Source: Thermus caldilimi (lineage in GTDB: Bacteria; Deinococcota; Deinococci; Deinococcales; Thermaceae). From it: a stretch of 64,000 nt of DNA. Location of the stretch: positions 978,796 to 1,042,795 of the forward strand of contig NZ_CP038452.1 of NCBI RefSeq assembly GCF_004684245.1, given 5' to 3'. The translations under genes and the position numbers were made by a program. Below, piece after piece: positions 1 to 64,000 of this stretch. The first letter of the stretch is position 1. Each line of letters starts with the position of its first letter. The notes beneath the pieces were generated by a model. The model saw nothing but the letters and a program-made list of their open reading frames with translations. It was not told the origin of the DNA and did not search any database.

Positions 1-78
1 GTAGCGGTCCCCCGAAATCCAAACCTCGGCCACCTTACGCGCCACCTCCGGTTGTTGCCTCAACTTCACCCTCGTCAT
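1..78 (-). CDS. N-terminal fragment of an unknown element protein
   Basis: Only the first 26 codons lie in the window. They read from an ATG at 78 and begin MTRVKLRQQPEVARKVAEVW. A strong ribosome-binding sequence (GGAGGGGAGGC) directly precedes the ATG. The frame overlaps the end of the upstream leftward gene by about 44 nt, like other overlaps in this operon. The function is unknown and too little is visible for a family call. Confidence 0.45.
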   Translation of the reverse strand, partial: MTRVKLRQQPEVARKVAEVWISGDRY

Positions 79-601
79 GCCTCCCCTCCTTCGGCATCTC
101 AGGCCCAGGAACCACAAACCCTATGCCCAATCTCTCCAGCATAAGCCGGTGTTCCCTCAACCACCGCACCGCGAAAGACAGGTCCTCCCAACTCACCTCC
201 TTTCCTAGCCTCCTGTGCAAAAGCTCAAGCCAACGAGCTTCCGGCCAACTTGCCCGGCGTTTGAGGTGGATGGCCGCCTCCGCCCCCACCGCGTCCCCCT
301 GGCGGGAAAAAAGCTCCACCAAAGGGTCCAGCTCGCGCCATCCCCCTGCAGGGCGCTCAGGCTGGTCCTTGTAAAACCAGGGGGATTTGACCATCAACCC
401 CGCCAGCACCGCCGCCTCGCACGTCCGCCCCCGCTCCACAAGCTCCAAAAGCTTCCTCATCTCCCTCCGCCACAGCACACCCACGGCCCCTAAAAGCCCC
501 AGGGCCAAAAACGTTTCCCCCTTCCGCAGTAGGGAAAGGATCTCGAGAGAAAGATTCTCCACAGGCTTCAAGACAGCACCCTCCCCAAGACCCCCGCCCA
601 A
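35..601 (-). CDS. Hypothetical element protein with one hydrophobic segment
   Basis: A 188-residue open frame in the leftward operon of the integrated element. I do not recognise a family. A hydrophobic stretch near residues 32-44 (ALGLLGAVGVLW) could be a membrane anchor; the rest is charged, helical-looking and Trp/Arg/Glu rich. The start at 601 lies inside the end of the upstream membrane-protein gene, so the two are probably translationally coupled. It may work with that protein at the membrane, but this is inference from position only. Confidence 0.5.
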   Translation of the reverse strand: MGGGLGEGAVLKPVENLSLEILSLLRKGETFLALGLLGAVGVLWRREMRKLLELVERGRTCEAAVLAGLMVKSPWFYKDQPERPAGGWRELDPLVELFSRQGDAVGAEAAIHLKRRASWPEARWLELLHRRLGKEVSWEDLSFAVRWLREHRLMLERLGIGFVVPGPEMPKEGRHDEGEVEATTGGGA

Positions 602-921
602 AACGCAAGCTTGGTCCCCAAGCTCATAAGCTTCTCAGAAAGGTAAACCGCAGCACCCTGGGGATCCCCTAGAACCCAGGACGCCCACCTCATGGTCGTT
701 GCTACAAATCCTTCCACTTCCCGCTCCAACCAAAGGGCCCAGCTTTGCAACCAGGCTTCCACCTCCTTCGGTGCCCAAAGCCAGTATCCCAGGACGAGTA
801 CCCCTGCAACTCCCAAGGCCCAGCGAAGGGGCACCCTAAGGAAGCTCCCCACCACCAATCCCGCCATGAACGCCAGGCTCATCGAGAAAAACACCTGCTC
901 ATACGGAAGCTGCCCTGGCAT
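568..921 (-). CDS. Small membrane protein of the integrated element
   Basis: A 117-residue protein with two hydrophobic stretches in its first 50 residues (about 11-28 and 34-49), then an amphipathic Trp-rich region and a further hydrophobic patch near the C-terminus. It overlaps both neighbours (RuvC-like gene upstream, hypothetical downstream) by 20-35 nt, as expected in a compact operon. No family is recognised. Small multi-span proteins are common in conjugative and phage modules, but nothing in the sequence identifies it as a secretion or holin component. Confidence 0.5.
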   Translation of the reverse strand: MPGQLPYEQVFFSMSLAFMAGLVVGSFLRVPLRWALGVAGVLVLGYWLWAPKEVEAWLQSWALWLEREVEGFVATTMRWASWVLGDPQGAAVYLSEKLMSLGTKLAFWAGVLGRVLS

Positions 922-1447
922 AGCTTTCCCCCCTCAACAGACCAGCGTACCTTGCCAACCCCAGGGCATCCAGAGCATGAGGGCGGTCCTTTCGGGACAT
1001 TCGCCTGAGCTCGTCCAAAAGAGGGCCCCACCCGTCCAGGTACAACCGCAACCAAATCCCCCTGTCTGTGGGGTCCAGCCCCGAGGGAGGATGAAAACCG
1101 GGGATCCCTTTGAACCCTTGCGGAATCCGGGGAGCCATCTCCTGCTTCCAGCGGGGAGACACCGTTTCCGCCCCCAGGGCAACAAACGCTCCCACCAAAG
1201 CCACAGGAACCAGCGCATGCCGTCCCGGTCGTTTGCCCCGCACGCTCCACCCTTCCACCAAAATCACCTCCGCCTCCAAGAGAAGAGGGTGGAGTTCTCG
1301 CAAAGCTACACGCACAGCCTCTGTGGCATCTTCGGGTAAGCGTAGAACCCCCATTTTCCCTGGGGGAACAAGAGCGTAACCAAGGTGCTGTCCCGGATCA
1401 ATCCCCAAGACCGAGAGCTTTTTTGACCCTTCCAGCCCAACCCTCAT
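899..1447 (-). CDS. RuvC-like (RNase H fold) nuclease
   Basis: A 182-residue protein with the acidic-residue layout of RuvC-family Holliday-junction nucleases: GIDPG at residues 15-19 (Asp17), VEGW with Glu65 after a hydrophobic strand, and a C-terminal KDRPHALDAL with Asp154, His157 and Asp160. This fold uses such residues to bind two metal ions. It lies in the primase-helicase operon, so junction resolution during replication or transfer of the element is a reasonable role. The first codons overlap the upstream thioredoxin-fold gene by 50 nt; a later start (TTG near residue 14) is possible, since RuvC proteins usually begin just before GIDPG. It is not the chromosomal ruvC by context. Confidence 0.65.
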   Translation of the reverse strand: MRVGLEGSKKLSVLGIDPGQHLGYALVPPGKMGVLRLPEDATEAVRVALRELHPLLLEAEVILVEGWSVRGKRPGRHALVPVALVGAFVALGAETVSPRWKQEMAPRIPQGFKGIPGFHPPSGLDPTDRGIWLRLYLDGWGPLLDELRRMSRKDRPHALDALGLARYAGLLRGESYARAASV

Positions 1448-1889
1448 ACCCTCTAAACCCCACGATGACCTCGTAATCCGAATCCCCCCGCCAAATCACG
1501 GTCGTGGGGGTGAGCTTAGCACCGGAAAGAGCGGCCTGAACTATACCCTTTTGCACCCAACGCTCGGCTTCCTCTTCCGTCCAGCCTTCCTCCTTCAGAC
1601 GCTTCACCCAAAGGTCAAACGACCCCTGGTGTTTGGTCACCGGCACGTAGCGAACAAAAGGTACCAAATCGGCGTCTTGAGAGAGAGCTTCTTCCAAGCG
1701 CTGACAAAACGGACAAAGAGGATCCATAAAGAGTAAAACAAAGGGGGGTTTGCGGTAAGGCCAGGCCTCCTCCAGAACCCAGGAGGTGGGAACCACAGGA
1801 GACCGCGCGGGAGAGGTCAGAATCCCCCATGTCAACCCTATAGCCAAGAGAACCACCCCGAGAAATACTCGTTTAAGCCACCGGGGCAT
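1398..1889 (-). CDS. Membrane-anchored thioredoxin-fold (DsbA/DsbC-like) protein
   Basis: A 163-residue protein with an N-terminal hydrophobic segment (residues 8-24, signal anchor) and a CPFC redox motif at residues 59-62 after a beta strand (FVLLFMDPLCPFC). A TPT sequence near residue 126 would supply the cis-proline of the thioredoxin fold. It should act outside the cytoplasmic membrane as a thiol oxidase or isomerase. Its place in a mobile-element operon recalls DsbC-like proteins of conjugation systems that fold exported transfer proteins, but no transfer genes are visible here, so this role is inference. It overlaps the downstream RuvC-like gene. Confidence 0.65.
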   Translation of the reverse strand: MPRWLKRVFLGVVLLAIGLTWGILTSPARSPVVPTSWVLEEAWPYRKPPFVLLFMDPLCPFCQRLEEALSQDADLVPFVRYVPVTKHQGSFDLWVKRLKEEGWTEEEAERWVQKGIVQAALSGAKLTPTTVIWRGDSDYEVIVGFRGYEGWAGRVKKALGLGD

Positions 1890-2214
1890 TCGTTACCTCC
1901 TCTATGGCTTTGGAAGCCCCTATGGAGCCATACTTCCGCAAGATGCCTACCGCCTGAGCCACCTCCACCATGCCCCGCCATCCTCTTCCCTGAGCGGCTG
2001 TTCCAAGCACCTGAAGAACCGAAGCCTCCAACCTGCCCCCGGCCAGCATCAGAAGCTCCACAACGGGCAAGCGATATTTCCCCTCTATCTCGGAAAGCAC
2101 CCTCTCCGCACCTCTTCCCCTGAGCAAACCCCCCTCGTAGCTGAGCTCCGCTCCCAACAACCCAGCCCAGCTCAAGAGATGCCCCAACTCTTTGGCCTCG
2201 CGCTCTCTCAACAT
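1873..2214 (-). CDS. Hypothetical element protein
   Basis: A 113-residue, mostly helical, soluble-looking protein with no recognised motif. It begins MLREREAKELGHLLSWAGLL and overlaps the start of the thioredoxin-fold gene by 17 nt, which supports it as a real coupled gene. Its upstream neighbour, the helicase frame, ends 60 nt before its start. No function can be given. Confidence 0.5.
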   Translation of the reverse strand: MLREREAKELGHLLSWAGLLGAELSYEGGLLRGRGAERVLSEIEGKYRLPVVELLMLAGGRLEASVLQVLGTAAQGRGWRGMVEVAQAVGILRKYGSIGASKAIEEVTNAPVA

Positions 2215-2274
2215 CCCTCACTTCAACGGTAGCATAAGAAACTTCCCTGGTAGAAAACAGGGCGACAAAACCCC

Positions 2275-3477
2275 CTATCCCCCTTTTGAAAGATCCGCGC
2301 CCTCCAACTCCTCCTCAAAGATCACCCCAGGGCTCTTGACCACTTCCTCCCGCTTCAGGTACAGGAGGAAACGCCTTCCCTCCTTCGTGTGCCTCACCTC
2401 CACCTCTATCCCCAATGCCCTCAGCGAGGAACGGAACCGCTGCACCAACCGCCCAAACGCCACAGGAGATGAAGGCCATCCCTTGGGACGAAACTTCGTC
2501 CCTTTGTAACCCACATGCTCCTCCAATGCCTCCAAGATCTCCTGGGAAAAACCCTCCAAACTCCCCCTCACCTGCACCAGGCTCACCAAAGTTGAGATGG
2601 CCTGGTTTTCGTGAACCGCCGTGACCTCCAAGGCCTCCCGAGAACGCTCGTAAGCCGCAAGAAACTTGTGGTGCAGATTCAGCGGAGAAAGCGCACGGTA
2701 TACAAAACGAGTAAAATCCGCCATCCGGGGCAAATGAGAAAGCGTCTCCTGAGAAGCCAACCCCCAGGCCACCAGGTTCAACAACCCCCCCAGAATCGCC
2801 GAGTGCAAACGAGTAAACTCCCCCCAAACCTCCTCCTCCGGCTTACGCTCGTCCTCCGGCACCCGCACCAAGCTCACAGCTAATGACCGATCAATGAGGT
2901 CTGGTTGCGTCATGGGGTCAACCACCGAAGTCAGCACCACAGGACGCGCGTACTCCGCTACCTCCTCCTCCGCATCCGTAAAAAGCCGCCGCGCCACAAA
3001 CCCCTCCCCCGTGGCTAAACGGCAAAGCGTGTCTGAAAGGTCCAAGGAAAGCTCAGAAATGTTGTCAAAAGCTAGGATCCAGCTCCAGCGGGCAGCCACC
3101 ATGAGGTCCTTGGGGTCGCGTTTGGGAATGGCGCGAAGAGGAGCACGACCGGGATCCACCAGCATTTTCAAGAGCTTGGCCGTGGTTGACTTTCCAGCCC
3201 CTCGTTCCCCCTTGAGAAGCAGGGTGGGGTAAGGTCCCCTGGGGTTCAGGGTGCCCAAAAGCCAAGCCAGGAGGAGCGTAAAAGCCTCTTCTCCCTCTTC
3301 CTCATCTGGAAGGTTCAGAAGACGCCTGAGGAGCAAGGGATCCCCGTTCTTGTCAGGGAGAGGCAGAGGTCCAGCATGAGGGGAACGGACAAAACGAACG
3401 GGAGCCTCCTCAAGAGGAAGGGTATCCCACCCTCCAGGGTAAATGCGCACCACAGGCAGACCTTCCCCCAGGTCCAA
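2275..3477 (-). CDS. AAA+ helicase half of a frameshifted primase-helicase
   Basis: A 400-residue frame with a Walker A motif GERGAGKST (LLLKGERGAGKSTTAKLL), a Walker B-like FDN (WSWILAFDN) and an arginine-finger-like DLIDRSLAV. This is the ATPase arrangement of phage and plasmid replicative helicases fused to PrimPol-type primases. The apparent N-terminus (MDLGEGLPVVRIYPGGW) is not a natural start: it continues the family motif AGYGGDIYLDLGEG, whose first half is in the adjacent frame of the upstream gene. One extra G in the G6 run at 3486-3491 would join the two into one protein of about 757 residues. As it stands, the helicase would need frameshifting, slippage or an internal start. Confidence 0.7.
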   Translation of the reverse strand: MDLGEGLPVVRIYPGGWDTLPLEEAPVRFVRSPHAGPLPLPDKNGDPLLLRRLLNLPDEEEGEEAFTLLLAWLLGTLNPRGPYPTLLLKGERGAGKSTTAKLLKMLVDPGRAPLRAIPKRDPKDLMVAARWSWILAFDNISELSLDLSDTLCRLATGEGFVARRLFTDAEEEVAEYARPVVLTSVVDPMTQPDLIDRSLAVSLVRVPEDERKPEEEVWGEFTRLHSAILGGLLNLVAWGLASQETLSHLPRMADFTRFVYRALSPLNLHHKFLAAYERSREALEVTAVHENQAISTLVSLVQVRGSLEGFSQEILEALEEHVGYKGTKFRPKGWPSSPVAFGRLVQRFRSSLRALGIEVEVRHTKEGRRFLLYLKREEVVKSPGVIFEEELEGADLSKGG

Positions 3478-4547
3478 GTAAATGTCCCCCCGTAGCCGGC
3501 CACCCGAACGAAAAGGGGAAACTCCGGAGCCTGATCCCCGTCAGCCTCCAGATGCAACACCAAATCGCTCCATTCGCTTCCCCGAAGCAGCACCCCCTCA
3601 GCCCGCATCTGGCCCAAAGCCCATGCCCGAAACCGACCATCCCTCACCCGGTACGAGCGTCCCCCAGGAAGGTCAGCAAAAACCTCCCGATCCTCCGTTC
3701 GCCAAAGCGATACCCTAGAACGCAAAAGGGAAAGCGCCGCATCCAGTTTGGAGCCCCCTTCAGACCTCGAGGGACTAGAAGATGACCTCCCGCCCGCCCG
3801 GTCAAGGGTCATCTCCCCATAGGTCCTACCTCCCCGGTCCTCGTCCCACTTTGGACGGTACAGGCCGGAAAGGCGGAACAACCGGTCTGCCTCGCCCTTG
3901 TCCCCCCGAGTAAAACGAAGCAAATGGGAAGCCAACGCCAAGTCAGCCTCACTCTGCGAGGGATAGCGCTCTTCCCATTCTCCCCGCCATAAGGCCTTCA
4001 CCTCAGGGTGGGCCTCCAAATAGCGCACAAAGGCTTCCGGCAAAACCCTGGCGGCCAGGGAACGCAAGCGTTCCTCGGAAGCCTCCCGCAAGACACACTT
4101 TCCTTCCCAGCATCGTTCCGTCAGGGTGAAAAAGCGACCTCCAGGGGAGGAATAGACGTAGATCTCCACTCCCACACCTGACGGGAGCAAACCTCGGGAA
4201 GCTACAGGAGCAAACTGCCCCCTAAACAGAATGTGGACACCCTCCCCCGAAGGACTCCACTCCGTGTAGCTCCCCAGCGCCTCTATGATCTCAACAACCT
4301 CCTCGGGAACCCCCTCCCTCCCCTTCCAATCCAGGTCCACCCCGTGCAGGTCCCCGCCTAAAACAACGCCCACCCCGTCAAAACGCTTGGCTAAAACAAG
4401 AGCCTCCTCGTAAGTAAGCCACCCCTCCGGATTTCGCACCGAGGCTCTTCCCTTGCCGTTGTAAGGCACCTTGGTGCGCTTACCTCCGCGCTCTTCGTAC
4501 CGCCACACCACAAAACGCTTGCCCAACGCCGCCCAATCAACACTCAC
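3315..4547 (-). CDS. PrimPol-like primase half of a frameshifted primase-helicase
   Basis: The N-terminal part resembles phage/plasmid primase-polymerases: a first acidic motif GVDLDWKG, then YTEWSPSGEGVHILF, then a glycine-rich YSSPGGRFFTLT. These are the catalytic core motifs of archaeo-eukaryotic-type primases in mobile elements. I chose the GTG at 4547 (VSVDWAALGKR) because GGAGGT lies 5 nt upstream; an upstream GTG at 4565 lacks this. True homology ends near 3483 (VRVAGYGG); the last 50 or so residues are an out-of-frame read of the helicase region caused by a G6 run at 3486-3491. The likely role is priming and unwinding during element replication. Confidence 0.7.
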   Translation of the reverse strand: MSVDWAALGKRFVVWRYEERGGKRTKVPYNGKGRASVRNPEGWLTYEEALVLAKRFDGVGVVLGGDLHGVDLDWKGREGVPEEVVEIIEALGSYTEWSPSGEGVHILFRGQFAPVASRGLLPSGVGVEIYVYSSPGGRFFTLTERCWEGKCVLREASEERLRSLAARVLPEAFVRYLEAHPEVKALWRGEWEERYPSQSEADLALASHLLRFTRGDKGEADRLFRLSGLYRPKWDEDRGGRTYGEMTLDRAGGRSSSSPSRSEGGSKLDAALSLLRSRVSLWRTEDREVFADLPGGRSYRVRDGRFRAWALGQMRAEGVLLRGSEWSDLVLHLEADGDQAPEFPLFVRVAGYGGTFTWTWGKVCLWCAFTLEGGIPFLLRRLPFVLSVPLMLDLCLSLTRTGIPCSSGVF

Positions 4548-4734
4548 GGCATACCTCCAAAACACAAACCACAGCGCTCCCGCTTCTACCCAACAAAACC
4601 CTCAACTCCCGCAAAACCTCCTCCAACGCCAAACCCTCCCATACCCCCACCAAACGCAAGTCCTCCTCCCGCCCCGTGGGAGAAATCAGAAGCCCCACTT
4701 CGCCCGGAAGCAAAACCACCTCCACCCGCTTCAT
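4537..4734 (-). CDS. Small hypothetical protein
   Basis: A 65-residue frame between the two-HTH regulator and the primase. Its ATG (4734) overlaps the stop of the upstream gene in an ATGA arrangement, and its stop overlaps the primase GTG start by 11 nt, so all three are coupled. The protein is beta/alpha-looking with two Cys near the C-terminus (VCVLEVCREC). No family is recognised. Confidence 0.5.
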   Translation of the reverse strand: MKRVEVVLLPGEVGLLISPTGREEDLRLVGVWEGLALEEVLRELRVLLGRSGSAVVCVLEVCREC

Positions 4735-5159
4735 GAAACCGCCTCCAGGTAGCTTTCAGCGAAACGGTCTAGTTCTGCCAGAGAAAACACGAGCATCCCC
4801 CGGGGGCCGGGAATGGAGCGGGGACGCAAACGGCCTTCCCGCACCGCTTGACGCACGGCTGCCTGGGAAAGTCCCAGATAACGCGCGGCCTCGGGTAGGC
4901 TAAGATAGCGGGGAATCACCCGTACCTCCAGAGGTTCCGTTCCCTCCATCCCCATGAGCTCCGCTAGAACATCGCCCACCCCCCGTCCCGTGAGCTCCGC
5001 CAGCACCCGTGCCAGTTTGGCTATGACAACTGGACGGCCCTGACGCTGGCCCATCTCCAAACGCCACACGGTGGCTTCCTCCACCCCTGCCCTCTGGGCC
5101 AACTCCCGGCGCGATAAACGAGCTTGCTCACGCAAGCGGCGCAAAACCTCTCCTCGCAT
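4731..5159 (-). CDS. Two-domain regulator: XRE-type HTH plus excisionase-type HTH
   Basis: A 142-residue protein with two DNA-binding modules. Residues 1-58 form a Cro/CI (XRE) helix-turn-helix (LSRRELAQRAGVEEATVWRL). Residues 83-142 form a MerR/excisionase-type HTH (LSLPEAARYLGLSQAAVRQA, then GRLRPR and FSLAELDRF). It is the first gene of the leftward replication operon, with a leaderless promoter: TTGACA and TAGCAT with 17-bp spacing, the -10 ending 6 nt before the ATG. It likely controls the divergent promoters together with the LexA-like repressor, and the second domain could also act in recombination. The roles are inference; both domains are clear. Confidence 0.7.
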   Translation of the reverse strand: MRGEVLRRLREQARLSRRELAQRAGVEEATVWRLEMGQRQGRPVVIAKLARVLAELTGRGVGDVLAELMGMEGTEPLEVRVIPRYLSLPEAARYLGLSQAAVRQAVREGRLRPRSIPGPRGMLVFSLAELDRFAESYLEAVS

Positions 5160-5165
5160 ACAATC

Positions 5166-5194
5166 ATGCTATCTTTGTCTTGTCATTATGTCAA
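5166..5194 (-). promoter_or_regulatory. Leaderless promoter and operator for the element replication operon
   Basis: On the minus strand TTGACA (5194-5189), a 17-bp spacer and TAGCAT (5171-5166) lie 6 nt before the ATG at 5159, so transcription should begin at or next to the start codon. An imperfect palindrome, TTGTCATTATGTCAA (5180-5194 on the plus strand; arms TTGnCAT/ATGnCAA), covers the -35 box. It is a good candidate operator for the divergent LexA/CI-like repressor. Confidence 0.6.
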
Positions 5195-5250
5195 TACACC
5201 CCTCAAAGTGGATATCCAAAATGGCTTTTCTTACCGCTCGGAAAATGCAG

Positions 5251-5256
5251 TAGTAT
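5251..5256 (+). promoter_or_regulatory. -10 box for the LexA/CI-like repressor gene
   Basis: TAGTAT ends 6 nt before the ATG at 5263, the same leaderless spacing as the divergent gene. No good -35 hexamer is visible 16-18 bp upstream (ttctta at best). Confidence 0.45.
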
Positions 5257-5262
5257 GCTCCT

Positions 5263-6006
5263 ATGTCCCTGGTTTGGGAGGGTTTAGACCCGAAGTCGTT
5301 ATCTCAGATGAAGCCCAAGGAGTTCGGATCCTTCCTCAGGGAAGTAAGGCAAAGAAAGGGGCTTCGTCAACACCAAGTGGCCGCGAGGGCGGGGCTACAT
5401 CCCGCCTACATCTCCAAGGTGGAACTGGGGGAGCGGGACATCCGCCGTATGAAAGCTACCACTGCCAGCGCCATCCTTAGGGCCTATGGGTTGAGTGAAG
5501 ACATAATAGACGCACTTCTTCGCTTCTGGAGAAAACCCCAATCGCTCCCCGAACCCCCCGAACCCGTTTCTGAGAAAGAGGAGGGAGAACCCTTATATCC
5601 CGTTACTTTGCCCATCGTGGATGCAGGAGCAGGATCACCCTCGTGGGACGATGCCCGGGAGTTCGTCACCTTGTTTTTGCCGGAACTCAAAGGCAAGCGA
5701 AACCAAATCTTCGGCATCCGCATCGTGGGAGACTCAATGGAACCTCTCCTTTACGAGGGGGACGTGGCTGTGGTCTGGACAGAAGGAGGATACGACCCTG
5801 GCGCTATCGTCGCTATAGGCATCCCTGGAAACGGAATTGTGGTCAAACAACTCTATTACGCACAAAAAGGCGAACCCCTCATGCACAGCCTAAACCCTCG
5901 TTACCCAGATGAGCCATTACCTGAAGGGGCTAAAATATGGGGCCCCGTCATTCAGATAATCCGAAGCCTCCCCAATGGGAAACCAAAGAAAAAGCTTCTG
6001 ACCTAG
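5263..6006 (+). CDS. LexA/CI-type repressor with S24 self-cleavage domain
   Basis: A 247-residue protein. Residues 20-77 form an XRE HTH (LRQHQVAARAGLHPAYISKV). Residues 115-240 form a peptidase S24 (LexA/CI) domain: Ser158 in GDSMEP and Lys195 in VVKQLY are the catalytic pair, and VDAGAG (119-124) contains candidate Ala-Gly cleavage bonds. Such repressors keep prophages or ICEs silent until RecA filaments trigger self-cleavage. It is transcribed away from the replication operon across a shared 103-bp control region, the usual layout of a lysogeny switch. The start at 5263 fits a leaderless transcript; an internal Met at residue 16 is the alternative. Confidence 0.8.
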   Translation: MSLVWEGLDPKSLSQMKPKEFGSFLREVRQRKGLRQHQVAARAGLHPAYISKVELGERDIRRMKATTASAILRAYGLSEDIIDALLRFWRKPQSLPEPPEPVSEKEEGEPLYPVTLPIVDAGAGSPSWDDAREFVTLFLPELKGKRNQIFGIRIVGDSMEPLLYEGDVAVVWTEGGYDPGAIVAIGIPGNGIVVKQLYYAQKGEPLMHSLNPRYPDEPLPEGAKIWGPVIQIIRSLPNGKPKKKLLT

Positions 6007-6014
6007 TTGGGCCT

Positions 6015-6257
6015 CTACTTCACCTTCCTCCCATGCGCCGGGGCCTCCTCCTCCAAACGCCGCACAAACCCCTCCAGCTCCTCCACCCGGATCAGCGTCC
6101 GCTTCCCCGCCTTGAAAGCCCTCAGCTCCCCCCGGGCAATCCAGTCCCGCACCTGCTTCTGCGACACCCCCAGCGCAAACGCCGCCTCCTTCACCCCCAC
6201 CGCCAACCGCGAAAACCCACCCGCCCCTAAATGCCCTTCCAAAAACTCCCTGGACAT
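6015..6257 (-). CDS. Excisionase-like HTH protein
   Basis: About 80 residues with an excisionase-family winged HTH: VGVKEAAFALGVSQKQVRDW, then a wing ARGELRAFKAGKRTLI and RVEELEGFVRRLE. The ATG at 6257 is preceded by GGAGG with 8-nt spacing, so I prefer it to the GTG at 6275. It sits head-to-head with the integrase, the expected place for a recombination directionality factor. It may also repress or activate the integrase promoter in the shared 70-bp gap. Confidence 0.75.
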   Translation of the reverse strand: MSREFLEGHLGAGGFSRLAVGVKEAAFALGVSQKQVRDWIARGELRAFKAGKRTLIRVEELEGFVRRLEEEAPAHGRKVK

Positions 6258-6275
6258 CTCTCTCGCCTCCTTCAC

Positions 6276-6287
6276 CTACTAAAGTAG
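6276..6287. promoter_or_regulatory. Short palindrome between xis and int
   Basis: CTACTAAAGTAG is a 5-bp inverted repeat with a 2-bp centre in the xis-int intergenic gap. It could bind the excisionase-like protein. A TATCCT -10-like box at 6315-6320 ends 6 nt before the integrase ATG, suggesting a leaderless int transcript. Confidence 0.3.
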
Positions 6288-6326
6288 AAAACACCTACCC
6301 CCGCTGTCAAGCGGTATCCTCTTCCC

Positions 6327-7475
6327 ATGCCCCGCCGTCCCAAGGGTGAAGGATCCGTGCGCTACCGCAAGGACCTCAAGGCCTACGAGATCCGCCTCAC
6401 CGTGGCCGGGAAGAGGAAGAGCGTCTACCTCAAGGGCCCCAGGAACCGGGAAAACGACCGGCGGGCCGATCTCCTCCGCCGCAAGCTGGCCCTGGCCTAC
6501 GGCCTCACCCCCCTGGAAGGCTCGCCCCCTCCCCTCCTGGACTGGCTGGAGGCCCACACCGAAGCCCTCGCCGCCGAAGGCCGCCGGGACAACACCGTCT
6601 ACAACTACGTCCTCTACCTCCGCCTCGTGCGCCTCCACCTGGGTAATCCCCGCCTGGACCAGGTGACCCCCGAGGCCCTGGAGGCCCTCTACCGCCGCCT
6701 GGCCGCAGAAGGCTACTCCAAAAGCGTCATCGCCCACGTGCGCAACTTCCTCCACAGCGCCTACGAACGCGCCCTCCGCTACGGACGCACCCCCCACAAC
6801 CCCGTGGACCTCGCCAAGCTCCCCAGGCTCCCCTCCCGTGAAGCAGGCCGTGAACTCGGCGAAGACGAACTCCAGCGCATCCTCCAGGCCGCCCAAGGAC
6901 ACCGCCTCTTCCCCGTCTTCTACCTGGCCGCCGCCCTCGGCCTCCGCCGGGGCGAAATCCTCGGCCTCACCTGGGACGACCTGGACCTGGAACGGGGCGA
7001 GCTCCGCGTCCGCCGGGCCCTCGTCCCCAACCACATGACCGGCAAACCCACCCTCGGCCCCACCAAAACCCCAGGCTCCCAACGCACCCTCCCCCTCCCC
7101 GAAGAGGCCCGCCAGGTCCTCCTGGCCCACCGGGAACGCCTGGAAACCGAAGGCCTCTACCACCCCCAGGGCCTCGTCTTCCCCTCCACCACCGGCACAC
7201 CCCTCCGCCCAGAAAACCTCCGCCGCATCTGGCTGGACATCCTCCAAAAGGCCGGGGTCCCCAGGGCCCGCCTTCACGACCTCCGGGCCACCTTCATCAC
7301 CCGCATCATCCGCCAAACGGGCAACCCCAAACTCGCCGCTGCCCTGGCCGGACACCGAAGCCTCACCACCGCCCTCCAGCACTACGCCAAGGTCTCCCAA
7401 GACGACCTCAAGGCCACCCTCCGCTCCCTCAAGCTCTTGCCATCCGGCAACCCCGAGAAGGAGGATAAGGGGTAA
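6327..7475 (+). CDS. int: Tyrosine recombinase / integrase
   Basis: A 382-residue site-specific recombinase that should integrate and excise the element. The N-terminal AP2-like arm-binding region (PKGEGSVRYRKDLKAYEIRL) is followed by a SAM-like core-binding domain (about 68-160) and the catalytic domain. The catalytic residues are in place: Arg208 (LRRGEIL), Lys247 (TKTPGSQRT), His317 and Arg320 (HDLRATF), His343 (GHRS) and Tyr353 (HYAKV). It lies 63 bp from the 3' end of tRNA-Ala, which is the expected attB target, so it defines the right end of the element. It looks intact. Confidence 0.9.
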   Translation: MPRRPKGEGSVRYRKDLKAYEIRLTVAGKRKSVYLKGPRNRENDRRADLLRRKLALAYGLTPLEGSPPPLLDWLEAHTEALAAEGRRDNTVYNYVLYLRLVRLHLGNPRLDQVTPEALEALYRRLAAEGYSKSVIAHVRNFLHSAYERALRYGRTPHNPVDLAKLPRLPSREAGRELGEDELQRILQAAQGHRLFPVFYLAAALGLRRGEILGLTWDDLDLERGELRVRRALVPNHMTGKPTLGPTKTPGSQRTLPLPEEARQVLLAHRERLETEGLYHPQGLVFPSTTGTPLRPENLRRIWLDILQKAGVPRARLHDLRATFITRIIRQTGNPKLAAALAGHRSLTTALQHYAKVSQDDLKATLRSLKLLPSGNPEKEDKG

Positions 7476-7496
7476 ACAAGGGGTAAGACCAAAGGA

Positions 7497-7521
7497 AAGC
7501 CCCGGGGGCTTCCCCGGGGAT
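7497..7521 (+). terminator. Hairpin after the integrase
   Basis: AAGCCCCGGGGGCTT is a GC-rich inverted repeat 20 nt after the integrase stop, followed by another CCCCGGGG and then ATTTCTT. It is a plausible but not canonical terminator, because the T tract is short. Confidence 0.35.
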
Positions 7522-7538
7522 TTCTTCGTCCCCCAGCC

Positions 7539-7562
7539 TGGTGGAGCGGAGGGGATTCGAAC
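7539..7562. other. Probable attachment site (attR/attL) in the tRNA 3' end
   Basis: Tyrosine integrases commonly use the T-arm/3' end of a tRNA, keeping the tRNA intact. The integrase here lies 63 bp from this end and the element genes extend leftward. The core cannot be fixed, because the second copy should be beyond the left edge of the window. Confidence 0.45.
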
Positions 7563-7613
7563 CCCTGACCTCCCGCTTGCAAGGCGGGTGCTCTCCCTCT
7601 GAGCTACCGCCCC
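7539..7613 (-). tRNA. tRNA-Ala (anticodon TGC)
   Basis: A 75-nt cloverleaf with encoded CCA. The acceptor stem is GGGGCGG/CCGCTCC, the D arm GCTC/GAGC, the anticodon stem CCCGC/GCGGG with loop CTTGCAA (TGC at 7581-7579), and the T arm AGGGG-TTCGAAT-CCCCT. Its 3' end faces the integrase gene. Confidence 0.95.
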
Positions 7614-7624
7614 AAGCCTAGGGG

Positions 7625-7654
7625 AGTATAGCCCAAAAGGGGGGGCTTACGCAA
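7625..7654 (-). promoter_or_regulatory. Promoter of tRNA-Ala
   Basis: On the minus strand TTGCGT (7654-7649) and TATACT (7630-7625) are separated by 18 bp. The -10 ends 11 nt before the tRNA 5' end. Confidence 0.55.
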
Positions 7655-7669
7655 AGGGCCTTCGCCCCC

Positions 7670-7675
7670 TATAAT
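7670..7675 (+). promoter_or_regulatory. -10 box of the rpsB-tsf operon
   Basis: A perfect TATAAT lies about 105 nt before the rpsB ATG. The -35 region (TTACGC, 7647-7652) is a poor match. The long 5' leader that results contains the rpsB leader structure. Confidence 0.55.
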
Positions 7676-7681
7676 CGGGAA

Positions 7682-7740
7682 GGCGTGCCGAGCCAGCCCG
7701 CGGGCAGGGGAAGGTCCCGCGGGAAGTAGGTCGGTGCGCC
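7682..7740 (+). promoter_or_regulatory. Structured 5' leader of rpsB
   Basis: An outer stem pairs GGCGTGCC (7682-7689) with GGTGCGCC (7733-7740), 8 bp including two G-U pairs. Inside it, two copies of CCCGCGGG (7697-7704 and 7716-7723) form a stable hairpin. Ribosomal protein operons often carry such leaders for autoregulation, so binding by S2 is a plausible role. Confidence 0.4.
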
Positions 7741-7780
7741 AACGGAACGCCAAGCCCAACCTTCCCCGAACGGGAGGAAT

Positions 7781-8565
<785 letters not shown>

Positions 8566-8569
<4 letters not shown>

Positions 8570-9156
8570 GCCAGATGGAACTCATCAAGAAGCTGCGCGA
8601 GGCCACCGGGGCCGGGATGATGGACGTGAAGAAGGCCCTGGAAGACGCCGGCTGGAACGAGGAAAAGGCCGTCCAGCTCCTAAGGGAGCGCGGGGCCATG
8701 AAGGCGGCCAAGAAGGCGGAGCGGGAGGCCCGGGAGGGCATCATCGGCCACTACATCCACCACAACCAGCGGGTAGGGGTGCTGGTGGAGCTCAACTGCG
8801 AGACCGACTTCGTGGCCCGGAACGAGGTCTTCCAAAACCTGGCCAAGGACCTGGCCATGCACATCGCCATGATGAACCCCCGCTACGTCTCCGCCGAGGA
8901 GATCCCCGCGGAGGAGCTGGAACGGGAGCGGCAGATCTACATCCAGGCCGCCCTGAACGAAGGCAAGCCCCAGCAGATCGCCGAGAAGATCGCCGAAGGC
9001 CGTCTGAAGAAGTACCTGGAAGAGGTGGCCCTTTTGGAGCAACCCTTCGTCAAGGACGACAAGGTGAAGGTGAAGGAACTTCTCCAGCAAGCCATCGCCA
9101 AAACGGGGGAGAACATCGTGGTGCGGCGCTTCTGCCGCTTTGAGCTGGGGGCATAG
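8566..9156 (+). CDS. tsf: Elongation factor Ts
   Basis: A 196-residue EF-Ts, the nucleotide exchange factor for EF-Tu. This short form is typical of Thermus; many bacteria have about 280 residues. The N-terminal UBA-like domain ([20 protein letters not shown]) and the catalytic TDFVARN motif ([15 protein letters not shown]) are intact. Its start overlaps the rpsB stop (ATGA), and it is followed by a strong terminator. Confidence 0.98.
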
Positions 9157-9167
9157 GCCATGCGGGA

Positions 9168-9204
9168 AACCGGGGCCCTTACCCAAAGGGGCCCCGGTTT
9201 TGTT
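9168..9204 (+). terminator. Rho-independent terminator after tsf
   Basis: An 11-bp stem (AACCGGGGCCC at 9168-9178 with GGGCCCCGGTT at 9188-9198) and a 9-nt loop, followed by a T-rich tract (TTTTGTT). It is the clearest terminator in the window. Confidence 0.85.
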
Positions 9205-9228
9205 AAATCAGGTTGTGGGGCCAGATAA

Positions 9229-9936
<708 letters not shown>

Positions 9937-9946
9937 AGGAGGTGCC

Positions 9947-10503
9947 ATGAACCTGAAAGAGCTTTACGCGGAAACAAGGGCGCACATGCAAAAGAGCCTC
10001 GAGGCCCTGGAGCACAGCCTGGCGGGCCTTCGTACCGGGCGGGCCAACCCCGCCCTTCTCCTCCACCTCAAGGTGGAGTACTACGGCACCCATGTGCCCC
10101 TGAACCAGATCGCCACCGTAACCGCCCCCGACGCCAAGACCCTGGTGGTGCAGTCCTGGGACCAAAACGCCCTGAAGGCCATAGAGAAGGCCATCCGCGA
10201 CTCGGACCTGGGCTTGAACCCCAGCAACAAAGGGGACGCCCTGTACATCAACATCCCCCCCTCACCGAGGAACGGCGTAAGGAGCTGGTGAAAACCGCCC
10301 GCCACTACGCCGAGGAGGGACGGATCGCCATCCGCAACGTTCGGCGCGAGGCCCTGGAAAAACTCAAGAAGCTCTCCAAGGAACTCCACCTCTCAGAGGA
10401 CGATACCAAGCGGGCGGAAGCCGAAATCCAGAAGATCACCGACGAGTTCATCGCCAAGGCCGACGAGCTTCTGGAGAAGAAGGAGCAGGAGATCCTAGGC
10501 TAG
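9947..10503 (+). CDS. frr: Ribosome recycling factor, interrupted by a one-base frameshift
   Basis: RRF splits post-termination ribosomes with EF-G and is essential. The first frame runs [20 protein letters not shown] to LYINIPP, then leaves the family sequence at a run of seven C (10255-10261). The second frame resumes with [20 protein letters not shown] and ends in KKEQEILG. With eight C the text reads [20 protein letters not shown] and gives a normal protein of about 185 residues. The gene is essential and otherwise intact, so a miscalled homopolymer is the best explanation; slippage at the C run is the alternative. The ATG follows AGGAGGTGCC. Confidence 0.9.
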
Positions 10504-10557
10504 GAAAGCCCCTTAGGACCCCGTTTTGTTGGCTGTGGACGGCTTACCCAAATCGTA

Positions 10558-10580
10558 TGGGCCCCTTACCCGGGGGCCCA
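10558..10580 (+). terminator. GC-rich hairpin after frr
   Basis: TGGGCCCC and GGGGCCCA form an 8-bp stem with a 7-nt loop between frr and cdsA. There is no T tract, so it may pause or protect RNA and not fully terminate. Confidence 0.4.
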
Positions 10581-10593
10581 CGGGGAGGGAGGG

Positions 10594-11427
10594 GTGATGG
10601 AGGGCAGGGACGACCTGCCCACCCGGGTCCTCTCCGCCCTGGTAGGGGTTCTTTTGCTCCTATGGGTGCTCTGGGGGGGACTCGCCCTCATCCTGCCCAC
10701 CCTGGTCTTCGTCCTGTGGCTGGGGAGCCTGGAGCTTAGGGACATGCTGGCCAAAAGGGGCATCCGGCTGAACCTGCCCTTCCTGGTGGGCGGGGGGGTA
10801 CTCCTCTTCCTCTTCTCCTTACCCCAGCTCTACTGGCACTTCCCCCAGGTGCCCTGGCGGGAGGTGGCCCTGGGGCTTTTCCTGCTGGGGAGCTTCAGCC
10901 ATGAGCTGCTCAAGGGAGCCGACCTCACCCGCTTCGCCTTCACCCTCATGGCCTTTTTGTACCTGCCCTGGAGCCTGGGGTATGTTCTCCTCCTGCGGGA
11001 GATCCCGGACAGCACCCTGGGCCTTTGGACCCTTTCCCTGCCCCTGGTGGCCAGCTTCGCCACCGACATCGGCGCCTACTTCGTGGGCCGGGCCTTGGGG
11101 CGGCAAAAGCTGGCCCCGGAAATCTCCCCCGGCAAGACGGTGGAGGGCTCTTTGGGAGGGATTGCGGTAAGCTTCCTGGCCCTGGCCCTCTATACCGGGC
11201 TGGTGCGGGAGGTCTTCCCCTTCGGCCTCTTGGAACTTTGGCTTTTCAGCCTCCTCCTTTCCCTGGCTGCCCAGCTTGGGGACCTGGTGGAGTCCATGTT
11301 GAAGCGGTACTGTGGGGTGAAGGACTCGGGGCACTTCCTTCCCGGCCACGGCGGCCTTCTGGATAGGATTGACAGCCTTCTCTTCACCTTCCCCCTCACC
11401 TACTTTTTGGTGGTGCTCTTCACATGA
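10594..11427 (+). CDS. cdsA: Phosphatidate cytidylyltransferase (CDP-diglyceride synthase)
   Basis: A 277-residue polytopic membrane enzyme that makes CDP-diacylglycerol from phosphatidic acid and CTP, the branch point of phospholipid synthesis. It has about eight hydrophobic spans. The family signature lies at the C-terminus: [20 protein letters not shown] followed by [16 protein letters not shown]. The GTG at 10594 (or the ATG directly after it) follows GGGAGGG. Its stop overlaps the dxr start (ATGA), and the cdsA-dxr-rseP order is conserved in many bacteria. Confidence 0.95.
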
Positions 11428-12527
11428 AACGGGTGGTGATCCTGGGCTCCACGGGTTCCATAGGGCAGCAGGCCCTCGAGGTGTGCCGCTGGCGGGGCTA
11501 CCGGGTGGTGGGGCTTGCCGCCGGGCAAAACCTGGAGGAGCTCTCCCGCCAAATTCAAGATTGGAGGCCCCTCCTGGTGGCCGCCCACAAAAGCCTCCAC
11601 GGGGAGCTAAAGGCTCGCTTCCCCGGGCTAAGGCTTGGCACCCCGGAAGAGGTGGCCTCCTTGGAAGCGGAGGTGGCCGTGGCCGCCATTCCGGGCCTTG
11701 CGGGGCTTGCTCCTACCCGGGCTGCGGCCAGAACAGGAAAGCGCCTGGCCCTGGCCAACAAGGAGGCCATGGTGGCAGCGGGGCCCCTCCTCTGGCAGGA
11801 GGTGGAAGCCCAGGGGGCCGAGATCCTCCCCGTGGACTCCGAGCACTCGGCGCTTTTCCAGGCCCTTTTGGGGGAAAGGCGGGAGGACGTGGCCGAGCTC
11901 ATCCTCACGGCAAGCGGAGGGCCTTTCCTGCGGGAGCCCGAGGACCTCTCCCAGGTCACCCCGGCCATGGCCTTAAACCATCCCCGCTGGCGCATGGGCC
12001 CCAAGGTGACGATAGACTCCGCCACCCTCTTCAACAAGGGCCTCGAGGTCCTCGAGGCCAAGGAGCTTTTCCGCTTTCCCTTAGAGAAGATCAAGGTCCT
12101 GGTTCACCCCCAGGCTTATGTCCACGGCCTGGTCCGCTTCGTGGACGGGAGCCTCAAGGCCCAACTGGGCCCCACGGACATGCGCCTTCCCATCCAGTAC
12201 GCCCTCACCTACCCCGAAAGGGCGGAAACTCCTTTGCAGAACCTGCCTATCCCCGGGGTGCTGGAGTTTTTGGAGCCGGACCTAAAGCGCTTCCCCGCCC
12301 TGGCGGTGGCTTATGAAGCGGGCAGGCGGGGCGGGGTGGCCCAGGTAGCGGTTTCCGCCGCCGACGAGGTGGCGGTGGAGGCCTTTCTTGCCGGAAAGAT
12401 CCCCTTTACTGAAATCCCAAAGATCCTGGCCCAAGTCCTGGAAAACACCCCTTCCCTTCCCCTAACATGGGAGAACCTCTTCGCCGTGGATACCTGGGCC
12501 CGGGAAGAGGCCAAGAGGTGGGCATGA
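11424..12527 (+). CDS. dxr: 1-deoxy-D-xylulose 5-phosphate reductoisomerase
   Basis: A 367-residue enzyme of the MEP isoprenoid pathway that converts DXP to MEP with NADPH and a divalent metal. The N-terminal Rossmann motif is [20 protein letters not shown] and the metal/substrate motif [11 protein letters not shown] are present, as are ASGGPF and the [20 protein letters not shown] block. The length is typical. It is coupled to cdsA upstream and rseP downstream by ATGA overlaps. Confidence 0.97.
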
Positions 12528-13534
12528 GCCTGTTCTGGTTTTTGATCATCATCGGCGTGAGCATCTTCGTGCACGAGCTGGGGCACTACCTGGCGGCACG
12601 GGTCCAAGGGGTGCGGGTCAAGGCCTTCAGCCTGGGCTTCGGCCCCGTCCTTTTCCGGCGGCAAGCCTGGGGAACGGAGTGGCGGCTTTCCGCCATTCCC
12701 CTGGGAGGGTACGCGGACATCGAGGGCCTCCTCCCCGAGGAGCGGGGCCGGGGGTATGATGCCCTTCCCTTCTTGGGGAAGCTTTGGGTCCTTTTGGCGG
12801 GAGTGGTCATGAACGTCCTCCTGGCCTGGGGACTCCTGGCCTACCTCTTCAGCACTCAAGGGGTGCCGGAGGCCACGGGAAGGGCGGTGATCCTGGAAGT
12901 CCTCCCGGGGAGCGTGGCGGAAGCAGCGGGGCTACGGGCCGGGGACATCCTGGTGGCCGTGGACGGGATACCCCTCACCCAGGCCCAGGGGATTGAACGG
13001 GTGAAGACCCCAGGGGAGCACACCCTCACCGTGCGCCGTCAGGGACAAGAGGTCACCCTCTCCCTCACCTGGCAGGAAGGCACGGAGCGGCTTGGGGTGG
13101 TGTACCAGCCCGAGGTGGCCTTCCGCCGGGTGGGGTTCTTGGAAGGACTGGGGCTGGCCGTGGGCCGTACCCTGTCCTTCGGACCCCAGATGGTGAAGGC
13201 ATTGGTGGGAGGGCTTTTGGGGGTGCTGGCCGGGAACCCGGATAGTGGGGTGGTGGGCCCCTTGGGCATCGTGGCGGAAACAGGCCGGGCAGCCCAAGAG
13301 GGGCCTTTCCGCCTCCTGGAGCTTACCGTGGCCATCAACCTCTCCCTGGCCCTTTTCAACCTTTTGCCCATCCCTGCCCTGGATGGCGGGCGCATCCTCC
13401 TCCTCTTCCTCTCCCGTTTCCTCCGCATCCGCCCCGAGCAGGAGGCGATGGTCCACTACCTGGGCTTCGCCTTCCTCATCCTCCTGGTCATCCTGGTCAC
13501 CTTCCAGGACCTAAGGAGGCTTCTCGGGGGCTAG
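12524..13534 (+). CDS. rseP: Site-2 protease (RseP/RasP-type intramembrane metalloprotease)
   Basis: A 336-residue intramembrane zinc protease. HELGH in the first span ([19 protein letters not shown]) gives two zinc ligands and the catalytic Glu, and [15 protein letters not shown] supplies the third ligand (NxxPxPxLDG). A single PDZ domain lies between (about residues 120-190, [15 protein letters not shown]). Such proteases cut anti-sigma factors or signal-peptide remnants. I chose the ATG at 12524, which overlaps the dxr stop; a longer frame upstream is a shadow. Confidence 0.95.
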
Positions 13535-14164
13535 ATGGAGGCCACGGTCCTCATCCCTGCCTACAACGAGGAGGCCACCATCGCAGGGGTGGTGCGGGTG
13601 GCCAAGGAGGCAGGGTTCCCCGTGGTAGTGGCGGACGACGGCTCAGAGGATCGCACCGCCCAGGAGGCCGCCAGCGCTGGAGCCCAGGTGGTGCGCCTGC
13701 CCCACAACCGGGGTAAGGGCGGGGCCATCGCCGAAGGGCTCAAACGGGTGAACACCCCCTTGGTCCTCCTCCTTGATGCGGATCTTCTGGGTCTTGCCCC
13801 GCACCATTTGGAGTCCCTGCTGGACCCTGTGGCAGAGGGAAAGGCGGAGATGACGGTGGGCATCTTCCAAGGGGGAAGGCTCTCCACGGATCTCGCCATG
13901 CGCCTCACCCCCTTTCTCTCCGGACAGCGGGCCCTGAAGACGGAGGATTTGCGAGGGGTGCAGGGCCTCGAGGGTGCCCGATACGACTTGGAGCTCCTCC
14001 TCACCCGCCACGCCAAAAAGGCGGGCTGGCGGGTCCTCTACCTGCCCCTTCCTGGGGTGAGCCAGGTGATGAAGGAGGAAAAGCGGGGACTTCTACCGGG
14101 ATTTCTCCACCGCCTGCGCATGTACCGGGAAATCCTGCGCTACTACCTCAAGGCCAAGGCTTAG
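13535..14164 (+). CDS. Family 2 glycosyltransferase
   Basis: A 209-residue GT-A fold transferase. TVLIPAYNEEATIAGVV is the nucleotide-sugar-binding start, VADDGSEDRT follows, and LLLDADLLG carries the DxD-like motif. It lacks membrane spans. The acceptor is unknown; short enzymes of this kind include polyprenol-phosphate and glucosylglycerate-type transferases. It begins directly after the rseP stop and is probably cotranscribed. It ends 4 nt into the convergent gene. Confidence 0.85.
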   Translation: MEATVLIPAYNEEATIAGVVRVAKEAGFPVVVADDGSEDRTAQEAASAGAQVVRLPHNRGKGGAIAEGLKRVNTPLVLLLDADLLGLAPHHLESLLDPVAEGKAEMTVGIFQGGRLSTDLAMRLTPFLSGQRALKTEDLRGVQGLEGARYDLELLLTRHAKKAGWRVLYLPLPGVSQVMKEEKRGLLPGFLHRLRMYREILRYYLKAKA

Positions 14165-14733
14165 GGCCCCTGCCTGGGCGTAAGGGCCTGCGGAAGCCTT
14201 AAAAGCTCCACCCAGGCCTCCCCGGTGCGGTAGGCCACCACCCCGAGGCCGGGAACCAGGAAGATCTCCTTGAGATCCGTACCTCCTTTCTCCGTGGTGT
14301 AGGCTACCCGCACCCGGTAGGCGTTGAAGGCCCCGGCCTTCACCCTTACCCCTTCGATTCCCTCCACCCGTGCGGAAAGGGCCACCCGCTGTCCACGAAA
14401 TTGGGCGCTTCCGCCCCAGGAAAGCCCCAGGTCCAGCCTCGAGGGGTAGAGGAGAAGGGGGGGCGTAAAGGGAAAGTACCCCTCGGGCAGACCCACCCCC
14501 AGGAGAAAAAGCCCCTCGGTTCCCCCCTTGAGCCGGTCCTCACGGAAGACCCGCCCCTCCTTTAGGTAGCGGAGGCGATACCCCTCCTGGGTGGGGAGGA
14601 GCTCCTGCTGGGTGCCATCGGAGTACAGGTACCGTCCCCCTCCCTGGGGAAAGACCTGGCCCAGAGCCAGGGAAAGGAAAACCGGCACCGCCCAGAGGAA
14701 CCGCCAAAGTCCCCCGCCCTTAGCGCCTCCCAT
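14161..14733 (-). CDS. Secreted hypothetical protein
   Basis: A 190-residue protein with an N-terminal signal peptide (hydrophobic core FLWAVPVFLSLALG, residues 12-25) and a beta-rich remainder. It lies 4 nt after proC in the same direction and may be its operon partner. I recognise no family; it looks like an envelope protein of unknown role. Confidence 0.65.
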   Translation of the reverse strand: MGGAKGGGLWRFLWAVPVFLSLALGQVFPQGGGRYLYSDGTQQELLPTQEGYRLRYLKEGRVFREDRLKGGTEGLFLLGVGLPEGYFPFTPPLLLYPSRLDLGLSWGGSAQFRGQRVALSARVEGIEGVRVKAGAFNAYRVRVAYTTEKGGTDLKEIFLVPGLGVVAYRTGEAWVELLRLPQALTPRQGP

Positions 14734-14737
14734 ACCC

Positions 14738-15523
14738 TTACTCCGCCTCTCCCAGCTCGTGCCCGCGCCGGGTGGCGGCCTCCACCGCCTCGTAGAAGGC
14801 GGCTCTTAAGGAACGGGCCTCGAGGGCATGAAGGCCGTGGATGGTGGTTCCCCCGGGGCTTGCCACCTCGTCCTTGAGCTGGGCGGGATGACGGCTTTTC
14901 AAAAGCTCCCCCGTGGCCGCCAGGGCCTCCGCCGCCAGGCGCAGGGCCAGGGCCCGGGGCATACCCATCTTCACCCCAGCATCGGCCAAAGCCTCCGCCA
15001 CCACCGCCAAATAGGCGGGGGCAGAAGCGGACATGGCGGTGAAGGGGTCAAAGAGGTGTTCGGGGATCTCGTACACATCCCCCACGGTGGCGAAAAGGGT
15101 GCGGGCGAAGTCCAGGTCCCCGGCCTCCCGGGCCTCCCTTAAGGCGGTGAGGGCGGTGGAACTCTCCCCGATCACCGCCGCCAGGTTGGGCATGGCCCGC
15201 ACCACCCGCCGGGTATCCAGCCTGCGGGAAAGGACCGCCGTGGATACCCCGGCCATGATGGAGATGTACCCCACCCCGGGGTGGGCGATCTCCGGGGCCA
15301 GATGGGGAAAATCCCGGGGCTGGACCGCCAAAAGCACCCTCTCCGCCTGGGCGAGTTCCTTAAGGGCCAGAGGACGAAGGCCAAAGGCCTCGGCCAGCTC
15401 CCGGGTACGCTCCGGGGTACGGCCCACCACCCCCACCTCCCCGGGCCTGAGGAAGCCCCGGTCCAAGGCCCCCTTCAGGATGCTTTTCCCCATCTTGCCC
15501 AGGCCCACGAACACCAGCTTCAT
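14738..15523 (-). CDS. proC: Pyrroline-5-carboxylate reductase
   Basis: A 261-residue NAD(P)H-dependent enzyme for the last step of proline synthesis. The N-terminal Rossmann motif is [33 protein letters not shown] and the C-terminal signature ([19 protein letters not shown]) are typical. The length is normal. Its start overlaps the stop of the rsmB-like gene, so it is cotranscribed with it. Confidence 0.95.
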
Positions 15524-16719
15524 GATCTAGAGTTTACCTTCCGCAGGCGCAGGTAATAAAACCCATCCAAGCCTCCCTCCGGGGCCACATAGATACCCAG
15601 GCCCGACCGCAGTACGGGGAAGGGGCAGGCTATGGGCTCCGGCTCAAACTCCGGGTGCTGGGCAAGAAAGGCCCGGGCCACCCCTTCCCCCTCCTCCTCC
15701 GTCAGGGTGCAGACGCTATAGACCAGCACCCCTCCCTCCTCCGTGGCCCGGGCGGCGGTCTCCAGAAGCTTAAGCTGCAGCTCCGCCATGCGCCTCGGGT
15801 CTTCTGGAGCTAAGCGGTAGCGGAGCTCGGGATGGCTCCGGAAAGTGCCGGTTCCGGTGCAAGGGGCGTCCAGAAGAACCTTTTTGGCCTTCTCGGAAAG
15901 GGGTTCCGTCAGGTCCTGGGTGCGGTAGGCCACCCTCAGGCCCAGCTTCCTCGCCGTTTTCTCCCCCGCCTCCTGGCGCCTGGGGTTAAGGTCGTAGGAA
16001 ACCACCTCCGCCCCCTTGGCGGCCAGGTAAAAGGCCTTAAGCCCCGCACCCCCGCACAGGTCCAGCACCCTTTCCCCCGACTTGGGCTCCAAAAGCTGCG
16101 CAGCGAACAGGGAGGCCGGGTTTTGCGGCTGCAGGCCCAAGGCGGAGAAATCGGTCTTGGGACCTTCCCAGACGTAGCTGTCCGGAAGGGGCCCCGGCCT
16201 CAACCCCTCCACGGGGCGGTACGCGGTGACGAAGAGGGGAGCGGGCTCGTTGAACCCTTCGGCGAAGGCCACCTGGCCGAAGAATTCTTGCCAGGCTTGG
16301 CAAAGCCAGCCGGGCAGGCTGAGGCGTACGCACTCCGGGGCCTCCCGCAGGCTTAAACGACGGAGCACGGCGTTGACCAGGCCGGCAAGGCGAGGAGAGG
16401 CCTTCTTGGCCTCCTCCACCCAGGGGCTCACCCGGGCATGGTCCGCCTTGCCAGACAGCCACTCCCAGGCCCCCAGGCGCAGGATCCAGCGCACCTGGGG
16501 AGGAAGCCTCTCCGGCTTCCTGAGGTGGGGCTCCAAGAGAAAGTCCAAGTACTTCAGGCGGCGCAGGACCCCGTACACCAGGTGGGTGGCGTAGGCCTTG
16601 TCCCGCTCGGACCAGGGCAGACGGTCTAAAGTCCGGTCCAGAAGCAATTGGGCCCGGCCACCCCGCTCCACCTCGAGGAGGATGCGAACGGCCAGGGCCC
16701 TGGGGCTTTCCGGCCTCAA
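15520..16719 (-). CDS. rsmB: RsmB-family 16S rRNA m5C methyltransferase
   Basis: A 399-residue protein. Residues 1-130 form a NusB-like RNA-binding domain ([20 protein letters not shown]). The rest is a Rossmann methyltransferase with the SAM motif [20 protein letters not shown], motif [13 protein letters not shown] (Cys to release product) and motif [14 protein letters not shown] (catalytic Cys). The fusion to NusB points to RsmB (C967 in E. coli numbering) rather than RsmF. It overlaps spoVS upstream and proC downstream by 4 nt. Confidence 0.9.
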
Positions 16720-16988
16720 GACTCCAGGGGATGGGCCTTGATGCTGAACTTAAGGGCGGTCCGCTCCTCGTTCTCCAGGTCCAGCTTGACGAAGGCCGGC
16801 TTGACCACCAGGTCCAGGTTGTCGGGGGCGATGTACCCCCGGGCGATGGCGATGGCCTTCACCGCCTGGTTCACCGCCTGGGGCCCGATGGCCTGCACCT
16901 CCACCTCCCCCTTGGTGCGCAAGAGCGCCGCGATGGCGCCGGCCACGGAGTTGGGGCGGGACTTGGAAGACACGCGCAACGTTTCCAC
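16716..16988 (-). CDS. spoVS: SpoVS family protein
   Basis: A 90-residue Alba-like small protein, very close to Bacillus SpoVS (LRVSSKSRPNSVAGAIAALL, AIGPQAVNQAVKAIAIARGY). SpoVS was found through a sporulation phenotype, but the family is widespread in non-sporulating thermophiles and may bind nucleic acid. The GTG at 16988 has GGAGG with 5-nt spacing. A well-formed promoter lies upstream, and it overlaps rsmB by 4 nt. Confidence 0.93.
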   Translation of the reverse strand: METLRVSSKSRPNSVAGAIAALLRTKGEVEVQAIGPQAVNQAVKAIAIARGYIAPDNLDLVVKPAFVKLDLENEERTALKFSIKAHPLES

Positions 16989-17050
16989 TTTGACCTCCTG
17001 AAAGCTCTTGGGCCACCCCGCTTTGGAAGGACATGGGCGGCTTCAGGCCC

Positions 17051-17079
17051 ATGGTAGAGCAAAAGGGCCCCATGTGCAA
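17051..17079 (-). promoter_or_regulatory. Promoter of spoVS-rsmB-proC
   Basis: On the minus strand TTGCAC (17079-17074), a 17-bp spacer and TACCAT (17056-17051). An inverted repeat CATGGGC/GCCCATG (17032-17053) spans the predicted transcription start. Confidence 0.6.
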
Positions 17080-17517
17080 CTAGGAAGCCAGAACCCGTTC
17101 CTCCAGGCCCTTAAGAAGGCTTTCTATGTTCTCCTGCATGAGCTTTTGCACCAGCTTCTGCAAAAGCCCCCCGAAGATGGGGATGGTGAGCTCATAGGTC
17201 AGGCTCAGGACCACCCGGGTCCCCTCCCCCTCCGGCAGGAAGACCCAGGTGCCCTCGTACCGGTCAAAATCCCCTTCCGGGGAGTAGAAGCGGTTCCTCA
17301 GGTTCTGGTCGTCCCACTCCTCCTCCTCCAGCCAACGCACCTTCTTGCCCATGGCCACCGCCACCCATTCGCTTCGGGTGCGGTTGCCCTCCTGGGAGAG
17401 CACCTTGAGGCTTTCCACCTCCTTGAGGTAGGGCTTCAAGCCCTCCAGGTCCTTGGCCAGGGCATACACCTTTTCCGCTGGCGCCTTGATCCAGCGTTCC
17501 GCGCGCACCTCGGGCAT
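17080..17517 (-). CDS. SRPBCC / START-like (polyketide cyclase-dehydrase) protein
   Basis: A 145-residue helix-grip protein: RAERWIKAPAEKVYALAKDL, then beta strands ending TRVVLSLTYELTIPIFGGLL and a long C-terminal helix. This fold binds hydrophobic ligands such as lipids, quinones or polyketides; related Coq10-type proteins bind quinone. The ligand here is unknown. It lies between recX and spoVS. Confidence 0.75.
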   Translation of the reverse strand: MPEVRAERWIKAPAEKVYALAKDLEGLKPYLKEVESLKVLSQEGNRTRSEWVAVAMGKKVRWLEEEEWDDQNLRNRFYSPEGDFDRYEGTWVFLPEGEGTRVVLSLTYELTIPIFGGLLQKLVQKLMQENIESLLKGLEERVLAS

Positions 17518-17526
17518 GGGCTCTTT

Positions 17527-17961
17527 TTACCCGCTTTCCTCCTCCTTGACAAGCCGGTAGGCCTCTAGCGCCACGGAAAGGGGAAAACCCCGGCCCTGAA
17601 GGAAGCGCACCGCCTTGGCCTTGTCCTGGCGGCGGGGGTAGCGGCGGAGGACGTTGAGCGCGGCCTCCAGGCTCTCCTCCTCCCCATAGGCGGCAAGGAC
17701 TTCCTCCACCACCTCCTCCGGAACCCCCTGGGCTTTCAGGAGAAACCGGAGCTTATGGGGGCCGTACTTCCGCCTGCTGGCCACGAAGGTTTCCGCAAAG
17801 GCCCGGTCGTCCAGATAACCCAGCTCCTCGAGGCGGGCCAGGGCTCCCTCCACCTCCCCTTCGGGAAAGCGGCCGAGAAGCTTCTCCCGCAGGCGGGCCC
17901 GGCTCATGGCCCTTTGGGAAAGGAGCCTTAAGGCATAGGCCAGGGCCTCAGCCTTTTCCAT
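17527..17961 (-). CDS. recX: Regulatory protein RecX
   Basis: A protein of about 144 residues with three tandem RecX three-helix repeats: AYALRLLSQRAMSRARLREKL, then LEELGYLDDRAFAETFVASR, then YGPHKLRFLLKAQGVPEEVVE. RecX inhibits or tunes RecA filaments. The ATG at 17961 (MEKAEAL) and one 6 nt upstream are both possible. It is divergent from the phosphoesterase across fewer than 25 bp. Confidence 0.88.
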   Translation of the reverse strand: MEKAEALAYALRLLSQRAMSRARLREKLLGRFPEGEVEGALARLEELGYLDDRAFAETFVASRRKYGPHKLRFLLKAQGVPEEVVEEVLAAYGEEESLEAALNVLRRYPRRQDKAKAVRFLQGRGFPLSVALEAYRLVKEEESG

Positions 17962-17984
17962 ACCCATAGGGTACGCTAAAGCCC

Positions 17985-18671
17985 ATGCGGGTCTTCGCCA
18001 TCGCCGACCCCCACCTCTCCCGCCTGCACCCCAAGCCCATGACCATCTTCGGTCCCAACTGGCAGGGCCACCCGGAGGCCTTCTTCCGGGGCTGGCGGGA
18101 GGTGGTGGCGGAGGGGGACCTGGTAATCGTCCCCGGGGACATCTCCTGGGCCATGCGCCTCTCGGAGGCCCTGCCGGACCTTTTGGACCTGGCCGCCTTG
18201 CCCGGCAAAAAAGTGCTCCTGAAGGGGAACCACGACTACTGGTGGCCTTCCATAACCCGCCTGAGGGCCGTTTTGCCCGAGGGCATGTACGCCCTGCAAA
18301 ACGATGCCCTGGTCCTAGACGGGGTGGCGGTGGCGGGAAGTAGGGGCTGGCAGTACCCCCCCGCCGCCCCGGAGGACGAACGGATCTTCGCCCGGGAGGT
18401 GGAGCGGCTCAAGCTCTCCCTACAGGACCTCAAGGGCAAACCCTACCGCCACCTGGTGGTGGCCTTCCACTTCCCCCCCTTCGGCCCCAAGGGGGAGGCC
18501 ACCTCCCTTTTGGAGCTGGCCGCGGAGGCCAAGCCCCAGGCCATCGTCTACGGCCACCTGCACGGGGCCGACCCGGAAAAGCTTCCCAAGGAGTACCAGG
18601 GCATCCCCCTCCACTTGGTGGCCGCCGACGCCCTGGCCTTCCGGCCCAAGCTGATCCTGGAGGTAGGATAA
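17985..18671 (+). CDS. Metallophosphoesterase (calcineurin-like)
   Basis: A 228-residue phosphoesterase with the full motif set: ADPHLS (D-x-H), GDISWA (G-D), KGNHDYWW (GNHD/E), AFHFPP and YGHLHG (GHxH). Two metals are expected in the site. The family includes nucleotide and phosphoprotein phosphatases; the substrate is unknown. It heads a rightward run with the Lrp/RAM protein. Confidence 0.88.
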   Translation: MRVFAIADPHLSRLHPKPMTIFGPNWQGHPEAFFRGWREVVAEGDLVIVPGDISWAMRLSEALPDLLDLAALPGKKVLLKGNHDYWWPSITRLRAVLPEGMYALQNDALVLDGVAVAGSRGWQYPPAAPEDERIFAREVERLKLSLQDLKGKPYRHLVVAFHFPPFGPKGEATSLLELAAEAKPQAIVYGHLHGADPEKLPKEYQGIPLHLVAADALAFRPKLILEVG

Positions 18672-18675
18672 AGGG

Positions 18676-18954
18676 GTGATCACCGCCTTCGTACTCATCC
18701 GTGCCCGCGGGGACCGGATCGCCGCCTTGGGCGAGGCCATCGCCGAACTCCCCCAGGTGGCCGAGGTCTACTCGGTTACGGGCCCCTTCGACCTGGTGGC
18801 CCTTTTGCGCCTGAAGGACCTCGAGGAACTGGACGATGCCGTCACCCAGGGGATCCTGGCCCTGGAAGGGGTGGAGCGCACGGAAACCCTCCTGGCCTTC
18901 CGCGCTTACCCCAAGAAGCTCCTGGACCAGGGCTTCGCCCTGGGCGGGGAGTAG
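18676..18954 (+). CDS. Stand-alone Lrp/AsnC ligand-binding (RAM) domain protein
   Basis: A 92-residue protein made only of the RAM domain (ITAFVLIRARGDRIAALGEA, VYSVTGPFDLVALLRLKDLE), without the usual N-terminal HTH. Such proteins bind amino acids and oligomerise, and may modulate full Lrp regulators. The GTG start lies 5 nt after the phosphoesterase stop. Confidence 0.85.
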   Translation: MITAFVLIRARGDRIAALGEAIAELPQVAEVYSVTGPFDLVALLRLKDLEELDDAVTQGILALEGVERTETLLAFRAYPKKLLDQGFALGGE

Positions 18955-18965
18955 GCCTTAAGGCC

Positions 18966-19514
18966 TTGGTTCCCTCACCCCTGGGCTTCCTCCTGGCCCT
19001 CCAAGGAGGGCTACTCCTCCTTGGGGCTTCGGGCATGCTCCTCTTGGGCCTTCCCTTTGGCCAGGCGGGCCCCAAGGAGCTTTTCTATGCCCTGGGCCTC
19101 TTCCTGGCCTTGGCCGCTTTGGAGGAAGCCTTCCGACACCTTTTCCCCGCTTCCTTCCGGGAGGCGGAAAGCCTCCACCGGGCCTTGGGAGAGGCCCTGC
19201 GCCGGGCCGGGGTAGGACCTGCAATCCTCCTTCTCCTCGCCCTCCTTTCGGGGGTGGCGGAGGAGGTCTTCTTCCGAGGGCTTCTGCAAAGCCTCCTCAT
19301 GGCCTGGCTGGGGCCCTCGGGGCTCTTCTTTCAGGCCCTGGTCTTCGCCCTTCTTCACCCCGCCCCCAGGCGGGCCCTTGCCTACCCGGTATACACCGGG
19401 CTTGCCGGGCTCCTTTTCGGGCTCACCTACCTTCTCACCGGAAGCCTTCTTCCCAGCATCCTGGCCCACTTCCTCCACAACGCCCGGGGGTTCTACGAGA
19501 TCTCAAGAAGCTAG
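18966..19514 (+). CDS. CPBP family intramembrane metalloprotease
   Basis: A 182-residue membrane protein with the CAAX-protease/bacteriocin-processing motifs EEVFFRG, FALLHP and HFLHN. About five hydrophobic spans are visible. The likely start is a TTG at 18966, 11 nt after the previous stop. The substrate is unknown. Confidence 0.85.
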   Translation: MVPSPLGFLLALQGGLLLLGASGMLLLGLPFGQAGPKELFYALGLFLALAALEEAFRHLFPASFREAESLHRALGEALRRAGVGPAILLLLALLSGVAEEVFFRGLLQSLLMAWLGPSGLFFQALVFALLHPAPRRALAYPVYTGLAGLLFGLTYLLTGSLLPSILAHFLHNARGFYEISRS

Positions 19515-19579
19515 AAAAGCTTAGCGCAAAACCCCTTCCCCGGCTAGAACCAGGGCCACATTCTCCGCCCAGAACCTGC

Positions 19580-19585
19580 TACAAT
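19580..19585 (+). promoter_or_regulatory. Possible -10 box of prkA operon
   Basis: TACAAT lies 51 nt before the prkA ATG in the only sizeable gap upstream. No convincing -35 is seen, so an alternative sigma factor or activator is possible. Confidence 0.35.
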
Positions 19586-19636
19586 AAAGACATAGCTATC
19601 AAAACCCGTCCCTGGCCGGTATGAAGGAGGGCGTCC

Positions 19637-22833
<3,197 letters not shown>

Positions 22834-22837
<4 letters not shown>

Positions 22838-23877
22838 GGCCCATTGAGCGCGACCTTCTGCGCTTTAAGGAGATCGTTCGCGGGGAGGTGAAAAAACGGG
22901 CCCGGGAGTTTTTAACCCGGGAGGAGCTCTTCGGCCAGGTGGAAGGCCGCCTGGTCTCCATCCCCCTGCCCCAGCTGGAGCTTCCCAAGATCGTCTACGG
23001 GGAGCCCCTGGGGGAAGACCTGGGCCTTGGGGGTCCGGGGACGGAAAGCCTGGGCCCTGCGGGCCACGTGCCCGTGGCCGAGCTGGAGCTGGAGGAGTTC
23101 TTGGATCTGGTGGGCGAGGCCCTGCGGCTTCCCCGGCTCAGGCCCAAGGGGGAAGGGGAGGTTACGGAGGAGGCCTTCCGCTACACCACCATCGCCCGCA
23201 AGGGGCCGAGGGGCCTGCGCCACGTGCGCCGGACCCTTAAGGAAAGCCTCAGGCGGGCCCTCATCACCGGGGAGTACCGTCCGGATGAGCCCCTTTTGGT
23301 CCCCGAGCGGGAGGACCTCCGTTACAAGGCCCCGAGGAGCAAGCCCAGGCCCCACGCCCAGGCGGTGGTCCTCTTCGCCCTGGACGTTTCCGGAAGCATG
23401 CGGGAGGAGGAGCTTAGGCTGGTGAAGACCCTCTCCTTCTGGATCACCCTCTGGATCCGGCGCCACTTCCCCCGCCTGGAACGGCGCTACCTCCTCCACG
23501 ACGCCGAGGCCTGGGAGGTAACGGAGGAGGAGTTCTTCCGGGCCCGGGAAGGCGGGGGTACCCGGCTTTCCAGCGCCCTCCTCCTGGCGGAGGAGATCCT
23601 GAAGCCCTACCCGGAGGCCTTTTACAACCGCTACCTCTACCACTTCTCCGACGGGGAGAACTGGCAGGGGGACACCCCCGTGGCCCTCGAGGCCCTAAGA
23701 CGCCTCCTCCCCACCCTGGCCCTCTACGGCTACGCCCAGGTGCAGGGGCCCTACGGCCAGGGGCGGTTTCTGGAGGACCTGAAGGAAGCCCTGGGCAAGG
23801 AGGAAGGGCTGGCCACCACCGAGGTACGGGGCAAAGAGGATCTGCCCTTGGCCCTTAAGAGGCTTTTGGGAGGTTAA
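22834..23877 (+). CDS. YeaH/YhbH family protein (DUF444), VWA-like
   Basis: A 347-residue protein with a C-terminal von Willebrand A-like domain carrying the MIDAS motif DVSGSM ([20 protein letters not shown]) and the family motifs [19 protein letters not shown] and GGTRLSSAL. YhbH/YeaH proteins always accompany PrkA and SpoVR and are thought to be substrates or partners of PrkA. The ATG overlaps the prkA stop. The length is slightly under typical. Confidence 0.9.
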
Positions 23878-23880
23878 GGG

Positions 23881-25257
23881 ATGCGCAAGGAGCTAAGGCG
23901 CTGGGCCGAGATCCTGCGGGAAAGAGCCCTGGCGGAAGGGCTTTCCTTTCCCCCGGTGCTCTTTGAGGAGGTGGGCCCGGAGGAGATGGCCATGCTGGCC
24001 GCCTACGGGGGCTTTCCCCGGCGCTATTCCCACTGGCGCTTCGGTAGTGAGTACCTGCGCTACCGGGAAACCTACCGCTATGGCCTCGGGCGCATCTACG
24101 AGCTGGTGGCCAACACCTACCCCGTGCACGCTTACCTCCTTAAGGGCAACACCCTTCTCGCCCAGAAGCTGGTCATGGCCCACGTCTACGCCCACGCCGA
24201 CTTCTTTCACAACAACCTGGCCTTCAAACCCATCCCCAAGGACATGGAAGCGGAGATGGCCCACCATGCGGCCTTCGTGGAAAAGGCCATGGAGCGGCAT
24301 GGGGCGAGAAGCGTGGAGGAGTTTCTGGACCTGGCCCTTTCCCTGGAAAACCTCATCGATCCCCACGCCCTCTACATCCAAAGGCAGGCGGGGGAGGATA
24401 AGGAGGAAAGACCCCCTGACCGCCTCCAGGTGCGCCCCTACCTGGATCCCTACGTGAACCCTCCTCCAGCGCCTCCCAAGGAAGCCGAGGAGGGGGCAAG
24501 CCCCATCCCCCTCCCCCCCAGGCCCACCCGGGACATCCTGGGCTTTCTGGCCCGGCACGCCCCCTTGGCCCCCTGGCAGAAGGGCATTCTGGAGATCATC
24601 CGGGAGGAGAGCCTGTACTACGTTCCCCAAGCCGCCACCAAGATCCTCAACGAGGGCTGGGCCACCTACTGGCACACCCGCCTCCTCCTCCCCCTTCTCT
24701 CCCCGGAAGAAGCCCTGGAGTTCGCCGAGCTCCAGGCAGGGCTTCTCGCCCCACACGGCTTTAACCCTTACCGCCTGGGCTACCTGCTCCTCAAGGAGGT
24801 GGAGGAACGCTGGGATAAGGGGCGGTTCGGCCCGGAGTACGAGGCTCTGCCCCTAGGGGAGCGGCTCACCTACGAGAGGCCCACCGGCCTAGGGCTCAAG
24901 CAGCTTTTCCAGGTGCGCACCGTCCACACGGACCTGAGCTTCCTGGATAGTTTCCTGACCCCCGAGTTCGCCCTCAGGCAAAGGCTCCTCAACCCCGAGG
25001 ACCTTCCCCGCTTCGCCGAGGCCAAGAAGGCCCTCCTCTTCCGCCTCACCAACGGGGGCTACCCCATCGTGGAGCTGGTGGACGCCAACTATGGGAACCG
25101 AGGAGAGCTTCTTCTGGAACACGCCTACGAGGGCGTGGAGCTGGACCTGAAAAAGACCCAGGCGGTGCTGGAGAACCTCTACCGCCTGTGGGGCCGGCCG
25201 GTGCACCTGAAGACGGTGGTGGGGGAGAAGGAAACCCTGCTTTCCGCGGGAAGCTAG
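23881..25257 (+). CDS. spoVR: SpoVR family protein
   Basis: A 458-residue SpoVR-like protein: FGSEYLRYRETYRYGLGRIY, HVYAHADFFHNNLAF, LDPYVNPP and KILNEGWATYWHTRLL with conserved His residues. The biochemical function is not firmly known, although the family is linked to spore cortex and stress phenotypes. It is the last gene of prkA-yeaH-spoVR. Its end overlaps the convergent TlpA-like gene by 4 nt. Confidence 0.93.
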   Translation: MRKELRRWAEILRERALAEGLSFPPVLFEEVGPEEMAMLAAYGGFPRRYSHWRFGSEYLRYRETYRYGLGRIYELVANTYPVHAYLLKGNTLLAQKLVMAHVYAHADFFHNNLAFKPIPKDMEAEMAHHAAFVEKAMERHGARSVEEFLDLALSLENLIDPHALYIQRQAGEDKEERPPDRLQVRPYLDPYVNPPPAPPKEAEEGASPIPLPPRPTRDILGFLARHAPLAPWQKGILEIIREESLYYVPQAATKILNEGWATYWHTRLLLPLLSPEEALEFAELQAGLLAPHGFNPYRLGYLLLKEVEERWDKGRFGPEYEALPLGERLTYERPTGLGLKQLFQVRTVHTDLSFLDSFLTPEFALRQRLLNPEDLPRFAEAKKALLFRLTNGGYPIVELVDANYGNRGELLLEHAYEGVELDLKKTQAVLENLYRLWGRPVHLKTVVGEKETLLSAGS

Positions 25258-26045
25258 CGCAAAACCCTCAGATAACCAAGAAGAAGGGCCTCGGAAAGCT
25301 CCCCCAGGTGCCGGGCCACCAGGCGCCCCTGCCGGTCAAAGAAGAAGGTGGTGGGAAGGCCCTGGGTCTTCAGAACCTGGGAAAGCTGGGTTTCCGGATC
25401 CAGGAGAACCCACTCAGGGGCGAGCCCCTCTTCCTCCAGAAAGTTCCGAACCACCACCGGCCCCTCCCCCTGGCTGGCGAAGACGAAGCGCACCTCGGGG
25501 TTTTCCTGGCTCAGGCGCACCATCATGGGTAGCTCCCGCCGGCAAGGAGGGCACCAGGTGGCCCAAAGGTTCAGGACTAGGGGCTTGCCCCGGAAGTCCT
25601 GCAGGTTCACCCGGGTACCCCCCAGGGCGGTGAGGGTGAGGGAGGGCAGGCGCACCTCCTCCCCTCCCCGCTTCTGCACCAGGAAGACCCCAAAGACCAA
25701 GCCCGCCGCCAAAGCGGCCAACAGGGCATACCGCCAGAGGTTCTTGGGCAATACCATCAGCGTGTACCCTCCCGCAGCCAGGATACCCCAAAGGGGGTCA
25801 AACCCCCCTTGCCACACATAGAGGATGGAAAGGGGATCCCGGGCATAAATGGACGCATTCTCCAGAACGAAACCGACTCGGGCCCCAAGAAAACCCACAA
25901 AGATAGCGTTGTAGGCCCACAGAGGAAGCCTTCGGTCCACCCTTCGGGCCAGGACCTCAGCCACCGCCACCATGGCCAAAAGGGCCAGGAACACCTGGAA
26001 CCTGGCCCAGGGAATGGCGAAGGGCCCTACCTGCACCGCATCCAT
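25254..26045 (-). CDS. TlpA-like thioredoxin with an Lgt-like membrane domain
   Basis: A 263-residue protein. Residues 1-125 are hydrophobic with about four spans and resemble part of prolipoprotein diacylglyceryl transferase (LGARVGFVLENASIYARDPL, ILYVWQGGFDPLWGILAAGG). Residues 130-263 form a TlpA/ResA thioredoxin domain with WATWCPPCRREL and a cis-Pro in GLPTTFFF. The thioredoxin domain should lie outside the membrane and reduce disulfides or handle persulfides. It is the last gene of a leftward redox operon with a rhodanese lipoprotein and a disulfide oxidoreductase. The Lgt-like part lacks clear catalytic residues and may only be an anchor. Confidence 0.85.
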   Translation of the reverse strand: MDAVQVGPFAIPWARFQVFLALLAMVAVAEVLARRVDRRLPLWAYNAIFVGFLGARVGFVLENASIYARDPLSILYVWQGGFDPLWGILAAGGYTLMVLPKNLWRYALLAALAAGLVFGVFLVQKRGGEEVRLPSLTLTALGGTRVNLQDFRGKPLVLNLWATWCPPCRRELPMMVRLSQENPEVRFVFASQGEGPVVVRNFLEEEGLAPEWVLLDPETQLSQVLKTQGLPTTFFFDRQGRLVARHLGELSEALLLGYLRVLR

Positions 26046-26419
26046 CAGCGAACCAGGGGGAAGCCCTCCCTCTGGATGGCCAGGATCCCGCCCTCGAGGT
26101 TGTAGAGGTTGGTGTACCCCTTCCGCTTCAGGTACTCCGCCGCCTGGCGGCTGCGGTTGCCGCTACGGCAGTAGAGGTAAACCGGCTTGTCCTTGGGAAG
26201 GGTATCCGCCCACTGGGCGACGGCCTCCACCGGGAGGTTGATGGCCCCGGGCACGTGCCCCTGGGCGAACTCCTCTGGGGTACGCACGTCCACCACCACC
26301 GCCCCCTGGTCCACCGCCTGGTAAAGCTCCTGGGGACCGACGTTTTGGTAGCTGCCCTTGGGCCCGCAGGCCGCCAGGGCCAAAAGGGCGAAAAACCCGA
26401 GGAGGGCCCGCCGGGTCAT
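26045..26419 (-). CDS. Rhodanese-domain lipoprotein
   Basis: A 124-residue protein with a lipoprotein signal peptide (LALAAC lipobox) and one rhodanese domain: VVVDVRTPEEFAQGHVPGAI and active-site CRSGNRS. It should move sulfane sulfur outside the cytoplasmic membrane. It sits 1 nt after the disulfide oxidoreductase gene and overlaps the TlpA-like start by one base. Confidence 0.9.
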   Translation of the reverse strand: MTRRALLGFFALLALAACGPKGSYQNVGPQELYQAVDQGAVVVDVRTPEEFAQGHVPGAINLPVEAVAQWADTLPKDKPVYLYCRSGNRSRQAAEYLKRKGYTNLYNLEGGILAIQREGFPLVR

Positions 26420-26420
26420 G

Positions 26421-27110
26421 TTAGGCGCTCACCCCCACCGCCTTGCGGATGGCCTGGAGGAACTGGGAAAGGGGCTGGGCCCCGAGAATCCTCTCCTTGC
26501 CGTGGTTCACGATGGTGTCCGGCACCCCGTGGATGTGGTAGCGGCTGGAAAGCTCGGGAAACTCGTTGGCCTCGATCATCTCGCCCCACACCTTGGGGGA
26601 AGCGTAGGCCATGCGGTGGGCGGTGCGCACCGCCTGCGGGCAGTAGGGGCAGGTGGGGGTGACAAAGACCTGGAGGACCACCTCCTGGGGAAGGTTGTTA
26701 AGCTCTTGGACTACGTTTTCCGGAAGCCCGTGCCCGTCCCGCCCCAACATCTCGATGTCCTCGAGGAGGCTCGCGAACTCGTACCCCGCCGGGATACCCC
26801 GGTAGCGCAGGTTGATGGCCTCAGAGCCCTTCTCCCGCAGGATCAGGGTGGGAGGGTCCTCCACCCTGTACTCCTTGGCCTTCTCCTTGCCCTCGGGGGT
26901 AGCCAGGTCGTAGACCACCAGGTGAAGCCTATCCGAAAGGGCGGCCAGCTCCTCCAAAAGCTGCTTGGTTTCCTTGCAGTACAGGCAAGGCTCCTTACCT
27001 GGGGCGATTAGCGTAGAGGTGTCGGTGAAAAGCACCAGCTCCACATCCCGCACCAGGTTGGAAAGCCGCTCGCGTACGATCTCCTGCTCCTTAGGTCCCA
27101 GTAGCGCCAT
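26421..27110 (-). CDS. Protein disulfide oxidoreductase with two thioredoxin folds
   Basis: About 229 residues forming two thioredoxin/glutaredoxin-like units with redox motifs CLYC and CPYC (FVTPTCPYCPQAVRTAHRMA). This is the PDO architecture of thermophiles, used in cytoplasmic disulfide formation and as a partner of thioredoxin reductase. I chose the ATG at 27110 (MALLGPKEQEI) because GGGAGG precedes it; an upstream in-frame ATG at 27143 lies within the operator region. It is first in a leftward redox operon, divergent from the persulfide dioxygenase. Confidence 0.88.
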   Translation of the reverse strand: MALLGPKEQEIVRERLSNLVRDVELVLFTDTSTLIAPGKEPCLYCKETKQLLEELAALSDRLHLVVYDLATPEGKEKAKEYRVEDPPTLILREKGSEAINLRYRGIPAGYEFASLLEDIEMLGRDGHGLPENVVQELNNLPQEVVLQVFVTPTCPYCPQAVRTAHRMAYASPKVWGEMIEANEFPELSSRYHIHGVPDTIVNHGKERILGAQPLSQFLQAIRKAVGVSA

Positions 27111-27124
27111 CGTTTCCTCCCAGA

Positions 27125-27140
27125 TACCCCCGTAGGGGTA
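27125..27140. promoter_or_regulatory. CsoR/CstR-type operator 1
   Basis: TACCCCCGTAGGGGTA has perfect 6-bp arms (TACCCC/GGGGTA). It lies between the start codon of the disulfide oxidoreductase gene and a possible -10 (TATATT on the minus strand). The CsoR family, including the persulfide sensor CstR, binds sites of this type. Confidence 0.55.
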
Positions 27141-27204
27141 CATCCTTTATTGAATATAGCAGATGTTTCCCGTAAAAGATAGACCTCCGTGAACGCTGTC
27201 CCCG

Positions 27205-27233
27205 TTGACACCTAGTACCCCCATAGGGTATTT
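27205..27233 (+). promoter_or_regulatory. Promoter of the persulfide operon with operator 2 in its spacer
   Basis: TTGACA (27205-27210) is followed 17 bp later by GTATTT (27228-27233; TATTTT at 18 bp is the alternative). The spacer holds a second palindrome, TACCCCCATAGGGTA (27216-27230), very like operator 1. A repressor bound there would block RNA polymerase. Confidence 0.6.
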
Positions 27234-27274
27234 TGGCGGTGTGGGGACAATGGTCCCATACCGGAGGTAAAGCC

Positions 27275-28711
27275 ATGGTTTTCAGGCAAATCTACGAGGA
27301 AGGCTTGGCCCAAATGAGCTACCTCCTGGGGTGCGCCGCCACCGGAGAGGCCCTGGTGGTGGACCCCAAGCGGGACGTGGACACCTACCTGGAGCTAGCG
27401 GAAAGCCTGGGCCTGCGCATCACCGCCATCGCCGAAACCCACATCCACGCCGACTACCTCTCGGGGGCCCGGGAGCTGGCCAAGGCCACCGGAGCCACCC
27501 TGTACCTCTCGGACGAAGGGGACGAGAACTGGAAGTACAAGGGGCTGGAGGGCTTCTCCCATGTCCTCCTCAGGGATGGGGATGAGTTCAGGGTGGGGAA
27601 TATCCGGGTGAAGGCCGTGCACACCCCGGGCCACACCCCGGAGCACCTTTCCTTCCTGGTGGCGGATGGGGCGGTGACGGACGAACCCCTCCTCTTTCTC
27701 ACGGGCGACTTCGTCTTCGTGGGGGACATCGGCCGACCGGACCTTCTGGAGGAGGCCGCGGGCATTAAGGGGACCGCTCTACCCGGGGCCCGGCGCATGT
27801 TCCAAAGCCTCAAGACAAAGTTCCTCACCCTTCCCGACCACGTGCAGGTCTGGCCAGGCCACGGGGCAGGTTCCGCCTGCGGCAAGGCCCTGGGGGCCCT
27901 TCCCGCCACCACCGTGGGCTACGAGAAGCGGCACGCCTGGTGGGCGGAGTACCTGGAAAGGAACGATGAAGAAGGCTTCGTAAAGGCGCTTCTTGCCGGA
28001 CAGCCGGAAGCCCCCACCTACTTCAAGGAGATGAAGCGGCTCAACCGGGATGGCATGCCCATCCTGGGAGGCATCCCCCACCCGGGCCGCCTCACCAAGC
28101 CCCAGTTTGACCGGTACCTGCGGGAGGGGGCCATCCTGGTGGACACCCGGGACAAGTTCGCCTTCGCCGGGGGGCACATCCGGGGAGCCATCAACATCCC
28201 CGCGGGCAGGAACTTCTCCACCTGGGCCGGGTGGCTTCTTCCCTACGACCGGCCCCTCGTCCTCCTGGCCCACCCTTCCGAGGTGGAGGCCCTGACCCGG
28301 GCCCTGATTCGCATTGGCCTGGACGAGGTGGTGGGGTATATCCCAAGCCTCCAGGGGTATGCGGATGGAGAGCTGGAAACCGTACCCCAGATCACGGCCC
28401 GGGAGGCCAAGGCCCTCTGGGAGCGGGGCGAGGCGGTGATCCTGGACGTGCGGGGCCGGGACGAGCACCTGGCCGGGCACATCCCAGGGGCTTTGAACCT
28501 CCACGCCGGGCGTGTGCTGGCCCACCTGGACCGGCTACCCAAGAACAAGCCCCTCATCGTCCACTGCGTGGGCGGGGACCGCTCCAGCACCGCCATCAGC
28601 GCCCTCTTGTCCCATGGCTTCAGGAACGCCCTGAACCTCACCGGGGGGATTAGGGCCTGGCAGGAAGCCGGCTTCCCGGTGGAAAAGGGTGAGGAGCTGG
28701 TAAACGCCTGA
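27275..28711 (+). CDS. CstB-like persulfide dioxygenase-rhodanese fusion
   Basis: A 478-residue three-domain protein. Residues 1-245 form an ETHE1-type metallo-beta-lactamase-fold persulfide dioxygenase (THIHADYLSG with His56, His58, Asp60; HTPGHTPEH; His196). Residues 270-365 form a rhodanese-like domain in which the active-site Cys is replaced (VLLAHPSE). Residues 375-475 form an active rhodanese with Cys431 (HCVGGDRS). This order of PDO, inactive rhodanese and active rhodanese matches CstB, which turns low-molecular-weight persulfide to thiosulfate. The ATG at 27275 follows CGGAGG. It heads a rightward sulfur operon under a CstR-type operator. Confidence 0.92.
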   Translation: MVFRQIYEEGLAQMSYLLGCAATGEALVVDPKRDVDTYLELAESLGLRITAIAETHIHADYLSGARELAKATGATLYLSDEGDENWKYKGLEGFSHVLLRDGDEFRVGNIRVKAVHTPGHTPEHLSFLVADGAVTDEPLLFLTGDFVFVGDIGRPDLLEEAAGIKGTALPGARRMFQSLKTKFLTLPDHVQVWPGHGAGSACGKALGALPATTVGYEKRHAWWAEYLERNDEEGFVKALLAGQPEAPTYFKEMKRLNRDGMPILGGIPHPGRLTKPQFDRYLREGAILVDTRDKFAFAGGHIRGAINIPAGRNFSTWAGWLLPYDRPLVLLAHPSEVEALTRALIRIGLDEVVGYIPSLQGYADGELETVPQITAREAKALWERGEAVILDVRGRDEHLAGHIPGALNLHAGRVLAHLDRLPKNKPLIVHCVGGDRSSTAISALLSHGFRNALNLTGGIRAWQEAGFPVEKGEELVNA

Positions 28712-28720
28712 GCGTAGGGC

Positions 28721-28749
28721 AGGGGGACTGGGGTTCTGCCCCAGTTCCC
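28721..28749 (+). repeat. Intergenic hairpin in the sulfur operon
   Basis: GGGGGACTGGGG and CCCCAGTTCCCC form a 12-bp stem (one G-U pair) with a 5-nt loop. No T tract follows. It could attenuate or stabilise RNA between the dioxygenase and tandem rhodanese genes. Confidence 0.5.
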
Positions 28750-28771
28750 CAAACACCCCAAGGAGGTAAAC

Positions 28772-29431
28772 ATGTACGAAGCCGAGGTCAAGGACCTGAA
28801 CCCAGAGGAAGCCAAAAAGCTCTACGACCAGGGCGTGGCATTCATCGATGTGCGGGAGGTGGAGGAGTACGCCCAGGCCCGGATTCCTGGGGCAGGCCTA
28901 GTGCCCCTTTCCGAGTTTATGGCCCGCTACGGGGAGATCCCCAAGGACCGGCCTGTGGTCCTCTACTGCCGCACGGGAAACCGCTCCTGGCAGGCGGCCG
29001 CCTGGCTTTCCGCCCAGGGCTACGGGAACATCTACAACCTCGAGGGGGGCATCGTCCGCTGGTACAGGGCGGGACTCCCCGTGGACACCAGCCCGGTGGA
29101 GGTGGGCTACACCGCCACCCCGTACCAGGAGGTGGGCCCCCACGAGGCGGAAAAGCTTCTAAGCGAAGCCTTGGTGGTGGACGTGCGGGAACCCTGGGAG
29201 TACGCGGATGGGCACGTGCCCGGGGCGGTGAACATCCCCCTTTCCTCCCTGCCGCAACGGCTTAAGGACCTGCCCAAGGACCGGCCCATCCTCCTGGTCT
29301 GCAACTCCGGCAACCGCTCGGGGGTGGCGGCGGACTTCCTGGTGGGCCAGGGCTTCCCCGGGGAACGGGTGTACAACCTCGAGGGGGGCACCTACGCCTG
29401 GATGGGGGCGGGCCTTCCGGTGGAACGATGA
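28772..29431 (+). CDS. Tandem rhodanese (sulfurtransferase)
   Basis: A 219-residue cytoplasmic protein of two rhodanese domains, both with an active-site Cys: CRTGNRS in the first and CNSGNRS in the second. Each has the usual FIDVRE/VVDVRE start and YNLEGG end. It should transfer sulfane sulfur to or from the persulfide dioxygenase product. The ATG follows AAGGAGG and the stop overlaps the exporter start (ATGA). Confidence 0.92.
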   Translation: MYEAEVKDLNPEEAKKLYDQGVAFIDVREVEEYAQARIPGAGLVPLSEFMARYGEIPKDRPVVLYCRTGNRSWQAAAWLSAQGYGNIYNLEGGIVRWYRAGLPVDTSPVEVGYTATPYQEVGPHEAEKLLSEALVVDVREPWEYADGHVPGAVNIPLSSLPQRLKDLPKDRPILLVCNSGNRSGVAADFLVGQGFPGERVYNLEGGTYAWMGAGLPVER

Positions 29432-30189
29432 GCCTTGCCCTTTTAGGCGCGCTTCTCATAGGGCTCTCCCTGGGGCTTCTGGGCTCGGGAGGGTCCATCC
29501 TCACCGTACCCGTGCTGGTCTACCTCCTGGGAGAGCCTCCTAAGCAGGCCATCGCCGAAAGCCTCCTCATCGTGGGGGGAATCGCCCTTTTGGGGGCCGT
29601 GCCCTATGCCCTAAGGGGCCTGGTGGACTGGCGCAATGTGCTCTTCTTCGGCCTTCCGGGCATGGCGGGCACCTACCTGGGGGCTTGGCTTTCCCGCTTC
29701 GTTTCCGGGGAGGTGCAGCTTCTCACCTTTGCCCTGGTGATGCTTCTTGCCGCCTACTTCATGGCCCGGCCAAGCCCCCTGAGGGCCCAGGGCCATGGGG
29801 GCCGCAAGCCCGGGAAGATCCTCCTGGACGGGCTGGCGGTGGGGGCCCTCACCGGCTTCGTAGGGGTGGGGGGAGGCTTTCTCATCGTGCCCGCCCTGGT
29901 CCTCTTGGGAGGGCTTCCCATGCACCTAGCCATCGGAACCAGCCTCCTCATCATTGCCCTCAAGTCCTTTGCTGGGTTTTACAAGTACCTCCACCTTTTA
30001 CCCGAGCTGGGACTGGCCGTGAACTATGAGGTGGCCCTCCTCTTCGTGGGGGTGGGGACCCTGGGAAGCTTCCTGGGCGGCCGGCTGGCGGTGCGGCTAC
30101 CCCAGGGAGGCCTGAGGCGGGGGTTTGCCCTTTTCCTGGTGGTGATGGGGATTTTTATCGTGGGCCAGAACCTGGTCCAAGGGCATTAG
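29428..30189 (+). CDS. TauE/SafE family anion (sulfite) exporter
   Basis: A 253-residue membrane protein with about eight spans and the two inverted family repeats (LGLLGSGGSILTVPVLVYLL and TGFVGVGGGFLIVPALVLLG). The family exports sulfite, sulfoacetate and related organosulfur anions. Its place after the dioxygenase and rhodaneses suggests export of sulfite or thiosulfate made during persulfide clearance; this is inference. Confidence 0.9.
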   Translation: MSLALLGALLIGLSLGLLGSGGSILTVPVLVYLLGEPPKQAIAESLLIVGGIALLGAVPYALRGLVDWRNVLFFGLPGMAGTYLGAWLSRFVSGEVQLLTFALVMLLAAYFMARPSPLRAQGHGGRKPGKILLDGLAVGALTGFVGVGGGFLIVPALVLLGGLPMHLAIGTSLLIIALKSFAGFYKYLHLLPELGLAVNYEVALLFVGVGTLGSFLGGRLAVRLPQGGLRRGFALFLVVMGIFIVGQNLVQGH

Positions 30190-30198
30190 ACTGAAGGG

Positions 30199-31047
30199 GT
30201 GCGCTTCCGCACCCTCTTGGCCATCCAGGCGGAGGTCAAGCCGGATTTCTACCGCACGCAAGAAGCCTTCCGCGAGCGGATCTTCTCCCTCTTAAGCCCC
30301 CTCGAGGGCACCCCCTCCCCCCGGCTTGCCGCCTTCCCCGAGCTCTTCGGGCTCCCCCTTCTCCTGCATCTGGAAAGGGATTTCCACCCCCAGGAGCTCC
30401 TCACCTCTCCCCTCTCCCCCTGGAAACGGGCGCGGAAGGCCTACGGGGTCGTTCACCGGACCATGGCCGAGGCCGCTAGGGCCTTCGGCACCTATCTCTT
30501 GGCGGGCACCCTGCTCTCCCCGCCCTATGAGGAGGAGCTGGCCCGGGGGCGGTTTGCCCGCACGCCCCTTTTCCAGAACCTCGCCCTTTTCCTCAACCCC
30601 GAAGGCCGCCTGTTGGCCCAGGTGCCCAAGATGGAACTCACGCCCCCGGAGCGCTGGCTCAAGCGGGGCACCTTCGGCCCCCACCTGGTGGAAACCCAGG
30701 CGGGCAGGGTGGGCATCCTCATCTGCCTGGACGGCTTTTTTGAGCGGTATCTGGCCCGGTTGGACGCCCTGGGGGCGGAAGTCCTCCTGCAACCCTCTGC
30801 CAACCCCGCCCCTTGGGACCGCCCCTGGCCCTGGGAGGGATCCCGAAGGGAAGGAGAGGTCTGGAGGGCTTCCGCCCAGGAGAGGCTCGTGGGCCGGGAA
30901 AACCTCCGATTCCTTTTAAACCCCATGCTGAACGGCAAGATTCTCGGCCTCACCTTTGAGGGGCAAAGCGGCATCTACGCCCCCGGGGAGGCCCTGGCCT
31001 TGGCCCCTGCCCCAAGGGGGGATGCCGCCCTCCTCCTAACCCTATAG
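30199..31047 (+). CDS. Carbon-nitrogen hydrolase (nitrilase superfamily)
   Basis: A 282-residue hydrolase with the Glu-Lys-Cys triad of the nitrilase fold: AAFPELFG (Glu), AQVPKMELTPPE (Lys) and GILICLDGFFE (Cys). It probably cuts an amide or carbamoyl bond; the substrate is not evident. It starts at a GTG 10 nt after the exporter stop and could be the last gene of that operon, though a functional link is not obvious. Its end overlaps the convergent PpiC gene by 6 nt. Confidence 0.82.
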   Translation: MRFRTLLAIQAEVKPDFYRTQEAFRERIFSLLSPLEGTPSPRLAAFPELFGLPLLLHLERDFHPQELLTSPLSPWKRARKAYGVVHRTMAEAARAFGTYLLAGTLLSPPYEEELARGRFARTPLFQNLALFLNPEGRLLAQVPKMELTPPERWLKRGTFGPHLVETQAGRVGILICLDGFFERYLARLDALGAEVLLQPSANPAPWDRPWPWEGSRREGEVWRASAQERLVGRENLRFLLNPMLNGKILGLTFEGQSGIYAPGEALALAPAPRGDAALLLTL

Positions 31048-31965
31048 GCGCTCGGGGAAAAGGGCGATGGGATAGGAACGGATCAGGGCCTTGGCGAGCT
31101 TTTCCCAAGCCTTGTCCTTCACCCCTTGGGCCAGCTCCTCCGCCACCTCCTCCAGGGGGTAGCGGCCCGGGGGTACCAGCCTTTCCAGGAGGATCACGTG
31201 GAAGCCAAACTCCGTCCCCACGGGAGGGGAAACCTCCCCGGGCTTCAGGGCCAGCAGGGCCTTTTCAAAGGCGGGGATGTAGGTGCCTTCCGGCTCGCAG
31301 CCCAGATCCCCCCCGGCTTCCTTGGAGCCAGGGTCCTGGGACACCTCCTTGGCCACCTGGGCGAAGGCCTCCCCCTTGGCCAGGCGGGCCAGGACCTCTT
31401 TGGCCGCCTCGAGGGTGGGCACCAGGATGTGCCGGGCGCAGTAGAGGGCGGGGTGGCGGTACTCCGGGGAAAGGAGCCATAGGGCCTTCAAGGCCGCGGG
31501 AGAAACGCTAAGCTTGGCGCGGTAGTGAGCCTCCAGGGCCTCGAGGGCCATGGCCTCGGAAAGCAGGGTGCGGTAGGTGGCGAGGTCGGGCACCCCTGCC
31601 CCCTCCAGGGCCTTCCGCAGGGCCTCTTCCTCCGGGAAGGCCTTCACGAGCTCCGCCACCCGGGCCTCCACGCTGTCGGGCAGGGGCCAGAACCCCTGGC
31701 GCCGGGCCAGGAGGAGAAGGGCGCGCTCCTCCGCCAGGGCCTCCAGGTAAGGGGCCCGGTACTGGGCGAGAAGATCGCGGGTTTCCTCCGAGTCGGGGAG
31801 GCCAAGCTGCCGGAGTGCGCTTTTGACGAAGAGGCCAAAGCGGAGCTCAAACTGGCTCTTGGTGATGTGTTCGGGCCCCACCTGGGCCACCACGGGATCT
31901 TCCTGGGCCCGGGCAAAGGGGGATAAGCTTAGGCTTAAGGTTAGGAGGAAAAAAAGGAAGCGCAT
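31042..31965 (-). CDS. Secreted PpiC-type peptidyl-prolyl isomerase (SurA/PrsA-like)
   Basis: A 307-residue protein with a signal peptide (MRFLFFLLTLSLSLSPFARA), an N-terminal helical SurA-like region (ITKSQFELRFGLFVKSALRQ) and a parvulin domain (CARHILVPTLEAAKEVLARL, GGDLGCEPEGTYIPAFEKAL, TEFGFHVILLERL). It should act as an extracytoplasmic folding factor. I chose the ATG at 31965 at the signal peptide; the longer frame runs through the hemE start. A -10 like TAGCAT lies 5 nt before the ATG, so it may be leaderless. It is divergent from hemE with 13 bp between. Confidence 0.9.
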   Translation of the reverse strand: MRFLFFLLTLSLSLSPFARAQEDPVVAQVGPEHITKSQFELRFGLFVKSALRQLGLPDSEETRDLLAQYRAPYLEALAEERALLLLARRQGFWPLPDSVEARVAELVKAFPEEEALRKALEGAGVPDLATYRTLLSEAMALEALEAHYRAKLSVSPAALKALWLLSPEYRHPALYCARHILVPTLEAAKEVLARLAKGEAFAQVAKEVSQDPGSKEAGGDLGCEPEGTYIPAFEKALLALKPGEVSPPVGTEFGFHVILLERLVPPGRYPLEEVAEELAQGVKDKAWEKLAKALIRSYPIALFPERL

Positions 31966-31978
31966 GCCCCATGCTAGC

Positions 31979-33010
31979 ATGGAGGGCGTGAACGACCTCA
32001 TCCTCCAGGCGGCCCGGGGCAGGCCCACCTCGAGGCCCCCCGTCTGGTTCATGCGCCAGGCGGGGCGTTACCAGAAGGAGTACCAGGAGATCCGACGGCG
32101 CTACACCCTACCGGAGATTGTGCAGAACCCCGAGGTCTGCGCCGAGGTTACCCTTTTGCCCGTGAAGCAGCTTGGGGTGGACGCCGCCATCCTCTTTGCG
32201 GACATCACCACCCCCCTCTATGGGATGGGGGTGAAGCTGGACCTGGTGGAAGGCAAAGGCCCGGTCATCCACCAGCCCATCCGGGATTCCAAGGGGGTGG
32301 AGGCCCTAAGGCCCCTGGAGCCGGAAGAGGCCGTGCCCTTCGTGCTGGAAACCATCCGCCTCCTGAAAAAGGAGCTTAAGGTGCCCCTCATCGGCTTCGC
32401 CGGGGCTCCTTTCACCCTGGCCAGCTACCTCATCGAGGGCGGGCCGAGCCGCCAGTTCAGGGAAGTCAAGGCCTTCATGTACCAGGAGGAAGCCCTCTGG
32501 CATCAACTCCTGGAGAAGCTCACCCAGGCTATGGCCCGCTACCTGAAGGCCCAGGTGGAGGCGGGGGCCGAGCTCCTCCAGGTCTTCGACTCCTGGGTGG
32601 GGGCCTTATCCCCTGCGGACTACCGGCGGTACGTGAAGCCCCACATGGCCAAGCTCTTCCAGGAGCTGAGGCTCCTTGGGGTGCCCGTGATTCACTTTGG
32701 GGTGGGGACCATGGGCCTTCTTAAGGAGATGCGGGAGGCCGGGGGGGATGTGATCGGCCTGGACCACCACACCCCCCTTCCCTGGGCCCGGGACCTCTTG
32801 GGGAACACCCCGGTCCAGGGCAACCTGGACCCCGTGGTCCTCTTCGCCCCCAAGGAGGTGATCCGGCGGGAGGTGGAGAGGATCCTTGCGGAAAACGCTG
32901 GCCGGCCCGGGCACATCTTCAACCTGGGCCACGGAATCCTGCCCGGCACTCCGGTGGAACACGTGCGCTATGTGGTAGAACTCCTCAAGGAAAAGGAGGG
33001 AGCGGCATGA
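31979..33010 (+). CDS. hemE: Uroporphyrinogen decarboxylase
   Basis: A 343-residue enzyme that converts uroporphyrinogen III to coproporphyrinogen III. The signature PVWFMRQAGRYQKEY and the second block (PLIGFAGAPFTLASYLIEGG, FNLGHGILPGTP) are intact. The ATG at 31979 gives the natural N-terminus (MEGVNDLILQAARG). It is the first gene of a hemE-hemH-hemY run with overlapping ends, supplying heme for the respiratory and denitrification enzymes nearby. Confidence 0.96.
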   Translation: MEGVNDLILQAARGRPTSRPPVWFMRQAGRYQKEYQEIRRRYTLPEIVQNPEVCAEVTLLPVKQLGVDAAILFADITTPLYGMGVKLDLVEGKGPVIHQPIRDSKGVEALRPLEPEEAVPFVLETIRLLKKELKVPLIGFAGAPFTLASYLIEGGPSRQFREVKAFMYQEEALWHQLLEKLTQAMARYLKAQVEAGAELLQVFDSWVGALSPADYRRYVKPHMAKLFQELRLLGVPVIHFGVGTMGLLKEMREAGGDVIGLDHHTPLPWARDLLGNTPVQGNLDPVVLFAPKEVIRREVERILAENAGRPGHIFNLGHGILPGTPVEHVRYVVELLKEKEGAA

Positions 33011-33960
33011 ACGTACTCCTCATGGCCTACGGCACCCCCTACACCCCGGAAGAGATCGAACCCTACTACACCGACATCCGCCGGGGAAGGCACCCATCCC
33101 AAGAGCTCATCAAGGAGCTGGAAGAGCGCTACGCCGCCATCGGCAAAAGCCCCTTGAACGAGATCACCCTGGTCCAGGCCATCAGGCTTCAGGCCCTTTT
33201 GAACCTCGAGGCCCCCGCCTACCCCAAGCGCCTCCTGGGCCCCTTCGGCCCCCGCATCCCCCAGGGGCCGGCCCGGGTCTACGTGGGCACCAAGCACTGG
33301 CATCCCTCCATCGGGGAGGCCATGGCCGCCATGCACGAGGATGGGGTGAGGCGGGCGGTGGCCATCGTGGCCGCTCCCCATTACTCCTTAAGGAGCGTGG
33401 CCGAGTACCAGGAAAAGGTGGAAGCCGCCCTAAAGTCTCTGCCCGAGCCCATTGAGATGGTCTGGGTGGAAAGTTACGAGGCCCATCCCAGCTTGATCGC
33501 CGCCTACGCCAAAAGGCTCGAGGAGGCCATCTGGCGGCTCAAAGAGCCCAGGAAGGCCGCCTACGTCTTCACCGCCCACTCCATCCCCCTCTCGGCGGTG
33601 GAGCGGGGCGACCCCTACCCGCGCCAGGTGGAGAGGACGGCAGAGCTCATCGCCCAGAGGCTTGCCCTGCCCCGGTTCAGCGTGGCCTACCAGTCCGCAG
33701 GGCGCACCCCTGAGCCCTGGCTCGGCCCCGACATCAACGAGCACCTAAGGGCCCTAAGGGAGGAAGGTTTTGAGGAGGTGGTGGTCCAGGCGGTGGGCTT
33801 CCCTGCGGACCACCTGGAGGTCTACTACGACCTGGACCTCGAGGCCCAGGCCACCGCCCAGGAGGTGGGACTAAGGCTCATCCGGGCCCGGAGCCTCAAC
33901 GCCGACTTGGACTATATCCACGTTCTAAAGGAGCTGGTGGAGGCAGCGTGGCTCAGGTAG
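33007..33960 (+). CDS. hemH: Ferrochelatase
   Basis: A 317-residue ferrochelatase: VLLMAYGTPYTPEEIEPYYT, then VAAPHYSLRSVAEYQ (metal-site His), FTAHSIPLS, YQSAGRTPEPWLGPDI and VQAVGFPADHLEVYYDLDLE. It inserts ferrous iron into a porphyrin. Whether the substrate is protoporphyrin IX or coproporphyrin III cannot be told from sequence alone, so CpfC is the alternative name. It overlaps hemE (ATGA) and hemY (13 nt). Confidence 0.95.
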   Translation: MNVLLMAYGTPYTPEEIEPYYTDIRRGRHPSQELIKELEERYAAIGKSPLNEITLVQAIRLQALLNLEAPAYPKRLLGPFGPRIPQGPARVYVGTKHWHPSIGEAMAAMHEDGVRRAVAIVAAPHYSLRSVAEYQEKVEAALKSLPEPIEMVWVESYEAHPSLIAAYAKRLEEAIWRLKEPRKAAYVFTAHSIPLSAVERGDPYPRQVERTAELIAQRLALPRFSVAYQSAGRTPEPWLGPDINEHLRALREEGFEEVVVQAVGFPADHLEVYYDLDLEAQATAQEVGLRLIRARSLNADLDYIHVLKELVEAAWLR

Positions 33961-35303
33961 CCGTGGTGGGCGGGGGCTGGGCGGGGCTTGCCGCCGCCCT
34001 TGCCCTTAAGGAGGCGGGGGTGGACTTCCTCCTCCTGGAGGCCACCCCCAGGCTGGGGGGCAAGGTGCGCACCCACAAGGGGGAGGGGTTTTTGGTGGAA
34101 GGGGGCCCGGACGCCAGCGTGCGCTACAAGAAGGAGGTCCTGGAGCTTGCCGAGCGCTTCGGCCTCACCCCCATTGGCACCCTTCCCGCCAAGCCCGCGG
34201 CCTACATCCTGCGCAAAGGAAAGGCCCACCCCCTTCCGGAGGGTCTTCTACAGATCGTCCCCGGAGACCTTAGGGGTCTCTACCGCACCTCCCTCCTCTC
34301 CTTTTCCGGGAAGCTCAGGGCGCTTTATGACCTTTTCCTTCCCCGGGGAACCAAGGAGGACGAAAGCCTGAGGGAGTTCGTGGAAAGGCGGCTCGGCCCG
34401 GAGGTTTTTGCCGCCCTGGTGGCACCCCTGGCGGGGGGCATCTACGGGGGGGAACCCGACGAGCTTTCCATGAAGGCTGCCTTCCCTCAGCTTCTGGATT
34501 TGGAGCGGAAACACCGGAGCCTCATCCTGGGGGCCATGCGGGCTCGGAGAGCACGGGGAAGCCGGGAAGGGGGAAGTCTCTTCTTCTCCTTCCAGGAGGG
34601 GCTTTCCGCTCTAACGCGGAGGCTTGCCGAGGAGGTGGCGGGGAAAACCCTCCTGGGCACCCCGGTCCTGGCCCTCGAGCCCCTGGGCGGCCGCTACCGC
34701 CTCCACACCCCTAGGGGACCCCTGGAGGTGGAGGCGGTGGTCCTCGCCACCCCCGCCCCCGTGGCGGCCCACCTCCTAAGACCCTTCCTCCCCGAAGCCA
34801 CGGCCCTTCTCAAGGGCATTCCCCACACCCCGGCGGCCACGGTGAGCCTGGCCTTTAAAGAAGCGCTTCCCGTGGCAGGGCACGGCCTCCTCATCGCCAA
34901 GGGGGAAGGCTACAGGGCCAGGGGGTTTACCTGGACGCACCAGAAATGGCCCGGGAGGGCCCCGGAGGGGTTTAGCCTGGCCAGGGCCTACTTCTCCGGG
35001 GAGGTGGCGCGGCTTTCCGAGGCAGAGCTTGCCCGGGTAGCCCTGGAGGACCTCCGCCGTTTCCTGGGCCAGGAAGTGCGGGCGGAGCGCACCTTCGTCT
35101 TCCGCTTCCCCGAGGGGATGCCCGCCTACCGGGTGGGGCACCTGGAGCGCGTAGAGCGGCTGGAAATGGCCCTAGTAAAGGCCCCAGGCCTCTTCCTGGC
35201 GGGGAACTACCTGGAGGGGGTGGGCCTCCCCGAGGTGGTGCGCTCGGGGCGCAGAGCGGCGGAGAGGGCCCTCGGGTACCTGGCCCTCACCCCCACCCCC
35301 TAG
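33948..35303 (+). CDS. hemY: Protoporphyrinogen/coproporphyrinogen oxidase (HemY/HemG type)
   Basis: A 451-residue FAD-dependent oxidase. The N-terminal dinucleotide motif VAVVGGGWAGLAAALALKEA with LLEATPRLGGKVRT is followed by a central substrate domain and a C-terminal FAD contact (LFLAGNYLEGVGLPEVVRSG). It oxidises protoporphyrinogen IX or, in the coproporphyrin route, coproporphyrinogen III. The GTG at 33948 has GGAGG with 4-nt spacing, inside hemH. Confidence 0.93.
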   Translation: MAQVAVVGGGWAGLAAALALKEAGVDFLLLEATPRLGGKVRTHKGEGFLVEGGPDASVRYKKEVLELAERFGLTPIGTLPAKPAAYILRKGKAHPLPEGLLQIVPGDLRGLYRTSLLSFSGKLRALYDLFLPRGTKEDESLREFVERRLGPEVFAALVAPLAGGIYGGEPDELSMKAAFPQLLDLERKHRSLILGAMRARRARGSREGGSLFFSFQEGLSALTRRLAEEVAGKTLLGTPVLALEPLGGRYRLHTPRGPLEVEAVVLATPAPVAAHLLRPFLPEATALLKGIPHTPAATVSLAFKEALPVAGHGLLIAKGEGYRARGFTWTHQKWPGRAPEGFSLARAYFSGEVARLSEAELARVALEDLRRFLGQEVRAERTFVFRFPEGMPAYRVGHLERVERLEMALVKAPGLFLAGNYLEGVGLPEVVRSGRRAAERALGYLALTPTP

Positions 35304-35329
35304 GCAAGGACGGGGGATCCCGTTAGGAT

Positions 35330-35345
35330 GGACCAAACATGGTCC
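35330..35345. promoter_or_regulatory. Palindrome over the start codon of the first c-di-GMP gene
   Basis: GGACCAAACATGGTCC has 6-bp arms (GGACCA/TGGTCC) and includes the ATG at 35339. A TAGGAT -10-like box (35324-35329) lies directly upstream. It may be an operator or a chance repeat. Confidence 0.3.
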
Positions 35346-37579
35346 TGCCCTATCCGGTTATCGCCTTGGGATCCGTCCTCTTGGGCCTCTGGGTAGGGCT
35401 TTTGGGCTACACCGACCCTTACATCCTCCCTTGGTTCATGGTCTTCACCGCGGCCACCGCCAGCGTGTACGGGCTCGGCTGGGGCCTTCTTGCCGCCGGG
35501 CTCTCCACCCTCCTCCTGCTCCCCTTCCCTGGGTTTAACCTGATGGCCCTGGCCCTGCTCCTCCTCTCCGCGCTGCTGGCGGACGGGATCGGCCAGAGCC
35601 TGCGCCGGGCCCACCGCCGGGCCAAGGCCCTGGCCCGAAGCCAGAAGCTCTTGGCGGAGGCCCTCGAGGCCCTGCCCCAAGCTCCGGACCGGGAGGCCCT
35701 TCTCCGGACCCTCCCTGAGCGCCTGGCGGCCTTAGGGGAAGGGGGGCACGTGGGGGTCTGGGTGCCCACCCCTCAGGGCTTCCGCCTCTTGGAAAGCGTC
35801 CCTCCCCTCCCCCTCCAAGAAGTACCCGCCAGCGGGGTGCTGGGCCGGGCCTTCCGGGAGGGGCACCCCGCGTATGTTCCCGACGTAAGCCAAGAGCCCG
35901 GCTACATCCCCGCCCCGGGCCTGCGCACCCTGGCGGAGCTGGCCCTGCCCCTCTGGGAACGGGGGGAGGTGGTGGCCATCCTGAACCTCGAGCGGGATAG
36001 CCCCTTTGCACCGGAAGAGGTGGAGGGCCTTTCCCGCTTCGCCCAGGCGGTGAGCCTCCAGCTGGACCGCCTGGTGGACCTGGAAGAGCGAAGGCTCATG
36101 GCTGAGCTCGCGGAACGCCTGCAGAGCGCCACCCGCCTGTCCGAGGCCGGGGAAAAGGCCCTGGCCCTGCTCCTCCAGGCCTTGAACCTGCCCTCGGGCA
36201 CCCTCTGGGAGGCCCGCGGCGGGCGCATGGAAGCCCTGGCCCACCAAGGGGTGGAGGAGCCCACCCTCCTCCGGGTGCTGAAGGAGGGGCTCCCCTACGG
36301 GGTGGGCCTGGCCTGGCAGGTGTACGAGACGCAAAGCCCCGTCTTCACCGCCCGCTACGCGGAGGAAAACCAGGTGGTGCCCGCCCTCAAGGCCCTGGGC
36401 TGGCGCACCTTCGCCGCCTTGCCCATCCCCTCCCCTGGCGCCCCCAGAAGCCGCCGGGTGCTGGTGGTGGGCCAAAAGGAGGAGCGGCCTTGGCGCCAGG
36501 CGGAGGTGGAACTCCTCCTCCTCTTCTGCCGCACCCTGGGGCTGGGCTTGGAACGTTTGACGGAGAAAAACCGCCACCAGGGGGTCAACCAGCTTTTCCT
36601 CAACCTCCTCCAACACCCCCCGGAAGACCTCTACCAGCCCCTCCTGGAAGAGGCCATCCGCCAGGTGCCGGGGGCGGAGGCGGGAAGCCTCCTGGTGTTG
36701 GAGGAGGGGGTGTACCGCTTCAGGGCGGCGGTGGGGTACGACCTGGAAGGATTGCAAGCGGTACGCTTCACCCCCGAGGCCATGCTTCTTTGGTACAGCC
36801 GTCCTCCCGAAAAGGCCCGCCGAGGGGAACCCCGGGTCATGAGCACAGAGGAGCGCCCCATTGCGGAGATCAGCCACCAAACGGCGCCGGAAGAGGTCAT
36901 CGACCGGGCGGGCCGCGCCCGGGAGATCCAGGCCAACCTCTGCCTGCCCATCCCCTATAAGGGGGAAATCCTGGCCTACCTGAACCTGGACAACCTCCAC
37001 GACCCCAAGGCCTTCGGGGAGGATTCCCTGGGAGCCGCCCACTTCTTCGCCGCCCCCCTCGCCACCCTGCTCCACGAAAGCCGCACCCGCAAGCTCCTGG
37101 AGGAGGCCGCCCTTACCGACCCCCTCACGGGCCTCGGGAACCGGCGGGCCTTCGACCGCTTCCTCCTGGAGGAGCTGAGGCGGGCTGAGCGCTACGGCTA
37201 TCCCCTTTCCCTGGCCATCCTGGACCTAAGGGGCTTCAAGGGGGTGAACGACCGCCTGGGCCACGCCGTGGGCGACCTAGCCCTCATAAAGGTGGCGGAA
37301 GCCCTGCAAAAGGAAAGGCGCAACGGGGACCGCCTCTTCCGCTGGGGCGGGGACGAGTTCGCCGCCATCTTCCCCCATACCCCCAAGAATGGGGCCATCG
37401 CCGCCGCCTTCCGCTACGCCCGGGCGATAGAGGGGCTTTGCTTTGACGGGCTTTGCCTGGGGGTGAACATCGGCGTGGCCGCCTACCCCGAGGACGGGAG
37501 GTCTGCGGACGAACTCCTCTCCACCGCCGACACCCGCATGTACCAGGCCAAAAACCTGGGCCTCCCGGTCATGGCTTGA
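35339..37579 (+). CDS. Membrane diguanylate cyclase with GAF domains
   Basis: A 746-residue sensor. The first 80 residues hold about three membrane spans; then come roughly three GAF-like domains (about 100-245, 265-405, 420-585) and a C-terminal GGDEF domain (about 590-746). The active site GGDEF is intact (RWGGDEFAAIF), and an RxxD inhibitory site lies five residues upstream (RNGD). DPLTGLGNRRAF marks the domain start. It should make c-di-GMP in response to an unknown signal. It is the first of three consecutive c-di-GMP enzymes. Confidence 0.9.
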   Translation: MVLPYPVIALGSVLLGLWVGLLGYTDPYILPWFMVFTAATASVYGLGWGLLAAGLSTLLLLPFPGFNLMALALLLLSALLADGIGQSLRRAHRRAKALARSQKLLAEALEALPQAPDREALLRTLPERLAALGEGGHVGVWVPTPQGFRLLESVPPLPLQEVPASGVLGRAFREGHPAYVPDVSQEPGYIPAPGLRTLAELALPLWERGEVVAILNLERDSPFAPEEVEGLSRFAQAVSLQLDRLVDLEERRLMAELAERLQSATRLSEAGEKALALLLQALNLPSGTLWEARGGRMEALAHQGVEEPTLLRVLKEGLPYGVGLAWQVYETQSPVFTARYAEENQVVPALKALGWRTFAALPIPSPGAPRSRRVLVVGQKEERPWRQAEVELLLLFCRTLGLGLERLTEKNRHQGVNQLFLNLLQHPPEDLYQPLLEEAIRQVPGAEAGSLLVLEEGVYRFRAAVGYDLEGLQAVRFTPEAMLLWYSRPPEKARRGEPRVMSTEERPIAEISHQTAPEEVIDRAGRAREIQANLCLPIPYKGEILAYLNLDNLHDPKAFGEDSLGAAHFFAAPLATLLHESRTRKLLEEAALTDPLTGLGNRRAFDRFLLEELRRAERYGYPLSLAILDLRGFKGVNDRLGHAVGDLALIKVAEALQKERRNGDRLFRWGGDEFAAIFPHTPKNGAIAAAFRYARAIEGLCFDGLCLGVNIGVAAYPEDGRSADELLSTADTRMYQAKNLGLPVMA

Positions 37580-37581
37580 AC

Positions 37582-37609
37582 TTGAAGCCGGGCGGGAGGC
37601 GTGTATACT
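37582..37609 (+). promoter_or_regulatory. Promoter of the GGDEF-EAL gene
   Basis: TTGAAG (37582-37587), a 16-bp spacer and TATACT (37604-37609), with the ATG 15 nt after the -10. The -35 overlaps the end of the previous gene by no more than a few bases. Confidence 0.6.
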
Positions 37610-37624
37610 GGAGTAGCCCTAGCC

Positions 37625-40210
37625 ATGGAGCGCACACCGGGCGGGCGCATCGTTTGGCCCCTGCTTCCCCTCCTGCGGAAGGGGCTTTCCGGCCTGGGGG
37701 AGTCCCTGCAACTGGTGGCGGAGGCCCTCTCGGCCCAACGGGCCTACCTCTTCCGCTTGGAAAGGCGGGGCGAGGCTTGGTTCGCCTCTCAGCTGGCGGA
37801 GTGGGCAGCCTCTGGCGTTTCGCCCCAGCTCCAGAACCCCGCTTTGCAGAACCTGCCTCTGCGGGAGGCGGGGTACGGGCGCTGGCTGGAGCGCTTCCTG
37901 GAGGACCAGGCGGTGGCAGGCCCCGTAGCCTCCTTCCCCGAGGAGGAAAGGCCCCTCCTGGAGGCCCAGGACATCCAAAGCCTCCTGGTGGTGCCCATCC
38001 GGGTGGAAGGGGAGCTCTGGGGCTTCCTGGGGGTGGACGACTGCCAGCGCCCCCGGGCCTTCAGCCCGGAAGAAGAGGCTTCCCTCCGGGGACTGGCGGA
38101 AGCCCTAGCCCGCACCCTGGAGCTTTGGGAACAGAGCCGTTGGCTAAAGCAGCTGGTGGAGGCCTCTCCCTTCTACCTGGCCCGCCTGGACCGGGAAGGT
38201 CGCCTCCTCTACGCCAACCCCGCCCTCCGGGCCGCCTTCCCGGACCCCCCCTCCCTCCCCCTGGCGGAGGCCTTGGCCGTCCCGGGCCGCCCCCGCACCC
38301 ACACTTCCCGGGGCATGCGGGCGGTGGAGTGGACGCTCCTGGCCGTTCCGGGCCCAGGAGGTGAGGTGCTGGAGATCCTCGCCTTAGGGGTGGACGTGAC
38401 GGAAAGGGAGGAAGCCCAGGCCAAGGAGGCGCGTTGGAGCACCTTCCGCAAGAACCTTCTAAAGGTCTACGAGACCCTCATGGCCGAAGGGCTTTCCGAC
38501 TCCATCTTCGGCCTGATCCTGGACGCCGCCTTGGACACCCTCCCCAGCGCCCAGGCGGGGAGCGTCACCGTGCTCATGGAGGACGGTTGCTACCACTTCG
38601 TGGCCGCCCGGGGCTACGACCTGAGGACCCTGCGCCAGGTGTGCCTGCGCCCCGAGGAACCCCTCTCCCTGACCGGCCACCGGGAGGCCCAGATCTTTAC
38701 CTGGAAGGACCTGGAGCGCTTTAACGCCCGCTTGGACGAGAAAAGGCGCAAGGTGATGGAGGAAGCCGGTAGGGTGCGGGAGATCCAGGCCATCCTCTCC
38801 GTCCCCGTGTACCTGGCGGGGGAGCGTAAGGCCTTTTTGTACCTGGATAACTTTGAGCGGGAGGATGCCTTCACCCCCTTGGACCTGGAGCTGGCCCAGG
38901 CCTTCGCCAGCCAGCTGGGGCTTCTCCTTAGAAGGCTGGAGCTCGAGGGGAGGCTACAGCACCTGGTCTACCACGACCCTCTCACCGGCCTTCCCAACCG
39001 CCTCTTCTTCCTGGAGAAGCTGGCCCAGGCCCTAAAGGAGGTTGGGGAAGAAACCCATAGCCTGGCCGTCTTGTACCTGGACCTGGACGGCCTCAAGCTG
39101 GTGAACGACCTGGAGGGCCACGCCGCCGGGGACGAGGTGCTGCGGACCATGGCCGCTCGGCTAAGGGCCGCCCTCCGTCCCCGGGATCTCCTGGCCCGGC
39201 AAGGTGGGGACGAGTTTTTGGTCCTCCTCACGGGGCTCAAGGCACCCGAAGAGGCCGCGCGGGTAGCGGAGCGGCTTTTAGAGGTGGTGCGCCTGCCCCT
39301 GCCCCTGGGGGGCCGGGTCCACCACCTCTCCACCTCCATCGGGATCGCCCTAGGGGAACCCGGCCTCTCCCCAGGAGAGCTCCTGCAGAGGGCCGACCTG
39401 GCCCTCTACCGGGCCAAGGGGGAAGGGAAGGACCGCCTGGCCTTCTTCGAGGCCCACCTGCAGGAGGCCCTGCGCCGGGAGATGCGCCTCTTGGAGGCCC
39501 TGCGGGAGGACCTGGAGCGGGGGGAGGGCCTTTGGCTCGCCTACCAACCCATCGTGGATCTCAGGACCGGTAAAAAAGTGGCTCTAGAAGCGCTTCTCCG
39601 CTGGCGGCTCGCCCCCCCTGCGGAGTTCGTCCCCTTGGCGGAGCGGCACCGCCTCATGCCCGAGCTGGGGCGGTGGGTGCTGCGCCAGGTCTGCCGGGAA
39701 AGGGAAAGGCACGGCCTGCCCGTCCACGTGAACGTAAGCCCCCAGGAGCTTTTGGACCCCGGTTACCCCGCTCGAGTGGCGGAGGTGTTGGAGGAAGCGG
39801 CCTGCCCCCCGGAGGAACTGGTCCTGGAGGTCACGGAAACCTCCCTCATCCCCGACGAGCGAGGCAGGGACGCCAACAAGGCCCTCGCCCTCCTCCGGAA
39901 GCTAGGGGTGAGGGTCTTCCTGGACGACTTCGGCTCCGGCTACTCCAGCCTGGAGCGCCTCTCAGCCCTCCCCGTGGACGGGGTCAAGCTGGGCCAGGCC
40001 TTCACCCGGGCCTTGGGAAGCCCCCCGGACCCGGAAAGCCCCGCCGCCCGGCTGGTGGCCGCTGTCTTGGCCTTGGCGCGGGCCCTGGGCCTCACCGCCA
40101 TCGCCGAGGGCATCGAGGACGAGGCCACCCGCGACTACCTGCGGCGCCTGGGCTTCCCCTTGGGCCAGGGTTACCTCTGGGGGAGGCCCGAGCCCCTGGC
40201 ACCCCTATAA
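37625..40210 (+). CDS. GAF-PAS-GAF-GGDEF-EAL bifunctional c-di-GMP protein
   Basis: An 861-residue cytoplasmic protein: a GAF-like domain, a short PAS segment (ASPFYLARLDREGRLLYANP), a second GAF, then GGDEF (DPLTGLPNRLFF; ARQGGDEFLVLL with RxxD site RPRD) and EAL (ALEALLRWR, NVSPQEL, EVTETSL, DDFGSGYSSL, AEGIED). Both catalytic motifs are intact, so it could make and break c-di-GMP. The ATG at 37625 follows a close promoter; an earlier in-frame start overlaps the -10 box. Its stop overlaps the next start by one base. Confidence 0.92.
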   Translation: MERTPGGRIVWPLLPLLRKGLSGLGESLQLVAEALSAQRAYLFRLERRGEAWFASQLAEWAASGVSPQLQNPALQNLPLREAGYGRWLERFLEDQAVAGPVASFPEEERPLLEAQDIQSLLVVPIRVEGELWGFLGVDDCQRPRAFSPEEEASLRGLAEALARTLELWEQSRWLKQLVEASPFYLARLDREGRLLYANPALRAAFPDPPSLPLAEALAVPGRPRTHTSRGMRAVEWTLLAVPGPGGEVLEILALGVDVTEREEAQAKEARWSTFRKNLLKVYETLMAEGLSDSIFGLILDAALDTLPSAQAGSVTVLMEDGCYHFVAARGYDLRTLRQVCLRPEEPLSLTGHREAQIFTWKDLERFNARLDEKRRKVMEEAGRVREIQAILSVPVYLAGERKAFLYLDNFEREDAFTPLDLELAQAFASQLGLLLRRLELEGRLQHLVYHDPLTGLPNRLFFLEKLAQALKEVGEETHSLAVLYLDLDGLKLVNDLEGHAAGDEVLRTMAARLRAALRPRDLLARQGGDEFLVLLTGLKAPEEAARVAERLLEVVRLPLPLGGRVHHLSTSIGIALGEPGLSPGELLQRADLALYRAKGEGKDRLAFFEAHLQEALRREMRLLEALREDLERGEGLWLAYQPIVDLRTGKKVALEALLRWRLAPPAEFVPLAERHRLMPELGRWVLRQVCRERERHGLPVHVNVSPQELLDPGYPARVAEVLEEAACPPEELVLEVTETSLIPDERGRDANKALALLRKLGVRVFLDDFGSGYSSLERLSALPVDGVKLGQAFTRALGSPPDPESPAARLVAAVLALARALGLTAIAEGIEDEATRDYLRRLGFPLGQGYLWGRPEPLAPL

Positions 40211-43128
40211 TGAAAAGAAGCGTGCGGCTGAGCGAGCCCTTGAAAATCACCCTCGTCTACGCCGTGTTCTCCCTGGCCTGGATCCTAGGTAGCGACCGCC
40301 TCCTCCTAGGCCTCTTCCCCGCCGCCGAAGCGCTTACGCGGTGGCAGACCGGAAAGGGCCTGCTCTTTGTCCTCCTCTCCTCCCTGCTCATCCACCTCCT
40401 GGCAAAACGCTGGGAGGAAAGCCACAGGCAAGCGGCGGAAACCCTGGAAGTTGCGGAACGACGCTTCCGTCTCCTCTTCCAGGCCCATCCCCTGCCCATG
40501 TGGGTGTACGACCTGGAGAGCTTGCGTTTCTTGGAGGTAAATCAGGCTGCCGTGGAAAAGTACGGCTATACCCGGGAAGAGTTCCTCACCATGACCATTT
40601 TGGGCATCCGGCCCGAAAGGGAACGCACCAAGCTCCTAGAGGACCTAAAAAACCCGAGGCCTCCCCTGCAACACTCGGGCCCCTGGACTCACCGCCTCAA
40701 GAACGGGCGGGAGATCCAGGTGGAAATCTTCTCCCATCTCCTTGAATGGGAGGAGAGGCCTGCGGTGCTGGTGGTAGCCCTGGACGTAACCCAACGCCTT
40801 CAGGCTGAGGCCACCATGCGCCTCTTGCAAAATGCCCTGGAAGCCGCCTATGAAGCCGTGGTCCTCACCGACCGCTCGGGACACATAGAGTGGGTGAACC
40901 CCGCCTTCACCCAGCTTACTGGCTACACCCTGGAGAAAGCCCTGGGGAAAAACCCCCGCATCCTGAAGTCCGGTGTGCAGGACCAGGCCTTCTACGAGAA
41001 TCTTTGGGACACCATCCTCTCCGGAAGGGTGTGGGAAGGGGAAATCGTCAACCGCCGCAAGGACGGCACCCTTTACACCGAGCACATGACCATAACCCCC
41101 GTAAGGGAGGGCGGGGAGATCCGTCACTTCGTTGCCATCAAGCGGGACGTCACCGAAGAAAAGGCCCGGGAAAGAGCCTTAAGGGAATCGGAAGCCCTCT
41201 TCCGCACCCTGGCGGAAACCGCCCCTGCCCTCATCCTCATGTGGCAGGAGGAGCGCCTTACCTTTGCCAACGAGGAAGCCATCCGCCTCACCGGCTACAC
41301 CCGGGAGGAACTCGCTAGCCGCCCCATCTGGGAGTTTGTCCACCCCGCTGACCGAGCTATGGTCCGGGAACGGGGTCTGGCCCGGCTCCGGGGGGAAGCC
41401 CCTCCCAGCCGCTACACCTTCCGCATCCTCACCAAGGAGGGGGAGGTGCGCTGGCTGGACTACTCCGCCGCCCGAGTGGAGATCGGCGGTAAGCCCGCCA
41501 TCATGGGCGTGGGCCTAGACATCACCGAGGCCAAGGAACGGGAACTGGCCCTCGAGGCCTTCGCCCGGGTCAGCATAGCCCTGCGGCAAAGCGAGGAGCT
41601 TAAGGAAATGATGGAGGCCGCTTTGGATGCGGCCCTGAAAGCCTTGGAGGCCCCGGTGGGTAGCATCCTCCTCTATGACGCTGACACCGGCCGATTAGAG
41701 GAAGCGGCGAGCCACGGCTGGCTTAAGGAGATCCCCACGCCGGAAACCCTGGGGGAGGAGGGCCTGGTGGCCCGGGCCTTCCGGGGTGAGGTGGTGGTGA
41801 GCCCGGATTTGAAGCGGGATCCAAGGGTACGCCCCGGAGCCAAGCCCTTGGTCCCCGAAGGGTGGAGCGGGGTGGTGGCTCCCCTCCTGGCGGGGAAAGA
41901 ACCCGTGGGCACCCTCACCCTGGCCTGGCCCCACCCCCGCACCCCCACGGCCTCTGAGGCGAACCGGATCCTCCTCTTGGTTGAGGCCATAGGCAACGCC
42001 GTCCGCCGGGCGAGCCTACGGCGCAAGCTGGCCCTGCGGGTGGAGCACCTCGAGGCCCTGCGGGCCGTGGACCAGGCCATCGCCGCCTCCCTGGAACTGG
42101 AGCCCGCCCTAGAGGTCTTCTTCAATCAGGTGATGCGCCTCCCCCTGGAGGCCGCAGCCCTCTTCCTTTATGACCCGAAGGAAAAGGTCCTGGAGCTCCG
42201 GGGCCTGCGGGGGTTCTACACCCCCAAGCGGGCGGTTCCCCGGCGCTTACTCTTGGGCCAAGGCCACGTGGGAAGGGCCGCCCTCACGGGTGAGGTGGTC
42301 TTCGTTCCCGACCTGGCCCAAGACCCTGGGACCGAGCCCGAGTTCACGCTAAAGGAGGGGCTGGTGGCGGAAAAGGCCTACCCCCTCTTCGCCAAGGGGC
42401 GGCTCCTTGGGGTTCTTGCAACCTTCACCCGTAGACCTTGGAACCTTGCACCTGAGGACGAGGAGTTTTTGGAGTCCTTGGTATCCCAGGGGGCCGTGGC
42501 CCTGGACAATGCCCTCACCTTCCAGGACCTTCTGAAAAGCCAACGGGAACTGGAGGCCGCTTACGACCTGACCCTTTGGGGCTGGGCTAAGGCGGTGGAG
42601 TTAAGGGACCAGGAAACCGCCGGCCACACCGAGCGGGTCACGGAGCTCACCCTGCGCCTCGCCCGCGCCCTGGGGGTGCCCGAGGAAGACCTGGACGACA
42701 TCCGGCGGGGGGCCATCCTCCACGACGTGGGCAAGCTGGCCATCCCCGACGCCATCCTCCTCAAGCCCGGCCCCCTCACCGAGGAGGAGTGGACCATCAT
42801 GAAGAAGCACCCCGTCTACGCTTACGAGTGGCTTTCCGGCATCCCCTTCCTCAAAAAGGCCCTGGAGATCCCCTACGCCCACCACGAGCGCTGGGACGGC
42901 TTGGGCTACCCCCGGGGGCTGAAGGGGCAGGAGATCCCCCTTGCCGCCCGCATCTTCGCCGTGGTGGACGTGTACGACGCCCTGACCTCCGACCGCCCTT
43001 ACCGGAAGGCTTGGTCCAGGGAAAAGGCCCTGGCCTACATAGAGGAGCAAGGAGGCCAGCAGTTTGACCCCGAGGTGGTGGCGGCCTTCCTGAGGTTGAT
43101 GGCCGGGGAAGAGCATCGCCTGTCCTAA
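40210..43128 (+). CDS. Membrane PAS-GAF HD-GYP phosphodiesterase
   Basis: A 972-residue protein: two N-terminal membrane spans (about 10-30 and 50-66), three PAS domains (one begins RRFRLLFQAHPLPMWVYDLE), two GAF domains and a C-terminal HD-GYP domain. The catalytic motifs are HDVGK and HHERWDGLGYP, so c-di-GMP hydrolysis is likely. I chose the ATG at 40210 (MKRSVRLSEPLK); the long upstream extension is an out-of-frame read of the EAL gene. It is coupled to that gene (TAATG). Confidence 0.9.
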   Translation: MKRSVRLSEPLKITLVYAVFSLAWILGSDRLLLGLFPAAEALTRWQTGKGLLFVLLSSLLIHLLAKRWEESHRQAAETLEVAERRFRLLFQAHPLPMWVYDLESLRFLEVNQAAVEKYGYTREEFLTMTILGIRPERERTKLLEDLKNPRPPLQHSGPWTHRLKNGREIQVEIFSHLLEWEERPAVLVVALDVTQRLQAEATMRLLQNALEAAYEAVVLTDRSGHIEWVNPAFTQLTGYTLEKALGKNPRILKSGVQDQAFYENLWDTILSGRVWEGEIVNRRKDGTLYTEHMTITPVREGGEIRHFVAIKRDVTEEKARERALRESEALFRTLAETAPALILMWQEERLTFANEEAIRLTGYTREELASRPIWEFVHPADRAMVRERGLARLRGEAPPSRYTFRILTKEGEVRWLDYSAARVEIGGKPAIMGVGLDITEAKERELALEAFARVSIALRQSEELKEMMEAALDAALKALEAPVGSILLYDADTGRLEEAASHGWLKEIPTPETLGEEGLVARAFRGEVVVSPDLKRDPRVRPGAKPLVPEGWSGVVAPLLAGKEPVGTLTLAWPHPRTPTASEANRILLLVEAIGNAVRRASLRRKLALRVEHLEALRAVDQAIAASLELEPALEVFFNQVMRLPLEAAALFLYDPKEKVLELRGLRGFYTPKRAVPRRLLLGQGHVGRAALTGEVVFVPDLAQDPGTEPEFTLKEGLVAEKAYPLFAKGRLLGVLATFTRRPWNLAPEDEEFLESLVSQGAVALDNALTFQDLLKSQRELEAAYDLTLWGWAKAVELRDQETAGHTERVTELTLRLARALGVPEEDLDDIRRGAILHDVGKLAIPDAILLKPGPLTEEEWTIMKKHPVYAYEWLSGIPFLKKALEIPYAHHERWDGLGYPRGLKGQEIPLAARIFAVVDVYDALTSDRPYRKAWSREKALAYIEEQGGQQFDPEVVAAFLRLMAGEEHRLS

Positions 43129-43221
43129 GGGCCGATGCGCGAAACTTACCCGGGAGAAGGCGAGGAGGCATGACCCCGGCTTTTTGGGGGCCCCGTCGTA
43201 GCCCAAGCCAAGACAGAGCAC

Positions 43222-43523
43222 TTAGACCCAGCCCAGGAGCCGCCGGGCCTCCGGGGAGAGGCGGGCCGGAGTCCAGGGGGGTCAAAGGTAAGCTCCACCG
43301 CCACCTCCTCTATGCCCGGGATGCGGCTTAAGGCCTGGCGCACCGCCTCCCCCATACTGTCGTGCAGGGGGCAGCCCGGGGTGGTGAGGGTCATGCGCAC
43401 ATAGGCCCTGGGGGGGTCCACCTTGAGCTCGTAGATGAGCCCCAGGTTGACCACATCCAGGCCCAGCTCCGGGTCATAGACCGTCCGCAAAAGGTTCCAC
43501 GCCTGTTCCTCCAAAGGGTTCAT
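43222..43523 (-). CDS. MIP18/PaaD-like (DUF59) protein, C-terminus frameshifted
   Basis: A protein of about 100 residues in the family of SufT/PaaD Fe-S assembly factors: [40 protein letters not shown] and VELTFDPP. As written, the frame leaves the family after DPP and runs to 43146. One more G in the G6 run at 43276-43281 gives the expected ending [20 protein letters not shown] and a stop at 43222-43224. The ATG at 43523 overlaps the stop of the 12-TM gene, so it ends the accessory denitrification operon and may mature an Fe-S enzyme there. Confidence 0.8.
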
Positions 43524-44671
43524 CGCCGCATCACCTCCCAAAGGGCGTAAACATGGGGGAAAACCCCCAAGAGGTAGGCCCAGCCCGCCCCAGGAAAGAG
43601 GGGAAAAAGGAAGGCCCCAAGGGCCAACAAGGCCCCTGCCCCATACCCTGCACCTTCCGGGAGCATTTCCTTAAGCAGGGGCACCTTTTCCTTCCCTGCC
43701 CTTGGGGCATACCGGTGGGTCCAGACCAGAAAGGGCAGGATCTTGTAAAGCATCCCCGTCACCATCAGCCCCACGAAGCCCAAGGCAAACCAAAGAGCCG
43801 CCCATACGGGGTTAAAGGGCAGGGCCAGAAGGGCCAGGCCCAGGAAGAAGAGGCCGAGGAGGTAGTGCCGCACCCCGATATCCAGGGCTTTTTTCATGCG
43901 GTTTTTGAGGATGCGCCAGGTGTCGTAGAGGGCCAGGGCGTAGGAAAGAAGAAGGAGGAGATAGCCCAACCTCTCCCCCATGGCCAAACCCAGGAGCCCC
44001 AGGTTGGCCGCCCAAAGAAAGAGTCCCAAAACCCGCTCGTCCACCCCATGGGTGAGGGTGAACATGGAAAGAAGCTTGTACCCTACCCCCAGGATGGAGA
44101 GGAGAAAGACCCCGCCCAAACCGGCAAGGAGGTGCCAGGTGAGCCTTTCCGGATCGTAAAAGCCGTAGCGCTGGGAAAGGGCCTGGAAAAGCCCTAAGAG
44201 GGGGGTGAGGACCAGGTAGAAGACCACCCAGGCCAAGGCGGTGGCCACCCGGTTCCAGCGGGGAGCCTGGCGGAAGGTGAGGTAGGCGTGATAGGCGAAA
44301 AAGAGGAGGGCGAAAAACGCCAAGCCTCCTCCTACCGGAACCAAGGAAGGGGCCTGAGCAAAGCCCCAGGCCAGGAGCACCACCCCCAAGCCCCAAAGGG
44401 CCATCACGGGATAGCCCCACTCCGGGCGGTACAGGGGCGCCTCGAGGACCACCGGCAAGAGCTGGTGCATGGCCCCAAGAAGCACCCCCACCCCGAAGCC
44501 CAAAAGGAAGAGGTGGGCCACGGCCAAGCCCCAAGGATGCCGGGGCATGAAAAGGGCCTCGGGATGAAGGGCAAATAGGAGGCTTGCCGCTAAGAAAAAG
44601 GCCTCCCCCAGAAAGACGAAGCCAGCGGGAATGGAGAGGGGGATCACGCGGTTATGGGCGGTGACCAGCAT
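43520..44671 (-). CDS. 12-TM membrane protein resembling NnrS / CcoN-like heme proteins
   Basis: A 383-residue integral membrane protein with about 12 spans and conserved-looking His in several of them ([46 protein letters not shown]). The pattern recalls NnrS and the subunit I fold of heme-copper oxidases, common in NO and denitrification clusters, but I cannot place it firmly. A DnrT/FNR-type palindrome is centred 42.5 bp before its ATG, so it may have its own anaerobic promoter. Confidence 0.75.
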
Positions 44672-44707
44672 CGGCTTAATCCTGAACTACCCGCTCGGAA
44701 TCGGCCA

Positions 44708-44719
44708 TGACCCAGGTCA
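44708..44719. promoter_or_regulatory. FNR-type operator, copy 1
   Basis: TGACCCAGGTCA, centred 42.5 bp before the ATG at 44671. The geometry TGA-N6-TCA is that of FNR/CRP-family sites. It is one of three near-identical copies in the denitrification island. Confidence 0.6.
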
Positions 44720-44723
44720 AGCC

Positions 44724-45566
44724 CTAGCGGCCCGGGGGCAGAAGGGTGAGAAGGTCGCCTTCTCGCAAAGGGGTGGCCAGGCCCTGAAGGTAACGCACAT
44801 CCCGGCCGTTTAGAAGCACCGCCCACCGGGGCCTAAGCCGCCAGAGGGTCTTAGGCTCCAGCCAAAGCCCCACCTCCTCCTCGGCGGCCAGGGCCTCCAG
44901 GGCCAGGTCCCTTAAAGCGGGGGTTGCGGTGAAAACCTTGTGTAACGCCTCCCCTACGCTTCCCGCCCTTAAGGAAAGGGGTCTGGGCAGGGCGGGGTGG
45001 GCCAGGCCCAAAGCCTGGAAGCGCACAGCCGCCTTCCCCTCCCTAAGGGCAAGGGCGGCGTCAAACCCTTTCCGCATCACCTCCTCCTGGGCGGAGAGGT
45101 AGATGAGCCAGGGGCGCACATCCCGCACCCTCTCCGCCACGTACCGCCCCACCTGGGCGAAGGAAAGGCCCACGTACTCCGGGGGAATCCAGGCTCTCTT
45201 GGGGCCCAAGCCCCCATGCCAGAGCCCCGCCCGGTATACCTCCCGGGCGAACTCCTTGGAGGTATCCACCCCGATGGCGCGGGCCAGCCAGGCGGAGAAG
45301 AAAGCCCGCCTCGCGTAAAGCTCCTCCTCCGGCACCCTTCCCTCCCAGCCCAAGGCCCGGGCGGTTCCGGGGTGGCGGCTTAGGTGGTCGTAAACCCCAG
45401 CCACAAAGGAAGCCGCTTCCTCAAGGAGCCTTTCCGCATCCAGGCGCATGGCCCGTTTCTCCTCCTCCCCAAGGCCGCCAAAGGCGAGAAGGTCGGCAAA
45501 GACCTCCTCAGGCAAAGGCGGCAGGTCCAGGACAAGGGCTTCCTCGCGCAGCACCACCCTTTTCAC
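44724..45566 (-). CDS. Protoglobin fused to a MoaD-like beta-grasp domain
   Basis: A 280-residue fusion. Residues 20-170 look like a protoglobin / globin-coupled sensor domain: SFVAGVYDHLSRHPGTA, then YRAGLWHGGLGPKRAWIPPE with His117 as likely proximal heme ligand, then a long helix. Residues 179-280 match MoaD/ThiS-type proteins (VRFQALG, LRAGSVGEALHKVF, VLLNGRDVRYLQG, PLREGDLLTLLPPGR). It ends PPGR, not in the Gly-Gly needed for sulfur carriage. The GTG at 45566 overlaps the upstream stop (GTGA) and follows GGAGGGGAGG. It may sense O2 or NO, or link molybdopterin supply to nitrate reduction; the role is unknown. Confidence 0.8.
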   Translation of the reverse strand: MKRVVLREEALVLDLPPLPEEVFADLLAFGGLGEEEKRAMRLDAERLLEEAASFVAGVYDHLSRHPGTARALGWEGRVPEEELYARRAFFSAWLARAIGVDTSKEFAREVYRAGLWHGGLGPKRAWIPPEYVGLSFAQVGRYVAERVRDVRPWLIYLSAQEEVMRKGFDAALALREGKAAVRFQALGLAHPALPRPLSLRAGSVGEALHKVFTATPALRDLALEALAAEEEVGLWLEPKTLWRLRPRWAVLLNGRDVRYLQGLATPLREGDLLTLLPPGR

Positions 45567-46000
45567 CCTCCCCTCCTTTCCCTTTCCTCCCGCATTTTCC
45601 TCAGCATATCCCCCGTGACCACCCGCCTGTGCATGGCACAGGCGAAGACCAAGGTGGCCAAAAGCTGAAGCCCACCGGACACCGCAAGCCAAGGGCGCAG
45701 GCCCTCTTGGCCCAGGAAATAGAGGGGCTCGAGGACGAGCCTTAGGAGCAGGCCAGCGTTGAGAAGAACGAAGGTGAGCCCCTCGAGGCGATCCTGCCTC
45801 AGGCCCCCGGGCCTGGGCATCATCCAGTAGGCCACCCCCATGACCATCTGCAGGAAGAAGCCCACCAGCCCCGCATGCACGTGGGAGGGGCGAAAAGGGC
45901 CTTGCAGGCCGGGAAAGAGGTAGAAGAAGGTGCCCAGCCAAGCAGTGTAGACCAGGTAAACCAAGGCCGCCCGCACGAAGAGGTAGTGCCAAAAGCCCAT
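45563..46000 (-). CDS. Small 4-TM heme-copper-like membrane protein
   Basis: A 145-residue protein with four spans. FRPSHVHAGLVGFFLQMVMG and VAYWMMPRP resemble helices of NO reductase / cbb3-type oxidase subunit I with two close His. It is too short to be a full oxidase subunit. It is coupled to the protoglobin fusion downstream and lies 31 nt after the DUF1858-DUF2249 gene. A role in NO handling or heme sensing is inferred from context. Confidence 0.75.
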   Translation of the reverse strand: MGFWHYLFVRAALVYLVYTAWLGTFFYLFPGLQGPFRPSHVHAGLVGFFLQMVMGVAYWMMPRPGGLRQDRLEGLTFVLLNAGLLLRLVLEPLYFLGQEGLRPWLAVSGGLQLLATLVFACAMHRRVVTGDMLRKMREERERRGG

Positions 46001-46031
46001 GGGTCCCTCCTGGGAAACCGGCCCCCAGGGC

Positions 46032-46853
46032 CTAGCCTCCCTTGCGGATCAGGATCCTCACCTGCCCCGGGCCCAGGTCCTTGAGGAGGTAGGCGTGCCC
46101 CTCCTCCTCGAGGCGGGCCAGGAGGTGCACCGGACGGCGCACGTGGTGGACCAGAAGCTTCTCCCCAGGCCTTAGCCTGGCCAAGGCCTCCAGGACCCGC
46201 ATCATGGGCAGGGGGGGCTCGAGGTTCTCCTCAATGAAAACCTCCGCCTGGTAGTCCCGCCAGTCCTCCTCGCTTAAGGAAGCAGGACCCGCGACCACCC
46301 CCTGCCCTTCCCTCACCCCCTGGCGGTAAAAGTGAACGCGGTAGTGCCTCTCCCCAAGCCGCTCGCACCAGGCCAAAAAGCCCTGCTTTCCCAGGACCTT
46401 GTAAAGGGGAATGGGTTCAAAGAGCACCTCCAAAACCAGCTTCGTTCCGGGTCCCACCTCCCGGGCCGCTGCCATGATGGCCTGGAAGGGCTCTCCTCCC
46501 TGCTCCAGAATGGGCCGCACGTCCAAGTGGAAGCCAAGGGGGGCGGATAGCCAGGGAGGAGGTGGGGTGCCAAGAAGGCTTTCCACTTCCCCCACCGGCA
46601 CCTCCGGCCTGGCCTCCACCCCCAGGGCCCGGTTGAGGCGGGCCACCAGCTCCTCTGGCTCCAGCCCCCCGATCTTGGCCGCCTGGGCCACGGTGACCAG
46701 GTTGGGCATAGTCTTGCGCAGAAGGGGGTTTTTGAGCTTCTGGAAAGCGGGGCTGGCCTCCGCCAGGACCTGAAGGAGCTGGGGCCAGCGCCGCAAAACC
46801 TCGGCCACCTTCATCTCAGGCCGGACTACCTCTTGCCGATCCGCACCCGCCAT
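46032..46853 (-). CDS. DUF1858-DUF2249 protein
   Basis: A 273-residue soluble protein: an N-terminal DUF1858 helical domain (VAEVLRRWPQLLQVLAEASP), then two DUF2249-like domains (LDVRPILEQGGEPFQAIMAA; PPLPMMRVLEALARLRPGEK). DUF2249 proteins are frequent in denitrification and NO-response clusters and are related to TusA-like folds; their biochemical role is unsettled. The start at 46853 overlaps the DUF2249 gene by 28 nt; an ATG at 46814 is the alternative, but would cut into DUF1858. Confidence 0.82.
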   Translation of the reverse strand: MAGADRQEVVRPEMKVAEVLRRWPQLLQVLAEASPAFQKLKNPLLRKTMPNLVTVAQAAKIGGLEPEELVARLNRALGVEARPEVPVGEVESLLGTPPPPWLSAPLGFHLDVRPILEQGGEPFQAIMAAAREVGPGTKLVLEVLFEPIPLYKVLGKQGFLAWCERLGERHYRVHFYRQGVREGQGVVAGPASLSEEDWRDYQAEVFIEENLEPPLPMMRVLEALARLRPGEKLLVHHVRRPVHLLARLEEEGHAYLLKDLGPGQVRILIRKGG

Positions 46854-47044
46854 ACCTCCGGGCCCTCCTCGAGGTACGCCCAGTCCACCTGCCCCGGCCT
46901 TTCCGCCATGAACTGGTAGTAAAGGGGCTTAGGGTCGTGGTCATTGACCAGGACAAAGCTTTCCCCGGCCTTTAGGCTGTCAAACAAGGCAAAAATCCTA
47001 GGGTGCCGTTCCCGTGGGGGTAAGGTGCGCACATCCAGCTCCAT
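46826..47044 (-). CDS. DUF2249 single-domain protein
   Basis: A 72-residue TusA-like DUF2249 domain: MELDVRTLPPRERHPRIFAL, VLVNDHDPKPLYYQFM. I chose the ATG at 47044, where the domain begins; a leaderless start there places the FNR-type palindrome at exactly -41.5. The ATG at 47080 lies inside that palindrome and is less likely. It is the first gene of the accessory operon, after the nar terminator. Confidence 0.8.
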   Translation of the reverse strand: MELDVRTLPPRERHPRIFALFDSLKAGESFVLVNDHDPKPLYYQFMAERPGQVDWAYLEEGPEVWRVRIGKR

Positions 47045-47079
47045 GGCCCAAGCTTCCCTCGTCTTCTCCCTATCCGCCA

Positions 47080-47091
47080 TGACCTGGGTCA
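47080..47091. promoter_or_regulatory. FNR-type operator, copy 2
   Basis: TGACCTGGGTCA, centred 41.5 bp before the ATG at 47044, the class II activator position if transcription starts at that ATG. The -10 region (GAAGCT) is poor, as often at activated promoters. Confidence 0.65.
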
Positions 47092-47099
47092 AGGGAAGA

Positions 47100-47124
47100 C
47101 CCGGGCAAGGATGCCTTGCCCGGG
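47100..47124. terminator. Strong hairpin between the DUF2249 gene and the nar operon
   Basis: An 11-bp perfect stem, CCCGGGCAAGG and CCTTGCCCGGG, with a 3-nt loop. On the minus strand it is followed by TCTTCCC. It may stop residual nar transcription from above. Confidence 0.55.
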
Positions 47125-47177
47125 AGCTTTCCCTATCCCACCCTCGCTATCGCATGCCTTCCGACCTTCCAGCTTAT

Positions 47178-47220
47178 GAAAAGCCCTCACCAGGGCTCCC
47201 ACCCTGGCAGAGCCAGGGTG
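47178..47220 (-). terminator. Terminator of the nar operon
   Basis: On the minus strand two hairpins follow narK2: CACCCTGGC/GCCAGGGTG (47220-47200) and AGCCCT/AGGGCT (47197-47182), the second followed by TTTTC. Together they should end the nar transcript. Confidence 0.65.
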
Positions 47221-47228
47221 GGGTGACC

Positions 47229-48553
47229 TCAGCAGGGCTTCTCTGCCCCCTTGCGGGCGTAGTAGTACCAGTTCAGGAAGAGGTTCAGGGCGTAGAAGAC
47301 CATGAGGCCGTAGAAGAAGGCGGTGAACCCCCCGGTGGCCTTCTGGGTGTAGCCGGCCAGGGTGGAGAAGAGGAAGGGCCCGTAGGCGGCGATGGCCGCG
47401 GTCCAGCCGATGACCCCTCCCGCCTGCCTGGGCGGGAAGATCATGGGCATTTGCTTGAAGGTACTGGCGTTCCCCACCCCACTGAAGAAGAAGACCAGGA
47501 GCATGGCCAGGACAAAGAAGGGGAACTGCTCCAAGGAAGTGGGCCGGGTGAAGAGGGTGACCAGGAGAGCGGAAAGGAAGATGCCGACGGCGGAAACCTG
47601 GGTGACGATGGCCCCGCCATAGCGGTCCGAGAGGGGCCCGGCAACGATGCGGGCCAGAGAACCCACCAATGGACCCAAAAAGGCATACTTCAAGGGATCG
47701 GGCGCCCCATCAAACTTCCCGTATACCTCCCGGATCAAAAGGGGAAAGATGGCGGAAAACCCGGAGAAGGAGCCGAAGGTCATGACGTAGAGGCTGGTCA
47801 TGATCCAGGTGTGCTTGTCCCGGAAAATATCAAACTGCTCCCGGAAGTTGGCCCGCACCGGGACGCTTCTCAGGTAGACCCAGGCCAGCCAAGACCCCAC
47901 TAGGACGAAGGGCACCCAGAGGAAGGTGGCGTTCTGGAGCCAGATGGGCTGGGAAACCCCGGGCTGGGGGGTGAAGGTCTGGGGCCCACCCAGAAGGGAG
48001 CCGAAGAGGGCGAAGCCGATGACCCAGGGAGTCACGAACTGGACCACGGAAACCCCGAAGTTGCCGATGCCCGCTTGCAACCCCAGGGCCGTCCCCTGGA
48101 GGCGCTTGGGGAAGAAGTAGCTGGTGGAGGGCATGAAGCCGGAGAAGTTCCCCCCGCCGATCCCCGCCAAAAAGGCCAGAAGGAGAAGGACCCAGTAGGG
48201 GGTATTCGTGTTCTGCACAGCAAAGCTCCAGCCCAGCAAGGGTATGAGCAAAAGCAAGGTGGAGAAGGTCACCAGGTGCCGGGTGCCCAGGATAGGGGGC
48301 AGGAAGGTCCAGATGATGCGCAAGGAGCCCCCCGCAAGCCCCGGCATGGCCGTGAGCCAGAAGAGCTGGAGGGTGGAAAGCTCAAAGCCCACCTTGGGAA
48401 GCCGGACCACCAGGGCGCTCACCACGAACCAGGCGATGAAGGCCAGGGTGAGGTTGAAGGTGGTGATCCAGAGGGTGCGCCAGGCCAAGGCGGAATCCCA
48501 GCGCTTGGGATCCTCGGGGTTCCACTCGGGGATCCAGGTACCCTTGTAAGCCT

Positions 48554-48560
<7 letters not shown>
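47229..48560 (-). CDS. narK2: Nitrate/nitrite transporter NarK2 (MFS)
   Basis: A 443-residue major facilitator with 12 spans and the two nitrate signatures: GGNFSGFMPSTSYFFPKRLQ and GVGNASTFKQMPMIFPPRQA. It moves nitrate and/or nitrite across the membrane for the nitrate reductase. Thermus nar operons carry two such genes (narK1 and narK2, also called narK and narT); this one is last, overlaps narK1 by 7 nt and is followed by a terminator. The direction of transport cannot be told from sequence. Confidence 0.92.
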
Positions 48561-49885
<1,325 letters not shown>

Positions 49886-49888
49886 AGC

Positions 49889-50566
49889 TCACCTCGCCAA
49901 CTTGCGCACCCAGATGACGATCTGCCAAGGCCTCACCACGTAGCCCAAGGGCACCGTGATGATGTGGACGAGCCGGGAGAAGGGGAATACCGCCAGGAAG
50001 ACCCAGAAGTTAAAGACGTGAAGCTGGGTCCAAAAAGGGAGGTCCGCGATGAGTTCCGGCCTGGGTTGCAGGGTAAGGATGGACCAGAGGTAGGGGGTCA
50101 TGACCGCGGGGAACCAAAAGCTCCCGTAGCGGTAAAGGAGGGCGGTGAGGACCCCCGTGAGGGCTGAGAGGAAGACCACCACCAGCACCGCGTAGTCCAT
50201 GGAGGTGGAGGCCGCCCGCACCCGGGCCACGGAGATCCGCCGGGCCAGGAGCACGTAGGTGCCCACCAGGGCCCAAAGCCCGAGGCCAAGCCCGGTAATC
50301 TCCAGGAGGTAGAGCCTCAAAGGCACGGCGTTCCAGAGAAGAAGCCCTTTGGGGAGGAGGAGGGCCAGGAGGTGGCCCAAGAGCACGATCACCAAGCCCC
50401 AGTGCATGGCCACGGAGCCGAAGAAGAGGCGCTTTTGCTCCAGAAGCTGGCTGGACTGGGCGGAAACGGAAAAGGGCCTGTAGACCATGCGGTAGGCGGT
50501 GACCGCCACCGCCAGGGTGAGGGCGATGTAGGGGAAGACGCCGAAAAGAAGGGTGTTCCAGTTCAT
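49889..50566 (-). CDS. narI: Respiratory nitrate reductase gamma subunit (cytochrome b)
   Basis: A 225-residue membrane diheme cytochrome b with five spans. The heme ligands are probably His56 and His66 (MHWGLVIVLLGHLLALLL) and the two His in the last helices (LHVFNFWVFLAVFPFSRLVH). It takes electrons from quinol, or from NarC, and passes them to NarH. Its length matches E. coli NarI (225). Confidence 0.95.
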   Translation of the reverse strand: MNWNTLLFGVFPYIALTLAVAVTAYRMVYRPFSVSAQSSQLLEQKRLFFGSVAMHWGLVIVLLGHLLALLLPKGLLLWNAVPLRLYLLEITGLGLGLWALVGTYVLLARRISVARVRAASTSMDYAVLVVVFLSALTGVLTALLYRYGSFWFPAVMTPYLWSILTLQPRPELIADLPFWTQLHVFNFWVFLAVFPFSRLVHIITVPLGYVVRPWQIVIWVRKLAR

Positions 50567-50569
50567 CCT

Positions 50570-51082
50570 TCACCTCCTTGCCAAGACCCCTTGCAAGGCT
50601 TCCTGGACCCCCTCGAGGACCAGGAGATAGGGGTTCTTGGCGTCTAAGGTCTTCAAGGTCTTATGCATCTCCTCCAGGGCCTTGGGCAGGATCTCCAGAA
50701 GCTCGGGAAGGGGGTTTTCCGAGCGGGCCAGGTAGCGGAGGACGTTGGCCAGATGGTCGGGAAGCTCGCTTCCCGGGTCCAGGTTGATCTCCCGAAAGGC
50801 CCGCACCAAAGCGGCCAGGAGCTCTCCCCGCTGGTAGCTTTCCCCGTAGACGGCAAAGCCCACATAGGGAGCGGTGGTGGGGGTGAGGTCCAGGGTGCGG
50901 GTGTAAAGCTCCTCCCACTCCTCCAGGGAAAGCTCCTCCACCTGGCGCAAAAAGCGCTCCAGCTTCTGCTTGGCGGGGCCCCTAGAGCACTGGATCCAGC
51001 GCCGCCAGAGTTCCTCCAAGCGCCCCGGCATGGGGTAATCCAGGGCCAGGGCCAGGGTTTCCAAAAGGGTGGCGTTGCCCAT
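50570..51082 (-). CDS. narJ: Nitrate reductase assembly chaperone
   Basis: A 170-residue helical chaperone of the NarJ/TorD family (YTRTLDLTPTTAPYVGFAVY, GESYQRGELLAALVRAF, ELPDHLANVLRYLA). It helps molybdenum cofactor insertion and membrane docking of NarGH and is not part of the final enzyme. It lies between narH and narI as usual. Confidence 0.93.
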   Translation of the reverse strand: MGNATLLETLALALDYPMPGRLEELWRRWIQCSRGPAKQKLERFLRQVEELSLEEWEELYTRTLDLTPTTAPYVGFAVYGESYQRGELLAALVRAFREINLDPGSELPDHLANVLRYLARSENPLPELLEILPKALEEMHKTLKTLDAKNPYLLVLEGVQEALQGVLARR

Positions 51083-51091
51083 GGCTTCCTC

Positions 51092-52627
51092 CTACTCCCC
51101 CCTCAAGGGCGGCTGGATGTAGCCGAAGCCGGTCTCCCCCTTGTGGGCCAAGGGATCCTTCCACACCTCCGCCGCCATCTCCCGGTGGTAGGGGGGCAGC
51201 ACGAAGCGCTCCTCCAGGGTGGGCAGGGTGGTGAGGCGGTAGATGGCCTCGGCCTCCTCGAGGGTGAGCCCCGCATCCTGCAAGACCTTCTGAGCCTTTT
51301 CCGTCACGCCACCTTCCAGGCTTTCCTGCCTTTTCAGGATGCGCACCGCCAGCATCTTCTTAAGCGCGGGCACGATGAGGCTTTCGTTGCCGGCGGCGAA
51401 GAGGTTGGCCAGATACTTCACCGGCATCCTTGCCTTTTCCAGGCTCTCGTACACCTCAAAGTCCAAGTCGGTTTCGGGAATATCCAGGCGCACCAGCCCC
51501 CCATTCCCCTGGCTGGCCCTTAAGGCCTTCTCCAAGGTGGACACCACCGGGGAAAGGGGCGGAACGTAGAACATCATGGCCAGGGTGCGGTACTCGGGGT
51601 GCAGGGGGAAGGCCAGCCCCCAGACCTTCACGAACTTGTAAATAGGGGAGTTCTGGGCGGCCTTGATCCAACCCTCGTCAATCCCCTCAGCCTTGGCGGC
51701 AGCGATGACCTCCGGGTCAAAGGGATCCAGGATGATCCCAAGCTGGGACTCCACCAGCTTCTCGTCGGGCACCATGGCCGCCTCGGGGATGCGATCGGCA
51801 TCGTAGAGGAGGACCCCCATGTAGCGGATCCGCCCCACGCAGGAGTGGGCGCAGGCGGGGGCCTGGCCGGTTTCCAGCCGGGGGAAGCAGAGGATGCACT
51901 TCTCGCTTTTGCCCGTGGCCCAGTTGTAGTAGACCTTCTTGTAAGGACAGGCGGCCACGCACATCCGCCAGGCCTTGCATTTGTTCTCGTTGACCAGGAC
52001 CACCCCATCCTCCGCCCGCTTGTAGATGGCCCCCGAGGGGCAGGCGGCCACGCAGGAAGGGTTCAGGCAGTGGTTGCAGATGCGGGGCAGGTACTGGAAG
52101 ACCACCCCCTCGATCTCGGAAAGTTGGGCCTGTACCTCTGGGTCCAGCCCCTTTAGGTTGGGATCGTTTTGGGCGTAGAGGGGGCTTCCCCCCAGGTCGT
52201 CGTCCCAGTTGGGGCCGGCCTCGGGGGTCATGGGCTCCCCCGTGATCATGGAGATGGGGATGGCGGTGGGCTGATCCTCCCCTTCCGGGCTGGTGAAGAG
52301 GTCGTTGTAGCGGAAGGTGTAGGGTTCGTAGTAGTCGTCCAGGGAAGGCAAGGCAGGGTTGAAGAAGAGGCGGAAAAGTCCCTGGGTGCGGGAGTGCAGG
52401 CGCAGGTCCAGATGGCCGTCCTTATACTCCCAGCCCCCCTTGAAGCGCTCCTGGTCCTCCCAGCCCGTGGGGTAGCCGGCACCGGGCCGGGTTTCCACGT
52501 TGTTCCACCACATGTACTCCGCACCCTTGCGGTCGGTCCAGAGGTTCTTGCAGGCCACGGAGCAGGTGTGGCAGCCGATGCATTTGTCCAGGTGGAAGAG
52601 CATGGACATGTGGGCTCTAACCTTCAT
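51092..52627 (-). CDS. narH: Respiratory nitrate reductase beta subunit (Fe-S)
   Basis: A 511-residue iron-sulfur subunit. Four Cys groups are visible: CIGCHTCSVACKNLW, CNHCLNPSCVAACPSG, CKAWRMCVAACPYKK (where Trp replaces one Cys, giving the 3Fe-4S cluster) and CILCFPRLETGQAPACAHSC. It wires electrons from NarI to NarG. The ATG follows GGAGGAACGCC, 12 nt after narG. Confidence 0.97.
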   Translation of the reverse strand: MKVRAHMSMLFHLDKCIGCHTCSVACKNLWTDRKGAEYMWWNNVETRPGAGYPTGWEDQERFKGGWEYKDGHLDLRLHSRTQGLFRLFFNPALPSLDDYYEPYTFRYNDLFTSPEGEDQPTAIPISMITGEPMTPEAGPNWDDDLGGSPLYAQNDPNLKGLDPEVQAQLSEIEGVVFQYLPRICNHCLNPSCVAACPSGAIYKRAEDGVVLVNENKCKAWRMCVAACPYKKVYYNWATGKSEKCILCFPRLETGQAPACAHSCVGRIRYMGVLLYDADRIPEAAMVPDEKLVESQLGIILDPFDPEVIAAAKAEGIDEGWIKAAQNSPIYKFVKVWGLAFPLHPEYRTLAMMFYVPPLSPVVSTLEKALRASQGNGGLVRLDIPETDLDFEVYESLEKARMPVKYLANLFAAGNESLIVPALKKMLAVRILKRQESLEGGVTEKAQKVLQDAGLTLEEAEAIYRLTTLPTLEERFVLPPYHREMAAEVWKDPLAHKGETGFGYIQPPLRGE

Positions 52628-52639
52628 GGCGTTCCTCCT

Positions 52640-55600
52640 TTACCACTCTGGGGGCCGCTCCAGCTTGCGCACGAAGACCCAGGTGTCCCGGTTCACCCCC
52701 ACCGGCCCCCAGTAGTTGAAGGCGTAGGTGAACTGGGCGTAGCCCCCGGACATCAAAACGGGCTTGAGGCGGGCCCGGGTGAGGGAGTTGTTCATGCCCG
52801 CCCGCTTGCCCCTAAGGGGGCTCTTGGGAATGCCCACCGTGCGCTCGGTGGCGTGGTACACGAAGACGGTTCCCCTGGGGATGCGGGCGGAGACGATGGC
52901 CCGCTGTACAAAGACCCCGTTGTCGTTGAAAAGCTCCACCCAGTCGTTGTCCTTGATGCCCAGCTCCGCCGCATCCTTGTCGTTGAGCCAGACCGGGTAG
53001 CCGCCCCGGGAGAGGGTCATCATGCGGTGGTTCTCCGAGTAGGTGGAGTGGATGGACCACTTCCCGTGGGGGGTGATGTAGTTGAGGAGCTTGCCCTGGG
53101 CCTCCTTGGCGCTCTTTTCCGTTTCCTGGAGCATGAGGACGTCCGGCCGCGGCTTGTAGGTGGGCAGGTGCTCCCCAAAAGCCAGGTAGTTGGGGTGATC
53201 CAGATAGAAGTGCTGCCTGCCCGTAAGGGTGCGCCAGGGGATGAGGCGCTCCACGTTTAGGGTGTAGGGGCTATAGGCCCGGCCCTGGTTGATGATGGCG
53301 CTCCAGGTGGGGGTGGTGAGCTGGCGACGGGGCTGGGCCACCAGGTCCTTGAAGGCAATGCGCACGTGGCGGTTCCCCTCGGCCAGGTCGGTGAGCTTAA
53401 CCCCGGTCTTCTTCTCCTCGTCCAAGAAGGCCCGGTAGGCCAGTTCCCCGTTGGAAACCGGGTCCAGGAAAAGGATGGCCTCGGCCACCTGGCGGGCCTC
53501 CTCGAGGCTCGGCCGCTTCTCCCCCTGGAAGAGCCGGGGCTGGCGCTCGGCGAGTTCCCGGTAGAAGTCCTCCACGGGGATGGTAAGGCCGTGCATCCCC
53601 ACCCCCACCTTCTCCACCCCCGGCCCCAGGGTGACCATCTTCTCGTAGAGCAGGGTGTAGTCCCGCTCCACCACCCGGAACTTGGGCATGGTCTTGCCGG
53701 GAATGGGCTCTACCTCCCCTTTCTTCCAGTCCCGGTCCTCCAGCTGGGCCAGCTCGTCCGGGGTGTCGTGCTGCAGGGGAATCATGACCAGGTCCTTCAC
53801 CGGGGTGGGCAGGTGCACCCGTGCCAATTCGGATACCTTCTTGGCGATGGCCTTGAAGATCTCCCAGTCCGGCTTGGACTCCCAGGCAGGGGGCACGGCG
53901 GCCTGCAGGGGATTGATGAAGCTGTGCATGTCGGTGGTGTTCAGGTCGTCCTTCTCGTACCAGGTGGCGGCGGGGAGGACGAGGTCAGAGTAGAGGGCGC
54001 TGGTATCCATGCGGAAGTTGAGATCCACCACCAAATCCAGCTTCCCCTCGGGGGCCGGCTTGCGGTAAACCACCTCCTGGACCTGCCCCTCCGCCTTCTC
54101 CTCCGCCACCAGGTTTGTATGGGTGCCCAGGTAGTGCTTGAGGAAGAACTCGTGCCCCTTGGCGCTGGTGCCGATGGCGTTCCCCCGCCAGATGAACCAG
54201 ACCCTGGGCCAGTTCTCGGGGGCGTCGGGGTCCTCCACCGCGAACCTAAGCTCTCCCCGCTTCAGGGCTTCCACCACGTACTGGACGATCTCCGCCTCGG
54301 TCTTGGCTCCCCTGGCCTCCGCCTCCTTGACCACCTCCAGAGGGCTCTTGTTGAACTGGGGGAAGAAGGGAAGCCACCCCTTGCGCACCGCCCGCACCTG
54401 GTGGTCGATGGTGTGGTCGGAAAGCCCCTGGGCCGTCTTGTCGTAGGCGGAGAAGCCCCGCTCGTAGCGCCACTGGTCGGAGTGGACGTAGTGGAAGCTC
54501 GGGGTGTTCTGCTGCCTGGGGGGATAGCCCCAGTCGGTGGCGAAGGCAATGGGACCCCAGGAGGCCTGGTTGGCCAGCTTCTCCTGGCCCACGTAGTGGG
54601 CCAGGCCCCCGCCGTTCACCCCCACGCTTCCCGTGAGCATCAAAGCCACGATCCCCGCCCGGTACATGAGGTTGTTGTGGTACCAGTGGTTGATGCCCGC
54701 CCCGATGATGATGAGGTTTTTCCCCTTGGTCTTGAGGCCGTTTTCCGCCCAGGAGCGGGCGTACTTAAGGAGGGTATCCCGGTGGATCCCGGTCCACTTC
54801 TCTTGCCAAGCGGGGGTGTAAGGCTGTTCGTCCTCGTAATCCCTGGGGTAATCCCCCGGAAGACCCCGCCCCACCCCGAACTGGGCCATGAGGAGGTCAA
54901 AGACGGTGGCCACCGCCACCTTTTCCCCCTCCTTGGTCACCACGTACTTGACGGGCACGCCCCGCTTGAGCTTTTGGTCGGAGGCGAAGTCGTCAAACTC
55001 CAAGAGAAGGACCTCGTCCTCCACCCCCAAGAGGCTCAGGTGGGGGTTTAAGGGCTCGCCGGTTCTGGGGTCTTCCAGCTTCAGGTTCCACTTACCCTTC
55101 TCCTTCTGCCAGCGGAAGCCGAGGGTTCCCCCGGGCATCCGGGGGCCTTTCTCCTCATCCCAGAGGAGGAGCTTGAAGTCCCCGTTCTCCTCCTCGGCGT
55201 ACTCCGAGAGGCGGTTCGCCCTGAGGTAGCGCCCGGGGCGGCCATCCCGAATCTCAATCAGGAAGGGGGCGTCGGTGTACCGCTTCAGGTAGTCCAGGAA
55301 GTAGGGCACCTCCCGCTCGGCGTAGTATTCCTTGAGGAGGACGTGGTTCACCGCCATCCAGAAGGCCCCATCCTGGCCGGGGTTGATGGGAATCCACCAG
55401 TCGGCGTACTTGGAAACCTGGGAGAAGTCGGGGCTGAAGACGGTGAGCTTGGCCCCTGCATGCCGCACCTCGGAGATGAAATGGGTGTCCGGGGTACGGG
55501 TCATGTTGAGGTTGGAGCCCATGACGGCGATGAAGCGGGCGTTGTACCAGTCGGCGGACTCGTGAACGTCCGTCTGTTCTCCCCAGATCTCGGGAGAAGC

Positions 55601-56230
55601 GTTGGGCAGGTCGCAGTACCAGTCGTAAAAGCTCAGGGGCACGCCGCCCAGGAGGGAGAGGAAGCGGCTTCCAGCGGCGTAGGAGATCTGGCTCATGGCG
55701 GGGATGGGGGAGAACCCGATCACCCGGTCCGGCCCGTAGCGCTTCACCGTGGAGACCACCGCGGCGGCGATGAGCTCCAAAACCTCATCCCAAGAGGCGC
55801 GGCGGAAACCTCCCTTGCCGCGGGCCTTCTGGTAGCGCTTGCGCTTATGGGGATCGCTCTGGATGGCCTCCCAGGCGGCCACGGGGTCCGGGTGCTGCTT
55901 CCTGGCCTCCCGCCAGAGGTCCAAAAGGGCCCCCTTGGCGTAGGGGTACTTCACCCGGATGGGGCTATAGAGGTACCAGCTGAAGCTGATGCCCCGCTGG
56001 CAGCCCCGGGGCTCGTAGGGGGGCAGGCCCGCCTCGAGGCTCGGGTAGTCGGTGGCCTGGAGCTCCCAGGTGACGATCCCGTCCTTAACGAAAACCTCCC
56101 ACGAGCAAGACCCCGTGCAGTTCACCCCGTGGGTGGTGCGCACCCGCTTGTCGTGTTGGAACCGGTTGCGGTAGAACTCCTCCCACTTCCTCTCCGCTGG
56201 GCTTTCTATTTCCTTAATCCAATCCTTCAT
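52640..56230 (-). CDS. narG: Respiratory nitrate reductase alpha subunit (molybdenum)
   Basis: A 1196-residue catalytic subunit that reduces nitrate to nitrite at a bis-MGD molybdenum centre. The N-terminal FS0 cluster motif has His and Cys ([20 protein letters not shown]), and the Mo-ligand region [14 protein letters not shown] leads to [15 protein letters not shown]. No Tat twin-arginine signal is evident, as usual for the cytoplasmic-facing Nar type. It starts 2 nt after narC and heads the structural genes. Confidence 0.98.
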
Positions 56231-56232
56231 GT

Positions 56233-57033
56233 TTACCTCCTAAGCTGGTCTTGGATACGCTCCGCCAGGCTCTTGGGCCTCAGCTGCCAGAGGATGGCCT
56301 GGTAAAGCAGCAGGAGCCCCAAAAGGACCAACCCCGCCACCAAGAACCGACCCAGGTACAGGGAAGCGGGCCTTGGCACCTCGTTGGCAACCTGCACCAA
56401 AAAAGCGGCCAGGGCTGACGCCTCCACCTCGGTCAGGGGCTTGCCCTTGTAGGCTTCCCGCATCACAGGGAAAGCGGGGTTTTGTAATAGGGCCGTAAGC
56501 CCTGCCTCGCCCCCTAGGCGCTTGGCGGCATCCGTGAGGTCTTTCCCCATAGACCCCCCGCCCAGGAAGCCCACCCCCGCCACCGTGTGGCAGGCTTGGC
56601 AGGGCGCCCCACCGTTTTGCAGGGCTTTTTGCCCCAGGTACAGGGCCCGGCCCAAAGCGGGATCCCCTCGGACCTGGGAAGCGGGCGCCTTGGCCTCGGC
56701 TTGCGCACCCGATAAACCCTTTAGGTACTGGGCGATGGCCCGGACCTCGGCCTCGGACACCTGGGGCATGGGGGGCATGACCCCGCTATAGGTCACCCCG
56801 TTTACCTCCAGCGGGCCAGAAAGCCCCTCCCGCACCACCTTCACCACATGGGCCTCGTCCTGCACCTTGGGGTTCCCCGCTAAGGGAGGGATGGCCCCGG
56901 GGATGCCCTGCCCCTCTGCGCCATGGCAGGCCGCGCAGTACTGGCCGTAAAGGGCCTGCCCGTCCTGGGCTAGCGCCAGGGAAAGGGACAGGAGCAAGGC
57001 CAGGGGAAAGAAGCGTTTGCCCTTCATCCTCAC
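56233..57033 (-). CDS. narC: Diheme cytochrome c NarC
   Basis: A 266-residue protein with a signal peptide ([14 protein letters not shown]), two c-type heme sites (CAACHG near residue 34 and [11 protein letters not shown] near residue 150) and a C-terminal membrane anchor ([20 protein letters not shown]). In Thermus, NarC is an operon-encoded cytochrome needed for assembly of, and electron flow to, the nitrate reductase. It is the first gene of the nar operon; GGAGGTGAGG precedes its ATG, so it has a true leader. Confidence 0.93.
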
Positions 57034-57123
57034 CTCCGGCTTCCAGTGTGGGAAGGGGATCTGGCGCCCACTTTTCCTCCCCGGGACATTCGTCCTAAAA
57101 GAAGCCCCCTATCCTGGAAGGGG
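57034..57123. promoter_or_regulatory. Divergent narC-dnrS control region
   Basis: About 90 bp between the two starts. It holds a TATCCT -10-like box (57110-57115) 8 nt before the dnrS ATG and an inverted repeat GGGACATTCGTCC (57083-57095). The TGACCYRGGTCA site found elsewhere in the island is absent here. Confidence 0.5.
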
Positions 57124-58932
57124 ATGAGGCCCTTAGCCCGGCTACGGCTAGACCCCAAGGGGGTGGCCACGGTCCTCGAGGCCGACCCCTCCTTGGGTCT
57201 GGAAGGGGACAGCCTCCCTTGTGCCCTACTGGTCCAGGGGCAGGACCCCTTCGGCCGCCCCCTCTGCGCCCGCTGCCCCGTGCAGCGGGAGCTCAGGCGG
57301 GGAGCCTACCGGGCCAGCACCCCCCTTCTCCTCAAAGGAAGGCGGCTGCGTTGCCAGGGGTACCGAGAAGGGGAAGGTTTTTTGGTGGAGCTTCACCCCG
57401 AACGGGCCGAGCCCCCGGACCTACTTCTAGAGCTCTCCCTCCTCACCCAGCACCTCCTGAAAAACCCCGAGAGGTTCCCCGAGGCCCTGGAGGACTTCCT
57501 CCGCGCCCTCCGCCAAGCCTTGGGGATGGAAGCCGCGGAGCTTTTCCTGAGCGACCCCGAGGGGCACCACCTGATCTTGACGGCCTATGAGGGCCTGCAT
57601 CGGGAGGCTTTCCTGGAAAGGCCCTGGTTCCAGTTGGGGGAAGGGTACCCCGGCCTCGTGGCCCTGAGGCGGGAACCCTTCTTCACCCACGCCCTCCCGG
57701 AAGACCCTCGGTATCTGCGGCAAAAGGTCAAGCAGCTGGGCTACCAGACCTACATCTGCTACCCCTTAGAGCTTCCCCAGGGGCTCATCGGGGTCCTGAA
57801 CCTGGCCTCCCGCAATCCAAACCTGGACCACCAGGAGCCCCTGGAAACCCTCTCCCGCATCGGCCCCCTCTTCGCCAGCACCCTGTATACCCTTCTTACC
57901 CGGCTGGGAGAGGTGGGCTTACAGGCCCTCCACCAACATTTCTACCGGGGCGAAGTTTCCGAGGCCCGGTTGTCCTTCCTGCAGGAGATTCGGCGCCTCA
58001 CCCAGGCTACTGGGGTCCGGGCGGTGGCACGGGAAGGAGAGCGGTGGGAGGTGGGCCTGGTTCCCGCTTGCGCCATGCGGGATTGCCCCGCCTGGAAGGG
58101 GAGGGTGATGGGCCACAAAAACGGGCTTCCCGAATGCCCCGAAGCCCAGGGGCGGCCCAGGACCTGCCTGCCCCTTTGGGCCCGGGGAGAAGTGGTGGCC
58201 ATGGTCACCCTATTCCACGCCCGTCCCCCCAAGCCCGCCACCCGTCCCGCGGCCCCTGCCCTGTGGTTCTCCAGGCTGGCGGTTCCCTTTCTCTTCCCTT
58301 CCGCAAACCAGGAAAAGGCCGATTCCCCGGAGCTGGAAATCTACGCCCTGGGGCAGTTCCGCCTACGGTACCGGGGAAGGGAGCTCACCCCGAAGCATTT
58401 CGGCCGGAGCGGGGCCTTCCAGCTTTTCAAGTACCTTCTGGCCAACAAGGACCGGGCCCTCTACGCGGACGAGCTTTGTGAGGTCCTGTCCCCCCATCTG
58501 CCACCCGAAAAGGCCCGGCAGGAGCTCTACACCTTGGTTTACCACCTGCGCAAAACCCTCCCGGGCATCGTGGAGCGGGAAGGGGAATACTACCGCCTGA
58601 AACTGCCCCAGGATCGCTTCTTGGATTTTGAGCGTTTTGAGGAGCTGATGCGCAAGGCCGACCTCGAGGACGGGCTTTCCGCCTTCAAAACGCTTCGGCA
58701 GGCCCTGGACCTCTACAAAGGCCCCCTCTTCGGGGACGACCCCTACGGGGAGTGGGCGGAGGTGGAGCGGAACTACCTGCAGGACCGGGCCCTTGCCGGC
58801 CTCCTACGTCTTGGGGAGTTGGCCGAAGCGTTGGGCTACGTGGAAGTGGCCAAGGAAGCCTACGCCCGGGCCCTAAAGCTGGAGCCCTACTTGGAAGACG
58901 CGCAAAGGCGCCTGGCCCTCCTCAGGGGGTAA
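57124..58932 (+). CDS. dnrS: DnrS-like regulator (PAS/GAF sensor with SARP-type output)
   Basis: A 602-residue regulator. The N-terminal PAS-like region has Cys33, Cys48, Cys51 and Cys77; a GAF-like domain follows (about 110-265); a second Cys group (Cys316, 321, 338, 348) precedes an OmpR/SARP winged HTH (LEIYALGQFRLRYRGRELTP) and a BTAD-type TPR region. In T. thermophilus dnrS and dnrT flank narC and are needed for anaerobic nitrate respiration, and the gene order here is the same. I prefer the ATG at 57124; a frame from 57046 adds 26 residues over the control region. The Cys groups could bind a cluster or metal, but this is unproven. Confidence 0.85.
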   Translation: MRPLARLRLDPKGVATVLEADPSLGLEGDSLPCALLVQGQDPFGRPLCARCPVQRELRRGAYRASTPLLLKGRRLRCQGYREGEGFLVELHPERAEPPDLLLELSLLTQHLLKNPERFPEALEDFLRALRQALGMEAAELFLSDPEGHHLILTAYEGLHREAFLERPWFQLGEGYPGLVALRREPFFTHALPEDPRYLRQKVKQLGYQTYICYPLELPQGLIGVLNLASRNPNLDHQEPLETLSRIGPLFASTLYTLLTRLGEVGLQALHQHFYRGEVSEARLSFLQEIRRLTQATGVRAVAREGERWEVGLVPACAMRDCPAWKGRVMGHKNGLPECPEAQGRPRTCLPLWARGEVVAMVTLFHARPPKPATRPAAPALWFSRLAVPFLFPSANQEKADSPELEIYALGQFRLRYRGRELTPKHFGRSGAFQLFKYLLANKDRALYADELCEVLSPHLPPEKARQELYTLVYHLRKTLPGIVEREGEYYRLKLPQDRFLDFERFEELMRKADLEDGLSAFKTLRQALDLYKGPLFGDDPYGEWAEVERNYLQDRALAGLLRLGELAEALGYVEVAKEAYARALKLEPYLEDAQRRLALLRG

Positions 58933-58935
58933 GGG

Positions 58936-59589
58936 ATGGACCTCAAGCAGGTTCCCCTCTTCCGAGACCTGGCCCTCGAGGACCTCAAGGCTTTGGAACA
59001 CGAGGCCCGGGCCAGGCGGCTAAAGCGGGGGGAGGTGCTCTTCCTCGAGGGGGAGCCTGTGCGCTCCCTCTTCGTGGTGGAAAGGGGCCTCATCAAGGTA
59101 TATAAGCTGGACCCTGAGGGGCGCAAGCAAGTGGTGCTCCACCTGGAAGGCCCAGGACGGGTCCTGGCCGAGGTGGCCCTCTTCCTGGACCGGCCCACCT
59201 ACCCCGCCAGCGCCGAGGCCCTGGAGGACAGCCAGGTCCTGGCCATTCCCAAGGAACGCTTCTTCCAGCTGGTGGAGGCCCGCCCTCCCTTGGCCCGGGC
59301 CCTCATCCGCTACCTGGCCCGTCGCCAGGGGCAGCTTCTCCACCTTCTGGACCGCCTGGTCTTCCATGAGGTGCGGGAGCGGCTTTGCGAGTTTCTCCTG
59401 GACAAGCTTGCCCAGGAGGGGCAGGGTTTTCACCTGCCCACCAACCCCGAGCTTGCCGCCCTTTTGGGCACCGTGCCCGAGGCGGTTTCCCGCAACCTAG
59501 GCCAGCTCTACCGCCAGGGTCTGATCCGCTTGAGGGGGCGACGGGTGGAGATCCCCAACCCCGAGGCCCTGGGGGAGTTGATCAAGTGA
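58936..59589 (+). CDS. dnrT: DnrT, CRP/FNR-family transcription factor
   Basis: A 217-residue CRP/FNR protein: an N-terminal cyclic-nucleotide-like beta barrel (PLFRDLALEDLKALEHEARA, GPGRVLAEVALFLDRPTYPA), a dimer helix and a C-terminal HTH with recognition helix TVPEAVSRNLGQLYRQG. The E-x-x-S-R pattern is FNR-like. It lacks the N-terminal Cys set of FNR, so it should not bind an Fe-S cluster itself. It starts 3 nt after dnrS. It is the best candidate to bind the TGACCYRGGTCA sites in this island. Confidence 0.92.
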   Translation: MDLKQVPLFRDLALEDLKALEHEARARRLKRGEVLFLEGEPVRSLFVVERGLIKVYKLDPEGRKQVVLHLEGPGRVLAEVALFLDRPTYPASAEALEDSQVLAIPKERFFQLVEARPPLARALIRYLARRQGQLLHLLDRLVFHEVRERLCEFLLDKLAQEGQGFHLPTNPELAALLGTVPEAVSRNLGQLYRQGLIRLRGRRVEIPNPEALGELIK

Positions 59590-59601
59590 AAGTAGTTATC
59601 G

Positions 59602-59615
59602 TTTGTAATTTGTAA
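59602..59615 (+). promoter_or_regulatory. Tandem TTTGTAA repeat upstream of feoA
   Basis: TTTGTAATTTGTAA is two head-to-tail copies of a 7-mer in an AT-rich stretch, 17 bp before the -35 box of feoA. It could be a metalloregulator or activator site. Confidence 0.35.
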
Positions 59616-59631
59616 AATCCGAGCGGAATAC

Positions 59632-59660
59632 TTGACATTACCCCGGCCCCGGTTTAGCCT
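59632..59660 (+). promoter_or_regulatory. Promoter of feoAB
   Basis: TTGACA (59632-59637), a 17-bp spacer and TAGCCT (59655-59660), then AGGAGG 8-13 nt before the feoA ATG at 59680. Confidence 0.65.
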
Positions 59661-59679
59661 AGCTCCAGGAGGTTCGGTT

Positions 59680-59916
59680 ATGCTCTCCCTAGCCCAGCTC
59701 TCCCCTGGCCACCGGGCCCGTATCCTCCGGGTGCCCCCGGAAAAGAGGCGGCTTCTCGCCTTGGGGTTAAGACCTGGGGCGGTGGTGGAGGTTCTCCTCA
59801 AAGCCCCTATGGGAGACCCCCTCGAGGTCCGGGCGGGGGAAACCTACCTGCTGGTACGCCAAGCAGAGGCTAAGGGAATCCTGGTGGAGGCCCTGATCGC
59901 CCCAAGAACCCCATGA
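59680..59916 (+). CDS. feoA: FeoA, ferrous iron transport accessory protein
   Basis: A 78-residue SH3-like FeoA domain: SLAQLSPGHRARILRVPPEK, LALGLRPGAVVEVLLKAPMG, ETYLLVRQAEAKGILVE. It supports FeoB. The ATG at 59680 has AGGAGG upstream; a longer frame from 59632 would run through the promoter. It overlaps feoB by 4 nt. Confidence 0.93.
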   Translation: MLSLAQLSPGHRARILRVPPEKRRLLALGLRPGAVVEVLLKAPMGDPLEVRAGETYLLVRQAEAKGILVEALIAPRTP

Positions 59917-61997
59917 ACTGCCCCCGGTGCAACCCAGATAGCGCCACCCTGGAGGCCCCCTCCGCCCGCACGCAGCGCTGGGCCTTGGTGGGTGGGCCCA
60001 ACACCGGAAAATCCTCCCTCATCAACGCCTTGGCGGGAAGCCAGCTCTCGGTGGGCAACTGGCCGGGGACCACCTTGGAGCGCCTTTCCGCCCACCTGGA
60101 CCTGGGAGGAACCCAGGTGGAGCTGGTGGACCTGCCCGGCACCTACAGCCTTCTGGCTACCTCGCCCGAGGAGGCCCTGGTGGTCCGCGAGCTCCTGCAG
60201 CACCCCCCGGACCTGGTCCTCAACGTCCTGGACGCGGGCAACCTGGAAAGGAGCCTGGTCCTCACCCTGGAGCTCATGGAGCTTGGGTTGCCCATGGTCC
60301 TGGTGGTCAACCTCCTGGACGAAGCGGAGGCTAAGGGCTTAAAGATTGACCTCGAGGCCCTGGAGGAAGCCCTGGGGTTACCCGTGGCCGGCACCGTGGC
60401 CAGCCGGGGCCAGGTGGCGGACGTCTTGGCCAAAGCGAAGGTGGCCCGCATTCCCAGCCCCAAGGTGCGCTATCCCGAACCCCTGGAGAAGGCCATAAGC
60501 CACCTGGGTCCTTGGATACCCAACCGGGCCCTGGCCCTTTTGGCCCTCATGGGGGAGGAGAACCTTCCCCTGTCCCAAGGGGCGCTGGGGGCCCTCCGGA
60601 GGGAGCGGGAAAATTTGGAACGCATGGGCCACGACCCCTACCTCCTGGCCCTCGAGGCCCGGTACGCCACGGCGCAGGAGGTCTACCAACGGGCGGCCCG
60701 CCGGACGGGAAACGGGGCCCCCCTTACCGAGAAGCTGGACCGCCTGGTCCTCCACCCCCTCCTGGGGTTCCCCTTTTTTCTCCTGGCCCTGTTCCTTACC
60801 TTCCGCTTCACCTTTAACCTTTCCACCCCCTGGGTGGACCTGATCGGCAGGGTCCAGGAGGTCCTCGCGGGATGGGCCCTGGCCCTCCCCATCCCTTCCC
60901 TGGCCCGATCCTTTCTGGCGGAAGGGCTGGTGGCCGGGGTGGGCACGGTCTTGGCCTTCACGCCCCTCCTCTTCCTGCTCTATCTGGCCCTGGCCTTCTT
61001 GGAGCTATCCGGTTTCCTGGCCCGCATGGCCTTCGTGGCCGACCGGGCCATGCAGTGGGCGGGACTGCCCGGCAAGGCCTTCATCCCCCTGGTGCTGGGC
61101 TTCGGCTGCAACGTGCCGGCCGTCTACGCCACCCGCACCCTCTCCCACCCCTTAGACCGCCTCAGGACCGCCCTGGCCATCCCCTTCATGGCCTGCGGGG
61201 CCAGGCTTCCCGTCTTTACCCTTTTCGCCTTCGTCTTCTTCCCCAGGCAAGCCCCCCTTGTGGTCTTGGGGCTCTACCTCCTGGGGTTGGTCACGGGGCT
61301 AGCCACCGCCCTTCTTTTGGGCAAGGTGCTACGGGCCGAAAGAGGGGAGGGGGCCATGGAGCTTCCCCCCTACCGCTTCCCCCCTTGGCGGCTCCTCTTC
61401 CGCTTGGCCTGGGCCCGGACCCAGAGCTTCGTGCAAGGGGCGGGGGGACCCATCCTGATAGCGGTCCTAACCGTCTGGGCGCTTCTCCACCTCCCCTTCC
61501 CAGGAGGAAGCCCCTATGCCTTCTTGGCCCAGGCCCTCACCCCCTTCTTCCGCCCCTTGGGCCTCGAGGACTGGCGGTTGGTGGGGGCCCTGATCCCGGG
61601 GTTCATCGCCAAGGAGGTGGTGGTGGGCACCCTGGGGGTCAGCTTCCTTGGGGCAGAAGGCCTTAGCCCCTTGGGCTTTGCGGCGGGGGTAAAAGAGCTT
61701 CTTGCTGGCCTCCTTTCCGCCTTAGCCGGTACCCTTCAGGGCCTCGGGTCCCTCTTCCTTCCCTTCCACCTGAACCTCGTCCCCGAGCCTACCCCCCTCC
61801 AAATGGCCCTCAAGGGAGCGGTCTCCCCCTCGGGGGCCTTGGCCTACCTGGTCTTCGTCCTCCTTTACACCCCTTGCGTGGCCACCTTGGCCGCACTCCG
61901 CCAGGTGGCGGGCGGGAAGGCGGCCCTGGCCGCCGTGGTCTACCAGCTTTCGGTGGCCTATGGGTTGGCCTTTTTGGCCAGCCGGGTACTCCCATGA
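59913..61997 (+). CDS. feoB: FeoB, ferrous iron transporter
   Basis: A 694-residue protein with an N-terminal G domain (G1 GGPNTGKSS, G3 DLPG, G4-like NLLD), then a helical GDI-like region and a membrane part with two Gate repeats. An N-terminal CPRC pair (Cys3, Cys6) precedes the G domain, a variant extension. It imports Fe(II), useful for the many heme and Fe-S enzymes of the nitrate system. Its ATG overlaps feoA and its stop overlaps the FeoC-like gene. Confidence 0.95.
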   Translation: MNCPRCNPDSATLEAPSARTQRWALVGGPNTGKSSLINALAGSQLSVGNWPGTTLERLSAHLDLGGTQVELVDLPGTYSLLATSPEEALVVRELLQHPPDLVLNVLDAGNLERSLVLTLELMELGLPMVLVVNLLDEAEAKGLKIDLEALEEALGLPVAGTVASRGQVADVLAKAKVARIPSPKVRYPEPLEKAISHLGPWIPNRALALLALMGEENLPLSQGALGALRRERENLERMGHDPYLLALEARYATAQEVYQRAARRTGNGAPLTEKLDRLVLHPLLGFPFFLLALFLTFRFTFNLSTPWVDLIGRVQEVLAGWALALPIPSLARSFLAEGLVAGVGTVLAFTPLLFLLYLALAFLELSGFLARMAFVADRAMQWAGLPGKAFIPLVLGFGCNVPAVYATRTLSHPLDRLRTALAIPFMACGARLPVFTLFAFVFFPRQAPLVVLGLYLLGLVTGLATALLLGKVLRAERGEGAMELPPYRFPPWRLLFRLAWARTQSFVQGAGGPILIAVLTVWALLHLPFPGGSPYAFLAQALTPFFRPLGLEDWRLVGALIPGFIAKEVVVGTLGVSFLGAEGLSPLGFAAGVKELLAGLLSALAGTLQGLGSLFLPFHLNLVPEPTPLQMALKGAVSPSGALAYLVFVLLYTPCVATLAALRQVAGGKAALAAVVYQLSVAYGLAFLASRVLP

Positions 61998-62242
61998 TGG
62001 CCAAGGCCCTGGACCTCCTCGCTTCCCCCAGGACCCCCCGGGAGCTGGCGGGGGCGCTGGGGCTAAGCCTCGAGGCCACCCTCCTCCTCCTGCAACAGCT
62101 GGAGCGAAAGGGCTATGTGCAACCCCTCCCCTGCGCCACACGCTGCGGGGCCTGCGCCTTCCGCAACCTCTGCCCCGGGCCCAGCGAAACCCCCTGGGTA
62201 CGGGTCTCGGTCAAACAGCCCGCTCCACGCTTTAGCCCTTAA
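61994..62242 (+). CDS. FeoC-like winged-helix protein with four Cys
   Basis: An 82-residue protein with an N-terminal winged helix (KALDLLASPRTPRELAGALG, QLERKGYVQP) and a Cys group CATRCGACAFRNLC (C-x4-C-x2-C-x5-C). FeoC proteins share this layout and some bind an Fe-S cluster that reports oxygen or iron. The ATG overlaps the feoB stop (ATGA); the next ATG is 3 nt later. Confidence 0.8.
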   Translation: MMAKALDLLASPRTPRELAGALGLSLEATLLLLQQLERKGYVQPLPCATRCGACAFRNLCPGPSETPWVRVSVKQPAPRFSP

Positions 62243-62325
62243 CCCACTAGAACGCGTTAATGCCTTTGCCCACCAAGGCCACAAAGCTCTTCAGGAGCAG
62301 TCGGATCCTTTCTCCGGAGCTCCCA

Positions 62326-62337
62326 TGACCTGGGTCA
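62326..62337. promoter_or_regulatory. FNR-type operator, copy 3
   Basis: TGACCTGGGTCA, within a 16-nt palindrome CATGACCTGGGTCATG, centred 42.5 bp before the ATG at 62374. A TACCAT -10 box (62362-62367) ends 6 nt before that ATG, so the promoter is leaderless and of class II type. Confidence 0.7.
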
Positions 62338-62373
62338 TGGTCAGGACACCCATATCGGCCTTACCATCAAATC

Positions 62374-62751
62374 ATGGCGATGGGCAGGCATTTCTTTCAG
62401 GCTCAATACGGGAAACTTGTACATTATGACAAAGAACGCTTTAACCCCATCTTCCTGGGAGAAGGGGCTCATCTTAGAGTGCTGCTCACCGCCTTGCTCC
62501 CGGGTCAGTTCATCCCTTTGCACACGCCTGGGGTGGACCTGGCACTTTTGGTCCTCCGGGGAAAGGGATGGCTGGTAGTTGGGGAAAGCGAAATAGAACT
62601 CGGCCCTGGCAGTGTGGCTCTGGTACCCCAAGGAATCCGGTGGAGCATCCATGCCACCACCAGATTGGTACTTTTCCAAGTAGTGTCTCCGCCACCCACG
62701 GAAACTGATCACAGCGAGGTGCAAGACCAGTTAATGAGGGGGGTGCTCTGA
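62374..62751 (+). CDS. Cupin-domain protein
   Basis: A 125-residue single cupin barrel: LLPGQFIPLHTPGVDLALLV, LGPGSVALVPQGIRWSIHAT. It has few metal-ligand His in the standard places, so its activity is unclear. It has a leaderless FNR-type promoter and is followed 4 nt later by the cupin-hemerythrin gene. The two likely act in the anaerobic or NO response. Confidence 0.8.
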   Translation: MAMGRHFFQAQYGKLVHYDKERFNPIFLGEGAHLRVLLTALLPGQFIPLHTPGVDLALLVLRGKGWLVVGESEIELGPGSVALVPQGIRWSIHATTRLVLFQVVSPPPTETDHSEVQDQLMRGVL

Positions 62752-62755
62752 AAGA

Positions 62756-63328
62756 ATGCCTAGGGCTACCTTCTTTCAAGGTAAGCTGCTGATGCGCCCC
62801 GGGGGGAAAGTTCAGATCCTGGACCTGCAACCCGGAGAAGAGGTTTCCCTAGAAGTCTGGAAAGGTGAAGATGTCCTGGTCGCTCCCCTTCGGGGGAGGT
62901 TGCAGCTTCTGTTTTGGCGGAAGGCAGTGGAGGTGGAGGTCGGAGAGGTAGCGCGCCTGCACCGCGGAAGGCTTGCCCTAAAGGCCCTTGAGAGGACAAG
63001 GGCCCTCTTGGTGACCCTGGGAGTTTCTCCCGACATCCTGGCCCAAGATCACGAGCGCCTTCTGGCCCTCCTCGAGGCCCTTCCCACGCGGGAAGCGACA
63101 GAGACCCTAGCCCGGAAGCTGGAGGAGCACATCGCCAAAGAGGAGGCCCTCTATTACCCCACCCTTTCCCCGGGCAAGCTAAAGGAGCGACTTCTAGAGC
63201 ACCGGCTCTTAAGGGAGCTACTGGCAGAGCTTCTCACTGCCCTAAAGGAAAACCGGCCCACAGAAGGCATCGTCCAGAGGTTCAAGGCCGCTCTTCTGGC
63301 CCACTCCGAGGCGGAGCTGGAAGAATAA
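62756..63328 (+). CDS. Cupin-like and hemerythrin-like fusion protein
   Basis: A 190-residue protein. Residues 1-92 are a cupin-like beta barrel (ILDLQPGEEVSLEVWKGEDV). Residues 95-190 are a four-helix hemerythrin/HHE domain with His99 (DHERLLALLEAL), His125 and Glu129 (LEEHIAKEEALYYP), His149 and His183/Glu187 (LAHSEAELEE), the expected diiron ligands. HHE proteins of this size are tied to NO, O2 or iron-centre repair (YtfE-like). It probably shares the FNR-type promoter of the cupin gene. Its 3' end overlaps the convergent NDH-2 gene by 47 nt. Confidence 0.8.
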   Translation: MPRATFFQGKLLMRPGGKVQILDLQPGEEVSLEVWKGEDVLVAPLRGRLQLLFWRKAVEVEVGEVARLHRGRLALKALERTRALLVTLGVSPDILAQDHERLLALLEALPTREATETLARKLEEHIAKEEALYYPTLSPGKLKERLLEHRLLRELLAELLTALKENRPTEGIVQRFKAALLAHSEAELEE

Positions 63329-64000
63329 GGGGTCCTTCGCGAAGGGACGTGCCGGGTACCAGTTCCCGTAGGAGAATCCGTACTCCTGGCTCCCGAAAGA
63401 AATAGGTGTAGGCCCAATCCAAAAGGACCAAGAGGCGGTTGCGGAACCCGACGAGTTCGGCAAGGTGCACTAAGGCCCAAAGGAGCCATGCGGGAAGGCC
63501 ATAGAACCCCAAGGTGCCTATCTGGGCCACGGCCCGGTTACGCCCGATCACCGCCAGCTGACCATGGTCCCGGTAATGAAAGGGCAGGGGCTCCTTCCCC
63601 CGCATGGTCCGCACCAGGTTGAAGGCCGCATGCCGGCCCTGCTGCAGGGCCACAGGGGCTAGCTGCGGCCAAGGTAGGCCATTGAGATCCCCCACCACAT
63701 ACACCTCGGGGTGTTGGGAAAGCCGCAGGAAAGAATCCGTAGGCACCCGCCCCCTGGAGTCCACGGGGAGGCCCACAAGGGCATTCCCCTTAACCCCCAC
63801 CGCCCACAGGATCAGATCCCCCCCCCAAACGGGCCCCACCCTGCAAATGGACCCCTCTTGGAAATACCTCCGCTACCTTCGCCTCAAGCCGTACCTCCAC
63901 CCCTAAGCGTTCCAGGGTCCTCAGTGCATAGCAGGAAAGGGCCGGGTTAAAGGAAGAGAGGAGCTGCTCTCCAGCCTCCAAAAGGACCACCTGGGCTTTG
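63282..64000 (-). CDS. Type II NADH dehydrogenase (NDH-2), partial and frameshifted
   Basis: The C-terminal 240 or so residues of an NDH-2 flavoprotein, cut by the window edge. Recognisable parts are LEAGEQLLSSFNPALSCYAL, then DLILWAVGVKGNALVGLPVD, PEVYVVGDLNGLPWPQLAPV and the C-terminal amphipathic region. The two parts are in different frames, split at a run of nine G (63818-63826); eight G would join them as LGGDLILWAVG. Thermus denitrifiers carry nrcN, an NDH-2-like subunit linked to nitrate respiration, so this could be that gene, but its 5' part and neighbours are outside the window. Confidence 0.8.

Follow-up and report, generated by a model that had tools for sequence, protein, structure and literature searches.

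Conserved twin palindromes between divergent persulfide and thiol-redox operons of Thermus caldilimi are probable operators of a two-cysteine, CstR-like repressor

In Thermus caldilimi, a CstB-like gene and a thiol-redox operon diverge from a 164-bp intergenic region that carries two GC-rich palindromes, raising the question of which regulator might act on both operons. An earlier note on this DNA had proposed that a CsoR/CstR homologue encoded elsewhere in the genome senses persulfide and controls them. We analysed the 64,000-nucleotide stretch that holds the locus (contig NZ_CP038452.1, positions 978,796 to 1,042,795), referred to here as the window, together with the full genome and related genomes. 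The genes of the two operons, in window coordinates, are:

25254..26045, minus strand: ResA/TlpA-like thiol-disulfide oxidoreductase with an LGT-like N-terminus, 263 aa (domain matches)
26045..26419, minus strand: single-domain rhodanese with a lipoprotein-like N-terminus, 124 aa (domain match)
26421..27110, minus strand: protein disulfide oxidoreductase (PDO), 229 aa (TIGR02187, 250.5 bits against a cut-off of 185)
27275..28711, plus strand: CstB-like persulfide dioxygenase-sulfurtransferase, 478 aa (MBL, pseudo-rhodanese and rhodanese domains)
28772..29431, plus strand: tandem rhodanese, 219 aa (PF00581, two domains)
29428..30189, plus strand: TauE/SafE-type exporter, 253 aa (PF01925, E=4.3e-49)

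The CstB-like protein combines an MBL dioxygenase domain with a cysteine-less rhodanese domain and one of the active type, and cysteines are present in GHGAGSxCG and in the last rhodanese domain, as CstB requires. It matched 3R2U, which we take to be S. aureus CstB, with E=2.5e-106 and both functional cysteines aligned. Both the CstB-like gene and the divergent thiol-redox operon announced by the earlier note are thus borne out by the domain content of their products. Elsewhere in the window (19637-22837), a PrkA-like kinase ORF is apparently interrupted by an intein and is followed by genes for a VWA protein and a SpoVR-like protein.

The control region between the operons contains the following elements:

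27125..27140, no strand: candidate operator 1 (site 1), TACCCCCGTAGGGGTA, TAC-N10-GTA, in the leader of the leftward PDO operon
27153..27161, minus strand: extended -10 of the leftward PDO promoter, TGCTATATT
27205..27234, plus strand: promoter of the CstB-like operon, TTGACA, 18 bp, TATTTT, 10/12 matches, kept in 27 genomes
27216..27230, no strand: candidate operator 2 (site 2), TACCCCCATAGGGTA, TAC-N9-GTA, in the -35/-10 interval of the CstB-like operon
27244..27257, no strand: motif B, a third conserved palindrome, GGGACAATGGTCCC, GGGAC-N4-GTCCC, at about +3 to +16 of the CstB-like mRNA (inferred start)

Both palindromes were found where the earlier note had placed them. Site 1, assigned there to the leader of the thiol-redox operon, indeed lies between the minus-strand extended -10 (27161-27153) and the PDO start codon (27110), at about +6 to +21 relative to the inferred start site of the PDO operon. 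The promoter of the CstB-like operon (TTGACA at 27205-27210, TATTTT at 27229-27234) was the sole sigma-70-like promoter returned by a promoter scan of 24900-31400. Site 2 had been described as lying exactly in its spacer; it does occupy the 18-bp spacer, but runs on into the first two bases of the -10 element. As read from its bases, site 2 is of the classical CsoR-family type-2 operator form, TAC-N9-GTA.

We then estimated how readily such sites arise by chance. At least one TACCC-N4..6-GGGTA match occurred in 0.9% of 20,000 dinucleotide shuffles of the intergenic region and two matches in none of the 20,000, and sites 1 and 2 are the only such matches in the 64-kb window. Across the 2.45-Mb genome, this motif is not enriched (11 sites, compared with 10 for the reversed control); neither was a looser genome search with 1 mismatch (101 matches, 149 for the reversed control), and a loose single-site pattern with 2 mismatches was uninformative in the window (42 matches, 43 expected). 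Since the bare motif shows no genome-wide enrichment, the weight of the argument rests on conservation. Each of the 27 Thermus genomes has the start of the CstB-like gene and carries both sites at corresponding promoter positions (one copy being damaged), while the DNA between the sites drifts. Mean column identity was 0.96 for site 1 and 0.91 for site 2, compared with 0.63 for the other intergenic columns. The ends of site 1 are intact in 25 of the 27 genomes, and 13 of its 16 columns are at least 95% conserved; the exceptions are a copy with three bases missing, in a 65%-complete assembly, and one that ends in GGGGCTA. Site 2 is present in 27/27 and occupies the matching position in relatives within the Thermaceae, as well as in a Truepera metagenome-assembled genome (MAG). 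Base changes within the sites fall in the middle, leaving the TACCC/GGGTA ends unchanged. In the segment around the PDO extended -10 (27153-27163), 7 of 11 columns are at least 95% conserved. Retention of the palindromes upstream of orthologous operons, a comparison suggested by the earlier note, was therefore found in every one of the 27 Thermus genomes.

It is hardly probable that site 1 instead acts in the PDO leader as an RNA element or terminator, leaving site 2 as the only regulator site. Site 1 has the wider N10 spacing, and a scan listed it as a terminator-like hairpin on the plus strand. This is the strand opposite PDO transcription, however, with few T residues, and terminator-like sites in general were as common as in shuffled sequence (8 found, 7.2 expected); on these grounds the terminator reading was rejected. 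Furthermore, Meiothermus (L237) has a palindrome of the operator type in the corresponding position near PDO.

The genome encodes exactly two CsoR-family proteins, and neither gene is at the locus, in keeping with the claim that the regulator is encoded elsewhere. One (L002) is a C-H-H copper CsoR whose gene adjoins a CopZ-like gene. The other, P0003 (G000:1878258-1878536), adjoins a dnaX-like gene, unlinked to the CstB/PDO locus, and has the CsoR/DUF156 fold (PF02583, 84.8 bits against a cut-off of 22.8). Inspection for two sensing cysteines, as had been advised, identified C39 and C68 in P0003, with Phe four residues before C68, where CsoR has a ligand His. Orthologues of P0003 are 91-100% identical within Thermus; in those aligned, both cysteines are kept and the copper-ligand histidine is absent. 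P0003 is presumed from its sequence to be the orthologue of TTHA1953 of T. thermophilus HB8, because C39 and C68 match and the only other family member in HB8 is CsoR.

Could the copper sensor itself, the orthologue of TTHA1719, bind the two sites, with copper stress inducing thiol and sulfur genes? A C-H-H CsoR is available in this genome, and Streptomyces CsoR likewise uses operators of the TACCCC..GGGGTA type; the CsoR sites of S. lividans, TACCCCCTAGGGGTA among them, are nearly identical to site 1. Nevertheless, we consider this quite improbable. The site upstream of copZ-csoR in this genome is CCCACCCCACCAGGGGTGGGG, unlike sites 1 and 2 and of the same form as the published operator of T. 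thermophilus CsoR (TtCsoR), and sites 1 and 2 do not fit the CCCCACCCCACCTGGGGTGGGG type of the copper-CsoR regulon. Moreover, the genes downstream of sites 1 and 2 are persulfide genes, and G005 (99% complete; L052, L087) has a TTHA1953 orthologue and no copper CsoR, and yet keeps both sites. G005 offers a natural test of which CsoR-family protein an operator belongs to.

Relatives of Thermus carry a sister class of two-cysteine regulators at the corresponding loci. In Calidithermus and Meiothermus the sister gene follows the PDO-rhodanese pair (L108, L237); elsewhere it lies after a PDO gene that diverges from CstB (L107) or next to CstB (L103). The CstB -35 element of these genera is flanked by TACCCC..GGGGTA or TATCCCC..GGGGGTA sites. 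The sister class is present in all 22 non-Thermus family genomes outside the genus g5 and in the Truepera MAG, and absent from the Thermus and g5 genomes. The TTHA1953-type and sister classes form one clade (support 1.0), apart from CsoR. Because Thermus and g5 lack the sister class, TTHA1953 remains as the candidate there; and because this class is encoded in cis in relatives and missing from Thermus, Thermus seems, from this distribution, to have lost the cis-encoded regulator but kept its operators. SoxY was not found in G009 and G017 (both 100% complete) or in G016 (87%), all three of which keep the TTHA1953 orthologue and both sites, so that the regulator is accompanied more constantly by the CstB/PDO control region than by sox.

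TTHA1953 represses sox promoters, binding DNA when reduced and releasing it when disulfide-linked; a divergent cytochrome promoter type on the sox side was shut off by it in vitro (PMC10318464). Barrows and Van Dyke 2023 placed it nearest to CstR (PMC10318464). Its published targets are sox, two cytochromes, soxC and TTHA1729/1730, CstB/PDO not being among them (PMC10318464). The published consensus has no C-tract, although the authors noted that such tracts were maybe under-represented in their selection, and the only C-tract genomic site tested, HB8 TTHA0653/4, for which the probe was a site of 20-21 nt, was not protected (PMC10318464). Against the 20-bp consensus TACNNTACNNNNGTANNGTA, site 2 of the window scores 8/12 and site 1 lower, while site 2 reaches 11/12 in G015 and 10/12 in G005, G018 and G025. 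With up to 2 mismatches allowed, the consensus did not find the CstB/PDO locus in its own genome. TACCC-N4-GGGTA is present in the sox-side divergent cytochrome promoter of most Thermus. Taken together, TTHA1953 is a better candidate than CsoR for sites 1 and 2, on account of G005, the differing CsoR operator, the cis-encoded sister regulators and the consensus fits of site 2.

Motif B is a further conserved feature of the CstB promoter. Its arms GGGAC/GTCCC or close variants occur in 27/27 Thermus genomes, and it is found at the same place in the sister genus g5 (GGGACAGAAGTCCC) and in Truepera (GGGACGAATGTCCC). In G009 (L059, G009:C26), the CstB match covers the first ~48 residues only and is followed directly by a rhodanese-domain match; going by these matches, CstB has apparently been deleted there while both operators and motif B stay. 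GGGACAAATGTCCC also occurs in this genome in the leader of a sulfite-oxidase-family gene (L212 250-1599, minus strand), the promoter of which (around G000:2310217-2310281) shares the CstB layout: TTGACA, then GGGTAGGGTACC in the spacer, a GTA/TAC operator-like sequence, then GGGACAAATGTCCC in the leader. The related GGGACAAA and GGTACAAATGTCC are conserved in the sox divergent region. A literature search for motif B found no published use and no matching regulator. As RNA, its stem folds, with z = -0.8 for the window copy and -2.5 for the Truepera copy. Motif B may be a second operator or a 5' mRNA hairpin, and it may point to a second factor acting at the CstB promoter. We propose only tentatively that it binds a second sulfur regulator, as yet undescribed, which together with TTHA1953 would gather the promoters of CstB, of sulfite/sulfane dehydrogenase and of sox in a single regulon across Thermus and its relatives. 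Elsewhere in the genome, a site TACCCCCAAAGGGTA (L201, G000:808251-808265) lies near genes that carry an arsenite-oxidase-like Rieske_3/molybdopterin fragment and is a possible further target or a chance occurrence.

The imperfect fit of the sites to the TTHA1953 consensus, and the hint from motif B of another factor at the CstB promoter, could also mean that one or both TACCCC palindromes belong to an unrelated regulator that responds to sulfur, their likeness to CsoR operators being convergent. We regard this as unlikely, given that the same operator type adjoins cis-encoded CsoR-family genes in related genera and that a TAC/GTA dyad with a G-tract is a hallmark of the CsoR family (PMC3902906).

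Sites 1 and 2 thus probably serve as operators for a CstR-like repressor, a two-cysteine member of the CsoR family, and P0003, the TTHA1953 orthologue, is the most likely one. The outline given in the earlier note is supported and can be specified as a CstR-like repressor of the TTHA1953 type. We infer direct binding of P0003 to both sites and a persulfide trigger. Reduced P0003 would repress the CstB operon from site 2, between -35 and -10, and the PDO operon from site 1, just downstream of its start site. Once its cysteines are joined, whether by persulfide or polysulfide, the CstR mode, or by a different thiol oxidant, the repressor would leave the DNA. Sulfane sulfur would then be oxidised and moved by CstB and the rhodaneses, the product of this step would be exported by TauE, and PDO and the TlpA-like protein would restore thiols. 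Against the P0003 reading stand the 8/12 consensus fit, the N10 spacing of site 1, the absence of the locus from the published targets and the lack of effect of NaHS, which left the DNA binding of TTHA1953 unweakened (PMC10318464).

If true, this reading extends the role of TTHA1953 from sulfur oxidation to persulfide clean-up and suggests persulfide as its missing signal. Because the sites are kept in three SoxY-less Thermus and a sister regulator lies in the cluster in relatives, we predict that TTHA1953, published as the 'Sox regulator' of Thermus, is in essence a CstR-type regulator of persulfide defence. The reading also gives a testable account of how an unlinked paralogue that controls energy metabolism as well could have taken the place of a cis-encoded CstR.

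In a literature search for the exact operators, the only published use found was in S. lividans CsoR sites with ATACCCCCTAGGGG. The type-2 operators of S. lividans CsoR share with site 2 the TAC-N9-GTA dyad around a G-tract, but that protein is a copper sensor governing copper efflux (PMC3902906). The CstR-cst systems of Staphylococcus aureus and Enterococcus faecalis likewise pair a two-cysteine CsoR-family repressor and palindromic operators with CstB, rhodanese and TauE targets. The operator trait of CstR, a TAC/GTA dyad with a G-tract at cst-type promoters, is found here with N9 at site 2 and N10 at site 1. Linkage of regulator and target, common though not essential in CstR, is absent in Thermus, where the regulator gene lies next to dnaX, and is seen for the sister class in Meiothermus and Calidithermus. 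Thermus further differs in that a divergent PDO/TlpA thiol operon uses the same control region, no sqr is seen in the operon and the persulfide response is inferred. The TTHA1953 regulon of HB8 has the same two cysteine positions, sulfur-oxidation genes and divergent promoters, whereas the CstB/PDO sites carry C/G-tracts that its published consensus lacks (PMC10318464). The comparisons give good support to the CstB/PDO locus as a new candidate target for a regulator of known kind, and not as a novel type of system.
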